From positions 434,001 through 498,000 of the forward strand of contig NZ_CP054493.1 of assembly GCF_015265475.1 (NCBI RefSeq): a stretch of 64,000 nt of DNA, written 5' to 3'. A program made the position numbers and the translations under genes. This stretch comes from Candidatus Sulfurimonas marisnigri (GTDB taxonomy: Bacteria > Campylobacterota > Campylobacteria > Campylobacterales > Sulfurimonadaceae). Below the pieces are notes generated by a model. The model made no database searches. It saw nothing but the letters and a program-made list of their open reading frames with translations, and was not told the DNA's origin. This document shows positions 1-64,000 of the stretch, in pieces. Position 1 is the first letter of the stretch. Every line of letters begins with the position of its first letter.

Positions 1-1
1 T

Positions 2-577
2 GACTTGGCATATAAACCAAATGTACATATCCCTTTTGCCTCTTTAAATGATAAGGCAAGAGATATAACTATTACGGCAATCGGCGCAGGAAAAACATTT
101 AATATGGCTGGTTTTGCTATGAGCAGCGTAGTCATTACAAACAATAATCTTCGTGATAAGTATTTAAAAGTTTATAAACGTGTTCATTTTGCTCAGGGCA
201 GTGTGCTTTCACATGTAGCATATGAATCAGCATATAAAAATGGCAAAGAGTGGCTAGAGGAGTTGAAAGTTCATCTGCAAAAAAATTATAATATGTTAGA
301 AGCAGTATGTTCTCGATACCCTTACATGATAAAAATAGTGCCTATAGAAGGGACATATCTGGCATGGCTTGACTGTCGGGGTATGAATATAAGTAACAAA
401 GATTTACGAAACTTTTTCATCAAAGAGGCAAAATTAGGTTTAAATGCAGGTCTTAGTTTTGGCAGAGAAGGAAGTGGCTTTATGAGATTGAATTTTGCAC
501 TCTCTTGTGCTAAAATGTCACAAGTTATTGATAAACTAGAATATGCATTGGAAAAAAAGGGAAATAGAGTTGATTGA
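2..577 (+). CDS. MalY/PatB-like PLP aminotransferase (cystathionine beta-lyase type), 5' partial
   Basis: C-terminal half of a fold-type I PLP enzyme cut by the left window edge; the first complete codon in frame is at base 2, and the TTG at 5 is an internal Leu rather than a start. The motif GAGKTFNMAG (Lys codon at 92-94) matches the PLP-binding lysine region of MalY/PatB beta C-S lyases, and FMRLNFA near the end matches the substrate-carboxylate arginine region. Family role: cleavage of cystathionine or related thioethers, or transamination, in the cytoplasm. The following gene overlaps its end, which suggests co-transcription. The family is clear; the exact substrate is not. Confidence 0.8.
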   Translation, partial: DLAYKPNVHIPFASLNDKARDITITAIGAGKTFNMAGFAMSSVVITNNNLRDKYLKVYKRVHFAQGSVLSHVAYESAYKNGKEWLEELKVHLQKNYNMLEAVCSRYPYMIKIVPIEGTYLAWLDCRGMNISNKDLRNFFIKEAKLGLNAGLSFGREGSGFMRLNFALSCAKMSQVIDKLEYALEKKGNRVD

Positions 578-800
578 TATAAATTGGGAAGAGTTTAAAA
601 TTTTTAAACAGCACTCTGCAAAAAAAGAAAATAATTTTGAAACACTTTTGGATTTTTTAAAAAGTTATTACAGTATGACAAATCCTTCGGAGATATATGA
701 AACAATGGCAAATGATGAGACAGCTAAACTAATGCTTAAAAAAAGAGACCTCAATAGTAATGCTGATTTAGAGAAGCATTTGTTTAAATGTTTTGAGTAG
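570..800 (+). CDS. Small conserved-looking hypothetical protein
   Basis: A 76-residue acidic/basic helical protein with no family I recognise and no signal peptide or membrane segment. I prefer the TTG start at 570, which overlaps the aminotransferase stop by 8 bases and follows a purine-rich AAAGGG stretch; an ATG at 543 in the same frame would give 85 residues but has no visible ribosome-binding site. The next gene also begins with a TTG overlapping this gene by 8 bases, so the three genes look translationally coupled. Function unknown. Confidence 0.5.
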   Translation: MIDINWEEFKIFKQHSAKKENNFETLLDFLKSYYSMTNPSEIYETMANDETAKLMLKKRDLNSNADLEKHLFKCFE

Positions 801-1215
801 TAGTAATCTAGATAAAATTGACTCTTTTTTACAAGAGCATCATGTTATGAGTTTGGCAACTATGAGTGGTAGTGAGCTTAGTGTATGTAACCTTTTTTAT
901 GCTTTTGACAAAGATAAACTCTCTTTCGTTGTTGCTAGTAGCGATGACACAACTCATATTAAAAATATTTTAAAAAACCAATCTGTTGCGGGGAGCGTAG
1001 TTCTAGAGACAAAAAGTGTCGGTAAGATACAAGGAGTTCAGTTTAAAGGAGTCTTTTCAAGATTAGAAGATAGCTCTCTTAAAAGTCTATATTTTAAAAC
1101 CTTTCCTTATGCCCTTACTATGAATCCTAAGCTTTGGTCAATAAAAATTAAAGAGTTTAAAATGACAGATAATCGACTTGGTTTTGGTAAAAAAATTATT
1201 TGGACGCGTTCTTAA
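793..1215 (+). CDS. Pyridoxamine-5'-phosphate-oxidase-like flavin-binding protein (YhbP/UPF0306 type)
   Basis: A 140-residue protein with the split-barrel flavin-binding pattern: HHVMSLATMSG near residues 16-26, then FYAFDKDKLSFVVASSDDTTHIKNI, and a C-terminal WSIKIKEFKMTDNRLGFG strand. This resembles the YhbP group of PNPOx-like proteins, which bind FMN or a related cofactor and have no firmly assigned substrate. The start is TTG at 793, overlapping the upstream gene; no ATG gives a better fit to the family N-terminus. Third gene of a small coupled set with the MalY-like enzyme. Confidence 0.7.
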   Translation: MSSSNLDKIDSFLQEHHVMSLATMSGSELSVCNLFYAFDKDKLSFVVASSDDTTHIKNILKNQSVAGSVVLETKSVGKIQGVQFKGVFSRLEDSSLKSLYFKTFPYALTMNPKLWSIKIKEFKMTDNRLGFGKKIIWTRS

Positions 1216-1482
1216 GATTAAACAATGTGCACTCAGTGCCGCTGCTTTGAAAAACCACAATTGATGGAAGTTGTGGAGATTTAAAGCCGTAAGCCTTACA
1301 CCCGTAAGGTTTGCTGGCTTCCCAAGTAACAAAAAAATATTCACATCTTCTACAATTAATTCTTTTCATAATACCTATATATCTTCTTTAAGTACGATAT
1401 TTTATCATATTTGGTACAATACGTAAATTAATTTCAAAAGATATATGCAGTAATTATTTGTGCAATAAACTAAAGGAAAACA
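1216..1482. other. Intergenic region with a structured, GC-richer patch (possible small RNA or decayed repeat)
   Basis: No convincing gene. Bases about 1224-1335 are visibly richer in G+C than the surroundings and hold two hairpins: arms CCACAA/TTGTGG at about 1255-1276, and an imperfect long hairpin at about 1285-1322 in which AAGCC and CTTAC pair with GTAAG and GGCTT around a short loop. The remainder, towards the dut start, is AT-rich and may contain its promoter. A minus-strand open frame across the patch has no recognisable protein features. Confidence 0.4.
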
Positions 1483-2172
1483 GTGGATAAAATTTTATTA
1501 ATGCTACAACTTCAAGCGGGGCTAAATGAGGCTACAAACGGGGATAAGTGGACAGAAGGTATTACAAAAAATGGTAAAGTTATCAACTGGAAGAGATGCA
1601 TATATATGGAATGCGCTGAAATGATTGATAGTTTTACCTGGAAGCACTGGAAAAATATAGATGCCCAAGCTGATTGGGATAATCTTCAAATAGAGGTTAT
1701 AGATGTTTGGCATTTTATAATGAGTTTGGCAATCGAAGATTACTCACAAAACTTAAAAGGTGGTGTTGAAGATTTAGCAATAAATATATCTCAGTTAGAG
1801 AGTTTTAGCGATATAGACAAACAAAGTGAACAATTTTCACCTCAAGTTGATGTAATAGCTAAGATTGAAGATATTATGATTCATACACTCTCTAAAGATA
1901 CGTTAAATATTGAAGAACTAATAGCAGATTTTTTTGATTTAGTCTTAATGAGTGGGTTGGATTTGCAAAGCCTATATAAACTATATGTTGGAAAAAATAT
2001 CTTAAATCAGTTTCGTCAAGACAATGGATATAAAGACGGCTCTTATATAAAAGTGTGGGGTAGTGAAGAGGATAATGTTGTTATGAAAAGAGTTTGGGAA
2101 GAAAACGGTGAGTTAAAACCTGACTCTCTATACAGAGAACTTACTAAAATATATCATTCATTCAATAAATAA
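1483..2172 (+). CDS. dut: Dimeric dUTPase (dUTP diphosphatase)
   Basis: A 229-residue all-alpha dUTPase of the dimeric, MazG-related superfamily typical of Campylobacter, unlike the trimeric beta type of most bacteria. It hydrolyses dUTP to dUMP and pyrophosphate, keeping uracil out of DNA and feeding dTMP synthesis. The metal-binding motif is E43-C-A-E46 followed by E71-V-I-D74, and WKHWK at 53-57 lies in the conserved region. The start is GTG at 1483 with AAAGGA at 1472-1477 as ribosome-binding site. The next gene begins 10 bases after the stop. Confidence 0.88.
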   Translation: MDKILLMLQLQAGLNEATNGDKWTEGITKNGKVINWKRCIYMECAEMIDSFTWKHWKNIDAQADWDNLQIEVIDVWHFIMSLAIEDYSQNLKGGVEDLAINISQLESFSDIDKQSEQFSPQVDVIAKIEDIMIHTLSKDTLNIEELIADFFDLVLMSGLDLQSLYKLYVGKNILNQFRQDNGYKDGSYIKVWGSEEDNVVMKRVWEENGELKPDSLYRELTKIYHSFNK

Positions 2173-2182
2173 GAGTTAATTT

Positions 2183-2752
2183 TTGAGAAATATTTTAGAA
2201 GTAAATAATCTATCTTTTGGATACAAAAAAGATTCTTTACTTTTTGAGAATTTTTCAATAACTCTAAAAAAAGGTGAGATAAAAGCTATTGTTGGAGCAA
2301 GTGGTGCTGGCAAAAGTACACTTTTTGAATTAATATTAAGTAGTTTAAAGCCAAGTTCTGGTTCAGTCTATTGTGCAAATTGCTCAGAAGTTTTTCAAGA
2401 TCCATATAGTTCATTCCATCCAAGTTACACACTGCTAAATCAAATAGCAGATGTTGCATCATTAGATGAATTAGATAGTTATTTGAAGAGCATAAACCTT
2501 GAGTATGAGCTACTTTTAAAACTTCCCCATGAACTATCCGGTGGGCAGCTTCAACGTGCATCAATTTTAAGAGCAATGCTGATGAAACCAGAGTTACTTC
2601 TTCTTGATGAGCCTACATCAGCCCTCGATAACGTTATTCAACTAGAAGTTATGAACATGCTTATTAAAAACCTAAATTCAATGGGAATGCTGTTGATAAC
2701 GCATGATTTAGAGCTAGCTAAATGGTGTGCTGATGAAATTATTATGATATAA
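2183..2752 (+). CDS. ABC transporter ATP-binding protein, oligopeptide/nickel type, short
   Basis: A 189-residue ATPase with every core motif: Walker A GASGAGKS at 38-45, Q-loop region FQDPYSSFHP typical of DppF/OppF-type subunits, signature LSGGQLQR, Walker B LLLLDEPTSALD and H-loop ITHD. It ends just after the H-loop, so the C-terminal extension usual for oligopeptide ATPases is absent; this may still be functional. The start is TTG at 2183. No permease or binding protein lies nearby, so partners must be elsewhere if it is a transporter subunit. Confidence 0.75.
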   Translation: MRNILEVNNLSFGYKKDSLLFENFSITLKKGEIKAIVGASGAGKSTLFELILSSLKPSSGSVYCANCSEVFQDPYSSFHPSYTLLNQIADVASLDELDSYLKSINLEYELLLKLPHELSGGQLQRASILRAMLMKPELLLLDEPTSALDNVIQLEVMNMLIKNLNSMGMLLITHDLELAKWCADEIIMI

Positions 2753-2849
2753 TTTAAAAAAACGCAATATATAGACTGTTTTTATTTACTAATGAATCTG
2801 CTCAACCTATTATAAACAATGGGATTAATTTTAACAAGGATTTAATTAG

Positions 2850-3778
2850 ATGATTTTATGGGAAATTTTAGCTGTTTTATCAATATTACTTGTAATCTTC
2901 ATTTATAGATATTTAGAAGTTAAGAAGTACAATAAAAAAATAAATAACGATATGAAAATCATAGATAAGTATGTTCTTCTTTCATATTCTGATACAAAGG
3001 GTAGAATTACATATGTAAGTGAAGCTCTGTGTAAATTAAATGGCTATACTAAAGAGGAGCTTATTGGTAAGCCGTATAGTATATTTAGACATCCTGATTC
3101 TAAGAAAGAACTTTTTAAAGATTTATGGAAAACAATTCAAAGTGGCAAAAACTGGCGCGGCGAGGTTAAAAATAAACGAAAAGACTCAAGCCCATATTGG
3201 GTTGATCTGTTTATTTCACCAAACTTTGATGATAATGGGGTTATAGATGGGTATACTGCTCTGCGATATAACATTACAGATAAGAAGCGTATTGAAGAAC
3301 TTTCTGTCACTGATCAACTCACTCAGATTTCAAATAGACTGTATTTAGACAAAAGTTATGATGATGAGATAAAACGAGCATTAAGGTATAACAATACTTT
3401 TTCAGTAATTGTTTAGATGTAGATAACTTTAAAAATGTAAATGATACTTATGGTCATGATATTGGAGATAAAGTCCTAGTAGAAATTGCTAATATTTTAA
3501 AAAACAGTATTAGAAGTACAGATATTGTAGGAAGATGGGGTGGAGAAGAGTTTATGATTATCTGCTATGAAGCTGGACTAGAACAAGGTGCTGAACTAGC
3601 AGAAAAAATAAGAACAAAAGTTGAGGAGTCTGAGTTTAGTAGTATTGGAAAGATTACATGTAGTTTTGGCGTGTCAGAATTTAAAGCAGATGACATATCA
3701 AAAGAGGCAATTAAGAGAGCAGATATTGCTCTTTATAAAGCAAAAGGTAGTGGTAAAAACTGTGTAAGGTTTGAGTAG
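2850..3778 (+). pseudogene. PAS-GGDEF diguanylate cyclase interrupted by a one-base frameshift
   Basis: Two frames together encode one about 309-residue protein: an N-terminal membrane segment (residues about 3-20), a PAS domain (LSYSDTKGRITYVSEALCKL to ITDKKRIEEL), then a GGDEF cyclase domain. The first frame stops at TAG 3414-3416 immediately after SVIV; the expected LDVDNFKNVND continues in another frame from 3413, as if one T were lost from a run near 3412-3414. The downstream part keeps the active-site GRWGGEEF and the ALYKAKGSGKN motif. AAGGA at 2836-2840 precedes ATG 2850. Family role: c-di-GMP synthesis. It is a true pseudogene, a phase-variable allele or a base-call error; I see no classical slippery heptamer. 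Confidence 0.75.
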
Positions 3779-3787
3779 TAAAAACTC

Positions 3788-4174
3788 TTATTTTACAAAA
3801 TACTTTGCCATATAAAATCCACTTCCAGCCATGAAAATTGTTCCAAATGCATTAAGGGAAATATTTGCTAAAGCCAGCATAATATGTCCACCCTCTAAAA
3901 GTAAAAAGCTCTCAATAGCAAAAGTTGAATAAGTTGTCAGTGCACCTAAGATACCAGTTGATAAAAATGACTTTACATGTAAAGAAAAAAATGATGTGTA
4001 CATAAAGTATGCTATTAATATACCCATTAAAAAACTACCAATAAGGTTAACTCCAAGAGTACCATATGGCAAATCGTGGGGAACTCTATGGGAAATTAGA
4101 CCATTAATATATACACGAAGTACTGCACCTATAAATCCACCACTACCTATGGCGAGGATTGTTTGCCAACTCAT
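3788..4174 (-). CDS. crcB: Fluoride channel CrcB/Fluc
   Basis: A four-helix membrane protein of 128 residues that exports fluoride as a dual-topology dimer. Family signatures are visible: GGFIGAVLRVYI near the start, GTLGVNLIGSFLMG in helix 2 and GILGALTTYSTFAIE in helix 3. I chose ATG 4174, eight bases after AAAAGGA, over ATG 4180, which is too close to that site. It overlaps the end of plsC by 32 bases, making it the last gene of the long minus-strand operon starting with the S41 protease. Confidence 0.9.
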   Translation of the reverse strand: MSWQTILAIGSGGFIGAVLRVYINGLISHRVPHDLPYGTLGVNLIGSFLMGILIAYFMYTSFFSLHVKSFLSTGILGALTTYSTFAIESFLLLEGGHIMLALANISLNAFGTIFMAGSGFYMAKYFVK

Positions 4175-4841
4175 GGTCATATTCCTTTTGCATTTTTTCT
4201 CTTAGGTTGTTTAACCAGTCTTTATCATTTTTATCAGCTATAAAAGAATCAAGAAAAATTACCTTTATTCTACCCGGTCTGTAAAAAAAGTTTTTTACAT
4301 TATAGTATTTTGAAGTTTGCATTAAAACAACAGGTTGCACACGTAGCTTAAATTTGTCAGCCACCATTTTTGCACCACTTTTAAATGGAAGCATTTTACC
4401 TTTGGTTGAGCGTGTTCCCTCTGGAAACATTGTAATTGTTCTATTGTTTTCAATCACTACTTTAGCGTCTCTTAAAAGCTTTATAAGTGATGTTTTACTT
4501 TCTCTCTCAACAGCTATATCTTTTGGAAGTTTAAGAGCTAGTCCAAAAAATGGTATATTAAAAAGTTCTTTTTTTGCAACCCAGGCAAGGTCCTTTTTTG
4601 TAATTGTTTCCATTATCGCAATATCTAAATCACTTTGATGGTTAAGTAAAAACATTTGAGTTTCAGGATGTTCTTTACCCTTAATTTCTACACTGAAAAA
4701 AGTATAAATACGTATAATCCAAGCTGAGAATTTCCTACTGTATGGCTTAGGTAGGACATGAAAAAATATAATCATCATTGATAATGATAAAAATATAACT
4801 ATTGTGGCAAATAGCCAACTAATATGAGCAAATATCTTCAT
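4143..4841 (-). CDS. plsC: 1-acyl-sn-glycerol-3-phosphate acyltransferase
   Basis: A 232-residue membrane-bound acyltransferase converting lysophosphatidic acid to phosphatidic acid in phospholipid synthesis. The catalytic block is NHQSDLD (HX4D, about residues 67-73), and the acceptor-binding block is MFPEGTRSTKG (about 138-148). An N-terminal hydrophobic helix (residues 8-30) anchors it in the inner membrane. It overlaps the upstream SH3 gene by 23 bases and the downstream crcB, indicating tight co-translation. Confidence 0.88.
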   Translation of the reverse strand: MKIFAHISWLFATIVIFLSLSMMIIFFHVLPKPYSRKFSAWIIRIYTFFSVEIKGKEHPETQMFLLNHQSDLDIAIMETITKKDLAWVAKKELFNIPFFGLALKLPKDIAVERESKTSLIKLLRDAKVVIENNRTITMFPEGTRSTKGKMLPFKSGAKMVADKFKLRVQPVVLMQTSKYYNVKNFFYRPGRIKVIFLDSFIADKNDKDWLNNLREKMQKEYDHELANNPRHR

Positions 4842-5976
4842 TCTTGACCCACCCTATTTTTTCATTTTTTAATTTTACTTTAGTAAAGCCTTTAGTGCTA
4901 CCCTCTTTTTGAAGGTAATACATACTTGATGTGGTTTCAAAAATTGTACCGTTAGAGACGGGTAATAGGTGTATATCAGAACCCTCTTTTATACACACAT
5001 CTTTTGAGGGGAGACCTATATAAACTATGTAGGCAAGTGGAATTATTACTAAAGTCAAATATATATATTTTTTTCTCCACAAAATTATTAAAAATCCAAT
5101 AGCAGCAATCGCTGCGGCTATACTCATTTTTAGTCTTTCACGAGATTGGTCTTTTGGCTTAAGATCACTTTGTGTTGTTACACTATCGTCATTTACTATT
5201 ATTGGGATATTTACAGGTATAAATTTATTTTTTTTGAGATTGAAGTATGAAAATGAGAAATTTTCTATATTTTTATCTATAACCGCATAGTATGTAATTT
5301 TAGAGTCAAAGTAAGAGTCTATTACAGATTCAATGCCTTGCTTAAAAATATTTTTCAGTTTGAAAGAAGTGATGTCACAATTTGTTGCAGTAGCTGCAAA
5401 AACTATTATATTATGGTTATGATCATAACTGGTAGTCTTGTAATCTAAAAGCTCGAATGAGTTTGCCAATATATTAGAAAAATCTTTTTTTGGATTGAGT
5501 GCAACAACGTTTAATTTCTTTCCTGAAAGTATTGTTTTTTTGAATTGTTTGTTGCTGTAGCTCAATAGGGTAGCCCTAAAGTTAGGTAGTTTAGCATGAT
5601 TTTCTGTGGTTAAAAAATAAAAAGTATCGTAGTAGTATTTTGAGTCTATCTCTCTTGATGGGTATTCATTTAGTAGTTTTAAACCAGTTAAGTTTGTAAG
5701 TTCATATATGATATCAGTGAAATCTCTATAAGTGGATAGTGCCTTTATGGTTACTGTAAATATTTCACCCTTTAGAACTCTTGTAGGAATTTTATCATAG
5801 CTTAAATAAATAACTTTTGGTAATTTTAATAATTCTTCTTTGCTAAGTTGATTTTCACTGTCATACGTAGTATTGCTGTTCTCATGACCTGCAGAAATAT
5901 TATGATCTTCAACATTTATTGCATTTGCAATTAAAGTGTTGAATAGTAATATCCCTGCTATAAGAAAACGAATCAC
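4819..5976 (-). CDS. Periplasm-facing membrane protein with C-terminal SH3-like domain
   Basis: A 385-residue protein with a signal peptide (MIRFLIAGILLFNTLIANA), a long beta-rich region, a transmembrane pair at about 285-325 separated by a basic RRKKY-type turn, and a C-terminal bacterial SH3-like segment (LPVSNGTIFETTS to GWVKNED). The middle has a loose resemblance to BatD-type oxygen tolerance proteins, but I would not name it so. It overlaps the purQ stop by four bases (ATGA) and plsC by 23, so it is embedded in the purine-lipid operon. Envelope role inferred only from topology. Confidence 0.65.
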   Translation of the reverse strand: MIRFLIAGILLFNTLIANAINVEDHNISAGHENSNTTYDSENQLSKEELLKLPKVIYLSYDKIPTRVLKGEIFTVTIKALSTYRDFTDIIYELTNLTGLKLLNEYPSREIDSKYYYDTFYFLTTENHAKLPNFRATLLSYSNKQFKKTILSGKKLNVVALNPKKDFSNILANSFELLDYKTTSYDHNHNIIVFAATATNCDITSFKLKNIFKQGIESVIDSYFDSKITYYAVIDKNIENFSFSYFNLKKNKFIPVNIPIIVNDDSVTTQSDLKPKDQSRERLKMSIAAAIAAIGFLIILWRKKYIYLTLVIIPLAYIVYIGLPSKDVCIKEGSDIHLLPVSNGTIFETTSSMYYLQKEGSTKGFTKVKLKNEKIGWVKNEDICSY

Positions 5977-6647
5977 GCTTTTAAGAAACCTTGCAGCATT
6001 TTAATACCATCGTCACTACCTAATATCAGCTCCATTGCACGCTCTGGATGAGGCATAAGTCCAAAAACATTTTTTTCTTTATTACAAATACCAGCAATAG
6101 AGTCAACGCTTCCATTGGGGTTTTTTACTTCTCCTTTTTCATCTGTATATTTAAGAAGAACCTGATTATTATCGTATAAACTTTTTAAACCACTTTGATC
6201 AATATAGTAGTTTCCATCATGGTGGGCGATAGGAATATTAACAACATCATTATTGTTTAGGTTTTCTAAAAATATGTTCTCATTATTTACAATTTTTAGG
6301 TGGTGATGCTTAGAAATAAAGTGTAAATGCTCATTTCTCTTTAGAGCGCCAGGAAGTAACCCCGCTTCTGTTAAAACTTGAAAGCCATTGCATATACCAA
6401 GTACTTTTCCACCATTTTTAGCATATTCTCCTACAGCTTTCATAACAGGGCTAAATTTGGCAATTGCTCCACTTCTCAGATAGTCTCCATAGCTAAAGCC
6501 GCCGGCTACTACTAAAAGATTAGTATCACTAGGTATTGACTCAGCCTTGTGCCATACTATTTCTGTAGTTGCACCAAGCTCTTCAAATGCATGTTGCGTA
6601 TCATATTCACAGTTAGTTCCAGGAAATTGAAGTATAGATACTTTCAT
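5973..6647 (-). CDS. purQ: Phosphoribosylformylglycinamidine synthase, glutaminase subunit
   Basis: A 224-residue class I glutamine amidotransferase that supplies ammonia to PurL in purine synthesis. Visible are FPGTNCEYD at the N-terminus, the oxyanion region GGFSYGDYLRSGAIA, the nucleophile in VLGICNGFQVL, and the catalytic His/Glu in LMPHPERAME. It works in a complex with PurS and PurL. PurS is encoded immediately upstream with a one-base stop/start overlap; purL is not in the window. Confidence 0.95.
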   Translation of the reverse strand: MKVSILQFPGTNCEYDTQHAFEELGATTEIVWHKAESIPSDTNLLVVAGGFSYGDYLRSGAIAKFSPVMKAVGEYAKNGGKVLGICNGFQVLTEAGLLPGALKRNEHLHFISKHHHLKIVNNENIFLENLNNNDVVNIPIAHHDGNYYIDQSGLKSLYDNNQVLLKYTDEKGEVKNPNGSVDSIAGICNKEKNVFGLMPHPERAMELILGSDDGIKMLQGFLKA

Positions 6648-6886
6648 TAAACTAGCTCTATCTCATAATCTTCGATTACAGTATTTGCCAAAAGGTCTTC
6701 ACACATCTGTTTTACATCAGCCATAGCTTTTGTTTTATCAGTTTCATTTAGTTTAAGAATTATTTGTTTTCCAACACGAACATCAGCTACACCGTTAAAG
6801 TGTAGAGAATCTAGAGCGTGATGAACCGCTTTGCCCTGAGAGTCTAAAACGCCTGCTTTTAAAGATACATTTACTATTGCTGTCAT
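6647..6886 (-). CDS. purS: Phosphoribosylformylglycinamidine synthase subunit PurS
   Basis: A 79-residue ferredoxin-like protein that bridges PurQ and PurL in the three-subunit FGAM synthase of bacteria with small PurL. Typical family text includes VSLKAGVLDSQGKAVHHAL and VADVRVGKQIILKL. It lies 2 bases after purC and overlaps purQ by one base, exactly the order expected for purC-purS-purQ. Confidence 0.95.
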   Translation of the reverse strand: MTAIVNVSLKAGVLDSQGKAVHHALDSLHFNGVADVRVGKQIILKLNETDKTKAMADVKQMCEDLLANTVIEDYEIELV

Positions 6887-6888
6887 AA

Positions 6889-7602
6889 TTATTTTCCTAA
6901 GATTCTATTTAATACTTGTTCGTATGCTACTGTTAAGCCACCTAGACCTTGACGGAATCTGTCTTTATCCATCTTCTCTCCACTCTCCATATCCCAAAAG
7001 CGGCAGTTGTCAGGGCTTATCTCGTCCACAAGGATAATATTGCCACTCTTGTCTTTTCCAAACTCAAGTTTAAAATCAACTAGATTTAATCCCTTATCGG
7101 CAAAATATGGCTTAAGTATGTCGTTTATTTGTCTTGCCATTCTGCGAAGTTTGTCTAGCTCATCTTGATGCTCTACAAGGCCTAAAATAAGTGCATGCTG
7201 ATCATTTAGTTTTGGATCGCCAAGATCATCATCTTTATAATCAAATTCCACTAGAGTAAATGGAAGAATTGTTCCATCTTTTATACCAAGATTACGCGTA
7301 AGACTGCCTGTTGCAATGTTGCGTACAATTACTTCTATCAGAATAACATCAACTTTTGTGTGCAACATGTGGTTGTCGTCAAGCATTTTTACAAAGTGGG
7401 TTTGAATACCATTAGCCTCTAGAAGTTTAAAAAGCTCAGTAGAGATTTTGTTGTTCAATGCCCCTTTGCCAGCTTCACTAGATTTTTTTTCACCGTTAAA
7501 TGCAGTTAAATCATCTTTGAATTCAGAGATGACTAAATTCTCATCATCTGTTAAAAACAGTCTTTTCGCTTTTCCCTCATATAGTAATTCTCTTTTTTCC
7601 AT
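6889..7602 (-). CDS. purC: Phosphoribosylaminoimidazole-succinocarboxamide synthase
   Basis: A 237-residue SAICAR synthetase joining aspartate to CAIR with ATP in purine synthesis. Motifs include [10 protein letters not shown] near the N-terminus, [13 protein letters not shown] in the middle, LVDFKLEFG and [13 protein letters not shown] (the SAICAR synthetase signature) near the C-terminus. It starts 5 bases downstream of the S41 protease gene, so purine genes appear to be transcribed from the protease promoter. Confidence 0.95.
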
Positions 7603-7607
7603 GTTGC

Positions 7608-8924
7608 TTATCCTTTTGTTATTATTAGTGCTTTTAAAATATTTGCGGCTTCTTTTAGCTGCATGTCTTTATTCATCATGTCTTGCGTTATGATAAGTTT
7701 AGAATCTTTTTTATTCTCTTCTTTTATCTCTTCTTTACCATCAACTTTCTCTAACTCTTCTTCTAAGTGTTTTTTCAAATCAGCTTCTTTTAGTGTGAAC
7801 TCATTGCTGCGAGTTTTAACTTCACCAGGCAAAACTTCTATATCAGGAATTACGCCGACAGCTTGAATTGTTCGACCACTTGGAAGATAGTATCTTGCAA
7901 TTGTAAGTTTTATTGCCTCATCCTCTGTTATTGGAAGTATAACTTGCACACTACCTTTTCCAAATGTATTTTGACCAACAATAATGCCACGTTTGTGATC
8001 TTGAAGGGCACCACTTACAATTTCACTAGCACTCGCACTTCCGCCATTTATTAAAACAACCAACGGTACTTTAGTTAAAGTATTTGAAGATTTTGCAGAG
8101 TAGATTTCATTGTCTGATTCTTTTCTTCCTTTTTGAGAAACTATATCTCCACCATCAACAAATAGATCAACAAGTCCGACAGCTTGATCGAGAAGTCCAC
8201 CTGGGTTATTTCTTAAATCAAGAATAATCCCTTTTGTAGATGCAGCTTTTTTTCTGATTGCTTTAGCTACATCATCAACAACTTTTTTGTCAAAGCTTGT
8301 AACTCTAATATATTGAATATCATCACCTATTGTCTTTGCATATACAGACTCAATTGTAATAATGCCTCTTATAATGTCTATTTTAATAGGTTTTGCTTCA
8401 CCTTCTCTAACTATAGTTATGTTGATTGGTTCACCAACTTTTCCGCGCATAATAGCAACCGCTTCATCGATGGTCATACTTAGAGTAGATTTTTTGTTGA
8501 TTTTTAAAATTATGTCACCAGACTTTAAACCGGCTTTATCTGCAGGAGTTCCTTCAATAGGAGCTATAACAGTAAGAGCGCCATCTTTTATGCCGACAGT
8601 AATCCCGAGACCACCAAACTCACCATTCGTCTGAACTTTTAAGTTTTTAAAATCTTTTTGTTTGAGATAGTTGGAGTGAGCATCAAGGTTACTCATCATA
8701 CCCTCAAGTGCTTTGTCCATTAGCTCTTCAATAGTTACATCATCAACATTATACTGCTCAACAATACTTATGACTTTTGTAAATTTTGCTAAAGCTTCAA
8801 GTCTAGTAGCCTCTTTTTTCGCACTACTCTCTTTTGACGATGCAAATACATTTGTAGAAAACAGTATGGTTAAAGCAACTGTAACAGAGGCAAAACCAAG
8901 GGTTATAAACTTTTTATTTTTCAT
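7608..8924 (-). CDS. C-terminal processing peptidase, S41 family (CtpA/Prc type)
   Basis: A 438-residue exported serine protease. A signal peptide occupies residues 1-28. A PDZ domain lies at about 90-175 ([20 protein letters not shown]...[14 protein letters not shown]), and the peptidase domain carries the catalytic Ser in [15 protein letters not shown] and the general-base Lys in TFGKGSVQ. The Lys-rich C-terminal tail (about 385-410) is low complexity. Such proteases trim periplasmic or outer-membrane proteins. It is the first gene of a seven-gene minus-strand run ending with crcB. Confidence 0.92.
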
Positions 8925-8963
8925 AATTTATCCTATATTTGTATAATTAAATTTAAAAAAGAT

Positions 8964-8992
8964 ATTATAGTAAAAAGCTGTTTAAATAACAA
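8964..8992 (-). promoter_or_regulatory. Predicted sigma-70-like promoter for the ctp-pur operon
   Basis: On the minus strand, TTGTTA (8987-8992) and TATAAT (8964-8969) are separated by 17 bases, giving a good housekeeping promoter 40 bases upstream of the protease start codon. Campylobacterota promoters rely mostly on the extended -10, so the -35 match is less important than the perfect -10. Confidence 0.5.
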
Positions 8993-9154
8993 TTATAAGA
9001 AAATAGATTGAATAATAAAATCTCTTTTATATATCTACATGTAGGTTGCCATATCTACTTAAGTATAAGCTTTATAGCAAGTTAAAAGTGGAGATTAACT
9101 TTAGTTGAGTTTATTTTGTATATAATTTCAATAGTTTTTATCAAAGGTATTAAT

Positions 9155-9598
9155 ATGAGTACAATAAAAGAGTATTTAAGTGCAGATCATAAACGTTGCG
9201 ATGAGCTGTTTGCTAACATGGAAGATGCAGTTGCAAACTCAATAGAAAGTGCGAAAGAAGCTTATGAGCTTTTTGCAGGAGAGACTGAGAGACACTTTCA
9301 AATGGAAGAGCGTGTTATGTTCTTAGAGTTCGAGACAAAAACCGGAATGACACAAGGTCCAACTGCTATGATGAGAATGGAACACACTCAAATGAGAAAC
9401 TTAATTAATGATATGGGTTTAGCGATTGAGAACAAAAATAAAGATAAATTTTTCTCAAACAGTGAAACTCTCATGATATTGATGCAGCAGCACAATATGA
9501 AAGAGGAACAGATGCTTTATACAATGGCTCAACAACACTTAAGTGCAGAGTCTGATAGCATAGTAGATATGATGCAATCCATGGTGGTTGAGAAGTAG
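9155..9598 (+). CDS. Bacteriohemerythrin/HHE-domain protein
   Basis: A 147-residue four-helix protein of the hemerythrin/HHE family, which carry a carboxylate-bridged di-iron site that can bind oxygen or handle iron and NO. Conserved ligands appear as DHKRCDELF, HFQMEERVMFLE, EHTQMRNL and QHNMKEEQML. I place the start at ATG 9155, preceded by AAAGG at 9143-9147, because upstream in-frame codons encode an unrelated hydrophobic stretch. The next gene, a multi-helix membrane protein with conserved histidines, begins 9 bases later. Confidence 0.85.
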   Translation: MSTIKEYLSADHKRCDELFANMEDAVANSIESAKEAYELFAGETERHFQMEERVMFLEFETKTGMTQGPTAMMRMEHTQMRNLINDMGLAIENKNKDKFFSNSETLMILMQQHNMKEEQMLYTMAQQHLSAESDSIVDMMQSMVVEK

Positions 9599-9607
9599 GA
9601 AACATAA

Positions 9608-10909
9608 TTGGATTTAAATGGATTAAGTGCAGATCAAGCACCACCAATATCAGTACCTTTTAGATTTTTTTTAACAGCACCTCTTTTTGGAATATTAGCT
9701 GGAATTTTAATTCTTTCTAGTGATGTGATTACGCTAAGTAATCGTTTCTCCATGGAATCTATAGCAATAACACACGCCATAACTATTGGTTTTTTGGGTT
9801 TTGTAATGCTAGGGGCACTTACTCAGATGTTGCCGGTATTAGCCGGTGTAAAAGTTCCAAAGGTTGGAATAGTTTCAAAAATTTCTTATCCATTTTTATT
9901 TCTTGGCACAATTTTTATGATTATTGGGCTTATGAAAAACTACTCAATTCTTACTCTGATCTCATCAGTTTTGCTAGGTGTGGGTTTTTTAGTTTTGACA
10001 ATTTCTATGCTAATCGGATTAAGTAAAGTAACCAATGTCACTGCTAGCGTAAGAGCTATTATAACAAGTTTATTTTTTTCAATATTTATAGTTTTAATGG
10101 GAGTTTATCTACTTTTTTCTCATGGAATTAACATCTTCTCATCTCTACATGTAGTAATTGCAAATGTACATAGTGTTTGGGCTGTTTTTGGTTTTGCTGG
10201 ACTTTTGATTATTGGAGTTGCTTTTCACGTATTGCCAATGTTTTATGTAGCGCCAAGATTTAAACATTTTTGTAAAACAAAAGTTACCCTGATTGTATCT
10301 GTTGGGTTGGTTCTGTGGCTTTTGTTGAACTTACTCGCAGATTCATACAGCATAATAGCAAAAATTTGGATTGCAGTTTTTTTCTGGGCATTTGCTACAA
10401 CTGTATGGAAAAAATTAAATGAAAGACGTCGTCCTATAGTAGATGTAACTATCTGGTACTGGAGAAGTTCAGCTGTGTTTATGACATTAGGAGCATTTGC
10501 CTGGGCGCTGAACGATTTATATGATTCTGTCTATATAGTTGTTGTTTCTATCTTAATAGGAGGTTTTATTCTATCTATTATGATGGGTATGCTTTATAAA
10601 ATAATCCCTTTTCTTGTCTGGTTTCATCTAAATGCAAGAGGTTATATGTCTACTCCCACAATAACAGAGATGATAGATAAAAGGTTGGCAAAAATTCAAT
10701 TTGTATTTTTCATTGTCTCTATGGTTGGTTTTATTGTTTCATTTTTTATACCAACTTTTTTACCGCTGTTTGCAAGCACCTTTATAGTCAGTATGCTTAT
10801 ATTGGAGTATAACATAATCTCTCCAGTTTTAATATATGCTAGAATTATAAAAACAAAACCAGACTTTGATATGAGTCTATTTTCAATACCTATAGAAGGA
10901 AATCAGTGA
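9608..10909 (+). CDS. Polytopic membrane protein, NnrS / heme-copper oxidase subunit I-like
   Basis: A 433-residue protein with about 12 hydrophobic helices. Histidines lie in helix contexts like those of haem-binding NnrS or cytochrome oxidase subunit I-like proteins: ITHAITIGFLGFVMLG, SLHVVIANVHSVW, VAFHVLPMFY and VWFHLNARGY. The start is TTG at 9608. Its place directly behind a hemerythrin gene suggests a role in NO or oxygen response, but no electron-transfer partner is present. Family assignment is by pattern and could be a related uncharacterised branch. Confidence 0.6.
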   Translation: MDLNGLSADQAPPISVPFRFFLTAPLFGILAGILILSSDVITLSNRFSMESIAITHAITIGFLGFVMLGALTQMLPVLAGVKVPKVGIVSKISYPFLFLGTIFMIIGLMKNYSILTLISSVLLGVGFLVLTISMLIGLSKVTNVTASVRAIITSLFFSIFIVLMGVYLLFSHGINIFSSLHVVIANVHSVWAVFGFAGLLIIGVAFHVLPMFYVAPRFKHFCKTKVTLIVSVGLVLWLLLNLLADSYSIIAKIWIAVFFWAFATTVWKKLNERRRPIVDVTIWYWRSSAVFMTLGAFAWALNDLYDSVYIVVVSILIGGFILSIMMGMLYKIIPFLVWFHLNARGYMSTPTITEMIDKRLAKIQFVFFIVSMVGFIVSFFIPTFLPLFASTFIVSMLILEYNIISPVLIYARIIKTKPDFDMSLFSIPIEGNQ

Positions 10910-10942
10910 TAAGAACTAAAGTTCAATGCAAGGAGGCACTAA

Positions 10943-11467
10943 ATGCCGAGTCGTAACAATATTATATTAATTGGTTTTATGGGGGTAGGAAAAGGTAGTG
11001 TTGCCCGTGAAGTTGTTAAGAATTCAGACTACATTGCTATAGATACTGATGACCTTATAGAGAGTATGGAAAATAAAAGCATAAAAAAAATCTTTGCAGA
11101 CGATGGTGAAGAATACTTCCGAGTTTTAGAGCATAAACTCTCTAAGTGGCTCGAGAATAGTGTTAAAAATACTCTTATATCTACAGGTGGCGGATTTTAT
11201 AAACAGAAAAATATAAAAGATATTGGAATAGTAGTATTTCTTAACTCTCCTTTTGATAAAATACTAAAACGAATTAAAGATCATCCAAATTCAGCTAGTA
11301 AGCTTAAAAAAAGACCACTTTTAAGTGATATGAAAAAAGCAAAAGAATTATATGATGAGCGTTTACCTGAGTACTTGACTTTAGCTGATATAGTAATAGA
11401 TGTTACAAATAAAAGTGCAATGGACTGTTCTAAAGAGATTTTAAAAAAGGTAAAAAAGTATGCGTAA
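10943..11467 (+). CDS. aroK: Shikimate kinase
   Basis: A 174-residue kinase that phosphorylates shikimate in chorismate synthesis. Family features: GFMGVGKG P-loop at 11-18, shikimate-binding DTDDLIE at about 34-40, STGGGFY at about 82-88, and KKRPLL lid region at about 120-125. The residue after the P-loop lysine is Gly rather than the usual Ser/Thr, with Ser one place later. AAGGAGG-like sequence at 10930-10935 precedes the ATG. Its end overlaps the next gene by eight bases. Confidence 0.88.
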   Translation: MPSRNNIILIGFMGVGKGSVAREVVKNSDYIAIDTDDLIESMENKSIKKIFADDGEEYFRVLEHKLSKWLENSVKNTLISTGGGFYKQKNIKDIGIVVFLNSPFDKILKRIKDHPNSASKLKKRPLLSDMKKAKELYDERLPEYLTLADIVIDVTNKSAMDCSKEILKKVKKYA

Positions 11468-11882
11468 AATTTTTATATATTTATTGTTTGTATTTTCGGT
11501 TGGACTAAGTGCATCAGAGATAAGTTGGGCAAAAGACTTTAACGAGGGAATGCAAGAGGCAGCAAGAGTTAATAAGCCTGTATTATTTGTTTCATCAAGA
11601 CATACATGTAAGTATTGTGTTATTCTGGAAGATACTACATTTAAAGACAAAGAAGTTATAGCAGAGCTAAATAAAGAGTTCGTTTCAATCGTTGCATATA
11701 GTGATGAGCAGGATTATATGCCAAAAGAGTTATGGCAACCTGGAACACCAGCTATATGGTTTTTATATCCGAATGGACAACCAATGTTTCAGCCACTAAT
11801 GGGTGCTGTTGATGCAAAGAATTTTTTAGAAGCATTAAAAATTGTAAAAGAAGATTTCAATAAAAGGAAAAATGTAAAATGA
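11460..11882 (+). CDS. Exported thioredoxin-fold protein (DUF255/thioredoxin_7-like)
   Basis: A 140-residue periplasmic protein with a signal peptide (MRKIFIYLLFVFSVGLSAS) and a thioredoxin fold with CKYC at about residues 50-53, followed by the cis-Pro region WQPGTPAIWFLYPNGQ. SWAKDFNEGMQEAARVNKPVLFV resembles SoxW/DUF255-type thioredoxins that reduce disulfides on periplasmic cytochrome or thiol proteins. It overlaps aroK upstream and hisD downstream (ATGA), so it is translated from the same operon. Confidence 0.75.
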   Translation: MRKIFIYLLFVFSVGLSASEISWAKDFNEGMQEAARVNKPVLFVSSRHTCKYCVILEDTTFKDKEVIAELNKEFVSIVAYSDEQDYMPKELWQPGTPAIWFLYPNGQPMFQPLMGAVDAKNFLEALKIVKEDFNKRKNVK

Positions 11883-13171
11883 TTTTCACAGATTCAAAAA
11901 GTAGTAACTTTAGAGCTGAGTTTGAAGAGCTTTTGCAAAGAGGAAAGATGGATATAGCACATGTTAGTGCTATAGTTGGAAATATCATAAGCGAAATTAG
12001 AACTGACAAAAACAAAGCATTAAAAGAGCATATAGCAAAGTTTGACAACTGGACTCCTATAGATGATAATGATCTAAAAATTTCTACAGAGTCTATGAGA
12101 ACAGCCTATGAGAATATTGATGAAAAACTGAAAAAAGCCTTGCATTTGTCTTATGACAGAATTAAAGCTTACCATGAAAAACAGAAGCCAAAATCTTGGT
12201 TTGATACTGAAGAGAATGGAACAATTTTAGGTCAAAAAGTGACTGCAGTTGATATTGCAGGGCTTTATATACCTGGAGGCAAAGCTGCCTATCCATCTTC
12301 ACTGCTTATGAATGTTATTCCGGCACAAGTTGCAGGAGTTGAAAATATTGTGGTGTGTACACCAACTCCAGACAATGAACCAAATGAGCTTCTGCTAGCG
12401 GCTTGTCATCTATGTGGAGTAGACCAAGTTTATAAAGTTGGTGGAGCAAGTGCAATTGCAGCTATGGCTTATGGAACTGAGAATATTCCAAAAGTTGACG
12501 TTATAACAGGACCTGGAAATATTTTTGTAGCAACAGCAAAAAAGATGGTTTTTGGTGATGTTAATATAGATATGATAGCAGGGCCAAGCGAGATAGGAAT
12601 TTTAGCAGATGACAGTGCAAATGCAAGTCACTTAGCGATAGATTTGCTTTCACAAGCTGAACATGATGAGATGGCAAGCTCTATTTTGATTACCCCTTCA
12701 CAGAAGTTAGCGGATGAGGTGAAAATTGAGCTTGAAGCATGGTTACTAAAACTTCCTCGTCAAGAGATAGCAAGAAAATCTATTGAAGATAGAGGTGCCA
12801 TAATAGTTACCTCTGATATGGATGAAGCAATTGATTTAATGAATGAGATAGCACCAGAACACTTGGAGGTTGCTACTGCCTCACCTTTTGAGTTTCTTCC
12901 ATTTATAAAACATGCTGGAGCTATATTTCTTGGACATAATACTCCTGAAGCAATAGGTGATTATATGGCTGGACCAAACCATACTTTACCAACTGGTGGC
13001 ACAGCTAAGTTTTTCTCCCCACTTGGAGTGGAAAACTTCATGAAAAAGACATCTATTATTTCATTTAGTCAAAAAGCTATTAATGAAGTGGGGGAAGAGT
13101 GTGCTCTAATTGCGAATACTGAAGGCTTAACTGCCCATGAGCAATCAGTTAGAGTTAGGCTTAAAAAATAA
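11879..13171 (+). CDS. hisD: Histidinol dehydrogenase
   Basis: A 430-residue zinc enzyme catalysing the last two oxidations of histidine synthesis. Signatures: VDIAGLYIPGGKAAYPSSLLMNVIPAQVAGV, DVITGPGNIFVATAKKMVFG, IDMIAGPSEIGILAD, LSQAEHDEMASSIL and APEHLEV, followed by the C-terminal NHTLPTGGTAKFFSPLGVENFMKK containing metal and substrate residues. It closes the hemerythrin-aroK-hisD run; hisH and hisA lie 37 kb away, so histidine genes are dispersed. Confidence 0.97.
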   Translation: MIFTDSKSSNFRAEFEELLQRGKMDIAHVSAIVGNIISEIRTDKNKALKEHIAKFDNWTPIDDNDLKISTESMRTAYENIDEKLKKALHLSYDRIKAYHEKQKPKSWFDTEENGTILGQKVTAVDIAGLYIPGGKAAYPSSLLMNVIPAQVAGVENIVVCTPTPDNEPNELLLAACHLCGVDQVYKVGGASAIAAMAYGTENIPKVDVITGPGNIFVATAKKMVFGDVNIDMIAGPSEIGILADDSANASHLAIDLLSQAEHDEMASSILITPSQKLADEVKIELEAWLLKLPRQEIARKSIEDRGAIIVTSDMDEAIDLMNEIAPEHLEVATASPFEFLPFIKHAGAIFLGHNTPEAIGDYMAGPNHTLPTGGTAKFFSPLGVENFMKKTSIISFSQKAINEVGEECALIANTEGLTAHEQSVRVRLKK

Positions 13172-13220
13172 AATTAGTTTTACTATTGTAAAAAAAGATA
13201 ATATTTAAAGTGTAAAATTA

Positions 13221-13240
13221 CCTTATAATTAATTATAAGG
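13221..13240. promoter_or_regulatory. Perfect 20-bp palindrome overlapping the ribosome-binding site of the DUF2231 gene
   Basis: CCTTATAATTAATTATAAGG is a perfect palindrome ending 8 bases before the ATG at 13249. Its right arm supplies the AAGGA ribosome-binding site and its left half contains TATAAT. It could be a protein operator or, as RNA, a hairpin that hides the ribosome-binding site. Confidence 0.55.
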
Positions 13241-13248
13241 AAATTCAC

Positions 13249-13722
13249 ATGATACATCCGGCAGTAGCTCATTTTGCAGTATCTCTACCAATCATCTCTT
13301 TAGTCTTAGGATTACTTTACCTTTTCAGACCGACAGAAATAATGTCAAAAATATCAACACGCTTTATAGTATTCGCAGCACTTTTCGTCGTTGTAGCATA
13401 CTTTACAGGTAAAGAAGATGGCAGTGAAGTGTACAAGTTTTTATCTATTGAAGGTAAAGAATTATTAAAAGAGCACGCTCAACTTGGTATGTATTTAGCA
13501 ATTTCGATGACTGTAGTCGCGTTAGTGAAATTTTTTGGTTGTTTAAAAAATATTTTTAAAGTAGAAATTTTAGCAGTTCTCTTACTTGCAGGAATAAGTG
13601 CAGGAATTCTTAGTCAAGGTAAAATTGGTGGTGAGCTTACATACAGCTATGGAGCACATGTAAAGGACCACTCTGAAGGTCGAGCATGCCTTGCTGAAAA
13701 CAGTATGGATGACGAGGAATAA
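13249..13722 (+). CDS. DUF2231-like small membrane protein
   Basis: A 157-residue protein with about four hydrophobic helices. It begins MIHPAVAHFAVSLPIISLVLGLLYLF, the typical opening of DUF2231 proteins in which a His-Pro and later His residues sit near the membrane surface. A His/acidic C-terminus follows the last helix (YSYGAHVKDHSEGRACLAEN). No enzymatic role is established for the family. It stands alone between hisD and the molybdoenzyme operon, with a terminator after it. Confidence 0.75.
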   Translation: MIHPAVAHFAVSLPIISLVLGLLYLFRPTEIMSKISTRFIVFAALFVVVAYFTGKEDGSEVYKFLSIEGKELLKEHAQLGMYLAISMTVVALVKFFGCLKNIFKVEILAVLLLAGISAGILSQGKIGGELTYSYGAHVKDHSEGRACLAENSMDDEE

Positions 13723-13741
13723 ACTGTATCTATAGGATTCT

Positions 13742-13772
13742 TATGGTATATCATTTCAAAAGGTGTACCATA
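13742..13772 (+). terminator. Intrinsic terminator after the DUF2231 gene
   Basis: An 11-bp stem (TATGGTATATC with GGTGTACCATA, two G-U pairs) around a nine-base loop is followed by CGTATTTTT, about 20 bases after the stop codon. Confidence 0.65.
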
Positions 13773-14019
13773 CGTATTTTTAAATAAAAAAACAACATAA
13801 GTCATATTATATTTCTTCTTCTGCAAATAATCAAATTATACACAAGTATATATTTTTATCATATTTTTATCACTTTTTATAACTAGTTTAAGCTTTATAT
13901 AGGTAGTATTCCCCCAGTAAGTAGTGCTATTATTTTAATAATAAGGACTTCTTTTTTTAGAGATTAGTTATAGTTATAAATCTTAACAATTGCCAAGCAA
14001 AAGGCTACAAGGAGAATAT

Positions 14020-14658
14020 ATGCAATTAGGCTTCCTAGTTGATTTGCATCTGTGTATGGGATGTAAAGGGTGTGAAATCGCATGTAAGGTGGAAAATGAA
14101 GTTCCACTAAGTACATGGAGACTTCGTGTTAAATATGTAGACGTGGGAACTTTTCCAGAAACAAAAAGAACATTTACTCCACTTAGATGTAATCACTGTG
14201 AAAATGCACCATGTGAGAGAATTTGTCCTGTTAGTGCACTACACTATCTTGATAATGGTATTGTAAATATCGACAAAGAGCGTTGTATTGGTTGTGCGGG
14301 CTGTGTTATGGCTTGTCCTTATGGAGCAATTTATATTGATCCTCAAACGCAAACTGCTGATAAATGTACATACTGTGCTCACAGAATTGCATCTAGTATG
14401 ATGCCAGCTTGTGTTGTTGCTTGTCCAGTTCAAGCAAATATCTTTGGTGACCTAGATGACCCTACTTCAAATATATCTAAGTATATAATGAAGAATCAAG
14501 GTGGAGTACAAGTGCGTAAACCTGAAAAGGGAACTAACCCTCATCACTATTATGTAGGTGGCGGTAATGTTGGTCTGAATCCACTTGCATCTCACAGAGT
14601 TGATGGACATTCACTATTTAACAAAATTACAACACTTCCTGTAGGAGGACACCACTAA
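14020..14658 (+). CDS. Four-cluster 4Fe-4S ferredoxin subunit of a molybdoenzyme complex (PsrB/TtrB/NrfC type)
   Basis: A 212-residue electron-transfer subunit with four cysteine clusters: CMGCKGCEIACK, CNHCENAPCERICP, CIGCAGCVMACP and CTYCAHRIASSMMPACVVACP, each fit for a [4Fe-4S]. It carries electrons between the quinone-reactive membrane subunit and the molybdopterin subunit encoded next. I use ATG 14020, with AAGGAGA at 14009-14015, instead of an upstream in-frame ATG at 13990. The stop overlaps the start of the membrane subunit. It has no signal of its own and is probably exported together with the Tat-dependent catalytic subunit. Confidence 0.92.
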   Translation: MQLGFLVDLHLCMGCKGCEIACKVENEVPLSTWRLRVKYVDVGTFPETKRTFTPLRCNHCENAPCERICPVSALHYLDNGIVNIDKERCIGCAGCVMACPYGAIYIDPQTQTADKCTYCAHRIASSMMPACVVACPVQANIFGDLDDPTSNISKYIMKNQGGVQVRKPEKGTNPHHYYVGGGNVGLNPLASHRVDGHSLFNKITTLPVGGHH

Positions 14659-15560
14659 TGGCGGCACATGAAATATTAGCAGCTACAAACGCTGTAGTAA
14701 CTTTAGATGTAGCATTACCAGGTATAGTTTGGCCTTGGTTAGTTACAGTTAATACATGGGCAAAAAGTATTGGTACGGGTGTTATTTTTATGTTGTTTAT
14801 GCTTTTGAGAATGTATCCAAACCAAGCAGAAAAATTAAGACTTCCAACTGCTATAGTAGCATTTGTATTTATTAATATTTTCTTATTATTCACACTTGCA
14901 GACTTGCACCAACCACTCAGAATGTGGCATATATTTGTTTATCCACATTGGACATCTGCTATTGCTATTGGTTCATTTATGGCTTCAGGCTTTTTAGGTC
15001 TGTTGACACTTCTTATATTTTTAGGATGGAAGAAAAATGATGTAGTTTATGATAAAGTTTTATTTTGGACAACGATTCTTGCAATCCCAGTAACACTCTA
15101 TACAGCAGCACTTCTGTCTCAATGTACAGCTCGTGAACTATGGCAAATGCCAGCAGAATCTGCGCAAATGATTTTAGCTGCGCTGCTTTCTGGTGCAGCA
15201 GCTATGATTTTAATTGGCGGAAATAAGCTTACTTATGAGGCTAAACAAACATTAGGCGCAGTTCTTGGTTTAAGTGCATTAATGGCATTTATTATCTATA
15301 TGTCAGAATATGTATTTGGTCCAATGAAAGCAGAAGAAGTTGCAGCTACTTTAGAATACATCAAAGGTGATGGACCATATACTGTTATGTTCTGGTTGGG
15401 TCAATGGATGACTTACATTTTACCAATGTTGCTTATAGTATTAAGTAGAGTAAGTAAAAGTGAAAGTCTTTTAAAACTAGCAGCTATTTTATCACTAGTT
15501 GGTCTAGCTTTAGTTAAACATGTATGGCTAATGATTCCACAATTATTACCAATGAGTTAG
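14658..15560 (+). CDS. NrfD/PsrC-family membrane anchor subunit
   Basis: A 300-residue quinone-interacting anchor with about eight hydrophobic helices. NrfD-type features include WPWLVTVNTWAKSIGTGVIF in the first helix pair, FTLADLHQPLRMWHIFVYPHWTSAIAIGSF, and YTAALLSQCTARELWQ. Such subunits exchange electrons with the quinone pool. The start codon overlaps the ferredoxin stop by one base, and 13 bases separate it from the catalytic subunit gene. Gene order B-C-A matches that of ttrBCA operons. Confidence 0.9.
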   Translation: MAAHEILAATNAVVTLDVALPGIVWPWLVTVNTWAKSIGTGVIFMLFMLLRMYPNQAEKLRLPTAIVAFVFINIFLLFTLADLHQPLRMWHIFVYPHWTSAIAIGSFMASGFLGLLTLLIFLGWKKNDVVYDKVLFWTTILAIPVTLYTAALLSQCTARELWQMPAESAQMILAALLSGAAAMILIGGNKLTYEAKQTLGAVLGLSALMAFIIYMSEYVFGPMKAEEVAATLEYIKGDGPYTVMFWLGQWMTYILPMLLIVLSRVSKSESLLKLAAILSLVGLALVKHVWLMIPQLLPMS

Positions 15561-15573
15561 GGAGAAAAATTTA

Positions 15574-18500
15574 ATGTATTTACAAAGTAGAAGAACATTT
15601 TTAAAAGGCGCTGCATTTACCGTTGCAGGTGCTAGTATTGCAAAGGGTGTATTTACAAGCGATGCGATTGCTGATTCCGTCAGCGATAGTAAGTTTACTG
15701 ATACACCAGACTCATTATCGTTCTATCCTCCTATGGATCAATGGGCTGACTTTAAAGAGCTAGATGGAGATGATTGGAAAAGAGGTGGTATTGAGCGTAA
15801 AGGCGTTAGAAGTGATTCTAATCCAGACGGTATCGAAGTAAATGATTACACTATCGTTCCAACAGCATGTTCAAACTGTGAGGCTTCTTGTGGTTTAACA
15901 GCTTGGATTGATAAGAAAACTTTTACAGTTAAGAAGTATATGGGTAACCCGCTTCACGCAGGTTCTCGTGGTCGTAACTGTGCTAAAGGTTATGCAACAC
16001 AATCTCAAATGTATGATCCGGATCGTATAGCATTCCCACTTAAAAGAGCTCCAGGCTCTGCTCGTGGTGAAGGTAAATGGATTCGTACTACTTGGGACGA
16101 GGCAATGACTACAATCGGTAATAAAATGCATGATGCAATGAAGGGTGACGATGAGTTATCTAAAAAATCATGTATGTTCCATGTTGGTCGTCCAAATGAG
16201 AATGGTTTTACTGGTAAAGTATGGCAAACTCTAGGTCAAGATTGTTTTAATTCACATACAAACATCTGTTCTGCTGGTGGTCGTACGCCTACTATTCAAT
16301 GGGCAAACGATGATAGAAGTTCTCCAGATTGGGCTAATGCGAAACTAATTTTCCTTAACTCGTCTCACGCTGCAGATGCTGGTCACTATTTCCAACAAGC
16401 TGCTGGACATATAGCGGATGCTCGTTCAAAAGGTGCTAAACTTGTAGTTATGGATCCTCGTATGTCAAACTCTGCTGGTATGGCAGATTTATGGATTGCT
16501 GCATGGCCTGGTACTGAAGCTGCAATTTATCTTTACTTAGTTCAACGTATGTTAACTGAGAATAAAGTTAATAAAGCTTTCGTTAAAAAATGGTTTAACT
16601 GGGAAGTTATGATGGATAATAAAAATTATCTAAACTTTATGGTAGAAAAAGGGTATATCTCTAAAGCACCTAAAGGTAACGACTTTGAATCATATTTAGG
16701 TATGCTAAAAGAGCTTTATACTCCATATACACTAGATTATGCTGTAAAAGAAACTCATGTTCCTGCTTATAAATTAGAGCAGTTATATGATATGGTTATT
16801 TGGGCTGATACGTCAGTTTCTACATACTTCTGGCGTGCAGCTGCTGCTGGTAACCTTGGTGGTTGGACATCTGGTCGTACAGGTTTCTTAATGCTTGGCT
16901 TACGTGGAGCAATCGGTCCAGTAGGTGGTACATTCTTCCATCACTTCCATGTTATTTCTGTAGCTGGTAAAGGTGGTAGTGCAACTGTTGGTCAAGGTAA
17001 ACGTGGTTCAGATGTACCTAAAATTGATGTATACAATGAGCTTTCATGGCCGCCAGAATGGCCTTTGTCGACTTATGAGATGTCATACCTTTTACCACAC
17101 CTTCTAGCTGATAAAAAATGGCAGAAGAAATGGCAAGATAAAGGACTAAAGGTAGCTGAGAAACTAGCTGTTTGGATTCCTCGTATGTATAACCCTGTTT
17201 GGATAAATCCAGATGGGTTCAGATGGATAGAGACTATTAAAGACGAGTCTAAAATGGAGTTAACATTTAACTTGTCTCCAGTATGGTCTGAGACTAACTG
17301 GTATGTTGATTATATTTTACCTGTTGGTTTAGCTGGTGAGAGACACGATCAACACTCGGAAGCTACTATGCCTGCAAGATGGACTTCTTTCCGTCAACCG
17401 GTTATGCGTGTTGCTTTAGAAAAAGCTGGATGGAAGCCTAAGAACCCTGCAAGAGCTACACTTGAAGCTCACATTAAAGCTGGTCTTGGTGAAGTTTGGG
17501 AAGAGAATGAGTTCTGGTTTGATATGTGTGTTAACTACATCGACCCTAAGGGTGATATATTCTTAGACGCTGCTAAAACTAAAACTATCAAGTCTATGTG
17601 GGAATCTAAGAAAACTCCTGGTACTCCTGTTACAATTGCAGAGTGGTATAATGCTGCATTTGGTGACAACTTACCAAATCTTAAAAAGACTGCAACAGAA
17701 GATGATAGATATAAAAATGCAGAATTCCCAGTTTATGAGTACATGAGAGATCATGGTGCTTGGATGGAAGAGAACCATATCTACTCTTCTCAAGAGAAAG
17801 TGATTAAAGATGATGGTGAAAACTATATTTCTCACGGTCATAAATACGATAAAAAGCATGTAACTATTGATAAGCGTACGGGTGTTATGACTGCAGATTC
17901 TCATGGCAAGAAAAAATCTATCGGTATTGAAATCGATGGTGTTAAGATGGAAGGTTTCGCAACACTAGACAAAAAACTTGACTTTTTCTGTGAATGGTTT
18001 GCTGATGATTGGAAATGGCCGGAATATGCTATTCCAATTTATCCAAGAAACGAAGAAGAGAAAAAAGAGATGAAAGAGATTGTTTCACATGTAAATCATT
18101 CTTACATGACAGAAAAAGATTCTTATGCTCTAAATACTGTTTTCCGTTTGCCATATAATATTCATACGCGTTCGGCTAACTCTAAGCACTTGATGGAAAT
18201 CTCACAAAACCATGACCCTATCTGGATTTCAACTCCGGATGCTAAACGTCAAGGATTTAAGCGCGGTGATGCGATTCGCGTAAGAATTACAGACAGTATC
18301 ACTGGTTTAGACTCTGGTTACTTTGTGGCTATGGCTGTTCCAACCGAGGGTGTACTTCCTGGTACACTTGCTTGTTCACACCATGGTGGTCGTTGGAAAC
18401 TTGTTAATTCTGTTACTATTCCTAACGGTGTTTCGGACGGTAAGGTTGACTCTCAGCCAGTTGCTAGAAATATGAATGATCCTAAATTTATGGCGCACTC

Positions 18501-18990
18501 ACCTGAAAATGCTGGTAAAGTTGCTGGACAAATTAAGATTGAAGATTATGATGGTACTTCTGGGCTTAATAGCTATGGTGTTCCAACAGCAGAACTACAG
18601 ATGGATGGGAAAGAGGGTAAACTTAAATATATTAAGGGAATTACACCTTTCCATGCAGACAGATTTGCTGATCAAAATAGAGATAGTGGAAATATCTGGT
18701 GGGATGGACTAAGTGGTTCATGGCAAAATGCTGTTGCTGCTGCTCATCCAGATCCAATTTCAGGTATGCATTGTTGGCATCAAAAAGTTATCTTAGAAGC
18801 TGCACAGCCAGGTGACAAGATAGGTGATATCTATGTTAATTATGAAAATAACTTTAAAATATATCAGGGTTGGAGAGACGACCTTACTCGTGGGTTAGAT
18901 GAAAACTCTACACTACGTCGTCCTCAGCACATCAAGAGACCTTGGGTGCCACTTTCAGACAAAGCATATGCTGTAAAAATTACTAAGTAG
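15574..18990 (+). CDS. Tat-exported molybdopterin oxidoreductase catalytic subunit (CISM/DMSO reductase superfamily), substrate unassigned
   Basis: A 1138-residue molybdo/tungsto-enzyme. A twin-arginine signal (SRRTFLKGAAFTVAGA) directs folded export. A [4Fe-4S] motif follows at C99-X2-C102-X3-C106-X29-C136, and Cys232 in NSHTNICSAGGRT is the likely metal ligand. The C-terminus has a molybdopterin-dinucleotide-binding region (about 885-1000). Its length exceeds PsrA/PhsA (about 750-770) and is nearer TtrA or selenate reductase-like proteins. With its B and C partners it should couple the quinone pool to a sulfur oxyanion, polysulfide or metalloid. Codon use favours CGT and GGT, unlike most neighbours, suggesting high expression. 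Substrate cannot be decided from sequence alone. Confidence 0.88.
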   Translation: MYLQSRRTFLKGAAFTVAGASIAKGVFTSDAIADSVSDSKFTDTPDSLSFYPPMDQWADFKELDGDDWKRGGIERKGVRSDSNPDGIEVNDYTIVPTACSNCEASCGLTAWIDKKTFTVKKYMGNPLHAGSRGRNCAKGYATQSQMYDPDRIAFPLKRAPGSARGEGKWIRTTWDEAMTTIGNKMHDAMKGDDELSKKSCMFHVGRPNENGFTGKVWQTLGQDCFNSHTNICSAGGRTPTIQWANDDRSSPDWANAKLIFLNSSHAADAGHYFQQAAGHIADARSKGAKLVVMDPRMSNSAGMADLWIAAWPGTEAAIYLYLVQRMLTENKVNKAFVKKWFNWEVMMDNKNYLNFMVEKGYISKAPKGNDFESYLGMLKELYTPYTLDYAVKETHVPAYKLEQLYDMVIWADTSVSTYFWRAAAAGNLGGWTSGRTGFLMLGLRGAIGPVGGTFFHHFHVISVAGKGGSATVGQGKRGSDVPKIDVYNELSWPPEWPLSTYEMSYLLPHLLADKKWQKKWQDKGLKVAEKLAVWIPRMYNPVWINPDGFRWIETIKDESKMELTFNLSPVWSETNWYVDYILPVGLAGERHDQHSEATMPARWTSFRQPVMRVALEKAGWKPKNPARATLEAHIKAGLGEVWEENEFWFDMCVNYIDPKGDIFLDAAKTKTIKSMWESKKTPGTPVTIAEWYNAAFGDNLPNLKKTATEDDRYKNAEFPVYEYMRDHGAWMEENHIYSSQEKVIKDDGENYISHGHKYDKKHVTIDKRTGVMTADSHGKKKSIGIEIDGVKMEGFATLDKKLDFFCEWFADDWKWPEYAIPIYPRNEEEKKEMKEIVSHVNHSYMTEKDSYALNTVFRLPYNIHTRSANSKHLMEISQNHDPIWISTPDAKRQGFKRGDAIRVRITDSITGLDSGYFVAMAVPTEGVLPGTLACSHHGGRWKLVNSVTIPNGVSDGKVDSQPVARNMNDPKFMAHSPENAGKVAGQIKIEDYDGTSGLNSYGVPTAELQMDGKEGKLKYIKGITPFHADRFADQNRDSGNIWWDGLSGSWQNAVAAAHPDPISGMHCWHQKVILEAAQPGDKIGDIYVNYENNFKIYQGWRDDLTRGLDENSTLRRPQHIKRPWVPLSDKAYAVKITK

Positions 18991-19018
18991 TCTTAGTAAC
19001 GCTATAGCTGTCAGTTTA

Positions 19019-19048
19019 AAATATTTACCTCATGAGAGGTAAATATTT
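19019..19048. terminator. Strong hairpin terminator between convergent genes
   Basis: Perfect 13-bp arms (AAATATTTACCTC and its complement) flank an ATGA loop; A- and T-rich outer arms let it serve both the molybdoenzyme operon and the convergent thioredoxin gene. Confidence 0.8.
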
Positions 19049-19093
19049 ATTTGCTGAGCAACATGCAATCATAAATTGGATTATTCCCATTTA

Positions 19094-19597
19094 TCAATTA
19101 AAGTAAGTAGCCCACCACATTCTTATCCACAATCCAAAAGTACTTGTATATCCTACATCACTAAATAGAACTTTTCTATTCCTATCATATATAATGGTTG
19201 TAGGAAATATCGAAACATCAAAATCAGCGGTAATTGAGCCACTGCTATCATTAATAACTTTATAATTTAAATGATTAAGAGATAAGTAATCTTGTATTTC
19301 AGCGTCACTTCCTGATTTAAGTGCGATAGTGATAACCTGAAAACTTTCAGATATTCTTTGAATATTGCCTGCTTCTACTTTGCATACAGGGCACCAGGTT
19401 GCCCAAAAATGCACCAATATAGGTATGTCATCTTTTAGTGTATAATCTATGCTATTTAAGAGAGTGACTGTTTTAAGCAATAAGGGTTGTTTATTTAAAT
19501 CTACACTTCTGTATAAGCTAAGAAGATTAGCAAATATAGTTATAACAACAATAAATAGTAAAATCTCTTTTATGTATTTTTTTATTTTTTCTTTCAT
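19094..19597 (-). CDS. Membrane-anchored thioredoxin-like protein (TlpA/ScsD type)
   Basis: A 167-residue protein with an N-terminal membrane anchor (residues 10-30) and a periplasmic thioredoxin fold: HFWATWCPVCKVEAGNI holds the CPVC active site and FDVSIFPTTIIYD the cis-Pro. The general form is that of ScsD/TlpA-like oxidoreductases involved in periplasmic disulfide handling or cytochrome c maturation. It is a single gene between convergent and tandem terminators. Confidence 0.8.
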   Translation of the reverse strand: MKEKIKKYIKEILLFIVVITIFANLLSLYRSVDLNKQPLLLKTVTLLNSIDYTLKDDIPILVHFWATWCPVCKVEAGNIQRISESFQVITIALKSGSDAEIQDYLSLNHLNYKVINDSSGSITADFDVSIFPTTIIYDRNRKVLFSDVGYTSTFGLWIRMWWATYFN

Positions 19598-19698
19598 ATT
19601 TATCCAAAATTTTACAGTTTTATTTTTGTAGTAATTGTACTATCATTAATGAAGTTTATTGATAAAAAAATTGAAAGATTATTTGGGAAGTAGACAAT

Positions 19699-19724
19699 TG
19701 ACATGTAAGTTTATTTACATGTCA
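19699..19724 (-). terminator. Hairpin downstream of the phosphate transporter gene
   Basis: Ten-bp arms TGACATGTAA/TTACATGTCA enclose GTTTAT just after the stop of the Pit gene. There is no strong U-run on the minus strand, so terminator function is probable but not certain. Confidence 0.5.
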
Positions 19725-19733
19725 TAAAGTTTG

Positions 19734-21383
19734 TTATGACATTATGCCTTTTATCATAAAAAATAGTATTCCTGCAAGTACTGCTGCTGCTGGGACAGTA
19801 ATAACCCAAGCAGCAACAATTTTCTTTATAGCATCTCTTCTGACATACTCAACTTTTTTTAATTTTTTAATATTTTTCTTAGTAGATTTAATTATTCTTT
19901 TTTCATTAGCAATGAGTTTATACAGCTCAACTATTCTAGTGTAATCTTCTTTCTCTTTGTTGCTTTTTTCTTCTAATGTTTTAAGCTCTGCGGTATATGC
20001 TTCTTTATTCTCCTGCTCATCTTTTATGATGAGTTGGTCTTCTTCGACCGTATTTCCTTTATCATCCACTACATGTAGCCACTCTCTTAAAAAACCGACT
20101 CCAAATACACCACCAATTGCAATGTGAGTAGAACTGACAGGAAGACCAAGTTGTGATGCAATAATTACAGTTATCGACGCAGCCATAGCAATAGAAAATG
20201 CTCTGATTTGGTCAAGTTCTGTAATTTCGCTACCGACAGTTTTTATAAGTTTAGGGCCATACAGTGCAAGTCCTATTGCAATACCTAATGCTCCGACACC
20301 CATTACCCATAATGGTATAGAAGCTTTAGATGAAACGCCACCGCTCATAATTGCATCATTTATAGCAGCTAATGGTCCTACGGCATTCGCTACATCATTC
20401 GCACCATGAGCAAAGCTAAGAAGAGCTGCTGAAAATATAAGAGGAATAGTGAACATAGTATTTACTGATGCTCGACTGTTCTCAAGAGTAGTAGTTTTTG
20501 AATTTATTCTATTTTTTACAAGAGCATAAACAATCACAGATATTATAAATCCTAGGGTCAGCGCTGTCATAAGAGTTGGTTTTTTTGTCATCTCCATAGA
20601 AACAAGAGGAATCATATTTAAAGCTTCAACAACATGCGGCCATATTTTTTTAAGTCCTTTTAGTGTTAAATAAGTTACAAAGGCCCAGGACATAATTGCA
20701 ACAAATAGAGGTACCCATTTTTTTGCAGCAGCTACCTTATCCTCTTGAAAAACAATAGATTTCTTTATGGAGTACAAAAACAAAGCTGCAATAACACCGC
20801 CTAGAACAGGAGAAATTACCCAAGATGCAGCAATTTTACCCATTGTAGCCCAATTAACTATACCAAAACCTGCGGCAGCAATACCGGCACCCATAACTCC
20901 GCCAACTATGGAGTGAGTCGTTGAAACTGGAGCACGCATCATAGTCGCAAAATTAAGCCATAGAGCTGCTGCTAAAAGAGCAGCCATCATCGCCCATATA
21001 AAAGTATCAGCATGTCCTCCAAAAGCCGCAATATCAATAATCCCTTTTTTGATAGTCTCTACAACTTCACCGCCTGCTATCATTGCTCCAGATGCTTCAA
21101 AAATAGCAGCAATAACTATCGCAGTAGTCATTGTCAGTGCTTTGGAACCAACCGCCGGACCTACATTGTTTGCTACATCATTAGCCCCAATATTCATAGC
21201 CATATAAGCACCAATTAGTGCAGCCACGGCTAAAAACATATTGTTAGATATTCCACCATTGTTTAACAAACTAAATGTTAAAACACCTATCATAAAAAAT
21301 AGTGCAAATCCTAATCTTGTAAAATCAGTCCCACTCTTCTTGAGAGCCTCTTGTTCAAGTTTGTTAATAGTCTGTATTTCCAT
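19734..21383 (-). CDS. pit: Inorganic phosphate transporter, PiT family
   Basis: A 549-residue membrane protein of the PiT/PNP family that takes up phosphate (often as metal phosphate) with protons or sodium. The two family repeats are visible: ANDVANNVGPAVGSKAL near residue 67 and GANDVANAVGPLAAI near 327, along with APVSTTHSIVGGVMGAG and PVSSTHIAIGGVFGVG. A charged cytoplasmic segment rich in Lys and Glu (about 438-515) precedes the last helix. No PhoU-like gene is adjacent. Confidence 0.92.
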   Translation of the reverse strand: MEIQTINKLEQEALKKSGTDFTRLGFALFFMIGVLTFSLLNNGGISNNMFLAVAALIGAYMAMNIGANDVANNVGPAVGSKALTMTTAIVIAAIFEASGAMIAGGEVVETIKKGIIDIAAFGGHADTFIWAMMAALLAAALWLNFATMMRAPVSTTHSIVGGVMGAGIAAAGFGIVNWATMGKIAASWVISPVLGGVIAALFLYSIKKSIVFQEDKVAAAKKWVPLFVAIMSWAFVTYLTLKGLKKIWPHVVEALNMIPLVSMEMTKKPTLMTALTLGFIISVIVYALVKNRINSKTTTLENSRASVNTMFTIPLIFSAALLSFAHGANDVANAVGPLAAINDAIMSGGVSSKASIPLWVMGVGALGIAIGLALYGPKLIKTVGSEITELDQIRAFSIAMAASITVIIASQLGLPVSSTHIAIGGVFGVGFLREWLHVVDDKGNTVEEDQLIIKDEQENKEAYTAELKTLEEKSNKEKEDYTRIVELYKLIANEKRIIKSTKKNIKKLKKVEYVRRDAIKKIVAAWVITVPAAAVLAGILFFMIKGIMS

Positions 21384-21446
21384 AAATATCTCTCTTTTTT
21401 AATTTGTGTACATTGTACGTGACTCGTCTGCATATAGATTTAAAAG

Positions 21447-21989
21447 TTATTTTTTAATATATGCTTTTATTATAACTTGATCTTCAATTGGTCTGTCTCC
21501 TCTAGATCGTCCAGTAGTAGGCACATTTTCAAGCTTTTGTACTATTGATAACGATTGTGTTGTCACTCGACCAAATATAGTATGCTTTCCATTTAACCAA
21601 GGTGTTGGAGCTGTTGTTATAAAAAACTGACTTCCATTTGTATGAGGACCAGAATTTGCCATAGCAACAATTCCTGAACGAGAAAATACTTCACTTTTGT
21701 ACTCATCTTTAAAAGCTTCTCCCCAAATACTGCTACCACCTCTGCCTGTTCCTGTAGGGTCTCCACCCTGTATCATAAAATTTTTGATTATACGGTGAAA
21801 AATAATACCGTTGTAGTAACCATTTTTTATATGTGTTGTAAAGTTTTCAACAGCTAACGGCGCTACGCCTGGAAATAGCTCAATTTCAATATTTCCCTGT
21901 GTCGTTTCTAATACTACAAAAGGATTTTCATTTTCCGCAAATAGATTTACAGATAGGGCCAGTAGTAGTGATAGTATGATGTTTTTCAT
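21447..21989 (-). CDS. Periplasmic cyclophilin-type peptidyl-prolyl isomerase
   Basis: A 180-residue cyclophilin with signal peptide (MKNIILSLLLALSVNLFAE). Core motifs are NFTTHIKNGYYNGIIFHRIIKNFMIQGGDPTGTGRGG, the SGIVAMANSGPHTNGSQFFITT block with catalytic Arg/Gln/Phe positions, and LNGKHTIFGRV. It speeds proline isomerisation during protein folding in the periplasm. Single gene followed by an unrelated NERD-helicase-like gene on the same strand. Confidence 0.92.
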   Translation of the reverse strand: MKNIILSLLLALSVNLFAENENPFVVLETTQGNIEIELFPGVAPLAVENFTTHIKNGYYNGIIFHRIIKNFMIQGGDPTGTGRGGSSIWGEAFKDEYKSEVFSRSGIVAMANSGPHTNGSQFFITTAPTPWLNGKHTIFGRVTTQSLSIVQKLENVPTTGRSRGDRPIEDQVIIKAYIKK

Positions 21990-22027
21990 TGTCTCTCCTA
22001 ATAATATTTACTGTAATTGTACCTACT

Positions 22028-23458
22028 TTAGGCTAATTTAGTTATAAGATTATTTATTTTTTCAGATTGATCTTTATATATTATGTAAGTAGTGTTACTA
22101 CATCTCTTAGCAGTGTATTCTATAATTTCAAATGGAATACTTTCAACATCAGTCAGTAAAATAAATTTTGAGCCAAGTGTAGATATATTTTCATATGTTT
22201 GAAGAAGAATTTTACTTAAGTCTTGGTCAATTAAGTTATCTGAACAATCAAAAAAACCAGCTTTTCCTGGTACTAATAGCTCTAGTTTATTTAAAAGAAT
22301 TTCTCTGTTTTGTGAGTTGCTAAAAACTAAAATATCTTTGGCACTATTATTTTTAAGCAGATTTGATATTATCTCTAGAACTTTATTATTTTGATTTTCT
22401 TTTTTAAATACAAAGTTTTGAGTTGCTAGTCTAAATTGCTTACTGAATGAAAAATTTGGATTTACATTTTTATCACTAGTTACTAAAATAAGTGCACGAT
22501 TTTTTTGTATAGTCTTTATTTTAGTTAAGAAGTTATGTTCTAGCAATTCTGTATCATCACAAATAATTAAATCAGATTTTTTTATTTTTCTTGAAGTGAA
22601 TTCTTCTGGAGTAACTATATTTATAGCATCTATATCTACTTCAACCATCGAATACTCTATTGTAATATTAAGTATATGTTTTAACATATCACAATCAAAT
22701 ATAGTTGGCTTGACAATTACTACATTTTTTTTAGGATATTTTAATACGTATAGTAAAGCTTTTAAAATAATAGCACTTGTCTTTCCTGAGGTTTCTTCAG
22801 CGTATATGGTTAATGTATTGTTTGATTCATAATCTATAAATTCTATTTGTTCTTGCGTGGCAACATATTTTCGTCCCATATCATCTATTATTGTATACTG
22901 AATAAATAGATTACCTATAATATCAATTAATTTAGATGGCTCTTTGAGTATTGGTATATTTTCTTGTAGTTTCATAGCCAATTCTGATTCTAGCGTATCA
23001 TTAAATATTATTTTCTCAAATGGAAGTAATATTTTAAACGAGTCATCAAGGTAATCATATTGATCTCTATCTAGATTTTCCATAAGTAAAAAGTTGTAAA
23101 TAGGAACTCCATCGCTATGACTTAGCTCATTGAATTTTTGTTTTATAAACTCTTGCCTATTCTCATAAGACAAACTTTGATCTGTAGAAGATTGATGGCT
23201 TGATTTTGATATTGTAGAATTCTTTAGATCATCAAATGACCACTCTTTATGTTCAAATATGTAAATACCGCGATTGGCATCAATTATTAATAAGGGAATT
23301 ATTGTTTTTTTTGAATAGTGGTATATTGTAATATTTTCATATATTATAAGATCATTGCTTTTACACAGTTTTTTTAGTTTTTTAATTAAGATTGTATTTA
23401 AGTGTTTTATTACATGAATGTTTTTTTTAAATATAGATAAGAGAAAAGGAGATTTCAT
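22028..23458 (-). CDS. NERD-like nuclease domain fused to a degenerate SF1 helicase-like ATPase
   Basis: A 476-residue protein. The N-terminus has a NERD/PD-(D/E)XK-like pattern, D60 in PLLIIDANRGIYIFEHKEW with E69-X-K71. Behind it lies a helicase-like core: Q-motif-like TQEQIEFID at 201-209, Walker A AEETSGKT at 220-227, and Walker B DLIICDD at 296-302. Later motifs are poorly kept: LVTSDKN replaces the usual GD.NQ motif and no clear motif V/VI arginines appear, so unwinding activity is doubtful. It lies 49 bases after the HU gene. Role unknown; DNA processing or defence is inference. Confidence 0.6.
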   Translation of the reverse strand: MKSPFLLSIFKKNIHVIKHLNTILIKKLKKLCKSNDLIIYENITIYHYSKKTIIPLLIIDANRGIYIFEHKEWSFDDLKNSTISKSSHQSSTDQSLSYENRQEFIKQKFNELSHSDGVPIYNFLLMENLDRDQYDYLDDSFKILLPFEKIIFNDTLESELAMKLQENIPILKEPSKLIDIIGNLFIQYTIIDDMGRKYVATQEQIEFIDYESNNTLTIYAEETSGKTSAIILKALLYVLKYPKKNVVIVKPTIFDCDMLKHILNITIEYSMVEVDIDAINIVTPEEFTSRKIKKSDLIICDDTELLEHNFLTKIKTIQKNRALILVTSDKNVNPNFSFSKQFRLATQNFVFKKENQNNKVLEIISNLLKNNSAKDILVFSNSQNREILLNKLELLVPGKAGFFDCSDNLIDQDLSKILLQTYENISTLGSKFILLTDVESIPFEIIEYTAKRCSNTTYIIYKDQSEKINNLITKLA

Positions 23459-23471
23459 TTATTTAGAAGAG

Positions 23472-23501
23472 ACTCTATCACAAGAAGTGTTGTGATAGAG
23501 T
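23472..23501 (-). terminator. Terminator of the HU gene
   Basis: Perfect 12-bp arms ACTCTATCACAA/TTGTGATAGAGT around GAAGTG lie directly after the HU stop codon and just ahead of the NERD-helicase-like gene, probably limiting read-through from a highly expressed gene. Confidence 0.7.
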
Positions 23502-23507
23502 AAGGTT

Positions 23508-23792
23508 TTATTTACCAGCTGCAATACGGTCTTTAAGACCTTTACCAGCTTTAAATTTAGGAACCATTTTATCTTGAGTAGTATAAGTTTTATCTGTACC
23601 AGGTACTTTTCCACTTTTACCTTTTTGAAGATTTGCTGAAAAACTACCAAATCCCACTAAAGAAACATCTTCTTTCTTCACTAGAGCTGTTGTTACAGCT
23701 TCTGTAAATGCCTTGATAGCTGCTTCTGCTTCAACTTTAGTTTTATAATCACCACTTGCTTGTACTAGTTCAACGAATTGAGCTTTATTCAT
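23508..23792 (-). CDS. hup: HU-family DNA-binding protein
   Basis: A 94-residue nucleoid protein. It begins MNKAQFVELVQASGDYKTK and carries the HU body VSLVGFGSFSANLQKGKSGKVPGT plus MVPKFKAGKGLKDRI at the C-terminus. It bends and compacts DNA as a dimer. The start is ATG 23792 with AAGGG upstream; a longer in-frame version reaching 23840 would add a non-family N-terminus. The conserved DNA-contacting arm 'RNP.T' is replaced by PGTDKTYTTQ, as in some Campylobacterota HU proteins. Confidence 0.92.
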   Translation of the reverse strand: MNKAQFVELVQASGDYKTKVEAEAAIKAFTEAVTTALVKKEDVSLVGFGSFSANLQKGKSGKVPGTDKTYTTQDKMVPKFKAGKGLKDRIAAGK

Positions 23793-23889
23793 AAATTGAC
23801 CCTTGAATTTATAAAGATTTTCCGAAACTATTAAAGGCAAAAAACATAACGTTTGTTGCTAAATAGTTCAGCTAGAGATACTTTATAGT

Positions 23890-24123
23890 TTATTTGCTTA
23901 AATATTTCTTCTTTTTATCAAATAAGGATATAAATTGTGATGTTTTAGCCTTTTTTAGCCCGAATTTCGCACGTTTGAGTAGTTTTGACACAACAGTGCT
24001 AATCTCACTAGCTATTATTAAAGGTGATAAATCTCTAATTTTTTTATAACCACTGCTATTTGAATGTATGGACAAAAATACATCTTCTAAAGCATCTCTT
24101 TCTTGTTTTGTTAGTGTTCCCAT
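23890..24123 (-). CDS. Small basic protein in XRE operon
   Basis: A 77-residue protein starting at ATG 24123 after GAGGA (a TTG at 24138 in the same frame has no site). It begins MGTLTKQERDALEDVFLSIH and ends in a Lys-rich tail (DKKKKYLSK). I recognise no domain. It follows the XRE regulator gene with four bases between stop and start, so the two are probably co-translated and may function together, for example as regulator and partner. Confidence 0.55.
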   Translation of the reverse strand: MGTLTKQERDALEDVFLSIHSNSSGYKKIRDLSPLIIASEISTVVSKLLKRAKFGLKKAKTSQFISLFDKKKKYLSK

Positions 24124-24127
24124 TAAC

Positions 24128-24367
24128 TTAATCCTCAAGCCTATTTATTTTTCTAACAGCTCTTATAATCTCATCATCTTCTAATCTTCCAAGCATTCTT
24201 ATTACAGTTGAAGCAGCCTGTGGTTTTGCACGACCAAGTTTCCAGTCCTGATATGTGCGCATAGAAATCCCTAATGAAAGAGCCATATCTTTAAGAGATA
24301 TTTTTTTCCCATTATTTTGAGATTCTAGCGAGTTATGAAGAATATTAAATAGATCATTAATTTGCAT
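24128..24367 (-). CDS. XRE-like helix-turn-helix regulator
   Basis: A 79-residue protein whose central part, ISLKDMALSLGISMRTYQDWKLGRAKPQAAS, reads as a Cro/C1-type helix-turn-helix with recognition helix SMRTYQDWK. Nothing remains for an effector domain. Its upstream region (24368-24582) is very AT-rich and holds several perfect inverted repeats that could be autoregulatory operators. Confidence 0.7.
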   Translation of the reverse strand: MQINDLFNILHNSLESQNNGKKISLKDMALSLGISMRTYQDWKLGRAKPQAASTVIRMLGRLEDDEIIRAVRKINRLED

Positions 24368-24439
24368 TCGGAGATTATACGTAATAAATACTTAAACATA
24401 CATTTAAGTCATGATTATAAACTATATATATATTATAAG

Positions 24440-24520
24440 ATACATTAAAAGATATATTAAATTAGATTTAATGTATATTAAATTAATAAAAATAGATACA
24501 ATATACGGTTTATCGTATAT
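24440..24520. repeat. Cluster of inverted repeats in AT-rich region upstream of the XRE gene
   Basis: Perfect inverted repeats: ATACATTAAA (24440-24449) with TTTAATGTAT (24467-24476); nested ATTAAAT-TAG-ATTTAAT (24456-24472); and ATATACG-GTTTAT-CGTATAT (24501-24520). The 215-base gap otherwise shows no gene. Operators for the adjacent XRE protein are a reasonable reading. Confidence 0.5.
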
Positions 24521-24582
24521 AATTAGTATTAAAATATTAATTTGTATCAATGAAAAGTTTTTTTAAAAGAATATGTGATTTT

Positions 24583-26265
24583 TTAAGAGTTTAGAGAAAT
24601 TTTTTTATCAGTAGGGTGTAGAATAATATGACTATCGGATTCTTCCAGATAAAAAGGCTTGTATAATCTAGCGTCAGTCTTGTACATAAGCTCATCCTCC
24701 TCATTTAGAGTAAAAGTTATTGTATTTAAGCCGTTTAATGGCTCTGTGATAGTTATTTTTGCACTTTTTGCACTGTCTACTATCTTATATTTTTGCTCTT
24801 GCAGTTTTTTTATTTGATCTTTAAGTATTGGAACTTGAGATTGAGTATGCTTTAGAGCTCCCTCAAGTGTATACTTAAGATCTTCTATCTCTTTATCTAA
24901 AAAATTGAGTTTACTATTTAAAGTTGGGATGTCTCTATAATTTATCTTAAATAGGTTGTCTTCACCGCTTACTAGCCTAATAGTTATTGAGTTTGAGGCA
25001 TAAACTTTCAGGTTGTTTTTAACATGTCCTATTATCACGTCTTCGGCATATATAGTGCCACCAAGTGATGCTTCTACCTCTACATATGTTGCGTGAACTT
25101 CCCCACCTTCTAAAAGTTTTATTTTTGCTTTATGACATCTCAGTTTTCCTTTATGTCTGTTAATATCAGCAAATTTAGCTTTTTGTATAGATTCTTGATG
25201 TGTTGCTCCATCAATTTTCAGGTTAACAGCCTCAAGTATACTTTTAGCACCAACATGCCCATTTATATGAATAGTCTCTGATGTTAACTTAACACCTTCT
25301 CCGATGCTATCTACCGAGGTGTCATTTTGAGATATAGTAACTTCAATATTGTTAGCTTCATCTTTCGTTAGTGCATTTTGAACACGTGATAGCTTACTCA
25401 TTTTTATTTTATTATCTATATAGAACTCTTTTTCATCAAAGTGGACATATCCTCTTATTTTACTTTTATAAAGTTTTTTTTCATCATCTTCGAGAATTTC
25501 TATTGTGTCACTGTCAATATCAGCTTCTAAATCATCTTTATTGTCTGAATAATTATTTGTGATAATTTCACCAAACGCATTTAGACCATTCTTTCCAAAC
25601 ATTGGTTTTATATACTCAACCAACAGCTCTCCTTCATTAACTTCTGCTATTTGAAAACTGTTCCGTTTTTTAAAAAAATGCATAATAAGTTTGCTGTTTA
25701 TTGTAATCTCTGGCTCAATACCATCAAAAAGAGGAATCTTGATTTTTTTACTAAATTTACCTTGGTATAGGTATTTGGTAAAAGCTTTTAGTTTCTCTTT
25801 CATCTGATTGTCAAAGATATTTACTAAGATTTTATTTTGAGCTTTTATTTTGTTTACTTCTTTTAATAAAAGTAGATATATCTCTTTAGGTTTATATGTT
25901 TTGTAAGGTATGTGAGAATCAGGATTTAAAACCATAAAAGCACTACTATTGTTGTTGGTATATTTAATAGTATAGTCTAGATCTAGTATGCACTTTACTG
26001 GCGCCTTTATTGTTATAATGTAAAATTGTTGAAATTGCACATGTTCATTAATTAATTTATTTTTATCATTGTAATAATTCTTAGGATCATCTTTGTAAAG
26101 CAAAAAGTCGTCATCAGAAATTGTTTTTATATAGGTGTCAACTTGGTTTATATTAAACTCATACTCTGATGTTTTTAGTAAATGTTCTGTGGCAAACTTG
26201 CCTATAGAGTTATTAATATTTTTGGTCTTTATCTTTTTGTTATGCAAGTAAGTCACTATAGTCAT
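24583..26265 (-). CDS. FapA-like DUF342 polymer-forming protein
   Basis: A 560-residue protein of the DUF342/FapA (flagellar assembly protein A) family. The central region (about 210-430) contains the family core, with GENG-type text (LVEYIKPMFGKNGLNAFGEII) followed by beta-helix-like repeats (HINGHVGAKSILEAVNLKIDGATH, GGEVHATYVEVEASLGGTIYAEDVIIGHV). A coiled-coil segment follows at about 450-500. Its role in Campylobacterota is not settled; links to flagella or cell polarity are known for other members. It overlaps the coiled-coil gene upstream by 26 bases. Confidence 0.7.
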   Translation of the reverse strand: MTIVTYLHNKKIKTKNINNSIGKFATEHLLKTSEYEFNINQVDTYIKTISDDDFLLYKDDPKNYYNDKNKLINEHVQFQQFYIITIKAPVKCILDLDYTIKYTNNNSSAFMVLNPDSHIPYKTYKPKEIYLLLLKEVNKIKAQNKILVNIFDNQMKEKLKAFTKYLYQGKFSKKIKIPLFDGIEPEITINSKLIMHFFKKRNSFQIAEVNEGELLVEYIKPMFGKNGLNAFGEIITNNYSDNKDDLEADIDSDTIEILEDDEKKLYKSKIRGYVHFDEKEFYIDNKIKMSKLSRVQNALTKDEANNIEVTISQNDTSVDSIGEGVKLTSETIHINGHVGAKSILEAVNLKIDGATHQESIQKAKFADINRHKGKLRCHKAKIKLLEGGEVHATYVEVEASLGGTIYAEDVIIGHVKNNLKVYASNSITIRLVSGEDNLFKINYRDIPTLNSKLNFLDKEIEDLKYTLEGALKHTQSQVPILKDQIKKLQEQKYKIVDSAKSAKITITEPLNGLNTITFTLNEEDELMYKTDARLYKPFYLEESDSHIILHPTDKKISLNS

Positions 26266-26896
26266 ATTTTGAAAAATCTAAGTATAGTTTTCCGTATTCT
26301 CTAATTATCCTTACATCACTGTCATATACATCTAAAAAACGATTTTTGATAATTTTTCTTTGAGAAGATTTTATACCTAATGATTTTAGATACTCTTTTA
26401 GCTCTACTTTTTCATTGTCTATCAGTTCAGCCTCACCTTGGTGCACAAAACTTTCTAGTTCATGCATTGTAGCTTGTTCACGTTCAAGCATCATTTTATT
26501 ATTTACAAGTTCTAAAATATTTTTTAATTGAGCATCTTTTGTGCTGTAAACTTGCTCTATTTTGTCTCTTTCGTCACGAAGCATCTGCTCCTTATCACCT
26601 ATTAGCTTATCTACTTTCATCTCTAATTGCATTATCTTCTCTTTAAGAAAAGTATTCTCTTTTTGGTAAAGGGCAATAACAGTAGCAACGGTAGTTTTAG
26701 GTTTGACTATTTGCATCTCTTTTTTTTCTTGATTAACTTGGGCTCTTTTGTCACTCTCAATAGAACTTCTTGTTACTATTATAAAGGTGGCACCATCTTC
26801 AATAATATAGTTTAGTTTTTTTGCTTTTAGTTTTGAGTTAACCATCTCTTTTGACATTTTAAAGTGTTTACAATATTCATCTATTGTTAATCTCAT
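26240..26896 (-). CDS. Coiled-coil protein with N-terminal HTH-like segment, partner of the DUF342 gene
   Basis: A 218-residue protein with an N-terminal helical MerR/excisionase-like stretch (RLTIDEYCKHFKMSKEMVNSKLKAKKLNYI) that may be a winged-helix fold, then a long coiled coil (about 70-165) and a short C-terminal domain. The start is ATG 26896 rather than TTG 26908. It overlaps the DUF342 gene, which implies a joint function. No established name; the DNA-binding reading is inference. Confidence 0.55.
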   Translation of the reverse strand: MRLTIDEYCKHFKMSKEMVNSKLKAKKLNYIIEDGATFIIVTRSSIESDKRAQVNQEKKEMQIVKPKTTVATVIALYQKENTFLKEKIMQLEMKVDKLIGDKEQMLRDERDKIEQVYSTKDAQLKNILELVNNKMMLEREQATMHELESFVHQGEAELIDNEKVELKEYLKSLGIKSSQRKIIKNRFLDVYDSDVRIIREYGKLYLDFSKYDYSDLLA

Positions 26897-27015
26897 GAGG
26901 CTTTCCAACTTGTTTTTTAGTATTTTAGCATAAAAAGTTTTTAAAAAAGTTATTTTAAATGTACCCTACAATATAATGACACAATAAAAAAGATATAAAA
27001 AGTAGGGATTTGATT

Positions 27016-28089
27016 ATGGGTATTTTAGATATTGTGAAACCGGGTGTATTATTTGGCTCAGATGTGCAAAAAGTTTATAAACATGCAAAGGATATGGGGT
27101 TTGCTATTCCAGCTGTAAATGTTGTAGGCACTGATTCCATAAATGCTATACTGGAGTCTGCTGCAAAGGTTAATTCTCCTGTTATTATTCAGTTTAGTAA
27201 TGGCGGTGCGTCATTTTATGCTGGTAAGGGTTTAAGTAATGAAAATGAAAAAGCAGCGATAGTAGGTGCAATTTCTGGTGCTATGCATGTTCATATGATG
27301 GCAGAGGTTTATGGAGTAGCAGTTATACTTCATACTGACCACGCTGCAAAAAAACTACTTCCTTGGATAGATGCTTTGCTTAGTGCAAGCGAAGATTACT
27401 TCAAAACTTATGGAAAACCTCTTTTTTCATCTCACATGTTAGATCTCTCTGAAGAGCCATTGGAAGAGAATATATCTACATGTAAAGCTTACTTAGAGAG
27501 AATGAGTAAAATCGGTATGAGCATCGAGATAGAATTAGGTTGCACAGGTGGAGAAGAAGATGGTGTAGATAACAGCAGCATTGATAACTCACTTTTATAT
27601 ACTCAACCAGAAGATGTGGCATATGCATATGAAGAGCTAAGTCAAGTATCTCCACACTTTACAATTGCTGCATCATTTGGAAATGTTCATGGTGTTTACA
27701 AGCCTGGTAATGTTCAACTTACTCCTAAAATTTTAGATAATTCCCAAAAATATATCCAAGAAAAATTCAACACAGGTGAAAAGCCTGTAAACTTTGTATT
27801 TCATGGTGGTTCAGGTTCAGAACCTAGTGAAATTGAAGAGGCTATAGGGTATGGAGTAATTAAAATGAACATAGACACAGATACCCAGTGGGCAACTTGG
27901 ATTGGTGTGAAAGATTATTATGAGAAGAATAAAGATTACCTTCAAGGTCAGATTGGAAATCCACAAGGTGAAGATAAACCAAATAAAAACTATTATGACC
28001 CTAGAAAATGGTTAAGATCCGGACAAATGACGCTTATAGCTAGAGTAGAAGAGGCATATAAAGATTTAAACGCACTAAACAAAAACTAG
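27016..28089 (+). CDS. fba: Fructose-bisphosphate aldolase, class II
   Basis: A 357-residue zinc aldolase that splits or forms fructose-1,6-bisphosphate in glycolysis and gluconeogenesis. Zinc-site and catalytic segments are seen: VILHTDHAAKKLLPW, IEIELGCTGGEEDGVDN, AASFGNVHGVYKPGNVQLTP, and FHGGSGSEPSEIEEAIGYGVIKMNIDTDTQWA. The length matches class IIA enzymes. The start is ATG 27016, eight bases after TAGGGA; a TTG at 27010 in frame is less likely. Confidence 0.95.
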   Translation: MGILDIVKPGVLFGSDVQKVYKHAKDMGFAIPAVNVVGTDSINAILESAAKVNSPVIIQFSNGGASFYAGKGLSNENEKAAIVGAISGAMHVHMMAEVYGVAVILHTDHAAKKLLPWIDALLSASEDYFKTYGKPLFSSHMLDLSEEPLEENISTCKAYLERMSKIGMSIEIELGCTGGEEDGVDNSSIDNSLLYTQPEDVAYAYEELSQVSPHFTIAASFGNVHGVYKPGNVQLTPKILDNSQKYIQEKFNTGEKPVNFVFHGGSGSEPSEIEEAIGYGVIKMNIDTDTQWATWIGVKDYYEKNKDYLQGQIGNPQGEDKPNKNYYDPRKWLRSGQMTLIARVEEAYKDLNALNKN

Positions 28090-28458
28090 AATATAAACTT
28101 TTTTAGCGAGATTGTTAGAAGTCTTGCTAACCTAGTGGAAAATAAGTGGAGATTTTTTCACTTAGTTTTCACTCCTTTTAATCTTAATCTTAAAAAGTAG
28201 ATGAATATCTATTTTTACGCACCTTTCTTACGAGATATCTCTTTGGTTATAAAAGCTTTAGAACAAATTCAAAAAATGATATTATTAATTCAGTATTTTT
28301 TTGTAGCTTAAAAATATGTTTGCCAGAAATTAAGTATAACTTTTTTAAGACTCTGTGGATAAAAATTTGTTTTTCATGACTGACTAAATATTTGGAGCTT
28401 AAGCGTATAATTAATTAATTATAGTTAGAATATGTTTGATTATAATAAGGAGTTTGAC
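28090..28458. other. Intergenic region between aldolase and Calx-beta gene
   Basis: No gene seen. A candidate terminator lies at 28134-28173; the rest is AT-rich and includes a single DnaA-box-like TGTGGATAA near 28354 and the leader of the next gene. AAGGAG at 28447-28452 is the ribosome-binding site of the Calx-beta gene. Confidence 0.5.
28134..28173 (+). terminator. Candidate terminator downstream of the aldolase gene
   Basis: AGTGGAAAATAAGTG pairs imperfectly with CACTTAGTTTTCACT around GAGATTTTTT, and T-rich sequence follows. Confidence 0.45.
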
Positions 28459-30570
28459 GTGAATAAGTTTATTCTAAGTTTAATAGTAGCAGCACTACTA
28501 ACAGTCATTGGTTGTAGTAGTGGTGATAGTACTACAAGTGATGTAGATAGTTCTTCAATCTTGATTCTTCATAATCAAGGGGGGACTTGTTTGGATTGTC
28601 ATGGGCCAGACAGCGAAAAAGAGTTTACGTCCGGGGCCACAGTATATACACATTTAAATTCTGTCGATTCTTATGCCAGCGGATATACAGTGAGGTTGGT
28701 TTTAGAAAATACCGGGACTATAATTGATTATGTCCCAAAATACGGTACGGGTAATTCTCACACTTCATACGAAGAATCCATAAACGGTTTTACCGCAAAG
28801 GTTCTTGATGCAGATGGAAATGTAGTAAACAGTTCCGCAAACAACTCGCATGATACCTCACAGCTCAACTGTAACAGTTGTCACACTGCAAGCGGTGTCG
28901 GTGGCGCACCTGGAAGAATTACTTCCGATATGAGCCTCATTCAAGAAGTATCAGTAAACTCCGTTTCATTAGATGAAAAAGTAGAGGGAGCAAGCTTAGT
29001 ACATACTGTTCTTATGAGTGGAACATCTGCAACAAATCAAAGGTATTCATTTACTCTTGGTGGCGGTACAGCAGATGTTGCAACGGATTACGATACTGCA
29101 GTATTTAGCAACGGCGTTATCAATAATGGAGATGGAACAATTACTGTTCCCTCAGGTGTAGCAAGCTTTATAGTTACAGTTGTAACCCATGATGATACTC
29201 TCAAAGAGGGAGCAGAATCCTTTACCCTCAATGTAGGCGGTAAAGCAGCTATTGGTACTATTATAGACAACGATACAGCATCTATCACTGCTGTTTCTTC
29301 CGTCGCAAAATACGAGGGAGCGGGTTTAGTGCATACAGTAGAGATGAGCGGTGCTTCCATATTTAATGAAAATTACACCTATGCTCTTGGTGGAGGCACA
29401 GCAAGCTATCCAAGCGATTATTCAGATGCACAATTTAGCAATAATATTCTTAATAATGGAAATGGAACTATCACTGTTCCGGCAGGAGTGAGCGCATTTA
29501 CGATTACTGTTCCAGCGACTGATGATGCTGAAGCAGAGAGCACAGAGACATACAACCTAACGGTAGACGGAGTAACAGCATCGGGTACGATTTTAGATAA
29601 TGACACGGTGGTTACAGTATCTGTTAGTTCTGTTTCATCAGATGAAAAAGTGGAGGGAGTAAGCTTAGTCCATACTGTCCTGCTGAGCGGAGCATCTGCT
29701 ACAAATCAAGATTATATATTTACATTTGGAGGCGGCACAGCTACTTATACAACGGATTATGCGGCTGCGGTGTTTAGTAACAATGTTATCAATAATGAAA
29801 ATGGAACGATTACTGTTCCCGCAGGCGTAACAACATTTATGATTACAGTTCCAACGAGTGATGATACGCTTGATGAAGAGCTAGAAACTTATAATATTGG
29901 CGTCGCTGGAGTTATTGCAGTGGGAACCATTACAGATAACGACACAGCGTCCGTCACTACTGTTTCGTCCGCTTCACAAACAGAGGGAACAAGCTTGGTA
30001 CATACAGTACAAATGAGTTTTGTATCTACAACAAACAAAAATTACACATATACTCTTGGCGGGGGAACTGCTACTTATGCAAGCGACTATTCAGCTGCGG
30101 TATTTAGTAACAATGTTATCAATAATGAAAATGGAACGATCACCATTCCAGCAGCAATAATAACATTTACAATTACAATTCCTACTACAAATGATACTGA
30201 GGTGGAGAGTACGGAGACGTATAGCCTCGCTGTAGGTGGAGTAAGTGCAGTTGGCACCATCTTGGATAATGATACAGCCGCATCCACCTCCTTTGCAAGT
30301 GATGTTATGCCGATTTTTGTCGATGCAGATAAAGGTAATTGTAAAAGTTGCCATACTACAATCAGTAATAGAACATTTAAAGTCGGTGATGCTGCATACA
30401 CATATAACAATATTGTAAGTAACAGTCTAATAAATACAACATCACCTGATTCATCATCCATTCTCATAAAAGGAAACGGGGGAGATGGTCATAACGGTGG
30501 TGATAAACTCTCTGATGCCAACTCGATAACAGTAAGGGATTGGATAACGGAAGGTGGTTTGAACAACTAA
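28459..30570 (+). CDS. Triheme c-type cytochrome lipoprotein with four Calx-beta repeats
   Basis: A 703-residue protein from GTG 28459, chosen because AAGGAG lies six bases upstream; an ATG at 28432 would add nine residues before the signal. It has a lipoprotein signal ending LLTVIGC. CXXCH haem motifs occur at about 44-48 (CLDCH), 138-142 (CNSCH) and 628-632 (CKSCH). Between the second and third lie four Calx-beta-like repeats of about 110 residues, each with SSV....E-G..LVHTV.MSG and ending GTI.DNDT. The C-terminal domain (DVMPIF...CKSCH...SITVRDWI) resembles small haem domains of exported redox proteins. Probably a surface or periplasmic redox protein on a stalk. Base composition looks higher in G+C than its neighbours, hinting at acquisition. 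Confidence 0.75.
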   Translation: MNKFILSLIVAALLTVIGCSSGDSTTSDVDSSSILILHNQGGTCLDCHGPDSEKEFTSGATVYTHLNSVDSYASGYTVRLVLENTGTIIDYVPKYGTGNSHTSYEESINGFTAKVLDADGNVVNSSANNSHDTSQLNCNSCHTASGVGGAPGRITSDMSLIQEVSVNSVSLDEKVEGASLVHTVLMSGTSATNQRYSFTLGGGTADVATDYDTAVFSNGVINNGDGTITVPSGVASFIVTVVTHDDTLKEGAESFTLNVGGKAAIGTIIDNDTASITAVSSVAKYEGAGLVHTVEMSGASIFNENYTYALGGGTASYPSDYSDAQFSNNILNNGNGTITVPAGVSAFTITVPATDDAEAESTETYNLTVDGVTASGTILDNDTVVTVSVSSVSSDEKVEGVSLVHTVLLSGASATNQDYIFTFGGGTATYTTDYAAAVFSNNVINNENGTITVPAGVTTFMITVPTSDDTLDEELETYNIGVAGVIAVGTITDNDTASVTTVSSASQTEGTSLVHTVQMSFVSTTNKNYTYTLGGGTATYASDYSAAVFSNNVINNENGTITIPAAIITFTITIPTTNDTEVESTETYSLAVGGVSAVGTILDNDTAASTSFASDVMPIFVDADKGNCKSCHTTISNRTFKVGDAAYTYNNIVSNSLINTTSPDSSSILIKGNGGDGHNGGDKLSDANSITVRDWITEGGLNN
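28950..30280 (+). repeat. Four tandem Calx-beta coding repeats, about 330-339 bp period
   Basis: The motif TTTAGYAAYRRYGTTATCAATAA-like recurs at 29104, 29434, 29773 and 30103. Spacing is 330, 339 and 330 bp. A 38-base stretch starting at 29773 is identical to that starting at 30103, showing recent duplication or gene conversion between repeats 3 and 4. Confidence 0.75.
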
Positions 30571-30650
30571 AAGATTGAACTCATTTGAAAGAGAGCTTCT
30601 GTTGCCTTCGCAATGGGATTTATTAGACTTGGGCAAAAATAGAAATTAGA

Positions 30651-30995
30651 CTACTTTGAATTTTCATAAATATCTGCAATGCTTTTAGCATGTGGATTTT
30701 TTAAATAATAGTTATCTAAAAGCTGGTTTAGCCTGTTTTTATTAAATCTCCAATAATGTCTTTCATCAAATCTTTCATCACACAATATCTTCTTAAACAA
30801 CACATCTAAAGAAAGCTCAGCACTATTTGATTTTATTACATGTAGAACTAGTTTTGTGAGTTCTTCATGGGACTCTTGAGTTTTGTCATCATCTTTTAAT
30901 TGTTTATTTGGGAAGAAAGCATAAATTTTCCAGATACTTATAACAAATGCTAGAATGAAAAATGTGATCATTAGAGTTGATATATCAAATTCCAT
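30651..30995 (-). CDS. Hypothetical single-pass membrane protein
   Basis: A 114-residue protein with an N-terminal membrane helix (residues 7-28, MITFFILAFVISIWKIYAFF) and a charged, helical cytoplasmic part. No domain recognised. It is divergent from cmoA with 54 bases between the two starts, and convergent with the Calx-beta gene. Confidence 0.5.
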   Translation of the reverse strand: MEFDISTLMITFFILAFVISIWKIYAFFPNKQLKDDDKTQESHEELTKLVLHVIKSNSAELSLDVLFKKILCDERFDERHYWRFNKNRLNQLLDNYYLKNPHAKSIADIYENSK

Positions 30996-31049
30996 ATACT
31001 CAGACCTTTATTCATAATCGTATCATAAGAATTTTGCTAGAATGCCGTT

Positions 31050-31757
31050 ATGAATGATAAAGTATTTACAAAACCAATTAAAAAACAATTTGAGTTTGAT
31101 GAAGAAGTTGCCGCAGTTTTTGATGACATGCTAAAGAGAAGCGTTCCTTTTTATAAAGAGTCACAAAAAATTACAGAATTTTTCTCACTTAAGCATTTAG
31201 AGGATGGCTCTATTATGTATGACTTGGGTTCATCAACAGCATCTCTTCTTATAAACATAAGCAAACAACTAAAGTGTAAAGCCACTTTGGTTGGACTTGA
31301 TAATTCAGATGCAATGCTAGAGCAAGCAAGAAAAAAGTGTTTGGCCCTTGGCGCAAATGTTGAGTTGGAAAATGCAGATATTCTAGAGTACGACTATAAA
31401 GAAGCTGATGTTTTTGTTAGTAATTACACCTTGCAGTTTATTCGTCCACTTGTTCGAGAAGAACTTGTAAAAAAAATAGCTGCATCGCTTAAAAAAGATG
31501 GAATTTTTATATTTAGTGAGAAAGTTATTAGTCACCATCCAAAGTTGAATAAAGACTTGATAGAGTGTTATTACGACTTCAAAAAAGAGCAGGGTTACTC
31601 GGAGTATGAAATAATGCAAAAACGAGAAGCACTAGAGAATGTTTTAGTCCCATATAGTGAAGAAGAGAATATTAAAATGGCTAAAAATTGTGGGTTTTCT
31701 CATTGTGAAGTAGTATTTAGATGGGCAAATTTCGCAACTTTCATAGCAATAAAGTAA
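31050..31757 (+). CDS. cmoA: Carboxy-S-adenosyl-L-methionine synthase CmoA
   Basis: A 235-residue Rossmann methyltransferase-fold enzyme that makes carboxy-SAM from SAM and prephenate; CmoB then uses it for the cmo5U34 modification of tRNA wobble uridines. Recognisable text: [22 protein letters not shown] at the N-terminus, [12 protein letters not shown] as motif [17 protein letters not shown], and [10 protein letters not shown]. Length equals the family norm. cmoB is not in the window. Confidence 0.92.
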
Positions 31758-31817
31758 ACCTACTTAATATTTCGTCGTTAGTTTATATTGTATTTTTAAT
31801 TTATAAAGTTTTATCTT

Positions 31818-32057
31818 TTACCAAACATTACCTTTTGGTTTTTCATCCTCGCCGCTAACAAAGTCAATTGCTTTTTTAGCACCATCTTCTAGCTGCTTAT
31901 ATGTGACAATGTCATCATCTCCACATTTTTTATGGTAGTAGCCTTGTAAATCATAATACTCATTGCAGTCACTATAGTATTTAGCTGAAATACCGTGCTT
32001 ATTTACACATGCCGAGAATAGGAAAAGTGTTGAGGTAAGTAATAAAAATTTAATCAT
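31818..32057 (-). CDS. Small lipoprotein
   Basis: A 79-residue protein with a lipoprotein signal, LLLTSTLFLFSAC, lipidated at Cys17. The mature part has three more cysteines (DCNEYY, KKCGDDD) and ends KPKGNVW. Function unknown. It lies downstream of nth on the same strand, 36 bases past that stop. Confidence 0.6.
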   Translation of the reverse strand: MIKFLLLTSTLFLFSACVNKHGISAKYYSDCNEYYDLQGYYHKKCGDDDIVTYKQLEDGAKKAIDFVSGEDEKPKGNVW

Positions 32058-32093
32058 AAGTTACGCAAAGCAAATAGTAATCCAATATTCATA

Positions 32094-32744
32094 CTAAACC
32101 TTGAAACTCTCTTTAGTTTTACAATACTGAGTTAAAAAGCACTCTTCGCAAGCAGGATTTTTTGCTTTACAAATGTAGCGACCAAACAGGACCATCCCTT
32201 GATGAAGCGCATGGAGATTATTTTTAAACTTTTTAACTAAAGTGGCTTCTGTTTTTATAGCAGTTTTGTCATCACTTAGACCAAGACGGTGCGAAACTCG
32301 AAACACATGAGTATCAACTGCCATAAGGTTTGCCCCTGTGTACTCTATCATGACAACATTCGCAGTCTTCTGACCGACACCGGCAAGTGTTATTAACTCT
32401 TTTTCATCCATCGGTATTTCACCATTATATATTTCAACAACTCTTTTTGCCATCAGTACTATATTTTTTGCTTTATTATTAAAAAATGAACAGCTATTTA
32501 TGAGCGATTTTACATCATTAAGGTTTGCATTTGCTAAAGATAATGGGTCTGGATATTTTATAAATAGCTCAGGTGTTATAAGATTTACTCGTTTGTCTGT
32601 ACATTGAGCAGAGAGCGCTACAGCTACAACTAACTCATACGCATTTTTATATTCAAGCTCGGTTACTGCGTCACTGTATCTGTCAATAAATAGCTGGTGA
32701 ATCTCTAAAATTTCTTTTTTTGTTGCTTTTTTTATTTTAATCAT
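32094..32744 (-). CDS. nth: Endonuclease III
   Basis: A 216-residue DNA glycosylase/AP lyase that removes oxidised pyrimidines. Motifs: VAVALSAQCTDKRVN, the helix-hairpin-helix with catalytic Lys (ELITLAGVGQKTANVVM), the catalytic Asp in VDTHVFRVSHRLG, and the C-terminal [4Fe-4S] ligands C-X6-C-X2-C-X5-C in CKAKNPACEECFLTQYC. It is divergent from ppiC. Confidence 0.95.
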   Translation of the reverse strand: MIKIKKATKKEILEIHQLFIDRYSDAVTELEYKNAYELVVAVALSAQCTDKRVNLITPELFIKYPDPLSLANANLNDVKSLINSCSFFNNKAKNIVLMAKRVVEIYNGEIPMDEKELITLAGVGQKTANVVMIEYTGANLMAVDTHVFRVSHRLGLSDDKTAIKTEATLVKKFKNNLHALHQGMVLFGRYICKAKNPACEECFLTQYCKTKESFKV

Positions 32745-32819
32745 AGAAGCAATATTACACTCTGTTTAATAATCATTAGTATTAAGTTACTAAAATTTTT
32801 AACTTAATAAGGAATTTTA

Positions 32820-33647
32820 ATGAAAATAACAACTAAAATAGTAGCATCTATAGCGCTTTTATCAACAATAGCAATGGCACAAACACTAGTAACGGTAAAT
32901 GATACCGCAATTACACAAGAAGATGTTGATAGAGAGTTAATGCAAGCAACTCAAGGTAGATTTAATCAAGTACCAGTTGACAAACAAGCAGAGTTTAGAA
33001 AGCAAGTGTTGGAGCAGTTAGTAGCAAAAGAGCTAATATTTGACGATGCAAAAAAGACAGGTATCTTAAAGTCAAAAGATTTTAAAGATAGATACGAAGA
33101 AGTTGTTTCAAGAATTAAAAAAGAGATAGCAATTCAAGTTTGGCAAAAAAGAGAAGTAGATAAGATAAAAATTTCTGATAAAAACTTGAAAAATTACTAC
33201 AAGAAAAACAAAGAAGAGTTTAATGAAAAAGAGAGTGCTCACGCTCGTCATATTTTAGTTGCTACAGAAGATACGGCTAAAAGTATTGCCAAAGAGTTAA
33301 AAGGTTTAAAGGGTGTTGCTCTAAGAAATAAATTCATGGATTTGGCAAAAGAAAAATCTACTGGACCAAGTGGACCAAAAGGTGGAGATTTAGGCTACTT
33401 TGCTCCAGGACAGATGGTACCAGCTTTCAGCGATAAAGTATTCAGCATGGAAGTTGAGACAGTATCTGCCCCAGTTAAAACACAGTTTGGATATCATCTG
33501 ATTTACCTTGAAGATAGAAAAGACAAACAAACAAAATCATTTAAAGAAGTTAAAGAAGAAATTTCTCAAAGATTAAAAATGGAACAAGCTAAAGCAGTCA
33601 TGATGGAAAAAATGAAAGTTTTAGAGAAACAAGCAACTATTAAATAA
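32820..33647 (+). CDS. Periplasmic parvulin-type peptidyl-prolyl isomerase (PEB4/PpiC-SurA type)
   Basis: A 275-residue exported foldase with signal peptide (MKITTKIVASIALLSTIAMA), an N-terminal SurA-like chaperone domain (about 20-125), and a parvulin domain (about 130-235) with ARHILVATEDTAKSI, GGDLGYFAPGQMVPAFSDKVF and TQFGYHLIYLEDR. It resembles Campylobacter PEB4 (CBF2), which helps outer-membrane proteins fold and was once taken for an adhesin. Confidence 0.88.
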   Translation: MKITTKIVASIALLSTIAMAQTLVTVNDTAITQEDVDRELMQATQGRFNQVPVDKQAEFRKQVLEQLVAKELIFDDAKKTGILKSKDFKDRYEEVVSRIKKEIAIQVWQKREVDKIKISDKNLKNYYKKNKEEFNEKESAHARHILVATEDTAKSIAKELKGLKGVALRNKFMDLAKEKSTGPSGPKGGDLGYFAPGQMVPAFSDKVFSMEVETVSAPVKTQFGYHLIYLEDRKDKQTKSFKEVKEEISQRLKMEQAKAVMMEKMKVLEKQATIK

Positions 33648-33655
33648 AAAAGAAG

Positions 33656-34522
33656 ATGATAAAAAAATCTCCTATCTCTAAATTAATTTTAGAGAATAGG
33701 ACATTTTATGTAAAACGAGACGATTTAATAGATCCATATCTAGCTGGAAATAAATACAGAAAACTATATACACTCTTACAAACTCCCTCAGACAAACTTA
33801 ATAAAATCATATCTTATGGTGGAACTCAATCAAATGCAATGCTCGCTATTGCTGCAATGTGCGCAGAGAAAAATTGGGAGTTTATTTACTATACAAAAGG
33901 TATAAGTCAAACTCAGAAAAATGAAAAATGTGGCAATTTTTTTATTGCTAAAAAGCTTGGAATGTTACATGTAGAGGTAGATAATGAATTTTATAAAGAT
34001 TTTATAGCTTCACTTAGAGTGAATCTAGATAATAAAACATTTATTGTCGACCAAGGTGGTGCGGTTGAAGAAGCAAGAGTTGGATTAGAAGTTTTGGCGG
34101 AAGAGATAAGAGCATATGACTCACATATTAAATCTCTTGCTACGCCATCAGGTACTGGCACAACAGCTCTCTTTTTAGCTCTCTCTCTGCCTGAATACAA
34201 AGTTTATACTACATCATGTGTAGGAGATATTACTTACTTAAAACAGCAAATGAGTGCGCTTTACACTATCCCTGACAACTTGGTTTTTTTAGAGCCTGAA
34301 AAAAAATATCACTTTGCAAAACCATACCCAGAGTTTCTACATGTACAAAAAAAACTTTTAGAAGCGGGAATTGAGTTTGATTTGCTTTATGCTCCTGGAA
34401 TGTGGAAATGTTTGTTAGAGCAAACAGATGAAGAGATTATGTATATTCACAGTGGCGGAGTAACAGGAAATGAGAGTATGTTAGAGAGGTACAAGAAAAA
34501 AGGAATTACTTCCTTTTGCTAA
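33656..34522 (+). CDS. PLP-dependent ACC deaminase / D-cysteine desulfhydrase-like enzyme
   Basis: A 288-residue fold-type II PLP enzyme. DDLIDPYLAGNKYRKL contains the PLP lysine (Lys about 33), and SYGGTQSNAMLAIAAMC the phosphate/substrate loop; the second domain has TPSGTGTTALFLALSL binding the PLP phosphate. The family includes ACC deaminases and D-cysteine desulfhydrases; the lack of a full set of diagnostic residues prevents a choice. It is eight bases downstream of ppiC and its stop is three bases from the convergent nitroreductase stop. Confidence 0.75.
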   Translation: MIKKSPISKLILENRTFYVKRDDLIDPYLAGNKYRKLYTLLQTPSDKLNKIISYGGTQSNAMLAIAAMCAEKNWEFIYYTKGISQTQKNEKCGNFFIAKKLGMLHVEVDNEFYKDFIASLRVNLDNKTFIVDQGGAVEEARVGLEVLAEEIRAYDSHIKSLATPSGTGTTALFLALSLPEYKVYTTSCVGDITYLKQQMSALYTIPDNLVFLEPEKKYHFAKPYPEFLHVQKKLLEAGIEFDLLYAPGMWKCLLEQTDEEIMYIHSGGVTGNESMLERYKKKGITSFC

Positions 34523-34525
34523 GTA

Positions 34526-35203
34526 TCAAATAAAAACAACATTCTCTTTTATGTCAACTCTAGCAGGCTGATATGAATTGATTTTTGCATCTTTGTCTTC
34601 GTATCCTAAAACTACACTATATAAAAGCGCTAAGTTATCTGGAATATCTAAAACTTGTGCGATAACTTTTCCAAACTCTGTTGTAGCACCTTGAGGGCAG
34701 CTATCTACTCCGAACTCTTGAGCAGCTAACATTATACTCTGCATATATGCTCCACAATCAAGTAAAACACCTTGTGCATTTTCTATATTTGCTTTATCTG
34801 TAAAAACAAAAAATACAGTGCTAGCGCCAAACCACCTAAAGTTATCGTGCCACATTTTAGTACGAGTTTCAATATCTTTTCTATCAACACCCATTAATTT
34901 ATATAGACCAACACCAGTGGTAATACGTCTTTTTTTGTATGGTGCTACCCAATTAAGTGGATAATATTGAATAAATTGATCATTCTCAACACCACTTTCC
35001 ATTTTTTCTATGATAGCATCGCCAACATTCTTTAGAACTTTTTCATCGCTAATAGCGTAAGTTATCCAAGGCTGCATATTTGCTCCACTTGGTGTCATAG
35101 CTGCTGCGTTTAAGATTTTTTCTTGAATCTCTTTTGAAATTGCCTTTTGAATATATGCTCTTTTTGATGAGCGGTTCTTGATAGCTTCTAAAATTGTTTG
35201 CAT
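34526..35203 (-). CDS. Nitroreductase-family FMN oxidoreductase
   Basis: A 225-residue protein with the nitroreductase pattern: IKNRSSKRAYIQKAISKEIQEKILNAA for the FMN phosphate, MTPSGANMQPWITYAI, DCGAYMQSIMLAAQEFGVDSCPQGA, and the end segment LYSVVLGYED. Such proteins reduce nitroaromatics, quinones or flavins with NAD(P)H. Divergent from clpB across a 177-base gap. Physiological substrate unknown. Confidence 0.85.
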   Translation of the reverse strand: MQTILEAIKNRSSKRAYIQKAISKEIQEKILNAAAMTPSGANMQPWITYAISDEKVLKNVGDAIIEKMESGVENDQFIQYYPLNWVAPYKKRRITTGVGLYKLMGVDRKDIETRTKMWHDNFRWFGASTVFFVFTDKANIENAQGVLLDCGAYMQSIMLAAQEFGVDSCPQGATTEFGKVIAQVLDIPDNLALLYSVVLGYEDKDAKINSYQPARVDIKENVVFI

Positions 35204-35281
35204 ACTAAATCCTATAAAATAATTCTGTATTATAATATAAATAATTAAAAGTTGTGTATTGATATTGTGGGCTAAAAAGAC

Positions 35282-35311
35282 TTGACAACAAGTGGCTCAA
35301 CTTGCTATAAT
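35282..35311 (+). promoter_or_regulatory. clpB promoter with overlapping inverted repeats
   Basis: Consensus TTGACA (35282-35287) and TATAAT (35306-35311) are 18 bases apart. Two overlapping inverted repeats cover the -35 and spacer: CTTG-ACAA-CAAG (35281-35292) and CAAGT-GGCTCA-ACTTG. The half-sites recall the HspR/HAIR pattern CTTGA...TCAAG, though spacing differs. Confidence 0.6.
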
Positions 35312-35380
35312 GTGAAAAGTTAAATATAATTATATTTAGTTTATCTAATCTTAAAATTAAATAAATAAAAGGATTTACAA

Positions 35381-37957
35381 ATGAGTGGTATTTTTGAAAA
35401 ATTAACAAATAATATGACTGAAGCTATAGAGTCATCAATATCTTTAGCACTACACAATAAAAACCAAGAGGTTGAGTCAGTACACTTCTTGTGGGCACTT
35501 CTTACTAATTCAAACTCTGTGTTAAATCAGATGTTTAATAAAATGAATATAGATAAAATTGCAATGGAGCTAGATGTAAAAAGTTTGAGTGAAAAACTTC
35601 CAAAATCTTCGACAGTCTCAAAAGAGAGTATAAGGTTGTCTAAGAGTTTTGTTCAAACATTAGAGAATGGGGCTGGTTTAATGACAAAAAACGGAGACTC
35701 GTTTTTGGCAGTTGACACTTATATTCTTGCGAATTTAAAAAATGAACCATATTCTACAATACTGAAAAAATATATTGATATGTCTGAACTTGCTAAAAAT
35801 ATAGAAGCATCAAGAGGTGGCTCAAAAATTGATTCACAAAGTTCAGATGAGACTCTAGAATCATTAGAAAAATATGGAATAGATTTAACTGCCCAGGCAA
35901 GGGAAGGAAATCTTTCACCTGTGATTGGGCGTGATGAAGAGATAACTCGTATGATGCAAATACTAATCCGTAAGACAAAAAATAATCCTATGCTATTAGG
36001 TGAACCTGGAGTCGGTAAAACAGCATTGGTCGAAGGACTGGCTCAAAGAATTTCTGATGGAAAAGTTCCAACATCACTTCAAAATAAAAAAGTAATTGCG
36101 CTTGACATGAGTGCACTTATTGCAGGTGCTAAGTATAGAGGTGAGTTTGAAGATAGGCTAAAAGCGGTTATTAATGAAGTAAAACAGAGTGGAAACATTA
36201 TACTTTTTATTGATGAGATTCACACAATTATTGGAGCAGGAGCTAGCGAGGGTAGCATGGATGCCGCAAACATCTTAAAACCAGCTCTTGCACGCGGTGA
36301 GCTTCATACTATTGGGGCAACAACACTAAAAGAGTATAGAAAGTATTTTGAAAAAGACACAGCGCTTCAAAGACGTTTTTTGCCTATTAATCTTGATGAG
36401 CCAACAGTAAACCAGTCTCTGCAAATTCTTAGAGGGATTAAAGAGCGTTTAGAGACTCACCATAATGTAACAATTACAGATAGTGCTTTAGTCGCAGCTG
36501 CTAAACTCTCAGACAGATATATTGCAGATAGATTTTTACCAGATAAAGCAATAGATCTTATTGATGAAGCGGCAGCTGAATTGAAAATGCAGATAGAGTC
36601 AGAACCACATGTTTTAAGTCATGAAAAGATAAAAAGTTCAGAGTTACATGTAGAGCAAGAAGCTCTTAAAATGGAAGACACGCCGGCGAATGCAAAGCGA
36701 CTTGTAGAGATAACAAAAGAGTTAGCAGATGTTGATGAGAAAGTGAGAGATTTAGAAGTTCAGTTTGCGACAGAAAAGGAGGTATTTGAAAAAATATCAA
36801 CTGTTAAAAATGAGATAGAGGCTAAACGTAGAGAAGCAAATATAGCAAAAAGTTCATCTGAATTTAATCGTGCTGCGGAGATAGAGTATGGAGAAATTCC
36901 TGCTCTTTTAGAAGAAGAGAAAAAAATAAACAGCAACTGGGAAAAACTTCAAAGTGCAGGAACCCTTCTTAAAAACAGTGTTGATGAGGAGGCGATAGCT
37001 TCAATAGTATCCAGATGGACAAAAATTCCAGTGCAAAAGATGCTTCAGGCAGATAAGGATAAAATCTTAAATGTGGAAGATGAGCTTAACAAGGATGTAG
37101 TTGGACAAAGTAAAGCAACTCATGCTGTTGCTCGTGCCATTAAAAGAAACAAAGCAGGTCTGTCAGATGCATCTTCCCCAATAGGAAGCTTTCTGTTTTT
37201 GGGACCGACTGGTGTTGGTAAAACACAAACAGCAAAAACTTTGGCAAAATTTCTTTTTGATTCTGAGGATGCACTTATAAGAATAGACATGAGTGAGTAC
37301 ATGGAAAAACATGCAGTTTCTCGCTTGGTTGGAGCGGCTCCAGGGTATGTAGGCTATGAAGAGGGAGGACAGCTTACAGAGGCGGTTAGGAGAAAACCGT
37401 ATAGTGTTGTACTTTTTGATGAAGTTGAAAAGGCACATCCAGATGTTTTTAATATGTTGCTGCAGGTACTAGATGATGGTAGACTGACTGATAACAAAGG
37501 TGTTACGGTCGACTTTACAAATACAATTATTATTTTAACTTCAAATATTGCAAGTGATAAAATTATAAATAATCCAAATTCAGAAGAACTTCAAAATATG
37601 GTTTTAGGTGAACTAAAGCAAGCTTTTAAGCCAGAATTTTTAAATCGTTTGGATGATATAGTGATTTTTAATGCACTTGGACGCGAACAAATTGTAGATA
37701 TAGTAAATATTTTCTTTAGAGAGATTGCTAAAAAAGTGGAGCAAAGGGACATAGAGCTTACACTGAGTGCTGATGCTAAGGCTTACATAGCAGAGGCAGG
37801 GTTTGATCCTGTTTATGGCGCTAGACCACTTAAACGTGCTTTGTATGAGATAGTTGAAGACAGACTCGCAGACCTTATCCTTGATGGTAGTGTGGTAGAA
37901 GGCTCACATGTAGAGTTTAATCTGCAAAACGGCGAGATAAAAGTAAAAGTATCGTAA
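35381..37957 (+). CDS. clpB: ATP-dependent disaggregase ClpB
   Basis: An 858-residue HSP100 chaperone that dissolves protein aggregates with DnaK. Domains in order: Clp N-domain (1-150), first AAA+ with Walker A GEPGVGKT (about 207-214) and Walker B FIDEIH, the coiled-coil middle domain (about 405-525), second AAA+ with GPTGVGKT and [11 protein letters not shown], then the C-terminal small domain. A consensus sigma-70 promoter and candidate heat-shock operator lie about 70-100 bases upstream. It is transcribed alone or with the small tetraheme gene that follows 24 bases later. Confidence 0.97.
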
Positions 37958-37981
37958 ATAAAAAGAGGTTATAATTTCACT

Positions 37982-38335
37982 ATGAAATATTTGATACTAT
38001 TAGCCCTCTTTACTATATCTTTATTAGCTTGTACAGGTGATTGTTTAACATGTCACCCTAATCTTGTTCCGACAATAAATGAAGATTTAAGACATAAGCC
38101 TATGCTTACATGTATAAATTGCCACTCTGCAGATCCCAATAAGATGGCAGATTGTGGAGCAGACTGTTTTGCATGCCATCCAATGTCTAAAATAAATGCA
38201 TCAAATGTAAGAGAACATGATGTAATTCAAGAGTGCAGAGATTGTCATGTTGGCGAAAAAGAGAAACTTTTTGATATCTCAAACTCTTTTAACCAATCTC
38301 ATTTGGAGACATTAAAAGAACTTATTAGTAAATAG
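37982..38335 (+). CDS. Small exported tetraheme c-type cytochrome
   Basis: A 117-residue protein with a hydrophobic signal (MKYLILLALFTISLLAC, possibly lipidated at Cys17) and four CXXCH haem sites in about 80 residues: CLTCH, CINCH, CFACH and CRDCH. Extra histidines (LRHKPM, REHDV) can serve as sixth ligands. This density resembles small NapC/cytochrome c3-like electron carriers. It lies close behind clpB but is functionally unrelated to it; a redox partner is not encoded nearby. Confidence 0.78.
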   Translation: MKYLILLALFTISLLACTGDCLTCHPNLVPTINEDLRHKPMLTCINCHSADPNKMADCGADCFACHPMSKINASNVREHDVIQECRDCHVGEKEKLFDISNSFNQSHLETLKELISK

Positions 38336-38348
38336 TAAAAGCTTTTAC

Positions 38349-38377
38349 AAAACTTAACCGCACTTTAAGTAAGTTTT
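38349..38377 (+). terminator. Candidate terminator after the tetraheme gene
   Basis: Arms AAAACTTA (38349-38356) and TAAGTTTT (38370-38377) enclose a 13-base loop that can pair further (CTTAA/TTAAG); it precedes the rpmH operon. Confidence 0.4.
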
Positions 38378-38417
38378 ATGTAATATTTCGAACTTAATTT
38401 TAAATAAGGATATGTCT

Positions 38418-38552
38418 ATGAAAAGAACATACCAACCCCATAATACGCCGAGAAAAAGAACTCACGGATTCAGAGCTAGAATGGCAACAAAGAATGGTCG
38501 TAGAATAATAAATCGTCGTCGTGCTAAAGGTCGTAAAAGATTGACAGTTTAG
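38418..38552 (+). CDS. rpmH: 50S ribosomal protein L34
   Basis: A 44-residue, very basic ribosomal protein beginning [18 protein letters not shown] and ending GRKRLTV, a clear L34. The start is ATG 38418; an in-frame ATG at 38412 would add two residues. It leads the conserved rpmH-rnpA-yidD-yidC-jag-mnmE cluster. The rnpA frame begins inside its last codons. Confidence 0.96.
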
Positions 38553-38884
38553 GCAACTTTTATACACTGAAACAACATCGCGAGTTTCAGTATATATATA
38601 GAAAAGGAAAAGATTCTCACTCAGACAGTGTAGTACTCTTTTTTCTTCCCACACAAAACACTCACAAAGTTGGATTTACTGCTACTAAAAAAATTGGTAA
38701 TGCTGTAAAAAGAAATAGAGCTAAGCGAAAACTTAGAGCACAATTTCGTGAATATTCCCCAAATCTTAAAGACGGTACATATATTTTTGTAGCGAAAATA
38801 GCAATAAATGATATTAGTCATGAAGTATTTCAAAATGATTTCAAAAAAGTTTTAAATAGACTACATGTAATAGAGCAAAAATAG
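38540..38884 (+). CDS. rnpA: Ribonuclease P protein component, non-canonical start
   Basis: The protein subunit of RNase P, which trims tRNA 5' leaders. The frame encodes [34 protein letters not shown] (the RNR basic motif) and [17 protein letters not shown], all typical of RnpA. No ATG, GTG or TTG codon occurs anywhere in this frame between the upstream stop (38534-38536) and the terminator codon at 38882. The best start is ATT 38540, with TAAAGG at 38525-38530 nine bases ahead, giving 114 residues, the usual size; CTG 38567 is the alternative. It overlaps the rpmH end by 13 bases, so coupling is likely. The identity is firm; the start is an inference. Confidence 0.85.
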
Positions 38885-39211
38885 ATGATTAGAGAAGTAT
38901 TATTGAAGCTTTTATGGCTTTATCAGAAATTTTTCACGCTTATTGGTTTTGGAAGTTGTAGATATTACCCATCTTGTAGCGAATATGCAAGAATTCATTT
39001 TGAAAATAATTCAATTTCAAGTGCTTTTTACCACACTTTCACTAGAATACTCCGTTGTAATCAATTATTTGACGGTGGGATAGAGTATCCATTACTAGAT
39101 AAACTGTCTTTAAAGCCCACAAAGATAAGGGTTGATTCTATAAAATATTGGTTGGTTCCAAATAAAAAAAACCGTTTTCATATTATAAAAAATTTTTCAT
39201 ATAAAGGGTGA
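38885..39211 (+). CDS. yidD: Membrane protein insertion efficiency factor YidD
   Basis: A 108-residue YidD with the family core WLYQKFFTLIGFGSCRYYPSCSEYARIHF (three conserved cysteines) and TRILRCNQLFDGGIEYP. It assists YidC-dependent insertion at the inner membrane. The ATG directly follows the rnpA stop codon and its end overlaps the YidC leader, so it is tightly coupled to both. Confidence 0.92.
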   Translation: MIREVLLKLLWLYQKFFTLIGFGSCRYYPSCSEYARIHFENNSISSAFYHTFTRILRCNQLFDGGIEYPLLDKLSLKPTKIRVDSIKYWLVPNKKNRFHIIKNFSYKG

Positions 39212-39213
39212 CC

Positions 39214-40848
39214 GTGTTAGACAAAATGACACCAAATCAAAGATTAATGGTAGCTGTTATACTATCAGTTGTATTTTTCGTAGCTTATACAGCAATTTTC
39301 CCACAAGAGCAGCCAGAAATGGCACAAGTAAAACAAAGTAATAGTAAAAACAATGTGGCTTCTACAAATCAACAAGCTTCAAATATGTTACCAAATTCTG
39401 TTTCAAATGTTTCCAATGCAGCTGGGCATGAAATCTCACCACAAGAGAGTATTGCTGCAAATGACTTAAGTACTTTAGTTACAGTTTCTAATAAGCATTT
39501 TATACTTAAAATGGACACGCTAGGGCGAATCTCATCTACAGAGCTTCTAGATGAGAAGTTTAACGATAAAGATGACAATCATGCCCAACTTATACCTGTT
39601 GATGGGACTAAACCTCTTTTTGTTAGATTCTTAGATAGTAATATAAATGAAGAGGCGACTAAGGTTGCATATATTGCAAACATTTCAAAGCTTGATGTAA
39701 AAGATGGTGCAAAAAAAGTTGTTTTAACACAAAAATTATCTAATCTAACAGTTACAAAAGAGATTACTTTTTATCCAGATGGACATTATGATGCTAAAGT
39801 TTTGCTTTCTGATAATAAAAGATATTTTATTTATCTAGGTCAAAGACCAGAGATAACTGAGCAGATGATGACAATCTCAGGGGCTATGGTTTATACAGAT
39901 GATGGTATTGTAACTATTGTAGAAGATGGAGATGCTGAAGGTAGAAAAACTTTTAGTGGAGTTGAGCTTATATCTGCATTTGATCAATACTCTGCATCTA
40001 TAATGTATGGATTTACTAAAGATACAAATATTGTTATTGAGAGAGACAGAGATGATAATCCGGTAGTATATTTTGAAGCAGTGCAAAATATGAACTTTAA
40101 TGGTTATATAGGGCAAAAAGAGTATAAAACTTTAAAAAATATCAATCCAGTTTTAACGAATGCTATTGAATATGGCTGGTTTACTTTTGCTTCTAAACCA
40201 CTTTTTCAGCTTTTGTTATGGTTACATGGAATTTTAGGTAACTGGGGTTGGTCAATTATTGCACTTACTCTGATTATTAGAGTTATTCTTTACCCTTTGA
40301 CATACAAGGGTATGGTCTCTATGCAGAAGATGAAAAACATCGCACCACAGGTTAAAGCAGTTCAAGCAAAATATAAGGGTGACCCACAGCGTATGAATGC
40401 TGCGGTAATGGATATGTATAAAAAACACGGTGCAAACCCACTAGGTGGGTGTCTTCCAATGCTACTGCAAATACCTGTGTTCTTTGCAATATACCGTGTT
40501 CTTTTAAATGCTGTGGAACTTCAAGGTGCTCCTTGGATGTTATGGGTACAAGATTTATCAAGAATGGACTCAACATTTGTTTTACCAGTTCTTATGGGTG
40601 CATCAATGTATTATCAACAAAAACTTACTCCAAGTAATTTTACTGATCCAATGCAAGAGAAAGTATTTAAATTTTTACCAATTATTTTTACTTTCTTCTT
40701 TGTAACATTTCCATCAGGTCTTGTGCTTTACTGGTTTGTAAATAATCTTTTCTCAATAGCACAACAGTTTATTGTAAATCAGCAGTTTAAAAATGCAAAA
40801 GATGTAGAAGTAGCTATTGCACATAAGACGGAGAAAAAAGATGATTAA
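39214..40848 (+). CDS. yidC: Membrane protein insertase YidC
   Basis: A 544-residue Oxa1-family insertase. An N-terminal helix (MTPNQRLMVAVILSVVFFVAY) is followed by the large periplasmic beta domain (about 60-330) and the conserved five-helix core, with NWGWSIIALTLIIRVILYPLTYKGMVSMQKM and GANPLGGCLPMLLQIPVFFAIYRVL. The start is taken as GTG 39214 (MLDKMTPNQ), five bases after AAAGGG; GTG 39208 is an alternative. It overlaps the jag start by eight bases. Confidence 0.93.
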   Translation: MLDKMTPNQRLMVAVILSVVFFVAYTAIFPQEQPEMAQVKQSNSKNNVASTNQQASNMLPNSVSNVSNAAGHEISPQESIAANDLSTLVTVSNKHFILKMDTLGRISSTELLDEKFNDKDDNHAQLIPVDGTKPLFVRFLDSNINEEATKVAYIANISKLDVKDGAKKVVLTQKLSNLTVTKEITFYPDGHYDAKVLLSDNKRYFIYLGQRPEITEQMMTISGAMVYTDDGIVTIVEDGDAEGRKTFSGVELISAFDQYSASIMYGFTKDTNIVIERDRDDNPVVYFEAVQNMNFNGYIGQKEYKTLKNINPVLTNAIEYGWFTFASKPLFQLLLWLHGILGNWGWSIIALTLIIRVILYPLTYKGMVSMQKMKNIAPQVKAVQAKYKGDPQRMNAAVMDMYKKHGANPLGGCLPMLLQIPVFFAIYRVLLNAVELQGAPWMLWVQDLSRMDSTFVLPVLMGASMYYQQKLTPSNFTDPMQEKVFKFLPIIFTFFFVTFPSGLVLYWFVNNLFSIAQQFIVNQQFKNAKDVEVAIAHKTEKKDD

Positions 40849-41773
40849 AATTGAATCAGTAACTTTAGAAGAAGCTTATAGAGGTGCTGCTTTAAAACTA
40901 GAGTGTTCTGTGACTGAGTTGAATATTGAAGTTGTTCAGTCTCCAAGTGGTGGTTTTTTAGGGCTTTTTAAAAAGAGTGCTATTATTGTTGCTACAAAGA
41001 AAATTACAAGCTCAATAGATGTACATAAAGAAGTTATCAAAGAAGATAAAAAAGAAATTAGAGAAGTAGTAAAACAAGAATCTAAGCAGACTGTAAAACA
41101 AGAGAGTGAACAAAAGCAAAATAAAAAAAGACATAAGCCTAAGCAGACGAGTAAAAAATCTGCACACAATGTTTTTAATGACACAATTATGCCTGAGACA
41201 TTTGTAAGTACTCAAGATGATGAAGATTACGATATGGGAGATATCAACTTCACTGCAGATTATGATGAAGATGAAACACCAGTAGTTAAAGAAGAAGTTA
41301 CTGGAAACACAAATGCCAAAGAAGTTGCTAAAAGTGTTGAAGAAGAGATAAATATACTTTTTGACTTAACTTGTTTTAAGATTGATAAGATTGAAGTGAG
41401 TGCATATGATGAAACTACTCTTCTTATTGAATTTAAAGGAGAAGACGCTGCGCTTCTGATCGGTAAAGAGGGTTACAGATATAAAGCTCTTTCATATATG
41501 ATATTTAACTGGATTAATACAAAATATAAACTGCAGCTTCGTCTGGAAATTGCAGAATTTTTGAAAAACCAGGAAGAGTCTGTATTAAGATACCTAGAAG
41601 GTGTTTGCGAGAATATAAATAGAGACGGAAAAGCACAAACTAAGATACTAGATGGTGTTCTTGTTCAAATAGCTCTAAGAGAACTTCGCGAAAAATATCC
41701 AAACAAGTATGTAGCAATCCGCTCTACTCGTGACGGACTTAAATTTATCATTGTAAATGAGTATTACAACTAA
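40841..41773 (+). CDS. jag: Jag/KhpB RNA-binding protein
   Basis: A 310-residue protein with the Jag N-terminal domain (MIKIESVTLEEAYRGAALKLECSV to GGFLGLFKKSA), a long Lys/Glu-rich linker (about 55-165), a KH-like domain with LLIGKEGYRYKALSYMI, and a C-terminal R3H region (LRELREKYPNKYVAIRSTRDG). The family binds RNA and influences membrane biogenesis or division. The start is ATG 40841, overlapping yidC, instead of an upstream in-frame ATG at 40817. Confidence 0.88.
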   Translation: MIKIESVTLEEAYRGAALKLECSVTELNIEVVQSPSGGFLGLFKKSAIIVATKKITSSIDVHKEVIKEDKKEIREVVKQESKQTVKQESEQKQNKKRHKPKQTSKKSAHNVFNDTIMPETFVSTQDDEDYDMGDINFTADYDEDETPVVKEEVTGNTNAKEVAKSVEEEINILFDLTCFKIDKIEVSAYDETTLLIEFKGEDAALLIGKEGYRYKALSYMIFNWINTKYKLQLRLEIAEFLKNQEESVLRYLEGVCENINRDGKAQTKILDGVLVQIALRELREKYPNKYVAIRSTRDGLKFIIVNEYYN

Positions 41774-41827
41774 TTAAAAACTAGTTTTTTCTTTGAGAAC
41801 TTGTTTTCAAGCAACGGAGACCAATAA

Positions 41828-43168
41828 ATGAACAACGACACTATTAGTGCCATTGCAACTGCTAATGGTATTGGTTCCATTGCAATAATCCGCATAAGCG
41901 GAGATAGAGCTTTAGAAATAGCTAAGAAACTTACCAATAAAAAAGATTTCCCCCCAAGATACGCTAGTTTATCAAATGTATATAATCAAAACAGTGAATT
42001 AATTGATGAATCAATAATTATCTATTTCAAAGCACCATTTTCGTTTACTGCTGAAGATGTAGTAGAAATTCAATGTCACGGTGGTTTTATAGTTGCTCAA
42101 AGTATATTGAAAGCTACTCTTAGCTTTGGTGCTAGACTTGCAAATGCTGGAGAATTTAGTAAACGTGCTTTTTTCAATGGTCGAATAGACTTAAGCGAAG
42201 CAGAAGCAATAGCACAGTTAATTGAAGCAAAAAGTGAAGATGCTGCAAAAATCCTAGCTAAACAGATGAAAGGCTCACTAAAAGAGTATATAGAAAAAAT
42301 CCGAGATGATATTATCCATATACTCGCTTATTCTGAAGTTAGCATTGATTATGCAGAAGAGGATTTGCCTGAGGATTTAGTACTGCAAATTGAGAAAAAA
42401 CTAGAAGAATTAAGAAAGTCTCTTAGCTCAACTCTTTTGGCTAGCAAGGCAAGAGAAGGTTTAATGCAAGGATTTAAGGTAGCTATAGTAGGGAAACCAA
42501 ATGTTGGGAAAAGCTCACTTTTAAATTCTTTGTTAAATTATAATCGTGCAATAGTTAGTGAAATAGCTGGAACAACCAGAGACACTATAGAAGAGCAGGT
42601 GAAAATTGGAACTCATCTTATTCGCATTGTCGATACAGCAGGTATACGCGAAGCTAGTGATGAGATAGAGCGTATAGGTATTGAACGTTCACTTGAAGCA
42701 ATCCAGCAGAGCGATATAGTTATAGCACTCTTTGATGGCTCCAGAGAATCCGACAGTGAAGATGAGCAGATATTATCTTTAATAAACTCACATACACAAA
42801 ATAAACATGTTTTATTTGTTAAGAATAAAATAGATTTAGACTCAAAGTTCTTGCATATAGGCTTAGAGTTTGACATGCAAATCAACTCTAAAAAGAGTGT
42901 AGATGAACTTATAGTTAGACTAAAAAAGATTATGGATACAACAAACAGTTCTGATGAGATGATGTTAATATCTCAAAGGCAGATATCTTCGGTTGAGAAT
43001 ACTTTGGCTAATATCGAAGAAGCACTCTTCCCGCTTAAAGATCAAGAGTTAGAGATATTCTCTTTTCATCTCAATGAAGCTGTAAAAGAGATGGCTTCTA
43101 TAACCAGACCTTTTGAAAATGATGAGATGCTTGACAAAATGTTTGGCAGTTTTTGTTTAGGAAAATAA
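41828..43168 (+). CDS. mnmE: tRNA modification GTPase MnmE
   Basis: A 446-residue GTPase that with MnmG installs the cmnm5 or related groups on U34 of tRNAs. The N-terminal folate-binding domain starts MNNDTISAIATANGIGSIAIIRISG. The G domain has GKPNVGKSS, DTAGIRE and KNKIDL. The protein ends MFGSFCLGK with the catalytic Cys and canonical FCIGK-type motif. It lies at its usual place behind jag. Confidence 0.96.
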   Translation: MNNDTISAIATANGIGSIAIIRISGDRALEIAKKLTNKKDFPPRYASLSNVYNQNSELIDESIIIYFKAPFSFTAEDVVEIQCHGGFIVAQSILKATLSFGARLANAGEFSKRAFFNGRIDLSEAEAIAQLIEAKSEDAAKILAKQMKGSLKEYIEKIRDDIIHILAYSEVSIDYAEEDLPEDLVLQIEKKLEELRKSLSSTLLASKAREGLMQGFKVAIVGKPNVGKSSLLNSLLNYNRAIVSEIAGTTRDTIEEQVKIGTHLIRIVDTAGIREASDEIERIGIERSLEAIQQSDIVIALFDGSRESDSEDEQILSLINSHTQNKHVLFVKNKIDLDSKFLHIGLEFDMQINSKKSVDELIVRLKKIMDTTNSSDEMMLISQRQISSVENTLANIEEALFPLKDQELEIFSFHLNEAVKEMASITRPFENDEMLDKMFGSFCLGK

Positions 43169-43172
43169 GAGT

Positions 43173-43568
43173 ATGAAATATATAGCAATAGACTTAGGTC
43201 TTAAAAGAATAGGTTTAGCATACTCTGCGCATAAAGATATTGTATCTCCGTTAGCAGCGGTTGAGAGAAAAAATCGTAATCAAGCCTCATCTGATGTTAA
43301 AAAAGTTATTGAAGAGTGGGAAGCTGATGCGGTAGTTGTTGGAATCCCTTTGGGTGGCAGTAGCGAGGATGAGATGCGCCGTAGAGTTGCTCATTTTATG
43401 AATCTTATCGATTTTAAGGGTGAAGTATTTTATCAAGATGAGAGTCGCTCATCACTTGAAGCAGAAAATATGATGAAAGGTGAGATAAAATACATTCGTG
43501 ATGGAAGAGTTGACTCACTTTCAGCAATGATTATTCTTCAGAGATACCTAAAAACTCTAAAGAGCTAG
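43173..43568 (+). CDS. ruvX: RuvX/YqgF-type Holliday junction resolvase-like nuclease
   Basis: A 131-residue RNase H-fold protein beginning KYIAIDLGLKRIGLAYS, with VVGIPLGGSSEDEMRRRV, VFYQDESRSSLEA, and the last acidic motif RDGRVDSLSAMIILQ. Related proteins act in 16S rRNA 5' maturation or junction processing. It starts four bases after mnmE and is likely in the same operon. Confidence 0.88.
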   Translation: MKYIAIDLGLKRIGLAYSAHKDIVSPLAAVERKNRNQASSDVKKVIEEWEADAVVVGIPLGGSSEDEMRRRVAHFMNLIDFKGEVFYQDESRSSLEAENMMKGEIKYIRDGRVDSLSAMIILQRYLKTLKS

Positions 43569-43639
43569 AAATTAAATGGTAATAATTTTATAATTTATTT
43601 TGTGATAGAATTATACTTATATAAAAAAATAGGATTTTT

Positions 43640-43867
43640 ATGAACAATCAAACAAATTTACAGATGTTAAGTGAGAAAGTATCAGATATAGTACAACAAT
43701 ATCACTCCTTAAAAGGTGAAAACGAAAATCTTAGGATGGAGTTGGTAACAGTAAAAGCCGAAGGTGAAATAAAAAGTCAAGAGATAGAAAGATTGATAGA
43801 ACAAAACAGTTTGAAAGACTTAGAGATTGAAGAGATAGTAGATAAAATAGAAAGTATTTTAGGCTAA
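43640..43867 (+). CDS. Small coiled-coil protein (ZapB-like appearance)
   Basis: A 75-residue protein that is almost entirely coiled coil, with heptads in LSEKVSDIVQQYHSLKGENENLRMELVTVKAEGEIKS and an acidic end. The size and shape resemble ZapB-type division proteins, but there is no sequence signature to prove it. It ends 5 bases before the next small gene, a possible ZapA-like partner. Confidence 0.55.
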   Translation: MNNQTNLQMLSEKVSDIVQQYHSLKGENENLRMELVTVKAEGEIKSQEIERLIEQNSLKDLEIEEIVDKIESILG

Positions 43868-43872
43868 TATAA

Positions 43873-44097
43873 ATGAGTATAAAAATAGGTTTAAATATAG
43901 GTGGTCGCCGCTTTGACGTTGATGTTGAAGAGAAGTTCTCCCTTTTTTTAAAGCAACAAATGGCAAAAGATTTTAACATAGAAGGTAATAACGATTTAAA
44001 AGTTTTACTTCAAGCCTATGTTAGAAAAAATCATGAGCTGTTTACTCAAGACCAAAAAATGGAAGAAATCATAAAGAAGTTCGATGATTTAGGATAA
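43873..44097 (+). CDS. Small protein, possibly ZapA-like
   Basis: A 74-residue protein: SIKIGLNIGGRRFDVDVEEKFSLFLKQQMAKDF followed by a helical C-terminus. The N-terminal beta strand pattern (short strands, G-R-R-F-D-V) could be the ZapA head domain, and the helical end its coiled coil; the resemblance is structural only. Paired with a coiled-coil gene upstream, which suggests a two-protein module. Confidence 0.5.
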   Translation: MSIKIGLNIGGRRFDVDVEEKFSLFLKQQMAKDFNIEGNNDLKVLLQAYVRKNHELFTQDQKMEEIIKKFDDLG

Positions 44098-44113
44098 AAT
44101 AAGCTTGCAATGG

Positions 44114-44119
44114 TATAAT
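44114..44119 (+). promoter_or_regulatory. -10 element of the tRNA-Arg gene
   Basis: A perfect TATAAT preceded by TGG lies 20 bases upstream of the tRNA start. No clear -35 is seen at the right distance. Confidence 0.5.
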
Positions 44120-44138
44120 TTCGACCTACTTAAAATGT

Positions 44139-44215
44139 GCGCTCGTAGCTCAGCTGGATAGAGCATCGGTTTGCGGTACCGAAGGTCACAGGTTCGACTC
44201 CTGTCGGGCGCACCA
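44139..44215 (+). tRNA. tRNA-Arg (anticodon GCG)
   Basis: A complete 77-base cloverleaf: acceptor arms GCGCTCG/CGGGCGC (one G-U pair), D-arm GCTC/GAGC, anticodon arm TCGGT-TTGCGGT-ACCGA, T-arm ACAGG-TTCGACT-CCTGT, and encoded ACCA. The anticodon at 34-36 of the tRNA is GCG, reading CGC and CGT. Most bacteria use ACG (inosine) for this box. Confidence 0.93.
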
Positions 44216-44441
44216 TCTTTTTTAGAACCTTAAAGAATAATACTCCACACATAGAATTCTTACAAATTTTTTTAATTAAGTATCAACAGATTTAGAATCT
44301 ACAATACCCATTTTGATTTATTTATAGTAATTTATTTCATAAAGTTTAAGAGAACAACATATAAGCAGTATCTACAATCGTGATGCTGTTTATGTCCTTA
44401 CAATAAACCGACAATCCTATCTCCGCTCTTATAAATGAATA

Positions 44442-45182
44442 TTAACTATTTATCTCATTTTTTATGATTACTGCCAACTCTCTACACTCTTTTATTTTTT
44501 GTGTATAGTTAAGGTTGTCTTTTAAAAGTATGTCTATAAAAGCACTACCAACAATTACACCATCTGCACCTTCTACTTTTTCTTTAGCTGTTTTTTTATT
44601 TACACCAAAACCTACATAAGTAGGCGTGTTAGTATGTTTTTTGATTGAGTGCAAAAATGGTTGTAAATCTTCAGCCTGACCAGAACCGGTTGTCCCTGTA
44701 TATGCAACCATATATATGAATTTTTGAGAGTTTGTAACTACCTCTTTAATTCTTGCTTCACTATCAGTAGGAGCTACGAAACTTATATTTGAGACATTAT
44801 TTGAGTTAAACAACTCACTATAGAGTAGTGCTTCCTCATGTGGCAAATCAGGGATGATTAATCCGCTTACTCCAAGCTCTTTTGCAATTGGAATCAGTTT
44901 ATCCATATCTTGCTGATAAAAGCTATTGAAATAACCCATCCATAATGTATCAACTTTTGGTGCAACCTCTTTTGAAATCTCTAAAAGATGTTTAAATTTA
45001 AAACCAAGTTCCAATGATTTATGATTTGCTTTTTCTATTAGCGGTCCATCAGCAACAGGGTCAGAAAATGGAACGCCAAGTTCTAGTGAATCAACACCAC
45101 TATCTCCGAGGGCTAAGGCTAAGTCAACAGTGAAAGATTTTTCTGGATAACCAGAAGTTATATATGCTACTAATTTTTTCAT
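44442..45182 (-). CDS. trpA: Tryptophan synthase alpha chain
   Basis: A 246-residue TIM-barrel subunit that releases indole from indole-3-glycerol phosphate for the beta chain. Motifs include LELGVPFSDPVADGPLIEKAN (catalytic Glu and Asp) and the phosphate-binding GFGVNKKTAKEKVEGADGVIVGSAF. TrpB is not adjacent. An Hpt protein gene lies 5 bases upstream in the same direction. Confidence 0.95.
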   Translation of the reverse strand: MKKLVAYITSGYPEKSFTVDLALALGDSGVDSLELGVPFSDPVADGPLIEKANHKSLELGFKFKHLLEISKEVAPKVDTLWMGYFNSFYQQDMDKLIPIAKELGVSGLIIPDLPHEEALLYSELFNSNNVSNISFVAPTDSEARIKEVVTNSQKFIYMVAYTGTTGSGQAEDLQPFLHSIKKHTNTPTYVGFGVNKKTAKEKVEGADGVIVGSAFIDILLKDNLNYTQKIKECRELAVIIKNEINS

Positions 45183-45187
45183 TTATA

Positions 45188-45589
45188 TTATTTTTCCAAG
45201 TCAGGTAATTTAAGCAGAGAATATTTAATGTGACTAAGTGAGTTGTTGAGCTTTAAATCTTCATTCCATTGAGCATACATATCACTAATTCTAAGTAACC
45301 AGTTGACTGTCTCTTCGTTTACACTCTGATGGTTAGTTCTTATCTGCTCAAGCGAGTCTTCAACAAAGGCTGAAAGTTTTGACATCTGTTCTATTTTCAA
45401 ATATCCAGACGCAGATTTAATATTATGAAAAACACGAAAAAGCTCATTTATGCTCTGCTCAAACATATTAGGCTTTGATAAATCGATTATCATTGTTTCC
45501 ATATTATCAACCATCATAGAGTAGTGATCTAAAAATTCATCAACTATTTCATAATCAAAGCTGGCGTCTAAATCACTTCTTATGCCCAT
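45188..45589 (-). CDS. Histidine phosphotransfer (Hpt) domain protein
   Basis: A 133-residue free-standing Hpt protein: ELFRVFHNIKSASGYLKIEQMSKLSAFVED shows the HXXKSXSGXL motif, with His at about residue 55 as phosphate acceptor, as in CheA P1. No kinase or regulator is adjacent, so partners are elsewhere; it sits directly before trpA, with which it may be co-transcribed. Confidence 0.8.
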   Translation of the reverse strand: MGIRSDLDASFDYEIVDEFLDHYSMMVDNMETMIIDLSKPNMFEQSINELFRVFHNIKSASGYLKIEQMSKLSAFVEDSLEQIRTNHQSVNEETVNWLLRISDMYAQWNEDLKLNNSLSHIKYSLLKLPDLEK

Positions 45590-45644
45590 TAAATATTTCT
45601 CCTATATAGTTCTAATTATAGCAATTTTTGGTTAAAATACATGT

Positions 45645-46436
45645 ATGAATAAAAAAATGACAATAACTTCTATTAAAAAAGCTAAAGGTGAGAAGCCATT
45701 AGTAATGGTTACTTCGTATGATGCTCTTTTTGCAAAACTATTGGCACCTTACTCTGATATGATTTTAGTTGGTGATAGTTTAAATATGAGTTTCGCAGGT
45801 AAACGAGACACATTGAGTACTACTTTGGAGCAAATGATATATCACACTAGTGCAGTGTGTCAAGGTGCACAAAACAGTTTTATCATCTGTGATATGCCAT
45901 TTGGAACTTATACGAATAAAGAAGATGCACTTAAAAATGCTATAAAAGTTTTTCAAGAAACTTCAGCAGACAGTATTAAAATAGAGGGTGGAGAAGATAA
46001 AGCTGATATTATCTCATATCTATGTTCTAATGGTGTAGCTGTTTGCGGACATATTGGATTACTTCCTCAAGCAGTACGTGGTGAGGGTGGTTATAAGGTT
46101 AAAGGTAAGACAGAAGAAGAGAAACTTCAACTTATTAAAGATGCAAGAGCAGTAGAAAATGCTGGAGCATTTTGTATGGTTATAGAAGGCGTAAAAGCTG
46201 AAGTAGCTGCTGAAGTAGCTTCTTGTGTATCTGTTCCGGTTATCGGTATCGGTGCTGGCAAAGACGTTGACGGACAAGTGCTTGTTTTTTCTGATATGTT
46301 AGGACTTTTTGAAGAATTCACTCCTAAGTTTGTCAAAAAGTATATGGATGGCGCCTCTTTGGTGAAAGAAGCAATGCTTAACTACTCTAATGATGTAAAA
46401 ACTAAAGAATTTCCAAAAGAGGAACATACATATTAA
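45645..46436 (+). CDS. panB: 3-methyl-2-oxobutanoate hydroxymethyltransferase
   Basis: A 263-residue TIM-barrel enzyme of pantothenate synthesis that adds a methylene group to ketoisovalerate. Family segments: [26 protein letters not shown] (metal-binding Asp), [31 protein letters not shown] and [23 protein letters not shown]. The stop overlaps the start of ruvB by one base. Confidence 0.96.
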
Positions 46437-47446
46437 TGGAAAGATTGGTTGAGATTGAGAAGTTTGAGAATGAAGAGACGATAGAAATAACTCTTCGTCC
46501 TAATGTTTGGAATGAATATATTGGACAAAATCAGATTAAAAAAAATCTTGGAGTTTTTATAGAAGCTAGTAAAAAAAGGAATGAAGCTCTAGACCATGTT
46601 CTTTTCTTTGGACCACCAGGGCTTGGTAAAACTACTCTAGCACTTATTATAGCAAGCGAGATGAATGCAAATATTAAAGTAACGGCAGCTCCAATGATAG
46701 AAAAAAGTGGAGATCTAGCGGCTTTGCTTACAAATCTAGAGGAGGGTGATATACTTTTTATAGATGAAATTCACCGTCTTTCACCAGCAGTTGAAGAGAT
46801 ACTCTACTCATCCATGGAAGATTTTCGTATAGATATAATAATCGGTAGTGGACCAGCTGCCCAAACTGTTAAAATTGACTTGCCTAGGTTTACTCTGATA
46901 GGTGCTACAACAAGGGCAGGAATGCTTTCGAACCCTTTACGAGACAGATTTGGTATGAACTTTAGAATGCAGTTTTACGATCATGACGAGCTATCAAAAA
47001 TTATAACTCAAGCATCTGTGAAATTAGATAAAGAGATAGTTCATGAAGCGAGTATGGAAATAGCTAAAAGAAGTCGTGGAACACCTAGAATAGCATTGCG
47101 TCTTTTAAAACGTGTAAGAGATTTTGCAGATGTTGCAAACGAGAAAGATATAAAACACTCAAGAACAGAGTATGCGTTAGAGGAGCTTGGTATAAATTCA
47201 CATGGATTTGATGAAATGGACATAAGACTCTTAAACCTTTTAGCTGGAGCTAATGGAAGAGCTATCGGCTTAAGTACTATAGCGGCAGCTCTGAGTGAAG
47301 ATGAGGGGACAGTTGAAGATGTTCTTGAACCTTACTTAATTGCAAACGGATATTTAGAGAGAACCGCAAAAGGAAGAAAAGCAACAAGAAGTACATATGA
47401 GATTTTGAATGTTTCTCTTCCAGACCAAGAAGAGCTTCTATCTTGA
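46436..47446 (+). CDS. ruvB: Holliday junction branch migration ATPase RuvB
   Basis: A 336-residue AAA+ motor that drives branch migration with RuvA. Motifs: [19 protein letters not shown], Walker [10 protein letters not shown], Walker [13 protein letters not shown], sensor 1 [20 protein letters not shown], and the C-terminal winged helix. It overlaps panB upstream and the AI-2E transporter gene by four bases downstream. Confidence 0.97.
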
Positions 47447-48492
47447 AACCACAATATTTTGTAGGCATACTTTTTGCAACATCTCTTTACTGGATGTATT
47501 TATTGTATTCTCCATTTTTATTAGTTATTACAATTGCTGCACTTTTGGCAATCTCTACTTCAGATATTCAAGGATTATTTGAGCGATTATTCAAAAATAA
47601 GCTATATGCAGCCTTTGGTTCAAGTTTTTTGTTAGCTGTTTTGTTTTTTGCCCCACTTGGATATTTTTTGGCTACTTTAACTATAAAACTAAACTCCCTC
47701 GAACCACAGGTATTTGAGAGCATAGAACTCTATATAAACAATATAATACAAAATCCACCCAAGTTTTTGGCTTTTTTGAAACCCTATACAGTTGATTACT
47801 TGGAGGAGATAGACATAAACTCACTTGCATCAAATGCGCTATCTATAACAGGGACGGTTGGTGCATTTAGTGCAGGTTTTTTAAAAAATGCTTTTTTAGT
47901 AATAATTTTCTATTTTTTTGCTCAATATAATGGCTCAACGATTGTTGAGTTTTTAAAACGAGTTGTACAAATGTCTGTTGATGAGACAACTCTTCTCTCC
48001 AAAGAGCTGTCATCTGTTATGAGTGTTGTTTTTTACTCTATATTGATAAATGCAATGTTTCAAGGCGCACTCTTTGGTATTGCCATATCTTTTATGGGCT
48101 ACAATGGACTTCTTTTTGGAATAATGTATGGATTTGCATCTCTTATCCCTGTTGTTGGCGGAGCACTAATGTGGCTTCCATTTATGATGTATGAATTTGC
48201 TACTGGTGATAGTGCAAATGCTATATTAATTGCCTTATACTCTATTTTGGTGATTTCTGTAGTTGCAGATACATTCATCAAGCCATTAATTATAAAAGAG
48301 ATAAATACAAGACTTTTAAAAGATGATGATGCCAGAATGAATGAACTTGTAATATTTTTTGCAATAATAGCAGGGCTTGCAACTTTTGGTTTTTGGGGTA
48401 TGATTTTAGGGCCTGCTATTACCGCTTTTTTCTTGACAATTATGAAACTTTTTGAAGCGAGAACAATAGAGTGTAAAGAAAAAACTAATTAG
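47443..48492 (+). CDS. AI-2E family transporter (PerM/YdiK type)
   Basis: A 349-residue membrane protein with about eight hydrophobic helices and the AI-2E transporter layout, including [30 protein letters not shown] at the start and [36 protein letters not shown] near the end. Families of this kind are linked to efflux of signalling molecules or Na+ antiport; a specific cargo cannot be told. The stop lies two bases from that of the convergent acyltransferase. Confidence 0.82.
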
Positions 48493-48494
48493 AT

Positions 48495-49379
48495 TCATTT
48501 TTTATATATCTCTGGATGTTCACTCTTCCATCTACGATGAATCCAAAACCAAAATTTTGGTTCGTCACTGATAAGCTTAGTTAACCAATCTGCTTGAAGT
48601 TGGGTGGCTTTTTGAATGTCAGCTGACTCGTCATCACTCTTTTCAACTACAATCTCATCAAAAAGCATAAGAGTATAATTCTCATCATCATCTGTGCGTA
48701 TTGTTATTGGTATGATAGCAGCGTTATATTTTCTGGCAAGATACGCTGGTGTAGAAGTTTGACGAACACTTTTACCTAAAAAATCTACTTCTAAACCTTC
48801 TCTCGGATTTATAGCTGTATCTATAACTATGCCGCAAGCTTCACCTTTTTTTATTAGTTTTATAAGGGGCTTTATAACATTTGCTTTTTCTAAAGATTTA
48901 TTACCAAATTTTCCTCTGGACTCTATGACCCACTCTTGATACTTTTCATTTTTCATTTTTTTAAAAACTGCAGTAATAGGCTCTATAAAAGCTGAAATTG
49001 AAGTGCCTCCAAGCTCCCAAGCAGAATAGTGAGGAGTTACATAAATAACTGCACGACCATCTTCATGTGCTTTTTTCACAGCTTCAATATTGTGTATAGT
49101 TATTTTACTTTTTAGGTCATGTTTACTCATATGTCGTATCTCCATAAGATGTAAAAAGTTGAATAAAAGATTTTTAAAACTGTAATGCACTATCTCATCT
49201 TTCTCTTTATCACTCATCTTACCATCAAAAGCAAAGTCAAGATTTCTATATGCAACATCTTTGTATCTGGAAGAGACATGATAGGCGATAGTCCCAAGCA
49301 TTGAAAAAAATCTTTTTCTCAAAGTCTTTGGTAAGATCATCAAAATTTTTTCAAGTAGTATAAATAGTTTAAATCCCAT
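48495..49379 (-). CDS. Lipid A biosynthesis acyltransferase (LpxL/HtrB type)
   Basis: A 294-residue late acyltransferase that adds a secondary fatty acid to Kdo2-lipid IVA. The HX4E catalytic motif appears in YVTPHYSAWELGG (His about 121), with a membrane-anchoring N-terminus and INPREGLEVDFLGKSVRQTSTPAYLARKYNAAIIPI further on. Gene name (lpxL versus waaM/htrB) is not fixed. Single gene in the minus direction. Confidence 0.85.
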   Translation of the reverse strand: MGFKLFILLEKILMILPKTLRKRFFSMLGTIAYHVSSRYKDVAYRNLDFAFDGKMSDKEKDEIVHYSFKNLLFNFLHLMEIRHMSKHDLKSKITIHNIEAVKKAHEDGRAVIYVTPHYSAWELGGTSISAFIEPITAVFKKMKNEKYQEWVIESRGKFGNKSLEKANVIKPLIKLIKKGEACGIVIDTAINPREGLEVDFLGKSVRQTSTPAYLARKYNAAIIPITIRTDDDENYTLMLFDEIVVEKSDDESADIQKATQLQADWLTKLISDEPKFWFWIHRRWKSEHPEIYKK

Positions 49380-49507
49380 TAGTTAAATAACTCCTAAAGT
49401 TTGTAAATGCAATTATAACAAAATGCTTATAAATAAAAGTAACGGGTAATCTTCTTGTTATTAAGCCTTTGGTATAATCACAGTAATTTTAAACAAGGCA
49501 ATAAAAC

Positions 49508-50413
49508 ATGGTTGCATTAGATATCCAAAATTTTTCCGAGGGCCGCACAAAGGCTAGAGCATACTTTTGCTATCTATTTTCTAAAAATATTCCAAATAGA
49601 TTACCATCTCTTTCGCAAGAGATGATAATGCCTCGTCTTTTAAAGATAAAAGCAGATTTAGAAACTTGCGAGGGAGTTTATCTTCTGGATAATCGTGGTA
49701 TACAGGTCACACCCACATTTGCATCTAATAAACAGACTGATGGCGACATTGGAAAAATAAGGGCTGACAGAGCTTACTATTACCGTGCAGTTAGAGAGGG
49801 CAGATGTACTATTACAGACCCTTATCCATCTCTCATTACACAAGAGTTGACCGTAACTACCTCTCAACCTATTTTTGATGAAAAGGGAAACCTGTTATAT
49901 GTAGCATGTCTTGACATGCCTCTTGATGATGTAATAAAAATATCTCATCAAAATACATTAGACTCACTTTTTTCTAAGTTATTTATGTACTCTTATTTGT
50001 CATTTTCAATTGCACTTATAGGGATTGCTATGTTGCTCTTTTTTAAAGGAGTTCAGAGCTTTTTCACATATGAAATAACGCCTTCACATTTTGAAATTAA
50101 AGATGTATTTGAAGCAACTATTTTGTTAACACTAGCTCTAGCTATATTTGACTTGGCAAAAACACTCATCGAAGAGGAAATTTTAGGTAGGCATAAAGGG
50201 TATAATATTTCTGGGCCACATAAGACAATGGTTCGTTTTTTAGGCTCTATAATTATCGCTTTATCGATTGAAGCGCTAATGCTGGTATTCAAATTTGCCA
50301 TTACCGATCCGGAAAAGTTACTTTATTCAATGTATATTGTGGCTGGAGTGTCAATGTTGCTTATAACCCTAGCAGTTTATATAAAATTCACAAAAGAGAA
50401 AAATGAAGAATGA
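49508..50413 (+). CDS. Cache/PDC-sensor membrane protein
   Basis: A 301-residue protein. Residues about 1-155 form a PDC/Cache-like sensor (LETCEGVYLLDNRGIQVTP, RAYYYRAVREGRCTITDPYPS, LTVTTSQPIFDEKGNLLYVACLDM). Four membrane helices follow (about 160-180, 198-217, 247-268, 276-293). No helix precedes the sensor, so it either faces the cytoplasm or crosses unusually. No output domain is seen. It overlaps hisH by four bases. Confidence 0.65.
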   Translation: MVALDIQNFSEGRTKARAYFCYLFSKNIPNRLPSLSQEMIMPRLLKIKADLETCEGVYLLDNRGIQVTPTFASNKQTDGDIGKIRADRAYYYRAVREGRCTITDPYPSLITQELTVTTSQPIFDEKGNLLYVACLDMPLDDVIKISHQNTLDSLFSKLFMYSYLSFSIALIGIAMLLFFKGVQSFFTYEITPSHFEIKDVFEATILLTLALAIFDLAKTLIEEEILGRHKGYNISGPHKTMVRFLGSIIIALSIEALMLVFKFAITDPEKLLYSMYIVAGVSMLLITLAVYIKFTKEKNEE

Positions 50414-51021
50414 TAGCGATAGTTGATTATAATATGGGAAATTTAGCAAGTGTGCAAAATGCATTTGCTAAATTAGGCGAAGAAACAGTTGTTGAGAGTG
50501 ACCCTGAAAAGTTTAAGGATTATGATAAATTAATTCTTCCAGGAGTTGGGGCATTTGGCGATGCAATGGAGCATTTAAGAGAGCGAAATATGATTGAACC
50601 TTTGAGAGAGTATGCTAAAAGTGGTAAGTACATGTTAGGTATCTGTCTTGGAATGCAACTACTTTTTGAGTCCAGTGAAGAGTTTGGCTATCATGAAGGT
50701 TTAGGCTTAATAAAAGGCAGTGTAACAGCTTTTGATACTACCAAGTTTAGTGAAGCACTTAAAGTTCCACACATGGGTTGGAACAGAATGTTTACTAAAG
50801 AACATCCACTGTTTAATAACTTAGATGAAGAGCATTATCTCTACTTCGTGCATACTTACCATGTTAATTGCAAAAACGAAGAGGATATCATAGGGCGTAC
50901 TAACTATGGTTATGAGTTTACATCTGCTGTGGCATGTGCTAATGTGATGGGGATTCAGCCTCACCCTGAAAAAAGCCATGAGAATGGTCTTAAAATACTA
51001 GAAAATTTTATTAAACTATAG
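50410..51021 (+). CDS. hisH: Imidazole glycerol phosphate synthase glutaminase subunit
   Basis: A 203-residue class I amidotransferase that feeds ammonia to His[17 protein letters not shown] opens the protein, [18 protein letters not shown] holds the nucleophilic Cys, and [12 protein letters not shown] the catalytic His and Glu. It overlaps the Cache protein gene and precedes hisA by ten bases. Confidence 0.96.
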
Positions 51022-51031
51022 GAAAACAAAT

Positions 51032-51742
51032 ATGACTTTATATCCGGCAATTGACTTAAAAGATGGAAAAGCAGTAAGACTAACAAAAGGTCTTATGGAT
51101 AGTGCAAAAATATATTCAGATGAACCATGGATTCTTGTAAAAAAGTTTGAAGAGATGGGTGCTGAGTGGGTTCATTTAGTTGATTTAAATGGTGCATTCG
51201 CAGGTGAGCCAAAAAACTTAGAGCAAATTATTAAAATTAGAGAAAACTGTAATGTAAAGCTTGAACTAGGCGGAGGGATTCGCGATGAAGCAACAATTAA
51301 AAAAATGATAGAGATTGGTATAGATAGAATTATTTTAGGCTCTATTGCTGTTAAGGACTCTGCATTTGTTAAAGAGATGGCAGCAAAATACCCAATAGCA
51401 GTAGGAATTGACGCCATTGATGGATATGTAGCTGTTGAGGGTTGGGGAGAGGTAAGCACAATGAAGGCAACTGATTTAGCAAAAGAGTTTGCAAATGCTG
51501 GCGTAGAAGCAATTATTTGTACCGATGTAGGAAGAGATGGAACACTCAGTGGGGTTAATGTAGAGTTTACTGTTGATATTGCAAAGGCAAGTGGAATTAG
51601 TACTATTGCTAGTGGTGGCGTTAAAGATGAGAGTGATATAGAAGCATTGATTGCGACTAATGCAGTTGATGGAGTAATCATTGGTAAAGCTTACTATGAG
51701 GGTACATTAGACCTAGCAAAGATGTTTAAGCTTCTAGATTAA
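51032..51742 (+). CDS. hisA: ProFAR isomerase HisA
   Basis: A 236-residue TIM barrel that opens the ribose ring of ProFAR in histidine synthesis. Features: [18 protein letters not shown] (catalytic Asp), [43 protein letters not shown] (second Asp), and [12 protein letters not shown]. Length is normal for the family. Confidence 0.96.
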
Positions 51743-51755
51743 GCAATGCTTAATC
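51737..51755 (+). terminator. Weak hairpin after hisA
   Basis: GATTAAG-CAATG-CTTAATC overlaps the hisA stop codon; no T-run follows, so terminator function is uncertain. Confidence 0.3.
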
Positions 51756-51827
51756 ATAATATAAATAGAATTTAGATATTATTACTTAAATAAATTATAA
51801 ATATAAATATATATAAAAGGATTTCTA

Positions 51828-52202
51828 TTGAAATTACTTGTAGTTGATGACAGTTCCACGATGCGTCGTATAATTAAAAATACGCTAGCAAGACTTGGGC
51901 ACAAAGATATTCTTGAGGGTGCAGATGGTCTTGAAGGGTGGGCAGCACTAGATGCTAGTCCTGATGTACAAATGCTTATAACAGATTGGAATATGCCGGA
52001 GATGAATGGTCTTGAACTTGTTAAAAAAGTTCGTGCGGATGCACGTTTCGTGGATTTACCTATTATTATGGTGACTACCGAGGGTGGAAAAGCAGAAGTG
52101 ATAACAGCACTAAAAGCAGGCGTAAACAACTATATAGTTAAACCATTTACTCCCCAAGTATTAAAAGAGAAGCTAGCTGCAGTTATGGGTATCGAGGTGT
52201 AA
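51828..52202 (+). CDS. cheY: Chemotaxis response regulator CheY
   Basis: A 124-residue single receiver domain. LLVVDDSSTMRRIIKNTL gives the acidic pocket, LITDWNMPEMNGLELV the phospho-accepting Asp (about 53), MVTTEGG the switch Thr, and YIVKPFTPQ the Lys. It carries CheA signals to the flagellar motor. The start is TTG 51828 after AAAAGGA. It leads the cheY-prmA-ftsH order also known in Helicobacter and Campylobacter; prmA overlaps its stop by one base. Confidence 0.92.
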   Translation: MKLLVVDDSSTMRRIIKNTLARLGHKDILEGADGLEGWAALDASPDVQMLITDWNMPEMNGLELVKKVRADARFVDLPIIMVTTEGGKAEVITALKAGVNNYIVKPFTPQVLKEKLAAVMGIEV

Positions 52203-53029
52203 TGCAAGAGCATTACTTTGAATTAGTAGTTAAACTCTCTTCTCATCATTCACTTTTTTCAGATTTTTTAGCAGATACATTACCTGTTGGTTTTGAAGAG
52301 ACCGATGATGGTTTTATTATTAGAAGTGAAGATGAACTTGACACTATCGTTTGGGGATTAGAGCAGTTCCTAGAAGCTCTACAAAAGGCACTTGGTCAAA
52401 ATATAGAATTAGAATGTACTCAATCTAAACTTAAAAATAGTGATTGGGTAGAAGTTTATCAAAGAAGTATTCAACCATTACAAATTGATAGATTTTATAT
52501 TCATCCAACTTGGGATGAGCCCAGCAACGATTTAACAAATATAGTAATTGACCCTGCATTAGCTTTTGGAACAGGTCATCACCCAACAACTGCATCATCA
52601 TTAAGAGCAATAGCAAATTATGTAAAAAAAGATGATAAAGTATTAGATGTTGGCTGTGGGAGCGGAATACTTGGGGTCGGAGCATTGAAGATAGGTGCTA
52701 TAGTAGATGCGTGTGATACAGATATAGTTTGCGTTGATAATAGCGAAGTGAATGCAAAATTAAATGAAGTTAAATTTAATAACCTTTGGGAAGGTTCATG
52801 TAGCCTTGCTAAAAGTAATTATGATGTAGTTGTCGCAAATATAGTGGCAGATGTTTTAACATTTATAGCGAATGATTTGAAGAGTGTTTTAAAAGCTGAT
52901 GGGATTCTTATTATTTCTGGAATTCTGGATAAATATGAGACAAAAGTTTTAAAGTTTTACAAAGAATTTAAGATAGTTGAAACAATAAGAGAAGATGAGT
53001 GGGTAACACTTGTTTTAAAAAAAGGATAA
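52202..53029 (+). CDS. prmA: Ribosomal protein L11 methyltransferase
   Basis: A 275-residue SAM-dependent methylase of L11. The C-terminal domain has IDPALAFGTGHHPTTASSLRAI, motif I VLDVGCGSGILGVGALKIGA and VVVANIVADVL for the substrate site. The start overlaps the cheY stop by one base; ftsH begins 8 bases after its stop. Confidence 0.93.
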   Translation: MQEHYFELVVKLSSHHSLFSDFLADTLPVGFEETDDGFIIRSEDELDTIVWGLEQFLEALQKALGQNIELECTQSKLKNSDWVEVYQRSIQPLQIDRFYIHPTWDEPSNDLTNIVIDPALAFGTGHHPTTASSLRAIANYVKKDDKVLDVGCGSGILGVGALKIGAIVDACDTDIVCVDNSEVNAKLNEVKFNNLWEGSCSLAKSNYDVVVANIVADVLTFIANDLKSVLKADGILIISGILDKYETKVLKFYKEFKIVETIREDEWVTLVLKKG

Positions 53030-53037
53030 GAGTAGAT

Positions 53038-55011
53038 ATGCAAGACAAGAACAATAAAGACAATAACTTTTTTAATAAAAATCCATTAGTAACTTTTGCA
53101 ATTTTTTCAGTTGTTATAATACTTCTTTTTAAAACAATTGTTGGGGATACTCAAGGCACAAATGAAAATGTAGCTGGTGCAAGTAAACGTGCAAAGTCGA
53201 TTAATTATTCTGAATTTAAGTCACTAATATCATCTAAACAATTGAAGAAAGTTGATATTGGACAAAGCTATATAAAAGCATATGGGTCTGACAGCTTATC
53301 AGTTTATACAACTAGAATTGTTCCTGGAGATACAAAGCTTATAGAAGAGCTAGAAAAACAGGGTATAGAATATACAGGCTTTAGTGAAACGAATTGGTTT
53401 ACAGAAATGTTTGGGTGGCTTCTGCCATTTTTAATTATTATTGGTATATGGATGTTTTTTGCAGGTCGCATGCAAAAAAGTATGGGTAGTGGAATACTTG
53501 GGATGGGTAATTCTAAAAAGATGGTCAACTCTGAAAAGCCAAAGACAAAATTTGATGATGTGGCTGGTGTAGAAGAGGCAAAAGAGGAAGTTCAAGAGAT
53601 AGTAGATTTTTTAAAATTCCCTGCTCGTTACGTAGAAATAGGTGCCAAAATCCCTAAAGGTGTTCTTTTAGTAGGTAGTCCAGGTACTGGTAAAACATTA
53701 TTGGCAAAAGCTGTTGCGGGTGAAGCAGATGTTCCTTTCTTTTCTGTAAGTGGATCTAGTTTTATTGAGATGTTTGTAGGAGTAGGTGCAGCTCGAGTTC
53801 GTGATTTATTTGAACAAGCAAAAAAAGACGCTCCAAGTATTATATTTATAGATGAAATTGATGCTATAGGGAAAAGTCGTGCAGCTGGCGGTGTGATGGG
53901 TGGAAATGATGAGAGAGAGCAGACTTTAAATCAACTACTTGCTGAGATGGATGGGTTTGGAACAGATACTCCTATTATTATTTTAGCTGCTACAAATAGA
54001 CCTGAAGTACTTGATCAGGCACTGTTACGTCCTGGTCGTTTTGATAGACAAGTTTTAGTTGATAAACCTGACTTTGAAGGGCGTGTCAAAATTCTAAAGG
54101 TTCATGTTAAAGGTGTTAAGATGGATGAAGACGTTGAGCTTGAAGAGGTGGCTCGCTTAACGGCAGGACTAGCTGGTGCTGACTTGGCAAATATTATAAA
54201 TGAGGCAGCGCTGTTAGCAGGTAGAAAAAGTCAAAAAACTGTAAAACAGAGTGATTTATTTGAATCAGTTGAACGTGCTTTAGCTGGACTTGCTAAAAAA
54301 TCTCGTCGAATTAATCCAAAAGAGAAGAAAATTGTTGCATATCACGAAAGTGGGCATGCACTTCTTGCAGAAACTACAAAGGGAGCTAAAAAAGTTTCAA
54401 AAGTATCTATTGTTCCTCGTGGTTTGGCTGCTTTAGGGTACACTTTAAATACGCCAGAAGAGAACAAATTTATGATGCAAAAACATGAGCTTTGGGCTGA
54501 AGTTGATGTTCTTCTTGGTGGTCGTGCTGCTGAGGAAGTATTTATTGGTGAAATATCAACGGGTGCTGGCAATGACCTTGAGCGTGCTACAGATATTATC
54601 AAATCAATGGTTCAGACTTATGGAATGAGTGATGTAGCTGGACTTATGGTTTTGGAGAAAAGTAGACAATCATTTTTAGGCGGAGGAATGCAAGCTACCC
54701 GTGAGTACAGTGATAAGATGGCTGAGAATATGGATGAGTTTATTAAAACGTCTTTGAAAGCAAGATATGACACTGTATTAGTTAGACTTGAAGAGTATAG
54801 AGAAGCTATTGAAGATATGGTTAAACTTTTATATAAAAAAGAGAATATTACAGGTGTAGAAGTAAGAGAAATTATTACTGCTTTTGAAAAAAAGAATAAT
54901 ATTGATTCTAAAGTTACAAAAGTAGTAGATGAAATTAGAGATGAGCTAGAAGAAGATGCAAAAATGGCAGATGAAGCTAAAGATGTAGAAGAGAAAAGTG
55001 ATGAGAAATAA
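53038..55011 (+). CDS. ftsH: ATP-dependent zinc metalloprotease FtsH
   Basis: A 657-residue membrane AAA+ protease. Two helices (about 18-36 and 120-140) flank a periplasmic part. Walker A is GSPGTGKT, Walker [12 protein letters not shown], then the second region [22 protein letters not shown], and the zinc site HESGH. A Lys/Glu-rich tail ends the protein. I use ATG 53038 because the earlier in-frame TTG at 52999 reads through the prmA end. It degrades membrane and regulatory proteins. Confidence 0.96.
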
Positions 55012-55651
55012 TCTTTTACCAATAGCAAAAGAGGGTTTAAATTACATAATTTGGGCTATTTTGTCTTTTGCATTCTTTGCAATTTTAGATCTAGATTTTT
55101 TACAGTTTTTTACTTTTTTAGTGACTTTATTTTTTTTATTTGTATTTAGAAATCCAGAAAGAGAAAATATAATTTTTCAAGAAAATAGCGTTGTCTCCCC
55201 TGTTGATGGAGTAGTAGTATCGATTGAAGAGCTTAAAGATAACAAATATACCTATAAAGTTGAGATAGACAGCAACTACTTTAATGTATCTCTATTAAGA
55301 TCTCCTCTTACCTCTTTACTTAGTTACATAGAGATATATAGAGGAACAAGACTGTCACCATTAAGCACTTTATCAAAAAATATTAACGAAAAAGTAGTAC
55401 TTATTTTTAGAGATAAAAATGAAAATAGCATTAAAGTTGTACATAGATTAAAACAGAGCTTTATGAATATAAAAATAGATGCTATCAAAAATCAGAACCT
55501 ATTAAAAGGATCTAGATATGGAGTAATGATTAACGGTATAACAACTTTGTATCTACCTCAAAACTTCAGACTAAATGTGAGTGTAGGGAATGAACTAACA
55601 GCTTCTCAAGCACTTATAGGTTACTTTACAAACGATAAAAAGAATAAATAA
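54998..55651 (+). CDS. Phosphatidylserine decarboxylase-like membrane protein lacking the GS cleavage motif
   Basis: A 217-residue protein with an N-terminal helix pair and short-form Psd text: FVFRNPERENIIF, SVVSPVDGVVVSIEEL, and LKGSRYGVMINGITTLYLP. In active Psd the last stretch contains Gly-Ser, cut to form the pyruvoyl group; here NGIT stands where FGSRVD is expected, so processing is doubtful. It overlaps ftsH by 14 bases. In Helicobacter and Campylobacter a similar gene follows ftsH and precedes pssA; here pssA does not follow. Enzymatic function is therefore uncertain. Confidence 0.72.
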   Translation: MMRNNLLPIAKEGLNYIIWAILSFAFFAILDLDFLQFFTFLVTLFFLFVFRNPERENIIFQENSVVSPVDGVVVSIEELKDNKYTYKVEIDSNYFNVSLLRSPLTSLLSYIEIYRGTRLSPLSTLSKNINEKVVLIFRDKNENSIKVVHRLKQSFMNIKIDAIKNQNLLKGSRYGVMINGITTLYLPQNFRLNVSVGNELTASQALIGYFTNDKKNK

Positions 55652-55658
55652 TTTTACT

Positions 55659-57992
55659 TTATTCTTTTTGATGTTGCTTTTCAAAAATTAGTTTGTCTAC
55701 ATCAATATCAAAGTTGAAATATTCAGAGTTAAAATTATTTTTATTTACCTTTGAAAGCTGAATAACAGCACCTTTATTGTTTTTTGCTTCAAGGTATAAA
55801 AGGCCTAATGCATATCTAGTCTCTAAGAAACTAGCATCTTTCAATTTAGATAACTCTAAAAGAGCTATTGCATTTTCATGGTGATTTGCTGCAGTAGATG
55901 CTACAGCACCCAAAAAAAGAGTATATGAATCTCTAACTTTAAGATTGTCAATAAGATTATTGTAGAGAGTGTATGACTCTTCGTACGCATTGTCGTATAG
56001 TGAAGCAAGAGCTAGAGAACTTGTTAGTTCATGCGTTTGATCCGTTGTTGTTTCTAAGGCTTGTTTTAGCTGATTTCTTAAAAAATATAGTCGCCCAGTT
56101 ATCAAATTTTGTTGAATGTAAAGATACCTAGTAATATATGGACCATGGTACAGATCATTAAAATTAAATTTTTGTTCTTTTAAATAATTCATAACTTTAT
56201 TCGCATATTTTTTCGGAGTTTGTTTACTAAAACTTGAGTCTATATTCATTAAATGTGGCAATATTTCGTCTGGAAGTAATATAGTAAGTTTTTGGGATGA
56301 TTTCTTTGCTATATCATAATCCTTTTGTTTGATAGCAATTATAATATCTAAGGCTAAGTAAAGAGGTCTTTGTTCGTAGTTGTTTTTTAGCCAGTCTGAA
56401 GATTCTAATAAATTATCTTCACTTATAAAAAGAAGAGTTTTATAAAGATCTATATTTTCACTAAACTCTTCATTATCAAGAGAATCCTTAATAATTGAGA
56501 GTAGCTTTTTGTTCTCTTTATGAATTATTTGAGAACACATAACAGCATACACGCCAGATAAGTAGTTTTTTGCATCTAAATGGTACGAACGCAAGAAGTG
56601 TTGGTGTGCATCAGTCATATTTCCCATTTGGGCATATGTAAGAGCTAGGTTATAGTGTAAAATGGAGTGTTTTGGCTGAATTTTAATTAGTTCAAGTAGT
56701 AAACTGTTTGCTTCTCTAATCTTAAAAGATAGTGCTTTTTTGATTGCTTTTGTTATTCCAATATTTACATTAGAAGATGATGAACTCTTTTTTAAATAAT
56801 CTTTTGCAGAATCTACATTATCAATAAATATATTTGCATTACCTTTTCGAATATAGCTTATACTTTTATTGGCATTAAATATTTTATATGGAGAAAAATA
56901 AAATATTTTTTGGTATGTAAGTAATTTATCATTTATTGTTACATTTCTGTAGTGCTGTTGGGCCTTGTCTATATTAAAAAGAGAATCTTTAAGTTTTACT
57001 TTTATTGGATATGGTTTGTAAGCTTCCTCTTCAAACATGTCTGTAATATTGTTTATCTCGTTAGATGCATCTTTAACTTGCCCAGCTTTTAAGTTTACAA
57101 AACCTAATGCAAGTTGAGATTTTATAGGTTCAATATTTTTTACAATTGCATTTTTTAAATGTTTTTTTGCAAGTGTTAAATCACCAACTCTCGCATAAAG
57201 AAGACCTAAACTAAAATCATTTTTTATTGGCTGATTTTGCTCCATGTTTTCAATAGCATCATAATCGTTGTCAAATAGAGCATTTATCTTTGCGCCCATA
57301 TTATTTTGAACTTTTAAATACTCAACTGTTGTTGGATTTTTAAGAGCACTGAGAGCTTCAAGATAGTTTTCATTATAATAATTAATAAGAGCATAATAGT
57401 AAGAGTAAAGAGGTGACTGTCTCTCAGCGGGCAAATATGCAAACGCTAAATCAATATAGTATCTAAAACTTTTGTTGTTGTTTAGATGTAGTGAACATAC
57501 CGCTGCATTAATAGCACTAACACATCTTTTTTCATTGTTTTGTATAGCTTTTTGGAATGATTTCAAAGCGATATCATATTGCTCATCTTTGATTTGAGCA
57601 ACACCCAAATTGTAAGCAGATACTGCTTCACTGTAGAGAGCTATTTTTTCAAAAATAGACAATGCCTCACGTTTTGAGCCTGTCGAATATAAATAGTTTG
57701 CTTTAGCAATCATATTTTCTAGTTTAGTGGGCTCAACTGGCTTTTTGGACTCATCTGCTAATTTGTCTTCTATATAGTTCATAGAAACATCATCATATTT
57801 TTTTGTTGATTTTGATAGTGCTATAGTTGTAATTAATATAATCAAAACAAGAATAACAACTCCACCAACAATTAGAAATATTTTGTTCTTTGAAGAGCTT
57901 TCTTTTATAATCTCATTTGCATAGATACTGTCCTCATAAGCGGCGTCACTATCTTCGATGATGATTATATTTTCTTCTACCCCTTCTGCCAT
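55659..57992 (-). CDS. TPR-repeat membrane protein, PflB-like flagellar motor component
   Basis: A 777-residue protein: acidic cytoplasmic N-terminus (EENIIIIEDSDAAYEDS), one membrane helix at about 37-60 (IFLIVGGVVILVLIILITTIAL), then many TPR-like helical repeats on the periplasmic side, for example SEAVSAYNLGVAQIKDEQYDIALKSFQKAI and HSILHYNLALTYAQMGNMTDAHQHFLRSYHLD. This layout and length resemble Campylobacter PflB, which forms part of the periplasmic scaffold needed for stator placement. Identity is by architecture only. It converges with the Psd-like gene. Confidence 0.6.
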   Translation of the reverse strand: MAEGVEENIIIIEDSDAAYEDSIYANEIIKESSSKNKIFLIVGGVVILVLIILITTIALSKSTKKYDDVSMNYIEDKLADESKKPVEPTKLENMIAKANYLYSTGSKREALSIFEKIALYSEAVSAYNLGVAQIKDEQYDIALKSFQKAIQNNEKRCVSAINAAVCSLHLNNNKSFRYYIDLAFAYLPAERQSPLYSYYYALINYYNENYLEALSALKNPTTVEYLKVQNNMGAKINALFDNDYDAIENMEQNQPIKNDFSLGLLYARVGDLTLAKKHLKNAIVKNIEPIKSQLALGFVNLKAGQVKDASNEINNITDMFEEEAYKPYPIKVKLKDSLFNIDKAQQHYRNVTINDKLLTYQKIFYFSPYKIFNANKSISYIRKGNANIFIDNVDSAKDYLKKSSSSSNVNIGITKAIKKALSFKIREANSLLLELIKIQPKHSILHYNLALTYAQMGNMTDAHQHFLRSYHLDAKNYLSGVYAVMCSQIIHKENKKLLSIIKDSLDNEEFSENIDLYKTLLFISEDNLLESSDWLKNNYEQRPLYLALDIIIAIKQKDYDIAKKSSQKLTILLPDEILPHLMNIDSSFSKQTPKKYANKVMNYLKEQKFNFNDLYHGPYITRYLYIQQNLITGRLYFLRNQLKQALETTTDQTHELTSSLALASLYDNAYEESYTLYNNLIDNLKVRDSYTLFLGAVASTAANHHENAIALLELSKLKDASFLETRYALGLLYLEAKNNKGAVIQLSKVNKNNFNSEYFNFDIDVDKLIFEKQHQKE

Positions 57993-58169
57993 TATCTACC
58001 TTAGTCTGTTTAGTATTTAAAAGCAAAAAAAGTGCCAATACACAGCCCCATCACTTTTGTAGTTTATTATTAATCTTAATTTAAGAAAATTTCATTTATG
58101 TAATTAAAGTAGTTTGTATTACTCTCATTTAAAGGTATTATAACACATTAGTCAATAAAGACTTTGACA

Positions 58170-59123
58170 CTATCTAATTACTTTTCCATCCGTGGAGACT
58201 ATAGAGTTTTTACTAACCGCTGTAAGATCGCTCATCCTAGTCTCAAGTTTTGTTAGTAACTCTTGTTTACTTGTTGCAGTTGATGAATTTATCATAGAGA
58301 TAGTACATGTTAGATGCATATCAGATTTAAAAGTGATTTCTCCAATATTGTTTTTAATATATTTTGCCATATCATCAAGGTTATCTTTGGCAATTTGAGG
58401 GCACAAAATCATAAACATATCACCACTCCACCTGGATAAAACATCTTTATCACGTATTGATTGTTTAAGCACGATTGATATTTTTTTAATTGCATTTTCT
58501 GATTCCTTCATTCCATGTATCTTTGTAAATGAGTTGAATTGATCTATATCAATGTAGATTAAGGAGAATGAACCTTTGCCATCTATCTCAAGCTTTTTTA
58601 AACTACTATTAATAATGGAAGTCATATGCATTTTATTATATGTTTTTGTTAGTGGATCAGTTGAGAGGGCTTCAGCAAGCTTTGACATTTTATCTTTTAG
58701 TATATTTTGAAGATTTATGTTTTTAATTTCTTTTTCTATTCTCGCTAGAAGTTCCTCAGGAATAAAAGGTTTTGAGATATAGTCAGAAGCACCAATTTCA
58801 AATAAATATCCAATTACATCAGGTTTAGTTAATGCTGTGTGAAAGATAACAGGGATATTTGAAGTTTGTTTATATTTTTTTAACTGTTCAATTGTTTCAT
58901 ATCCATCCATGACAGGCATTTCAACATCAAGAATTATTAAATTAGGTTTGTTTTTATAAATATAATTAATCGCATCTTTTCCATTTGATGTAGATGTTAC
59001 GTTGTATCCCTCTTCTTCTAGCAAGTTAGTGAGCATAGCAGTGATAGATCTGCTATCGTCAACAATATGAACTGTATAGTCACTATAGTTTATTACATTA
59101 ATATTTATTATTTCTTCAATCAA
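58170..59123 (-). CDS. Response regulator with degenerate GGDEF domain
   Basis: A 317-residue protein: receiver domain (about 15-130) with VHIVDDSRSITAML, phospho-accepting Asp in LIILDVEMPVMDG and the YISKPF lysine, then a GGDEF domain (about 150-310) containing DPLTKTYNKMH. The active-site loop reads RWSGDMF instead of GG(D/E)EF, so cyclase activity is unlikely; it may bind nucleotide or act through protein contacts. Located between the PflB-like gene and a histidine kinase that runs divergently. Confidence 0.85.
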   Translation of the reverse strand: MIEEIININVINYSDYTVHIVDDSRSITAMLTNLLEEEGYNVTSTSNGKDAINYIYKNKPNLIILDVEMPVMDGYETIEQLKKYKQTSNIPVIFHTALTKPDVIGYLFEIGASDYISKPFIPEELLARIEKEIKNINLQNILKDKMSKLAEALSTDPLTKTYNKMHMTSIINSSLKKLEIDGKGSFSLIYIDIDQFNSFTKIHGMKESENAIKKISIVLKQSIRDKDVLSRWSGDMFMILCPQIAKDNLDDMAKYIKNNIGEITFKSDMHLTCTISMINSSTATSKQELLTKLETRMSDLTAVSKNSIVSTDGKVIR

Positions 59124-59331
59124 AATTAACCTTTTTTGTTATAAAGTATATTTTATATAAAACTTACTTTGAAGTAGATTTTATATAAATTTTTTTAAAA
59201 CAAGATCTAAATTTGAAAATTTTTAACTATTTTTTTGAATTACATAGAACTAATAACTGATCAATGGTATTGGTTGTTATGTTAAACATATGGTAGAATA
59301 ATGCCAATAATCCAGCAGTAAAGATTAGCCT

Positions 59332-61347
59332 ATGATAAATGTAAAATATTTAAGCGAACGTAATATTCTAACTGTTTTAAGAATTGCCCCTATCATAGCG
59401 GTACCTTTAGTAGTTGGTCTTATTATATTTACGCTTTATATAAATAATCAAAATAGAAACATTAAAGATATTGAAACCTTAAAAAATGATTTTATCAAAT
59501 CTGAAAAAAAATTCATTCAAAATGAAGTTTTAAAAACCAGGGAGTTAATTCAGATTAAACAAGACAGCAGTAGAGCTAGGTTAAAAAAGAGAATTCGTTC
59601 TCAAGTTTATGAAGGTTATGCCATAGCCAATAGCATTTACCAGAATAACAAAGATAAAAAATCTGCTAAAGAGATTCAGCATCTTATTGTTGATGCTTTA
59701 ATCAATGTAAGATTTTTTGATGGTAGAGGTTACTATTTTATAAACAATAATAATGGGAAAGCTGTCTTGTTTAGTGGAAAATCAAAACTAGATATGGAGC
59801 TGAATCTTTCCTCGTGGGAGGATATTAAAGGAAATCATATTCTCCAAGATCAAATTGATGTTATAAGAAGTAAAGGAGAGGGCTTCAATACAAAATTTCA
59901 CAGAAAATTAGATATTGGAGATACTAAAGATACTAAAGAGTATGAAAAAATAAGTTTTGTTAAAAATTTTGCGCCATATGATTGGCATATTGGTACGGGG
60001 GACTACCTGTATAATGAACAAAGAACAATTCAAGAAGAGATATTAGAAGAAATGACTGCTATTGGTAAATTGAAAGAAACATCTAATGAAACTAGTAATT
60101 ATATGATTATTATGCATGTAAAAGGCAATACTTTATATCATTCGGACAGTAATCTTATTAACACAAATGCCGATGATTTTAAAGATACAAATGGTAGATC
60201 TGTAGGAAAAGAAATTCTTAATATGCGATCTGCTTCTTACATGAAATATTTTTATAAAAATCCGACAACAGGCAGAATGTCTGAAAAGATAAGTTATTTT
60301 GTTTATATTCCCAAGTGGGAGTGGTTAGTAGGCTCTGATTTCTACATTGATAAAATGAAAGAGGTTTTAGATAAAGAAACAAAAAAACTAGAAACGTTAA
60401 ACGAATCAAACCTCTTTTATATCAGTTTTTTTGGTCTTATAGTTTTTTTCATTTCAATTTTCATTTCAATTTTTATTTCTAAGACCATTAAAAATATATT
60501 TGATCTCTATCAAAATAAGATAACCAATCAAGTTAACGAATTGAAAAACTTAAATGCAACACTAGAGAGTCGTGTAGTAGAAGCAATCAAGGATGTGAAG
60601 CAAAAAGACGAACAACTCCTACAGCATGTAAGATTAGCTCAGATGGGAGAGATGATTAGTATGATTGCCCATCAATGGAGACAACCACTGGGGGCTATCT
60701 CTGCAACATCAATAAACCTTAGGATGCGGATAATGCTAGAGGCATTTGATTTGAATAAAGAGGAAGGAAGAAAAGAGTGTCAAGCATATTTTACTGATGG
60801 CCTTAAAGATATCGAGATATTTACTCAAAGTCTTACGACTACAATTGATGACTTTAAAAATTTCTATAAACCAAATAAGCAAGCTGATTTAGTCTCATTT
60901 TATGAGCCTGTTAGCAAAGCACTTAATATTATTAGAGGGTCTCTTATATCTGATGGAATAGAGATAGTTGAACCATGCATTACATGTAATAATAAGAGGG
61001 CAAAAATATATACTAATGAGCTGATGCAAGTCATCTTAAATATTTTAAAAAATGCACAAGACAACTTCAAAGAAAAAAAGATAAAAGATCCAGAGATAAC
61101 TATTACGTGCAAATGTGATAGTGATGATAAGATTATTCTAGATATTTGTGATAACGGAGGAGGAATACCTGAAGAGATTATAGATAAAATATTTGACCCT
61201 TATTTCTCAACAAAAAATGAATTAAATGGGACAGGGCTAGGACTTTATATGTCTAAGACTATTGTGGAAGAACATCATAATGGAAATTTACTTGTAAATA
61301 ATTCTAAAGATGGAGTTTGTTTTACAATTGAGTTGGCGCAGAGATGA
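59332..61347 (+). CDS. Double-Cache sensor histidine kinase
   Basis: A 671-residue membrane kinase. Helix at about 16-36, an extracytoplasmic segment with two Cache-like units (YFINNNNGKAVLFSG...FAPYDWHIGTGDYL, and NPTTGRMSEKISYFVYIPKWEWLVGSDFY), a second helix at about 361-383, a coiled-coil signalling stretch, then the kinase: H box QMGEMISMIAHQWRQPL, N box LNILKNAQDNF, G1 ICDNGGGIP, G2 GTGLGLYMSKTIVEEH. Divergent from the degenerate-GGDEF response regulator, its probable partner; 208 bases lie between the two starts. Confidence 0.88.
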   Translation: MINVKYLSERNILTVLRIAPIIAVPLVVGLIIFTLYINNQNRNIKDIETLKNDFIKSEKKFIQNEVLKTRELIQIKQDSSRARLKKRIRSQVYEGYAIANSIYQNNKDKKSAKEIQHLIVDALINVRFFDGRGYYFINNNNGKAVLFSGKSKLDMELNLSSWEDIKGNHILQDQIDVIRSKGEGFNTKFHRKLDIGDTKDTKEYEKISFVKNFAPYDWHIGTGDYLYNEQRTIQEEILEEMTAIGKLKETSNETSNYMIIMHVKGNTLYHSDSNLINTNADDFKDTNGRSVGKEILNMRSASYMKYFYKNPTTGRMSEKISYFVYIPKWEWLVGSDFYIDKMKEVLDKETKKLETLNESNLFYISFFGLIVFFISIFISIFISKTIKNIFDLYQNKITNQVNELKNLNATLESRVVEAIKDVKQKDEQLLQHVRLAQMGEMISMIAHQWRQPLGAISATSINLRMRIMLEAFDLNKEEGRKECQAYFTDGLKDIEIFTQSLTTTIDDFKNFYKPNKQADLVSFYEPVSKALNIIRGSLISDGIEIVEPCITCNNKRAKIYTNELMQVILNILKNAQDNFKEKKIKDPEITITCKCDSDDKIILDICDNGGGIPEEIIDKIFDPYFSTKNELNGTGLGLYMSKTIVEEHHNGNLLVNNSKDGVCFTIELAQR

Positions 61348-61500
61348 AAGATAAATACAAGTAAATCCAGCCAAATTAATAGCTAGTTTACAGATTTTCA
61401 AACTACAGTGTGGTATAGATACTATCCACTTTATTTGATAGATTTTATTTAATATGATATAATTTTATCTAACCTAATATAATCTTAAAAGGAATGTGAT

Positions 61501-61782
61501 ATGAAAAAAATTATTATTGGAATTGTTGTTTTAACTACAACTACAGCTTTGATGGCAGGCATAGACAGTGCAACTTGCATAGCTTGTCATGGTGCTGATT
61601 GGAGTAAGTCCCCTGATCGTAAGGCTAAACCCGTTTCTGAGATGACTCATGCGGAGATTGCTACTGCTCTTAAAGGTTATAAAACTGGCGATTGTGGTAG
61701 ACCAATGAATAGGATGCAAGGTCAAGCATTAAAATATTCTGATGCTGAGCTAGATGCTTTCGCGCAAACTATTGGTAAATAG
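61501..61782 (+). CDS. Monoheme cytochrome c, c553-like
   Basis: A 93-residue periplasmic cytochrome with signal peptide (MKKIIIGIVVLTTTTALMAG), one haem site TCIACHGADWSK and a Met-rich segment (GRPMNRMQGQALKYSDAELDAFAQTI) supplying the axial ligand. A soluble electron carrier between quinol oxidases and terminal reductases is the likely job. AAAAGGA lies ahead of the ATG, with two TATAAT-like elements upstream at about 61457 and 61477. Monocistronic. Confidence 0.88.
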   Translation: MKKIIIGIVVLTTTTALMAGIDSATCIACHGADWSKSPDRKAKPVSEMTHAEIATALKGYKTGDCGRPMNRMQGQALKYSDAELDAFAQTIGK

Positions 61783-62022
61783 TATTACATGAATTGCCCT
61801 TTATGGCAATTCCAGAGTCATTTGCACACTTAAAAATCAAAATACAATAAAAGTGGCTTAGGTTCTTAATTTTATTTATTTAGTTTTCCCTCTGCTTCAT
61901 TAATAGCTTATAACTATAAAGTAAAGAAACTTTTATAAACAACAATTAGTTTTTTATAAGTATGCTTATTTTTCTTATAACAACTATACTTTCATAATTT
62001 AATAATCAAAAGGAAACACTTT

Positions 62023-62358
62023 ATGTATACAGTACAAATGGAACAAGAATGTGAATGTTTTAAAAAAAGTGAATACTCAAATAATAATACATTTAAAACA
62101 CAGCAGGATGCATATAATTATTCAAATATTGTAGCTGAACTTATGAATGAAGAATTCTGTGGTCAACATACTTTCTATTCCCAAAGAGCTGAAGGTGATA
62201 ACTTTGTAATTAGAGTGGCTATAAATGCTACTGCTGTCTCTGGTTGTAGCACTGGTGTTAGTTGTGATGTTGGTTGTGGCTCTACTGATGATTGGTCTCT
62301 TGAATCTACTGCTGACGCTAATAATGACAGCTGTGGTACTGGCTGTGGCTGCTCTTAA
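62023..62358 (+). CDS. Small protein with Cys/Gly/Ser-rich C-terminal tail
   Basis: A 111-residue protein. The N-terminal 75 residues are compact and soluble (YTVQMEQECECFKKSEYS...FYSQRAEGDNFVIRVAIN). The last 36 contain eight cysteines spaced with Gly, Ser and Thr (SGCSTGVSCDVGCG, SCGTGCGCS). No signal peptide. It could bind metal, be a redox buffer, or be a modified-peptide precursor; no modification enzymes are adjacent. AAAGGA stands seven bases before the ATG, and a terminator follows, so it is transcribed alone. Confidence 0.6.
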   Translation: MYTVQMEQECECFKKSEYSNNNTFKTQQDAYNYSNIVAELMNEEFCGQHTFYSQRAEGDNFVIRVAINATAVSGCSTGVSCDVGCGSTDDWSLESTADANNDSCGTGCGCS

Positions 62359-62380
62359 GTTGTAGGCTCACAATATTTGA

Positions 62381-62402
62381 ATGCATTAAGGAGCTAATGC
62401 AT
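62381..62402 (+). terminator. Terminator after the Cys-rich gene
   Basis: Perfect arms ATGCATTA/TAATGCAT around AGGAGC, followed by AGATTTTA, 23 bases after the stop. Confidence 0.6.
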
Positions 62403-62478
62403 AGATTTTACCAAAAAGTGTTCAGTATTTTTACTAAGTATGGATTTGTGACTCACTAAGAAACGCTACTAAAGAGTG

Positions 62479-62513
62479 GCATCGAATAGGCAGTTCAATC
62501 CGCCTATTCATGC
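62479..62513 (-). terminator. Hairpin downstream of the thioesterase gene
   Basis: GCAT-C-GAATAGGC pairs with GCCTATTC-ATGC (one bulged C) around AGTTCAATCC, 7 bases after the thioesterase stop on the minus strand. Confidence 0.55.
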
Positions 62514-62519
62514 TAAAGA

Positions 62520-62924
62520 TCATAGTAATTCTTTTACATAATCATTTATATCATCGCGAATGACATCTCGAACATTGATTGGCTTTCTATCTTCATTTAA
62601 GGTAACAAAGGTAAAAATTGCGTTTGTCACACTGTACTCTTCATGTGATTGTTTACAACGTACCATTACATTTACATTTATCTGTATGGAGGTGTTACCA
62701 ACTTTTATAATCTCTGTATAGATTGTAACTATATCGCCATTCCTGATAGGCTTCAAAAAATGTAAATCTGTTACAGATATAGTAACAGCCCCCGAGTTTA
62801 CAATATCTTCTACCGCGATAGAAGCCGCCTTATCCATCTTAGCCATAATCCAACCACCAAAAACGGTTCCTGAATGATTTAAATCACTTGGATATGCTCT
62901 TCCTCTTAATGATATTTGCTTCAT
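62520..62924 (-). CDS. Acyl-CoA thioesterase (hotdog fold, YciA type)
   Basis: A 134-residue hotdog thioesterase. SDLNHSGTVFGGWIMAKMDKAASIAVED has the family's Asn-His-Gly region and catalytic Asp, and VTDLHFLKPIRNGDIVTIYTEI matches the second conserved strand. It cleaves acyl-CoA esters, with preference unknown. Single gene. Confidence 0.85.
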   Translation of the reverse strand: MKQISLRGRAYPSDLNHSGTVFGGWIMAKMDKAASIAVEDIVNSGAVTISVTDLHFLKPIRNGDIVTIYTEIIKVGNTSIQINVNVMVRCKQSHEEYSVTNAIFTFVTLNEDRKPINVRDVIRDDINDYVKELL

Positions 62925-63150
62925 AACCTCAATCCTTTTTGTTATATTGAGCTCTATATATTCTAGAATATTATATACGTATTATTAAAATATCTGTGTA
63001 TTTACTGTATATAAATTAATCATACTCTAGATTATTATAGTGTAGTTGAAAATAATTTAAGTAGTAGAAATAGTGCATGTTCAAGAAAAAATCAAGTTAT
63101 CTTTATAAGTAGTTGTTTTGTGCATAAAACACTATTCAAAGCGGGTAGCT

Positions 63151-63182
63151 AATAGGCATACTTTAAAATAAATATGCCTATT
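63151..63182 (-). terminator. Terminator behind the serS remnant
   Basis: Perfect 10-bp arms AATAGGCATA/TATGCCTATT enclose CTTTAAAATAAA, eight bases past the serS stop, probably the original serS terminator. Confidence 0.6.
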
Positions 63183-63190
63183 TATAGAAA

Positions 63191-63457
63191 CTACATTCCT
63201 AAATAAGGTTTTAAAACTTCAGGAATATCTATACTTCCATCTTCGTTTTGATTATTTTCCATAATAGCTACTAAAGTTCTGCCAACAGCTAAAGAAGAGC
63301 CGTTTAACGTATGAACAAAAGAGTTTTTCTTTCCATCTTTGAAGCGTATTTTTGCACATCTTGCTTGGAACTCTCTTGTGTTTGAGATAGAAGAGATTTG
63401 ACGGTAAGTTGCTTGTCCTGGTAACCAAACGGCAGTGGATATACTTCTTATGTACAT
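63191..63457 (-). pseudogene. serS: Truncated seryl-tRNA synthetase C-terminal remnant
   Basis: About 80 residues match the end of Ser[48 protein letters not shown] and the end [13 protein letters not shown]. The N-terminal three quarters (coiled coil and motifs 1-2) are absent, and the upstream sequence is unrelated. The usual Arg in FQARRAKI reads Cys (FQARCAKI), consistent with relaxed selection. SerRS is essential, so an intact serS should exist elsewhere in the genome (inference). Confidence 0.75.
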
Positions 63458-64000
63458 GTACCAAAGTGTTAGTATACAAATAGTTTGACTAAGATTATTT
63501 AGTTTATGATTATAGTTTTGGCAGTATATAGGCAGTTACTATTGGGTTTTTAATGGTATTTTCTTATAAAGAATTATTTTAGATTAGGATTCCAAAATCC
63601 TTTAAGGTTTGTGGAACTTTGCAGTTTTTACTTTTTGAACACTTTGTGGAACATGGAAAACTAATATGAGTGCTTCGTGTTCCAAAAATAAGAAGTTATG
63701 AGGTTTAAGTTTAGTGTGACTTCGGATGCTGGAATTTCATCGAGATAGACTCTGAATGGCACCGAATAATTGTAATGATTAGTCTTTAATACTGTGTAGA
63801 ATAACTTTATGAAAGTTGTTAATTAAAAAGCCAACATTGGCTTACCCGGTCGGCAATAATTTACATTGTAGAAGATGCTTTTTCATCAAAATATGGTTCA
63901 TTTTTGTACTATATTTAAACTTGCTGGCAGTACAGGAGAGAATTGATAAAATCAATCTTTAGCTACATAAATCAACACATCACAGGGAGATGTTTTTAAG
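63458..64000. other. Right-edge region without recognisable gene
   Basis: All six frames are broken by frequent stops and nothing is recognisable. It abuts the breakpoint of the serS remnant. A hairpin with T-rich tail at 63823-63843 (minus strand) suggests transcription arriving from the right. Probably decayed or rearranged DNA. Confidence 0.5.
63823..63843 (-). terminator. Candidate terminator, minus strand
   Basis: Read on the minus strand, AAGCCA-ATGT-TGGCTT is followed by TTTAATT, a typical intrinsic terminator shape; no gene is visible before the window edge. Confidence 0.45.

Follow-up and report, generated by a model that had tools for sequence, protein, structure and literature searches.

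A molybdoenzyme complex of Sulfurimonas labelled PsrABC groups in a family of its own and may be a periplasmic sulfite:quinone oxidoreductase

The ttrBCA operon has the gene order B-C-A, and the tetrathionate reductase TtrABC is a periplasmic complex with a long A subunit. The polysulfide reductase PsrABC and PhsABC (W. succinogenes and Salmonella types) combine a Tat-exported, Cys-ligated A subunit with an Fe-S protein B. The sulfite:quinone oxidoreductase SoeABC (A. vinosum, Aquifex) has a Cys ligand, a 4Fe-4S subunit and a quinone-linked anchor, and SoeAB is predicted to be cytoplasmic (PMC8076601). PSRLC3 was reported as a two-gene layout (PMC5473276) and has been termed an alternative sulfite-oxidising system (PMC6338057). 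We describe here a complex of Candidatus Sulfurimonas marisnigri which resembles each of these systems in part, and which we propose, with a probability of about one half (0.52), to be a periplasmic sulfite:quinone oxidoreductase of its own family, mislabelled PsrABC; sulfite is the substrate that we infer.

The window, i.e. the whole 64-kb stretch of DNA analysed, contains a three-gene B-C-A operon with all genes on the + strand (ORF list); B and C overlap by 1 base and a gap of 13 bases separates C from A. ORFs, Pfam domains and the motif SRRTFLKG agree with the original prediction of a B-C-A molybdoenzyme operon with a Tat-type A subunit in a member of the Campylobacterota. The features are:

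14020..14658, + strand, B subunit, 4Fe-4S dicluster electron-transfer protein, 212 aa (Pfam 4Fe-4S dicluster)
14658..15560, + strand, C subunit, NrfD/PsrC-type membrane anchor, 300 aa (Pfam NrfD)
15574..18990, + strand, A subunit, 1138-aa molybdopterin catalytic subunit with Tat motif (Pfam Molybdopterin, Fe4S4, Molydop_binding)
15586..15609, + strand, twin-arginine motif SRRTFLKG, A residues 5-12 (sequence)
16180..16194, + strand, family motif HVGRP, A residues 203-207 (alignment, motif search)
16249..16269, + strand, family motif NSHTNIC, A residues 226-232, the last residue being the candidate Mo ligand Cys232 (alignment, motif search)
18376..18396, + strand, conserved SHHGGRW, A residues 935-941 (alignment)
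18424..18543, + strand, insert of ~40 residues, A residues ~951-990, missing from ~1091-aa orthologues and of low model confidence
18745..18786, + strand, family motif HPDPISGMHCWHQK, A residues 1058-1071 (alignment, motif search)

The B open reading frame would cover 13990-14658 if the first TTG was taken as start; the ATG at 14020 (MQLGFLVDL) is the predicted start, chosen since it is conserved among relatives. B contains 16 Cys in four motifs, counted by reading, and no signal peptide was seen in its sequence. With a MopB catalytic subunit, a four-cluster Fe-S subunit and an NrfD-type anchor (Pfam and Cys-motif reading), the complex is an NrfD-anchored complex iron-sulfur molybdoenzyme (CISM).

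The N-terminus of A reads MYLQSRRTFLKG. A had been noted as far longer than PsrA/PhsA, and it is indeed 1138 aa long versus 763 aa for the PsrA/PhsA-type reference. This length is shared across the family: full Campylobacterota orthologues have 1086-1152 aa and other relatives about 900-1080 aa, some of the latter rows having been N-terminally trimmed by script. The AlphaFold model of A (mean pLDDT 73.2, pTM 0.80) served solely to note the low confidence of the insert and of the N-terminus. Cys232, previously singled out as a candidate metal ligand, falls inside the segment of A that matches 2vpw, and its column is Cys in the aligned references (8/8 PsrA/PhsA, 5/5 TtrA-like, 4/4 ArrA-like, 3/3 SoeA-like) as well as in 15/15 Campylobacterota and 28/28 other relatives of the tree set. 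The reported CGT/GGT codon bias was also recovered: among the 55 ORFs of the window, A ranks second for GGT/Gly, for CGT+CGC/Arg and for TTC, sixth for AAC, 34th for TAC, and first in a five-codon composite. The bias was not found in B (GGT rank 41/55), and C ranks fifth for GGT and 35th for Arg. It suggests that A is a major and probably abundant protein.

The position of A was analysed in a main tree of 92 proteins, including 15 Campylobacterota, 28 other relatives and PsrA/PhsA (8), TtrA-like (5), ArrA-like (4), SoeA-like (3) and DmsA-type (2) references, and in a second tree of 52 rows, built under a mixture model with Chlorobia added. In the main tree, the 15 Campylobacterota and 28 other relatives form a single clade with 100/100 support, outside all reference groups, and the 52-row tree gives a matching picture. 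A is 34-38% identical to relatives of the other branch across 80-97% of the protein. In both trees it lies outside the clade that contains PsrA of W. succinogenes and the enterobacterial PhsA (E. coli SE11 PhsA, named by annotation, is in the 92-row tree only); identity to PsrA/PhsA is 31% over just 22% of the protein, and the curated NCBIfam model gives 125.7 bits versus a cut-off of 694. A is likewise separate in both trees from the TtrA-like clade (49.2 bits versus a cut-off of 1750, which the TtrA-like references themselves do not reach; 22-26% identity over 22-29% of the protein) and from the ArrA-like clade (60.8 bits versus 1600, the ArrA-like references also being under this cut-off). 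It also lies outside the DmsA-type references in both trees. The SoeA-like references, labelled from anchor type and for one of them also from an xsc neighbour, form a separate branch with a DmsC-type anchor and the order A-B-C, whereas the window has an NrfD anchor and the order B-C-A; the SoeA sequences of Aquifex and A. vinosum are not among these references. SrdA, ArxA and SreA are absent from the tree under their own names; archaeal SreA, SrdA, ArxA and SrrA are grouped with PsrA/PhsA, TtrA or ArrA in PMC10100899. The phylogeny called for by the original prediction hence places A in none of the characterised clades included, and we assign A on this basis to a separate, uncharacterised family. 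Among the substrates first envisaged, trees and curated models do not support the tetrathionate, polysulfide and arsenate reductase families; a sulfite-type oxidase is best supported, though not as SoeA.

A reductase for a non-sulfur oxyanion (selenate, arsenate) or a manganese-linked electron-transfer enzyme is very improbable. Such enzymes are known among Cys-ligated MopB families, as described in PMC10100899, and A belongs to no known clade included here; against this, it is outside the ArrA-like and TtrA-like clades and the identified recurrent neighbours of its relatives are mostly sulfur genes.

The family has its own motifs, HVGRP, [ND]SHTNxC and GxHxWHQK, and A is a PSRLC3-like protein in the wide sense by clade and by these motifs. 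NSHTNxC was present in 67/80 relatives' loci and in all 18 Chlorobia loci, and in 0/61 reference loci; [ND]SHTNIC was present in 86/88 Campylobacterota loci, 25 of the 88 reading DSHTNIC. Strong matches to the complex were counted by reading in 86/100 genomes of the window's genus, and the Chlorobia count for the family is 18/35. Other members occur in Actinobacteria, Chloroflexi, Bacteroidetes, haloarchaea, phototrophs and others. The branch sister to the Campylobacterota proteins most likely comprises PSRLC3 of green sulfur bacteria, together with uncharacterised relatives. An early idea that CT0494-0496 is a family member was dropped because none was found in genome G476 (possibly C. tepidum), whose closest MopB carries a Tat motif and matches with 32% identity across some 245 residues.

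The two branches differ in export signals and anchor. An RR motif like that of A was found in 40/40 other Campylobacterota loci. In the sister branch, 72 of 80 loci were examined (three had no anchor block and five ran off the contig end) and five loose matches were obtained. None was counted as a signal, because three were RRYFL or RRYML opening the conserved LVPTxCFNC / LIPTxCFNC block, one (L061) was inside an arginine-rich read-through and one (L098) was ahead of any ATG. The loops of the window's C protein carry 4 K+R on the termini side and 8 on the opposite side, the pattern of W. succinogenes-type PsrC, and anchor loop charges were opposite between 41/41 Campylobacterota and 69/69 sister-branch loci. 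The Campylobacterota complex should therefore face the periplasm and the sister branch, which looks cytoplasmic, the cytoplasm. Chlorobia loci, equated with PSRLC3 by two-gene layout and setting and not by accession numbers, belong to the same clade as the window complex, have its motifs and likewise pair A with an Fe-S and NrfD partner. In these loci, as in the sister branch generally, B and C are fused, A lacks a Tat motif and the anchor has the inverted orientation, and dsr genes are often adjacent in the Chlorobia loci, whereas the window has three genes, a Tat motif, opposite anchor charges and no dsr or other sulfur neighbours. By these features the window complex is classed as a member of a branch sister to PSRLC3 within the wider family, and not as a PSRLC3.

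Six sulfur gene families were sought around 83 non-Campylobacterota loci, 34 of which had 5 kb on both sides. At least one was near 21 of these 34 loci, and a persulfide-dioxygenase-like MBL gene was near 13; as 58 such genes were present in 30 relatives' genomes (about 170 Mb), about 0.4% would be expected by chance per locus. None of the six was present at 42 of the 83 loci, many of which are incomplete. Frequent sister-branch neighbours were persulfide-dioxygenase-like, TusA, DsrE2, SulP and TauE genes, with rhodanese and YeeE also present and a dsr operon in green sulfur bacteria. In Chlorobia, TauE, DsrE2, TusA, DsrC or DsrAB was nearby at 16/18 loci, and DsrAB at 10/18. ArsR-type regulators are likewise recurrent beside relatives, as is an amino-acid ABC transporter. 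The sulfur gene neighbours point to sulfite only indirectly, and persulfide or sulfane sulfur possibly fits as well. An oxidative periplasmic enzyme that uses a different sulfur species, whether thiosulfate, tetrathionate, sulfane sulfur or an organic compound of sulfur, would accord with TusA, DsrE2, rhodanese and YeeE, which handle sulfane sulfur, and with the Sox intermediates present in the Campylobacterota periplasm (PMC4584964); we consider it quite unlikely, as TauE, SulP and the dsr operon better fit sulfite and sulfate and A is not within the TtrA-like clade. None of the six families was found at 42 Campylobacterota loci, so that the sulfite substrate is carried over from sister-branch proteins that are 34-38% identical. 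A search of the window genome for a persulfide-dioxygenase homologue, run without a positive control, gave no match. A PiT transporter adjoins A in 10/41 Campylobacterota loci.

The published psrABC annotation implies a true periplasmic polysulfide or elemental-sulfur reductase, arisen outside the Psr/Phs clade and linking H2 oxidation to sulfur reduction. The position of A outside the PsrA/PhsA clade and far under the PhsA cut-off makes this unlikely, as does a sister branch of actinobacteria, haloarchaea and phototrophs often adjoining oxidative sulfur genes. Furthermore, none of the 36 genomes with PhsA over the cut-off was among the 37 family-positive genomes, which may be plain ancestry, and no PsrA/PhsA was present among the six other MopB proteins of the window genome found with PF01568. 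A reductase is favoured by two features shared with PsrA, the Cys ligand and the orientation towards the periplasm, and by the PSR homologues annotated in all sequenced Sulfurimonas (PMC4584964). Moreover, in G060 (possibly S. denitrificans), a search by Fe4S4 domain gave the A family as the only long Psr-like MopB; the other frames, judged by length, were NapA, Fdh-type and NuoG-type.

If the complex is a sulfite:quinone oxidoreductase, Tat would export A together with B, and Cys232 would hold the Mo centre at which A converts sulfite to sulfate; electrons would leave through the Fe-S cluster of A, cross the four clusters in B and reach quinone at C on the periplasmic side. The sister branch would perform equivalent chemistry in the cytoplasm, on sulfite from persulfide dioxygenase or reverse Dsr. 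In that case the Sulfurimonas homologues would have been misnamed as PsrABC. Several published observations count against sulfite. S. denitrificans (PMC4584964) and S. hydrogeniphila NW10 (PMC7952632) lack sorAB and do not grow on sulfite, which speaks partly against this substrate because a working periplasmic sulfite oxidase might permit growth. SorAB, which does the same job, is present in most Sulfurimonas (PMC7952632), and in the Black Sea the transcripts of sqr and soxCD are not paralleled by those of psrABC (PMC9122950). During sulfur reduction by Sulfurovum indicum, one psr cluster out of four is up (PMC10045233); none of the four could be assigned to the A family.

In many sulfidic redoxclines and vents, Sulfurimonas and its relatives are the dominant organisms, and most Sulfurimonas genomes examined encode this large Mo complex, usually labelled polysulfide reductase. 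In the literature, psrABC transcripts are taken as sulfur reduction (PMC9122950), and such readings would be reversed if the complex oxidises sulfite. In Sulfurimonas and Sulfurovum, SorAB has been suggested to serve the oxidative branch of sulfur disproportionation, and NW10 is listed as a disproportionator (PMC12998232); the complex is a candidate for this branch in NW10, which has no sorAB (PMC7952632), provided that it is present there. More broadly, and tentatively, with odds somewhat short of even, a single molybdoenzyme family would work on both membrane faces, in the cytoplasm with a fused anchor and no Tat signal and in the periplasm with Tat and a separate, reversed anchor, both forms passing electrons from sulfite to the quinone pool; Sulfurimonas psrABC would be sulfite-oxidising and a candidate for the oxidative disproportionation branch in strains without SorAB. 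Opposite membrane orientations within one family would be of general interest for the evolution of respiratory complexes.

The original prediction of a B-C-A molybdoenzyme operon with a 1138-residue catalytic subunit agrees with the open reading frames (ORFs) and Pfam domains found:

14020-14658, + strand: subunit B, 4Fe-4S dicluster protein (Pfam)
14658-15560, + strand: subunit C, NrfD anchor (Pfam)
15574-18990, + strand: subunit A, molybdopterin oxidoreductase, 1138 aa (Pfam)

The N-terminus of A is MYLQSRRTFLKG. Its Fe-S cluster ligands (C99, C102, C106 and C136) are invariant in the alignment, and Cys232, put forward earlier as a metal ligand candidate, indeed occupies the Mo-ligand column, in a segment also covered by the match to the 2vpw molybdoenzyme, the closest solved structure by sequence (about 245 residues of A matched). 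Composite codon bias was strongest for A among the 55 window ORFs; therefore, the remark that codon bias marks a major protein holds for A, but not for B, which lacks this bias. Second of the 55 ORFs was a DUF2231 membrane protein encoded just upstream (13249-13722), whose cluster is present in 6 of 42 loci.

A is claimed by no curated family: its top NCBIfam model, PhsA, scored 125.7 bits for a cut-off of 694, and A was far under the cut-offs of the TtrA and ArrA models. In the window genome, there was no match at E 1e-60 for PhsA, 1e-80 for TtrA or 1e-60 for ArrA. A PF01568 search identified six further molybdopterin oxidoreductase superfamily (MopB) proteins in this genome, NapA, NuoG, one formate dehydrogenase, two Fdh/Nas-like proteins and one 578-aa protein, with no Psr or Phs among them. 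The formate dehydrogenase appears split at a Sec codon; that at locus L185 (4467-7295) consists of two ORFs of 186 and 749 aa, consistent with an in-frame selenocysteine codon.

In a 92-row tree, 15 Campylobacterota proteins were monophyletic (100/100), 28 non-Campylobacterota relatives, the sister branch with fused B-C, grouped together (98/98), and both formed one clade on a long stem (100/100), here called the family. PsrA/PhsA (eight rows: six over the PhsA cut-off, one annotated PhsA and one presumed W. succinogenes PsrA), TtrA-like and ArrA-like (full-length, yet under strict cut-offs), SoeA-like (our own label, from a DmsC-type anchor and a sulfoacetaldehyde acetyltransferase neighbour in one row) and DmsA-type rows were each monophyletic and apart from the family. 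A second tree (mixture model, fewer long branches, Chlorobia added) agreed and placed Chlorobia among the non-Campylobacterota rows. The phylogeny first suggested, with TtrA-like, PsrA, PhsA, SoeA-like and ArrA-like rows, thus leaves A outside all these groups in two trees, which disagree on the family's position relative to TtrA, ArrA and SoeA. The nearest outsiders, both long-branched, were an Azoarcus plasmid enzyme (25.7%) and an uncharacterised 850-aa Campylobacterota MopB with an RR-motif and LNHRGLC, which branches beside the family (L254 157-2703, L255 3547-6105).

HVGRP, [ND]SHTNxC and GxHxWHQK are motifs of both family halves. NSHTNxC occurred in 67/80 relatives' loci (among the matches listed), 18/18 Chlorobia loci, 62/88 Campylobacterota loci and none of 61 reference loci; GxHxWHQK was less universal (37/80 relatives' loci, again among the matches listed, and 71/88 Campylobacterota loci). 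The 88 Campylobacterota loci, in which some genomes may be counted more than once, had NSHTNIC (61), DSHTNIC (25) or neither (2). These common active-site motifs suggest that the two branches may share their chemistry.

Some match to A was present in 99 of 100 genomes of the genus, and a real orthologue in 86 (table counted by reading; best E 5.7e-85 or lower), in two forms of about 1138 aa (81-98% identity) and 1091 aa (58-66%). At E 1e-50, the family was present in 37/249 genomes and 16/55 genera of the phylum. The 37 genomes did not overlap with the 36 of the same set whose PhsA exceeded the cut-off; this pattern suits organisms that oxidise sulfur better than those that respire it, but is confounded by ancestry. 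Outside the phylum, 584 related stretches were found in genome_contigs, and 80 among the matches listed were used. Thermomicrobium, Rhodococcus jostii RHA1 and haloarchaea have plasmid copies with 34-37% identity. Of 35 Chlorobia-type genomes searched (from 95 FmoA-matching genomes), 18 carry the family. Stand-alone plasmid MopB genes of about 1130-1145 aa, with no adjoining Fe-S or anchor gene annotated, were seen in Paraburkholderia (L317 4974-8372), Tritonibacter (L320 4965-8399) and Klebsiella (L321 4992-8432).

Campylobacterota gene organisation was compared in 41 loci (the window and 40 others). The order B-C-A-TorD-Fe-S protein-two small proteins looks ancestral; TorD is present in 20/41 loci and the Fe-S protein in 19/41. 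This helper module (TorD, a 4Fe-4S protein and two proteins of unknown function) adjoins B-C-A in about half of the loci; in the window genome it is detached, at about 1877330-1880400 of the contig (G000:C1; L194 5333-8399, - strand). A relative of one unknown-function protein gave a weak shikimate-dehydrogenase N-domain match. On the Sulfurovum mangrovi plasmid NZ_CP087125.1 (395 kb; L031 8001-11302), A is unannotated and falls into two ORFs (337 and 737 aa) and a short fragment, either by a frameshift in the record or because the gene is broken; the ORFs of B, C and TorD are unbroken, and a sulfate adenylyltransferase is annotated about 5 kb downstream.

Ahead of the conserved block, 40/40 Campylobacterota loci have a Tat-type motif, compared with 0/18 Chlorobia and 0/5 plasmid relatives; a loose Tat pattern matched 5/72 other relatives, none resembling a signal on reading. 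K+R were counted loop by loop in the eight-helix anchor, with helix limits hand-set from the hydropathy plot. Odd loops were richer in 41/41 Campylobacterota anchors (means 9.5 vs 4.1), whereas even loops and termini were richer in 69/69 fused anchors (means 12.5 vs 1.2); therefore, by the positive-inside rule, the two anchor types are predicted to be mutually inverted. The Campylobacterota pattern was also that of W. succinogenes-type PsrC, two TtrC-like anchors and the Azoarcus anchor, all partners of Tat-type enzymes. An inverted anchor is proposed for SoeC (PMC8076601), whereas here both orientations would occur inside one catalytic family; no report of inversion within the family was found in the literature searched, which covered few subscription papers.

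Of 83 non-Campylobacterota loci, 41 encoded one or more of six sulfur families, as did 21 of the 34 with 5 kb on either side: MBL-rhodanese (persulfide-dioxygenase-like) in 13, SulP 10, TusA 6, DsrE2 5, TauE 4 and YeeE 1 (domain identities scanned in representatives). As a background control, MBL relatives were counted in 30 of those genomes (about 170 Mb, a sum of rounded sizes); the 58 found mean that about 0.4% of loci would have one by chance. This count used a stricter E-value limit than the neighbour census and includes the neighbours themselves. No persulfide-dioxygenase-like gene was seen at the 18 Chlorobia loci, where a typical locus reads fused B-C, A, TauE, followed by DsrE2, rhodanese, TusA, CobB-like, DsrC, DsrA and DsrB (TauE in 15, the DsrAB cluster in 10, any in 16; identities scanned in L356 and L360, elsewhere by similarity clusters). 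The same complex thus has two independent routes of sulfite formation encoded beside it. In haloarchaeal family loci (L030 1090-2880, L141 1281-3071), a 5'-nucleotidase-type gene, rhodanese, TauE and a phosphate/anion permease surround the molybdoenzyme.

We infer that the Chlorobia loci are PSRLC3. PSRLC3 of green sulfur bacteria is described as having two genes (PMC5473276), and PMC6338057, citing Frigaard and Dahl 2008, calls it an alternative sulfite-oxidising system. The sister branch points to sulfite as substrate and, active-site motifs being shared, we propose by analogy that the Campylobacterota complex functions as a periplasmic sulfite:quinone oxidoreductase.

Against sulfite stands the absence of all six sulfur families from 42 Campylobacterota loci (the 41 and the Sulfurovum mangrovi plasmid locus, mostly about 8 kb per side), which is the main weakness of the assignment. 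Also against it, S. denitrificans and NW10 fail to grow on sulfite and most strains have SorAB, a sulfite-oxidising enzyme (PMC4584964 and PMC7952632). Sulfurimonas homologues are named psrABC in PMC4584964 and PMC9122950; we infer that this is the family gene, because a search by Fe4S4 domain found no Psr-like MopB other than the family member in the presumed S. denitrificans genome (G060). Four clusters called psr, which may or may not include the family, are reported for Sulfurovum indicum, with psrA3B3C3 up during sulfur reduction (PMC10045233). PMC11294248 mentions both Sulfurimonas and SoeABC; no proposal of sulfite oxidation by the Campylobacterota complex was found in the literature searched, again with few subscription papers.

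In the reading that we propose, the Campylobacterota complex would oxidise sulfite in the periplasm and pass the electrons to quinone. Periplasmic sulfate reductases are reported among the MopB enzymes of Salmonella (PMC12636705), and claims of sulfate/sulfite chemistry by periplasmic MopB enzymes therefore exist elsewhere.
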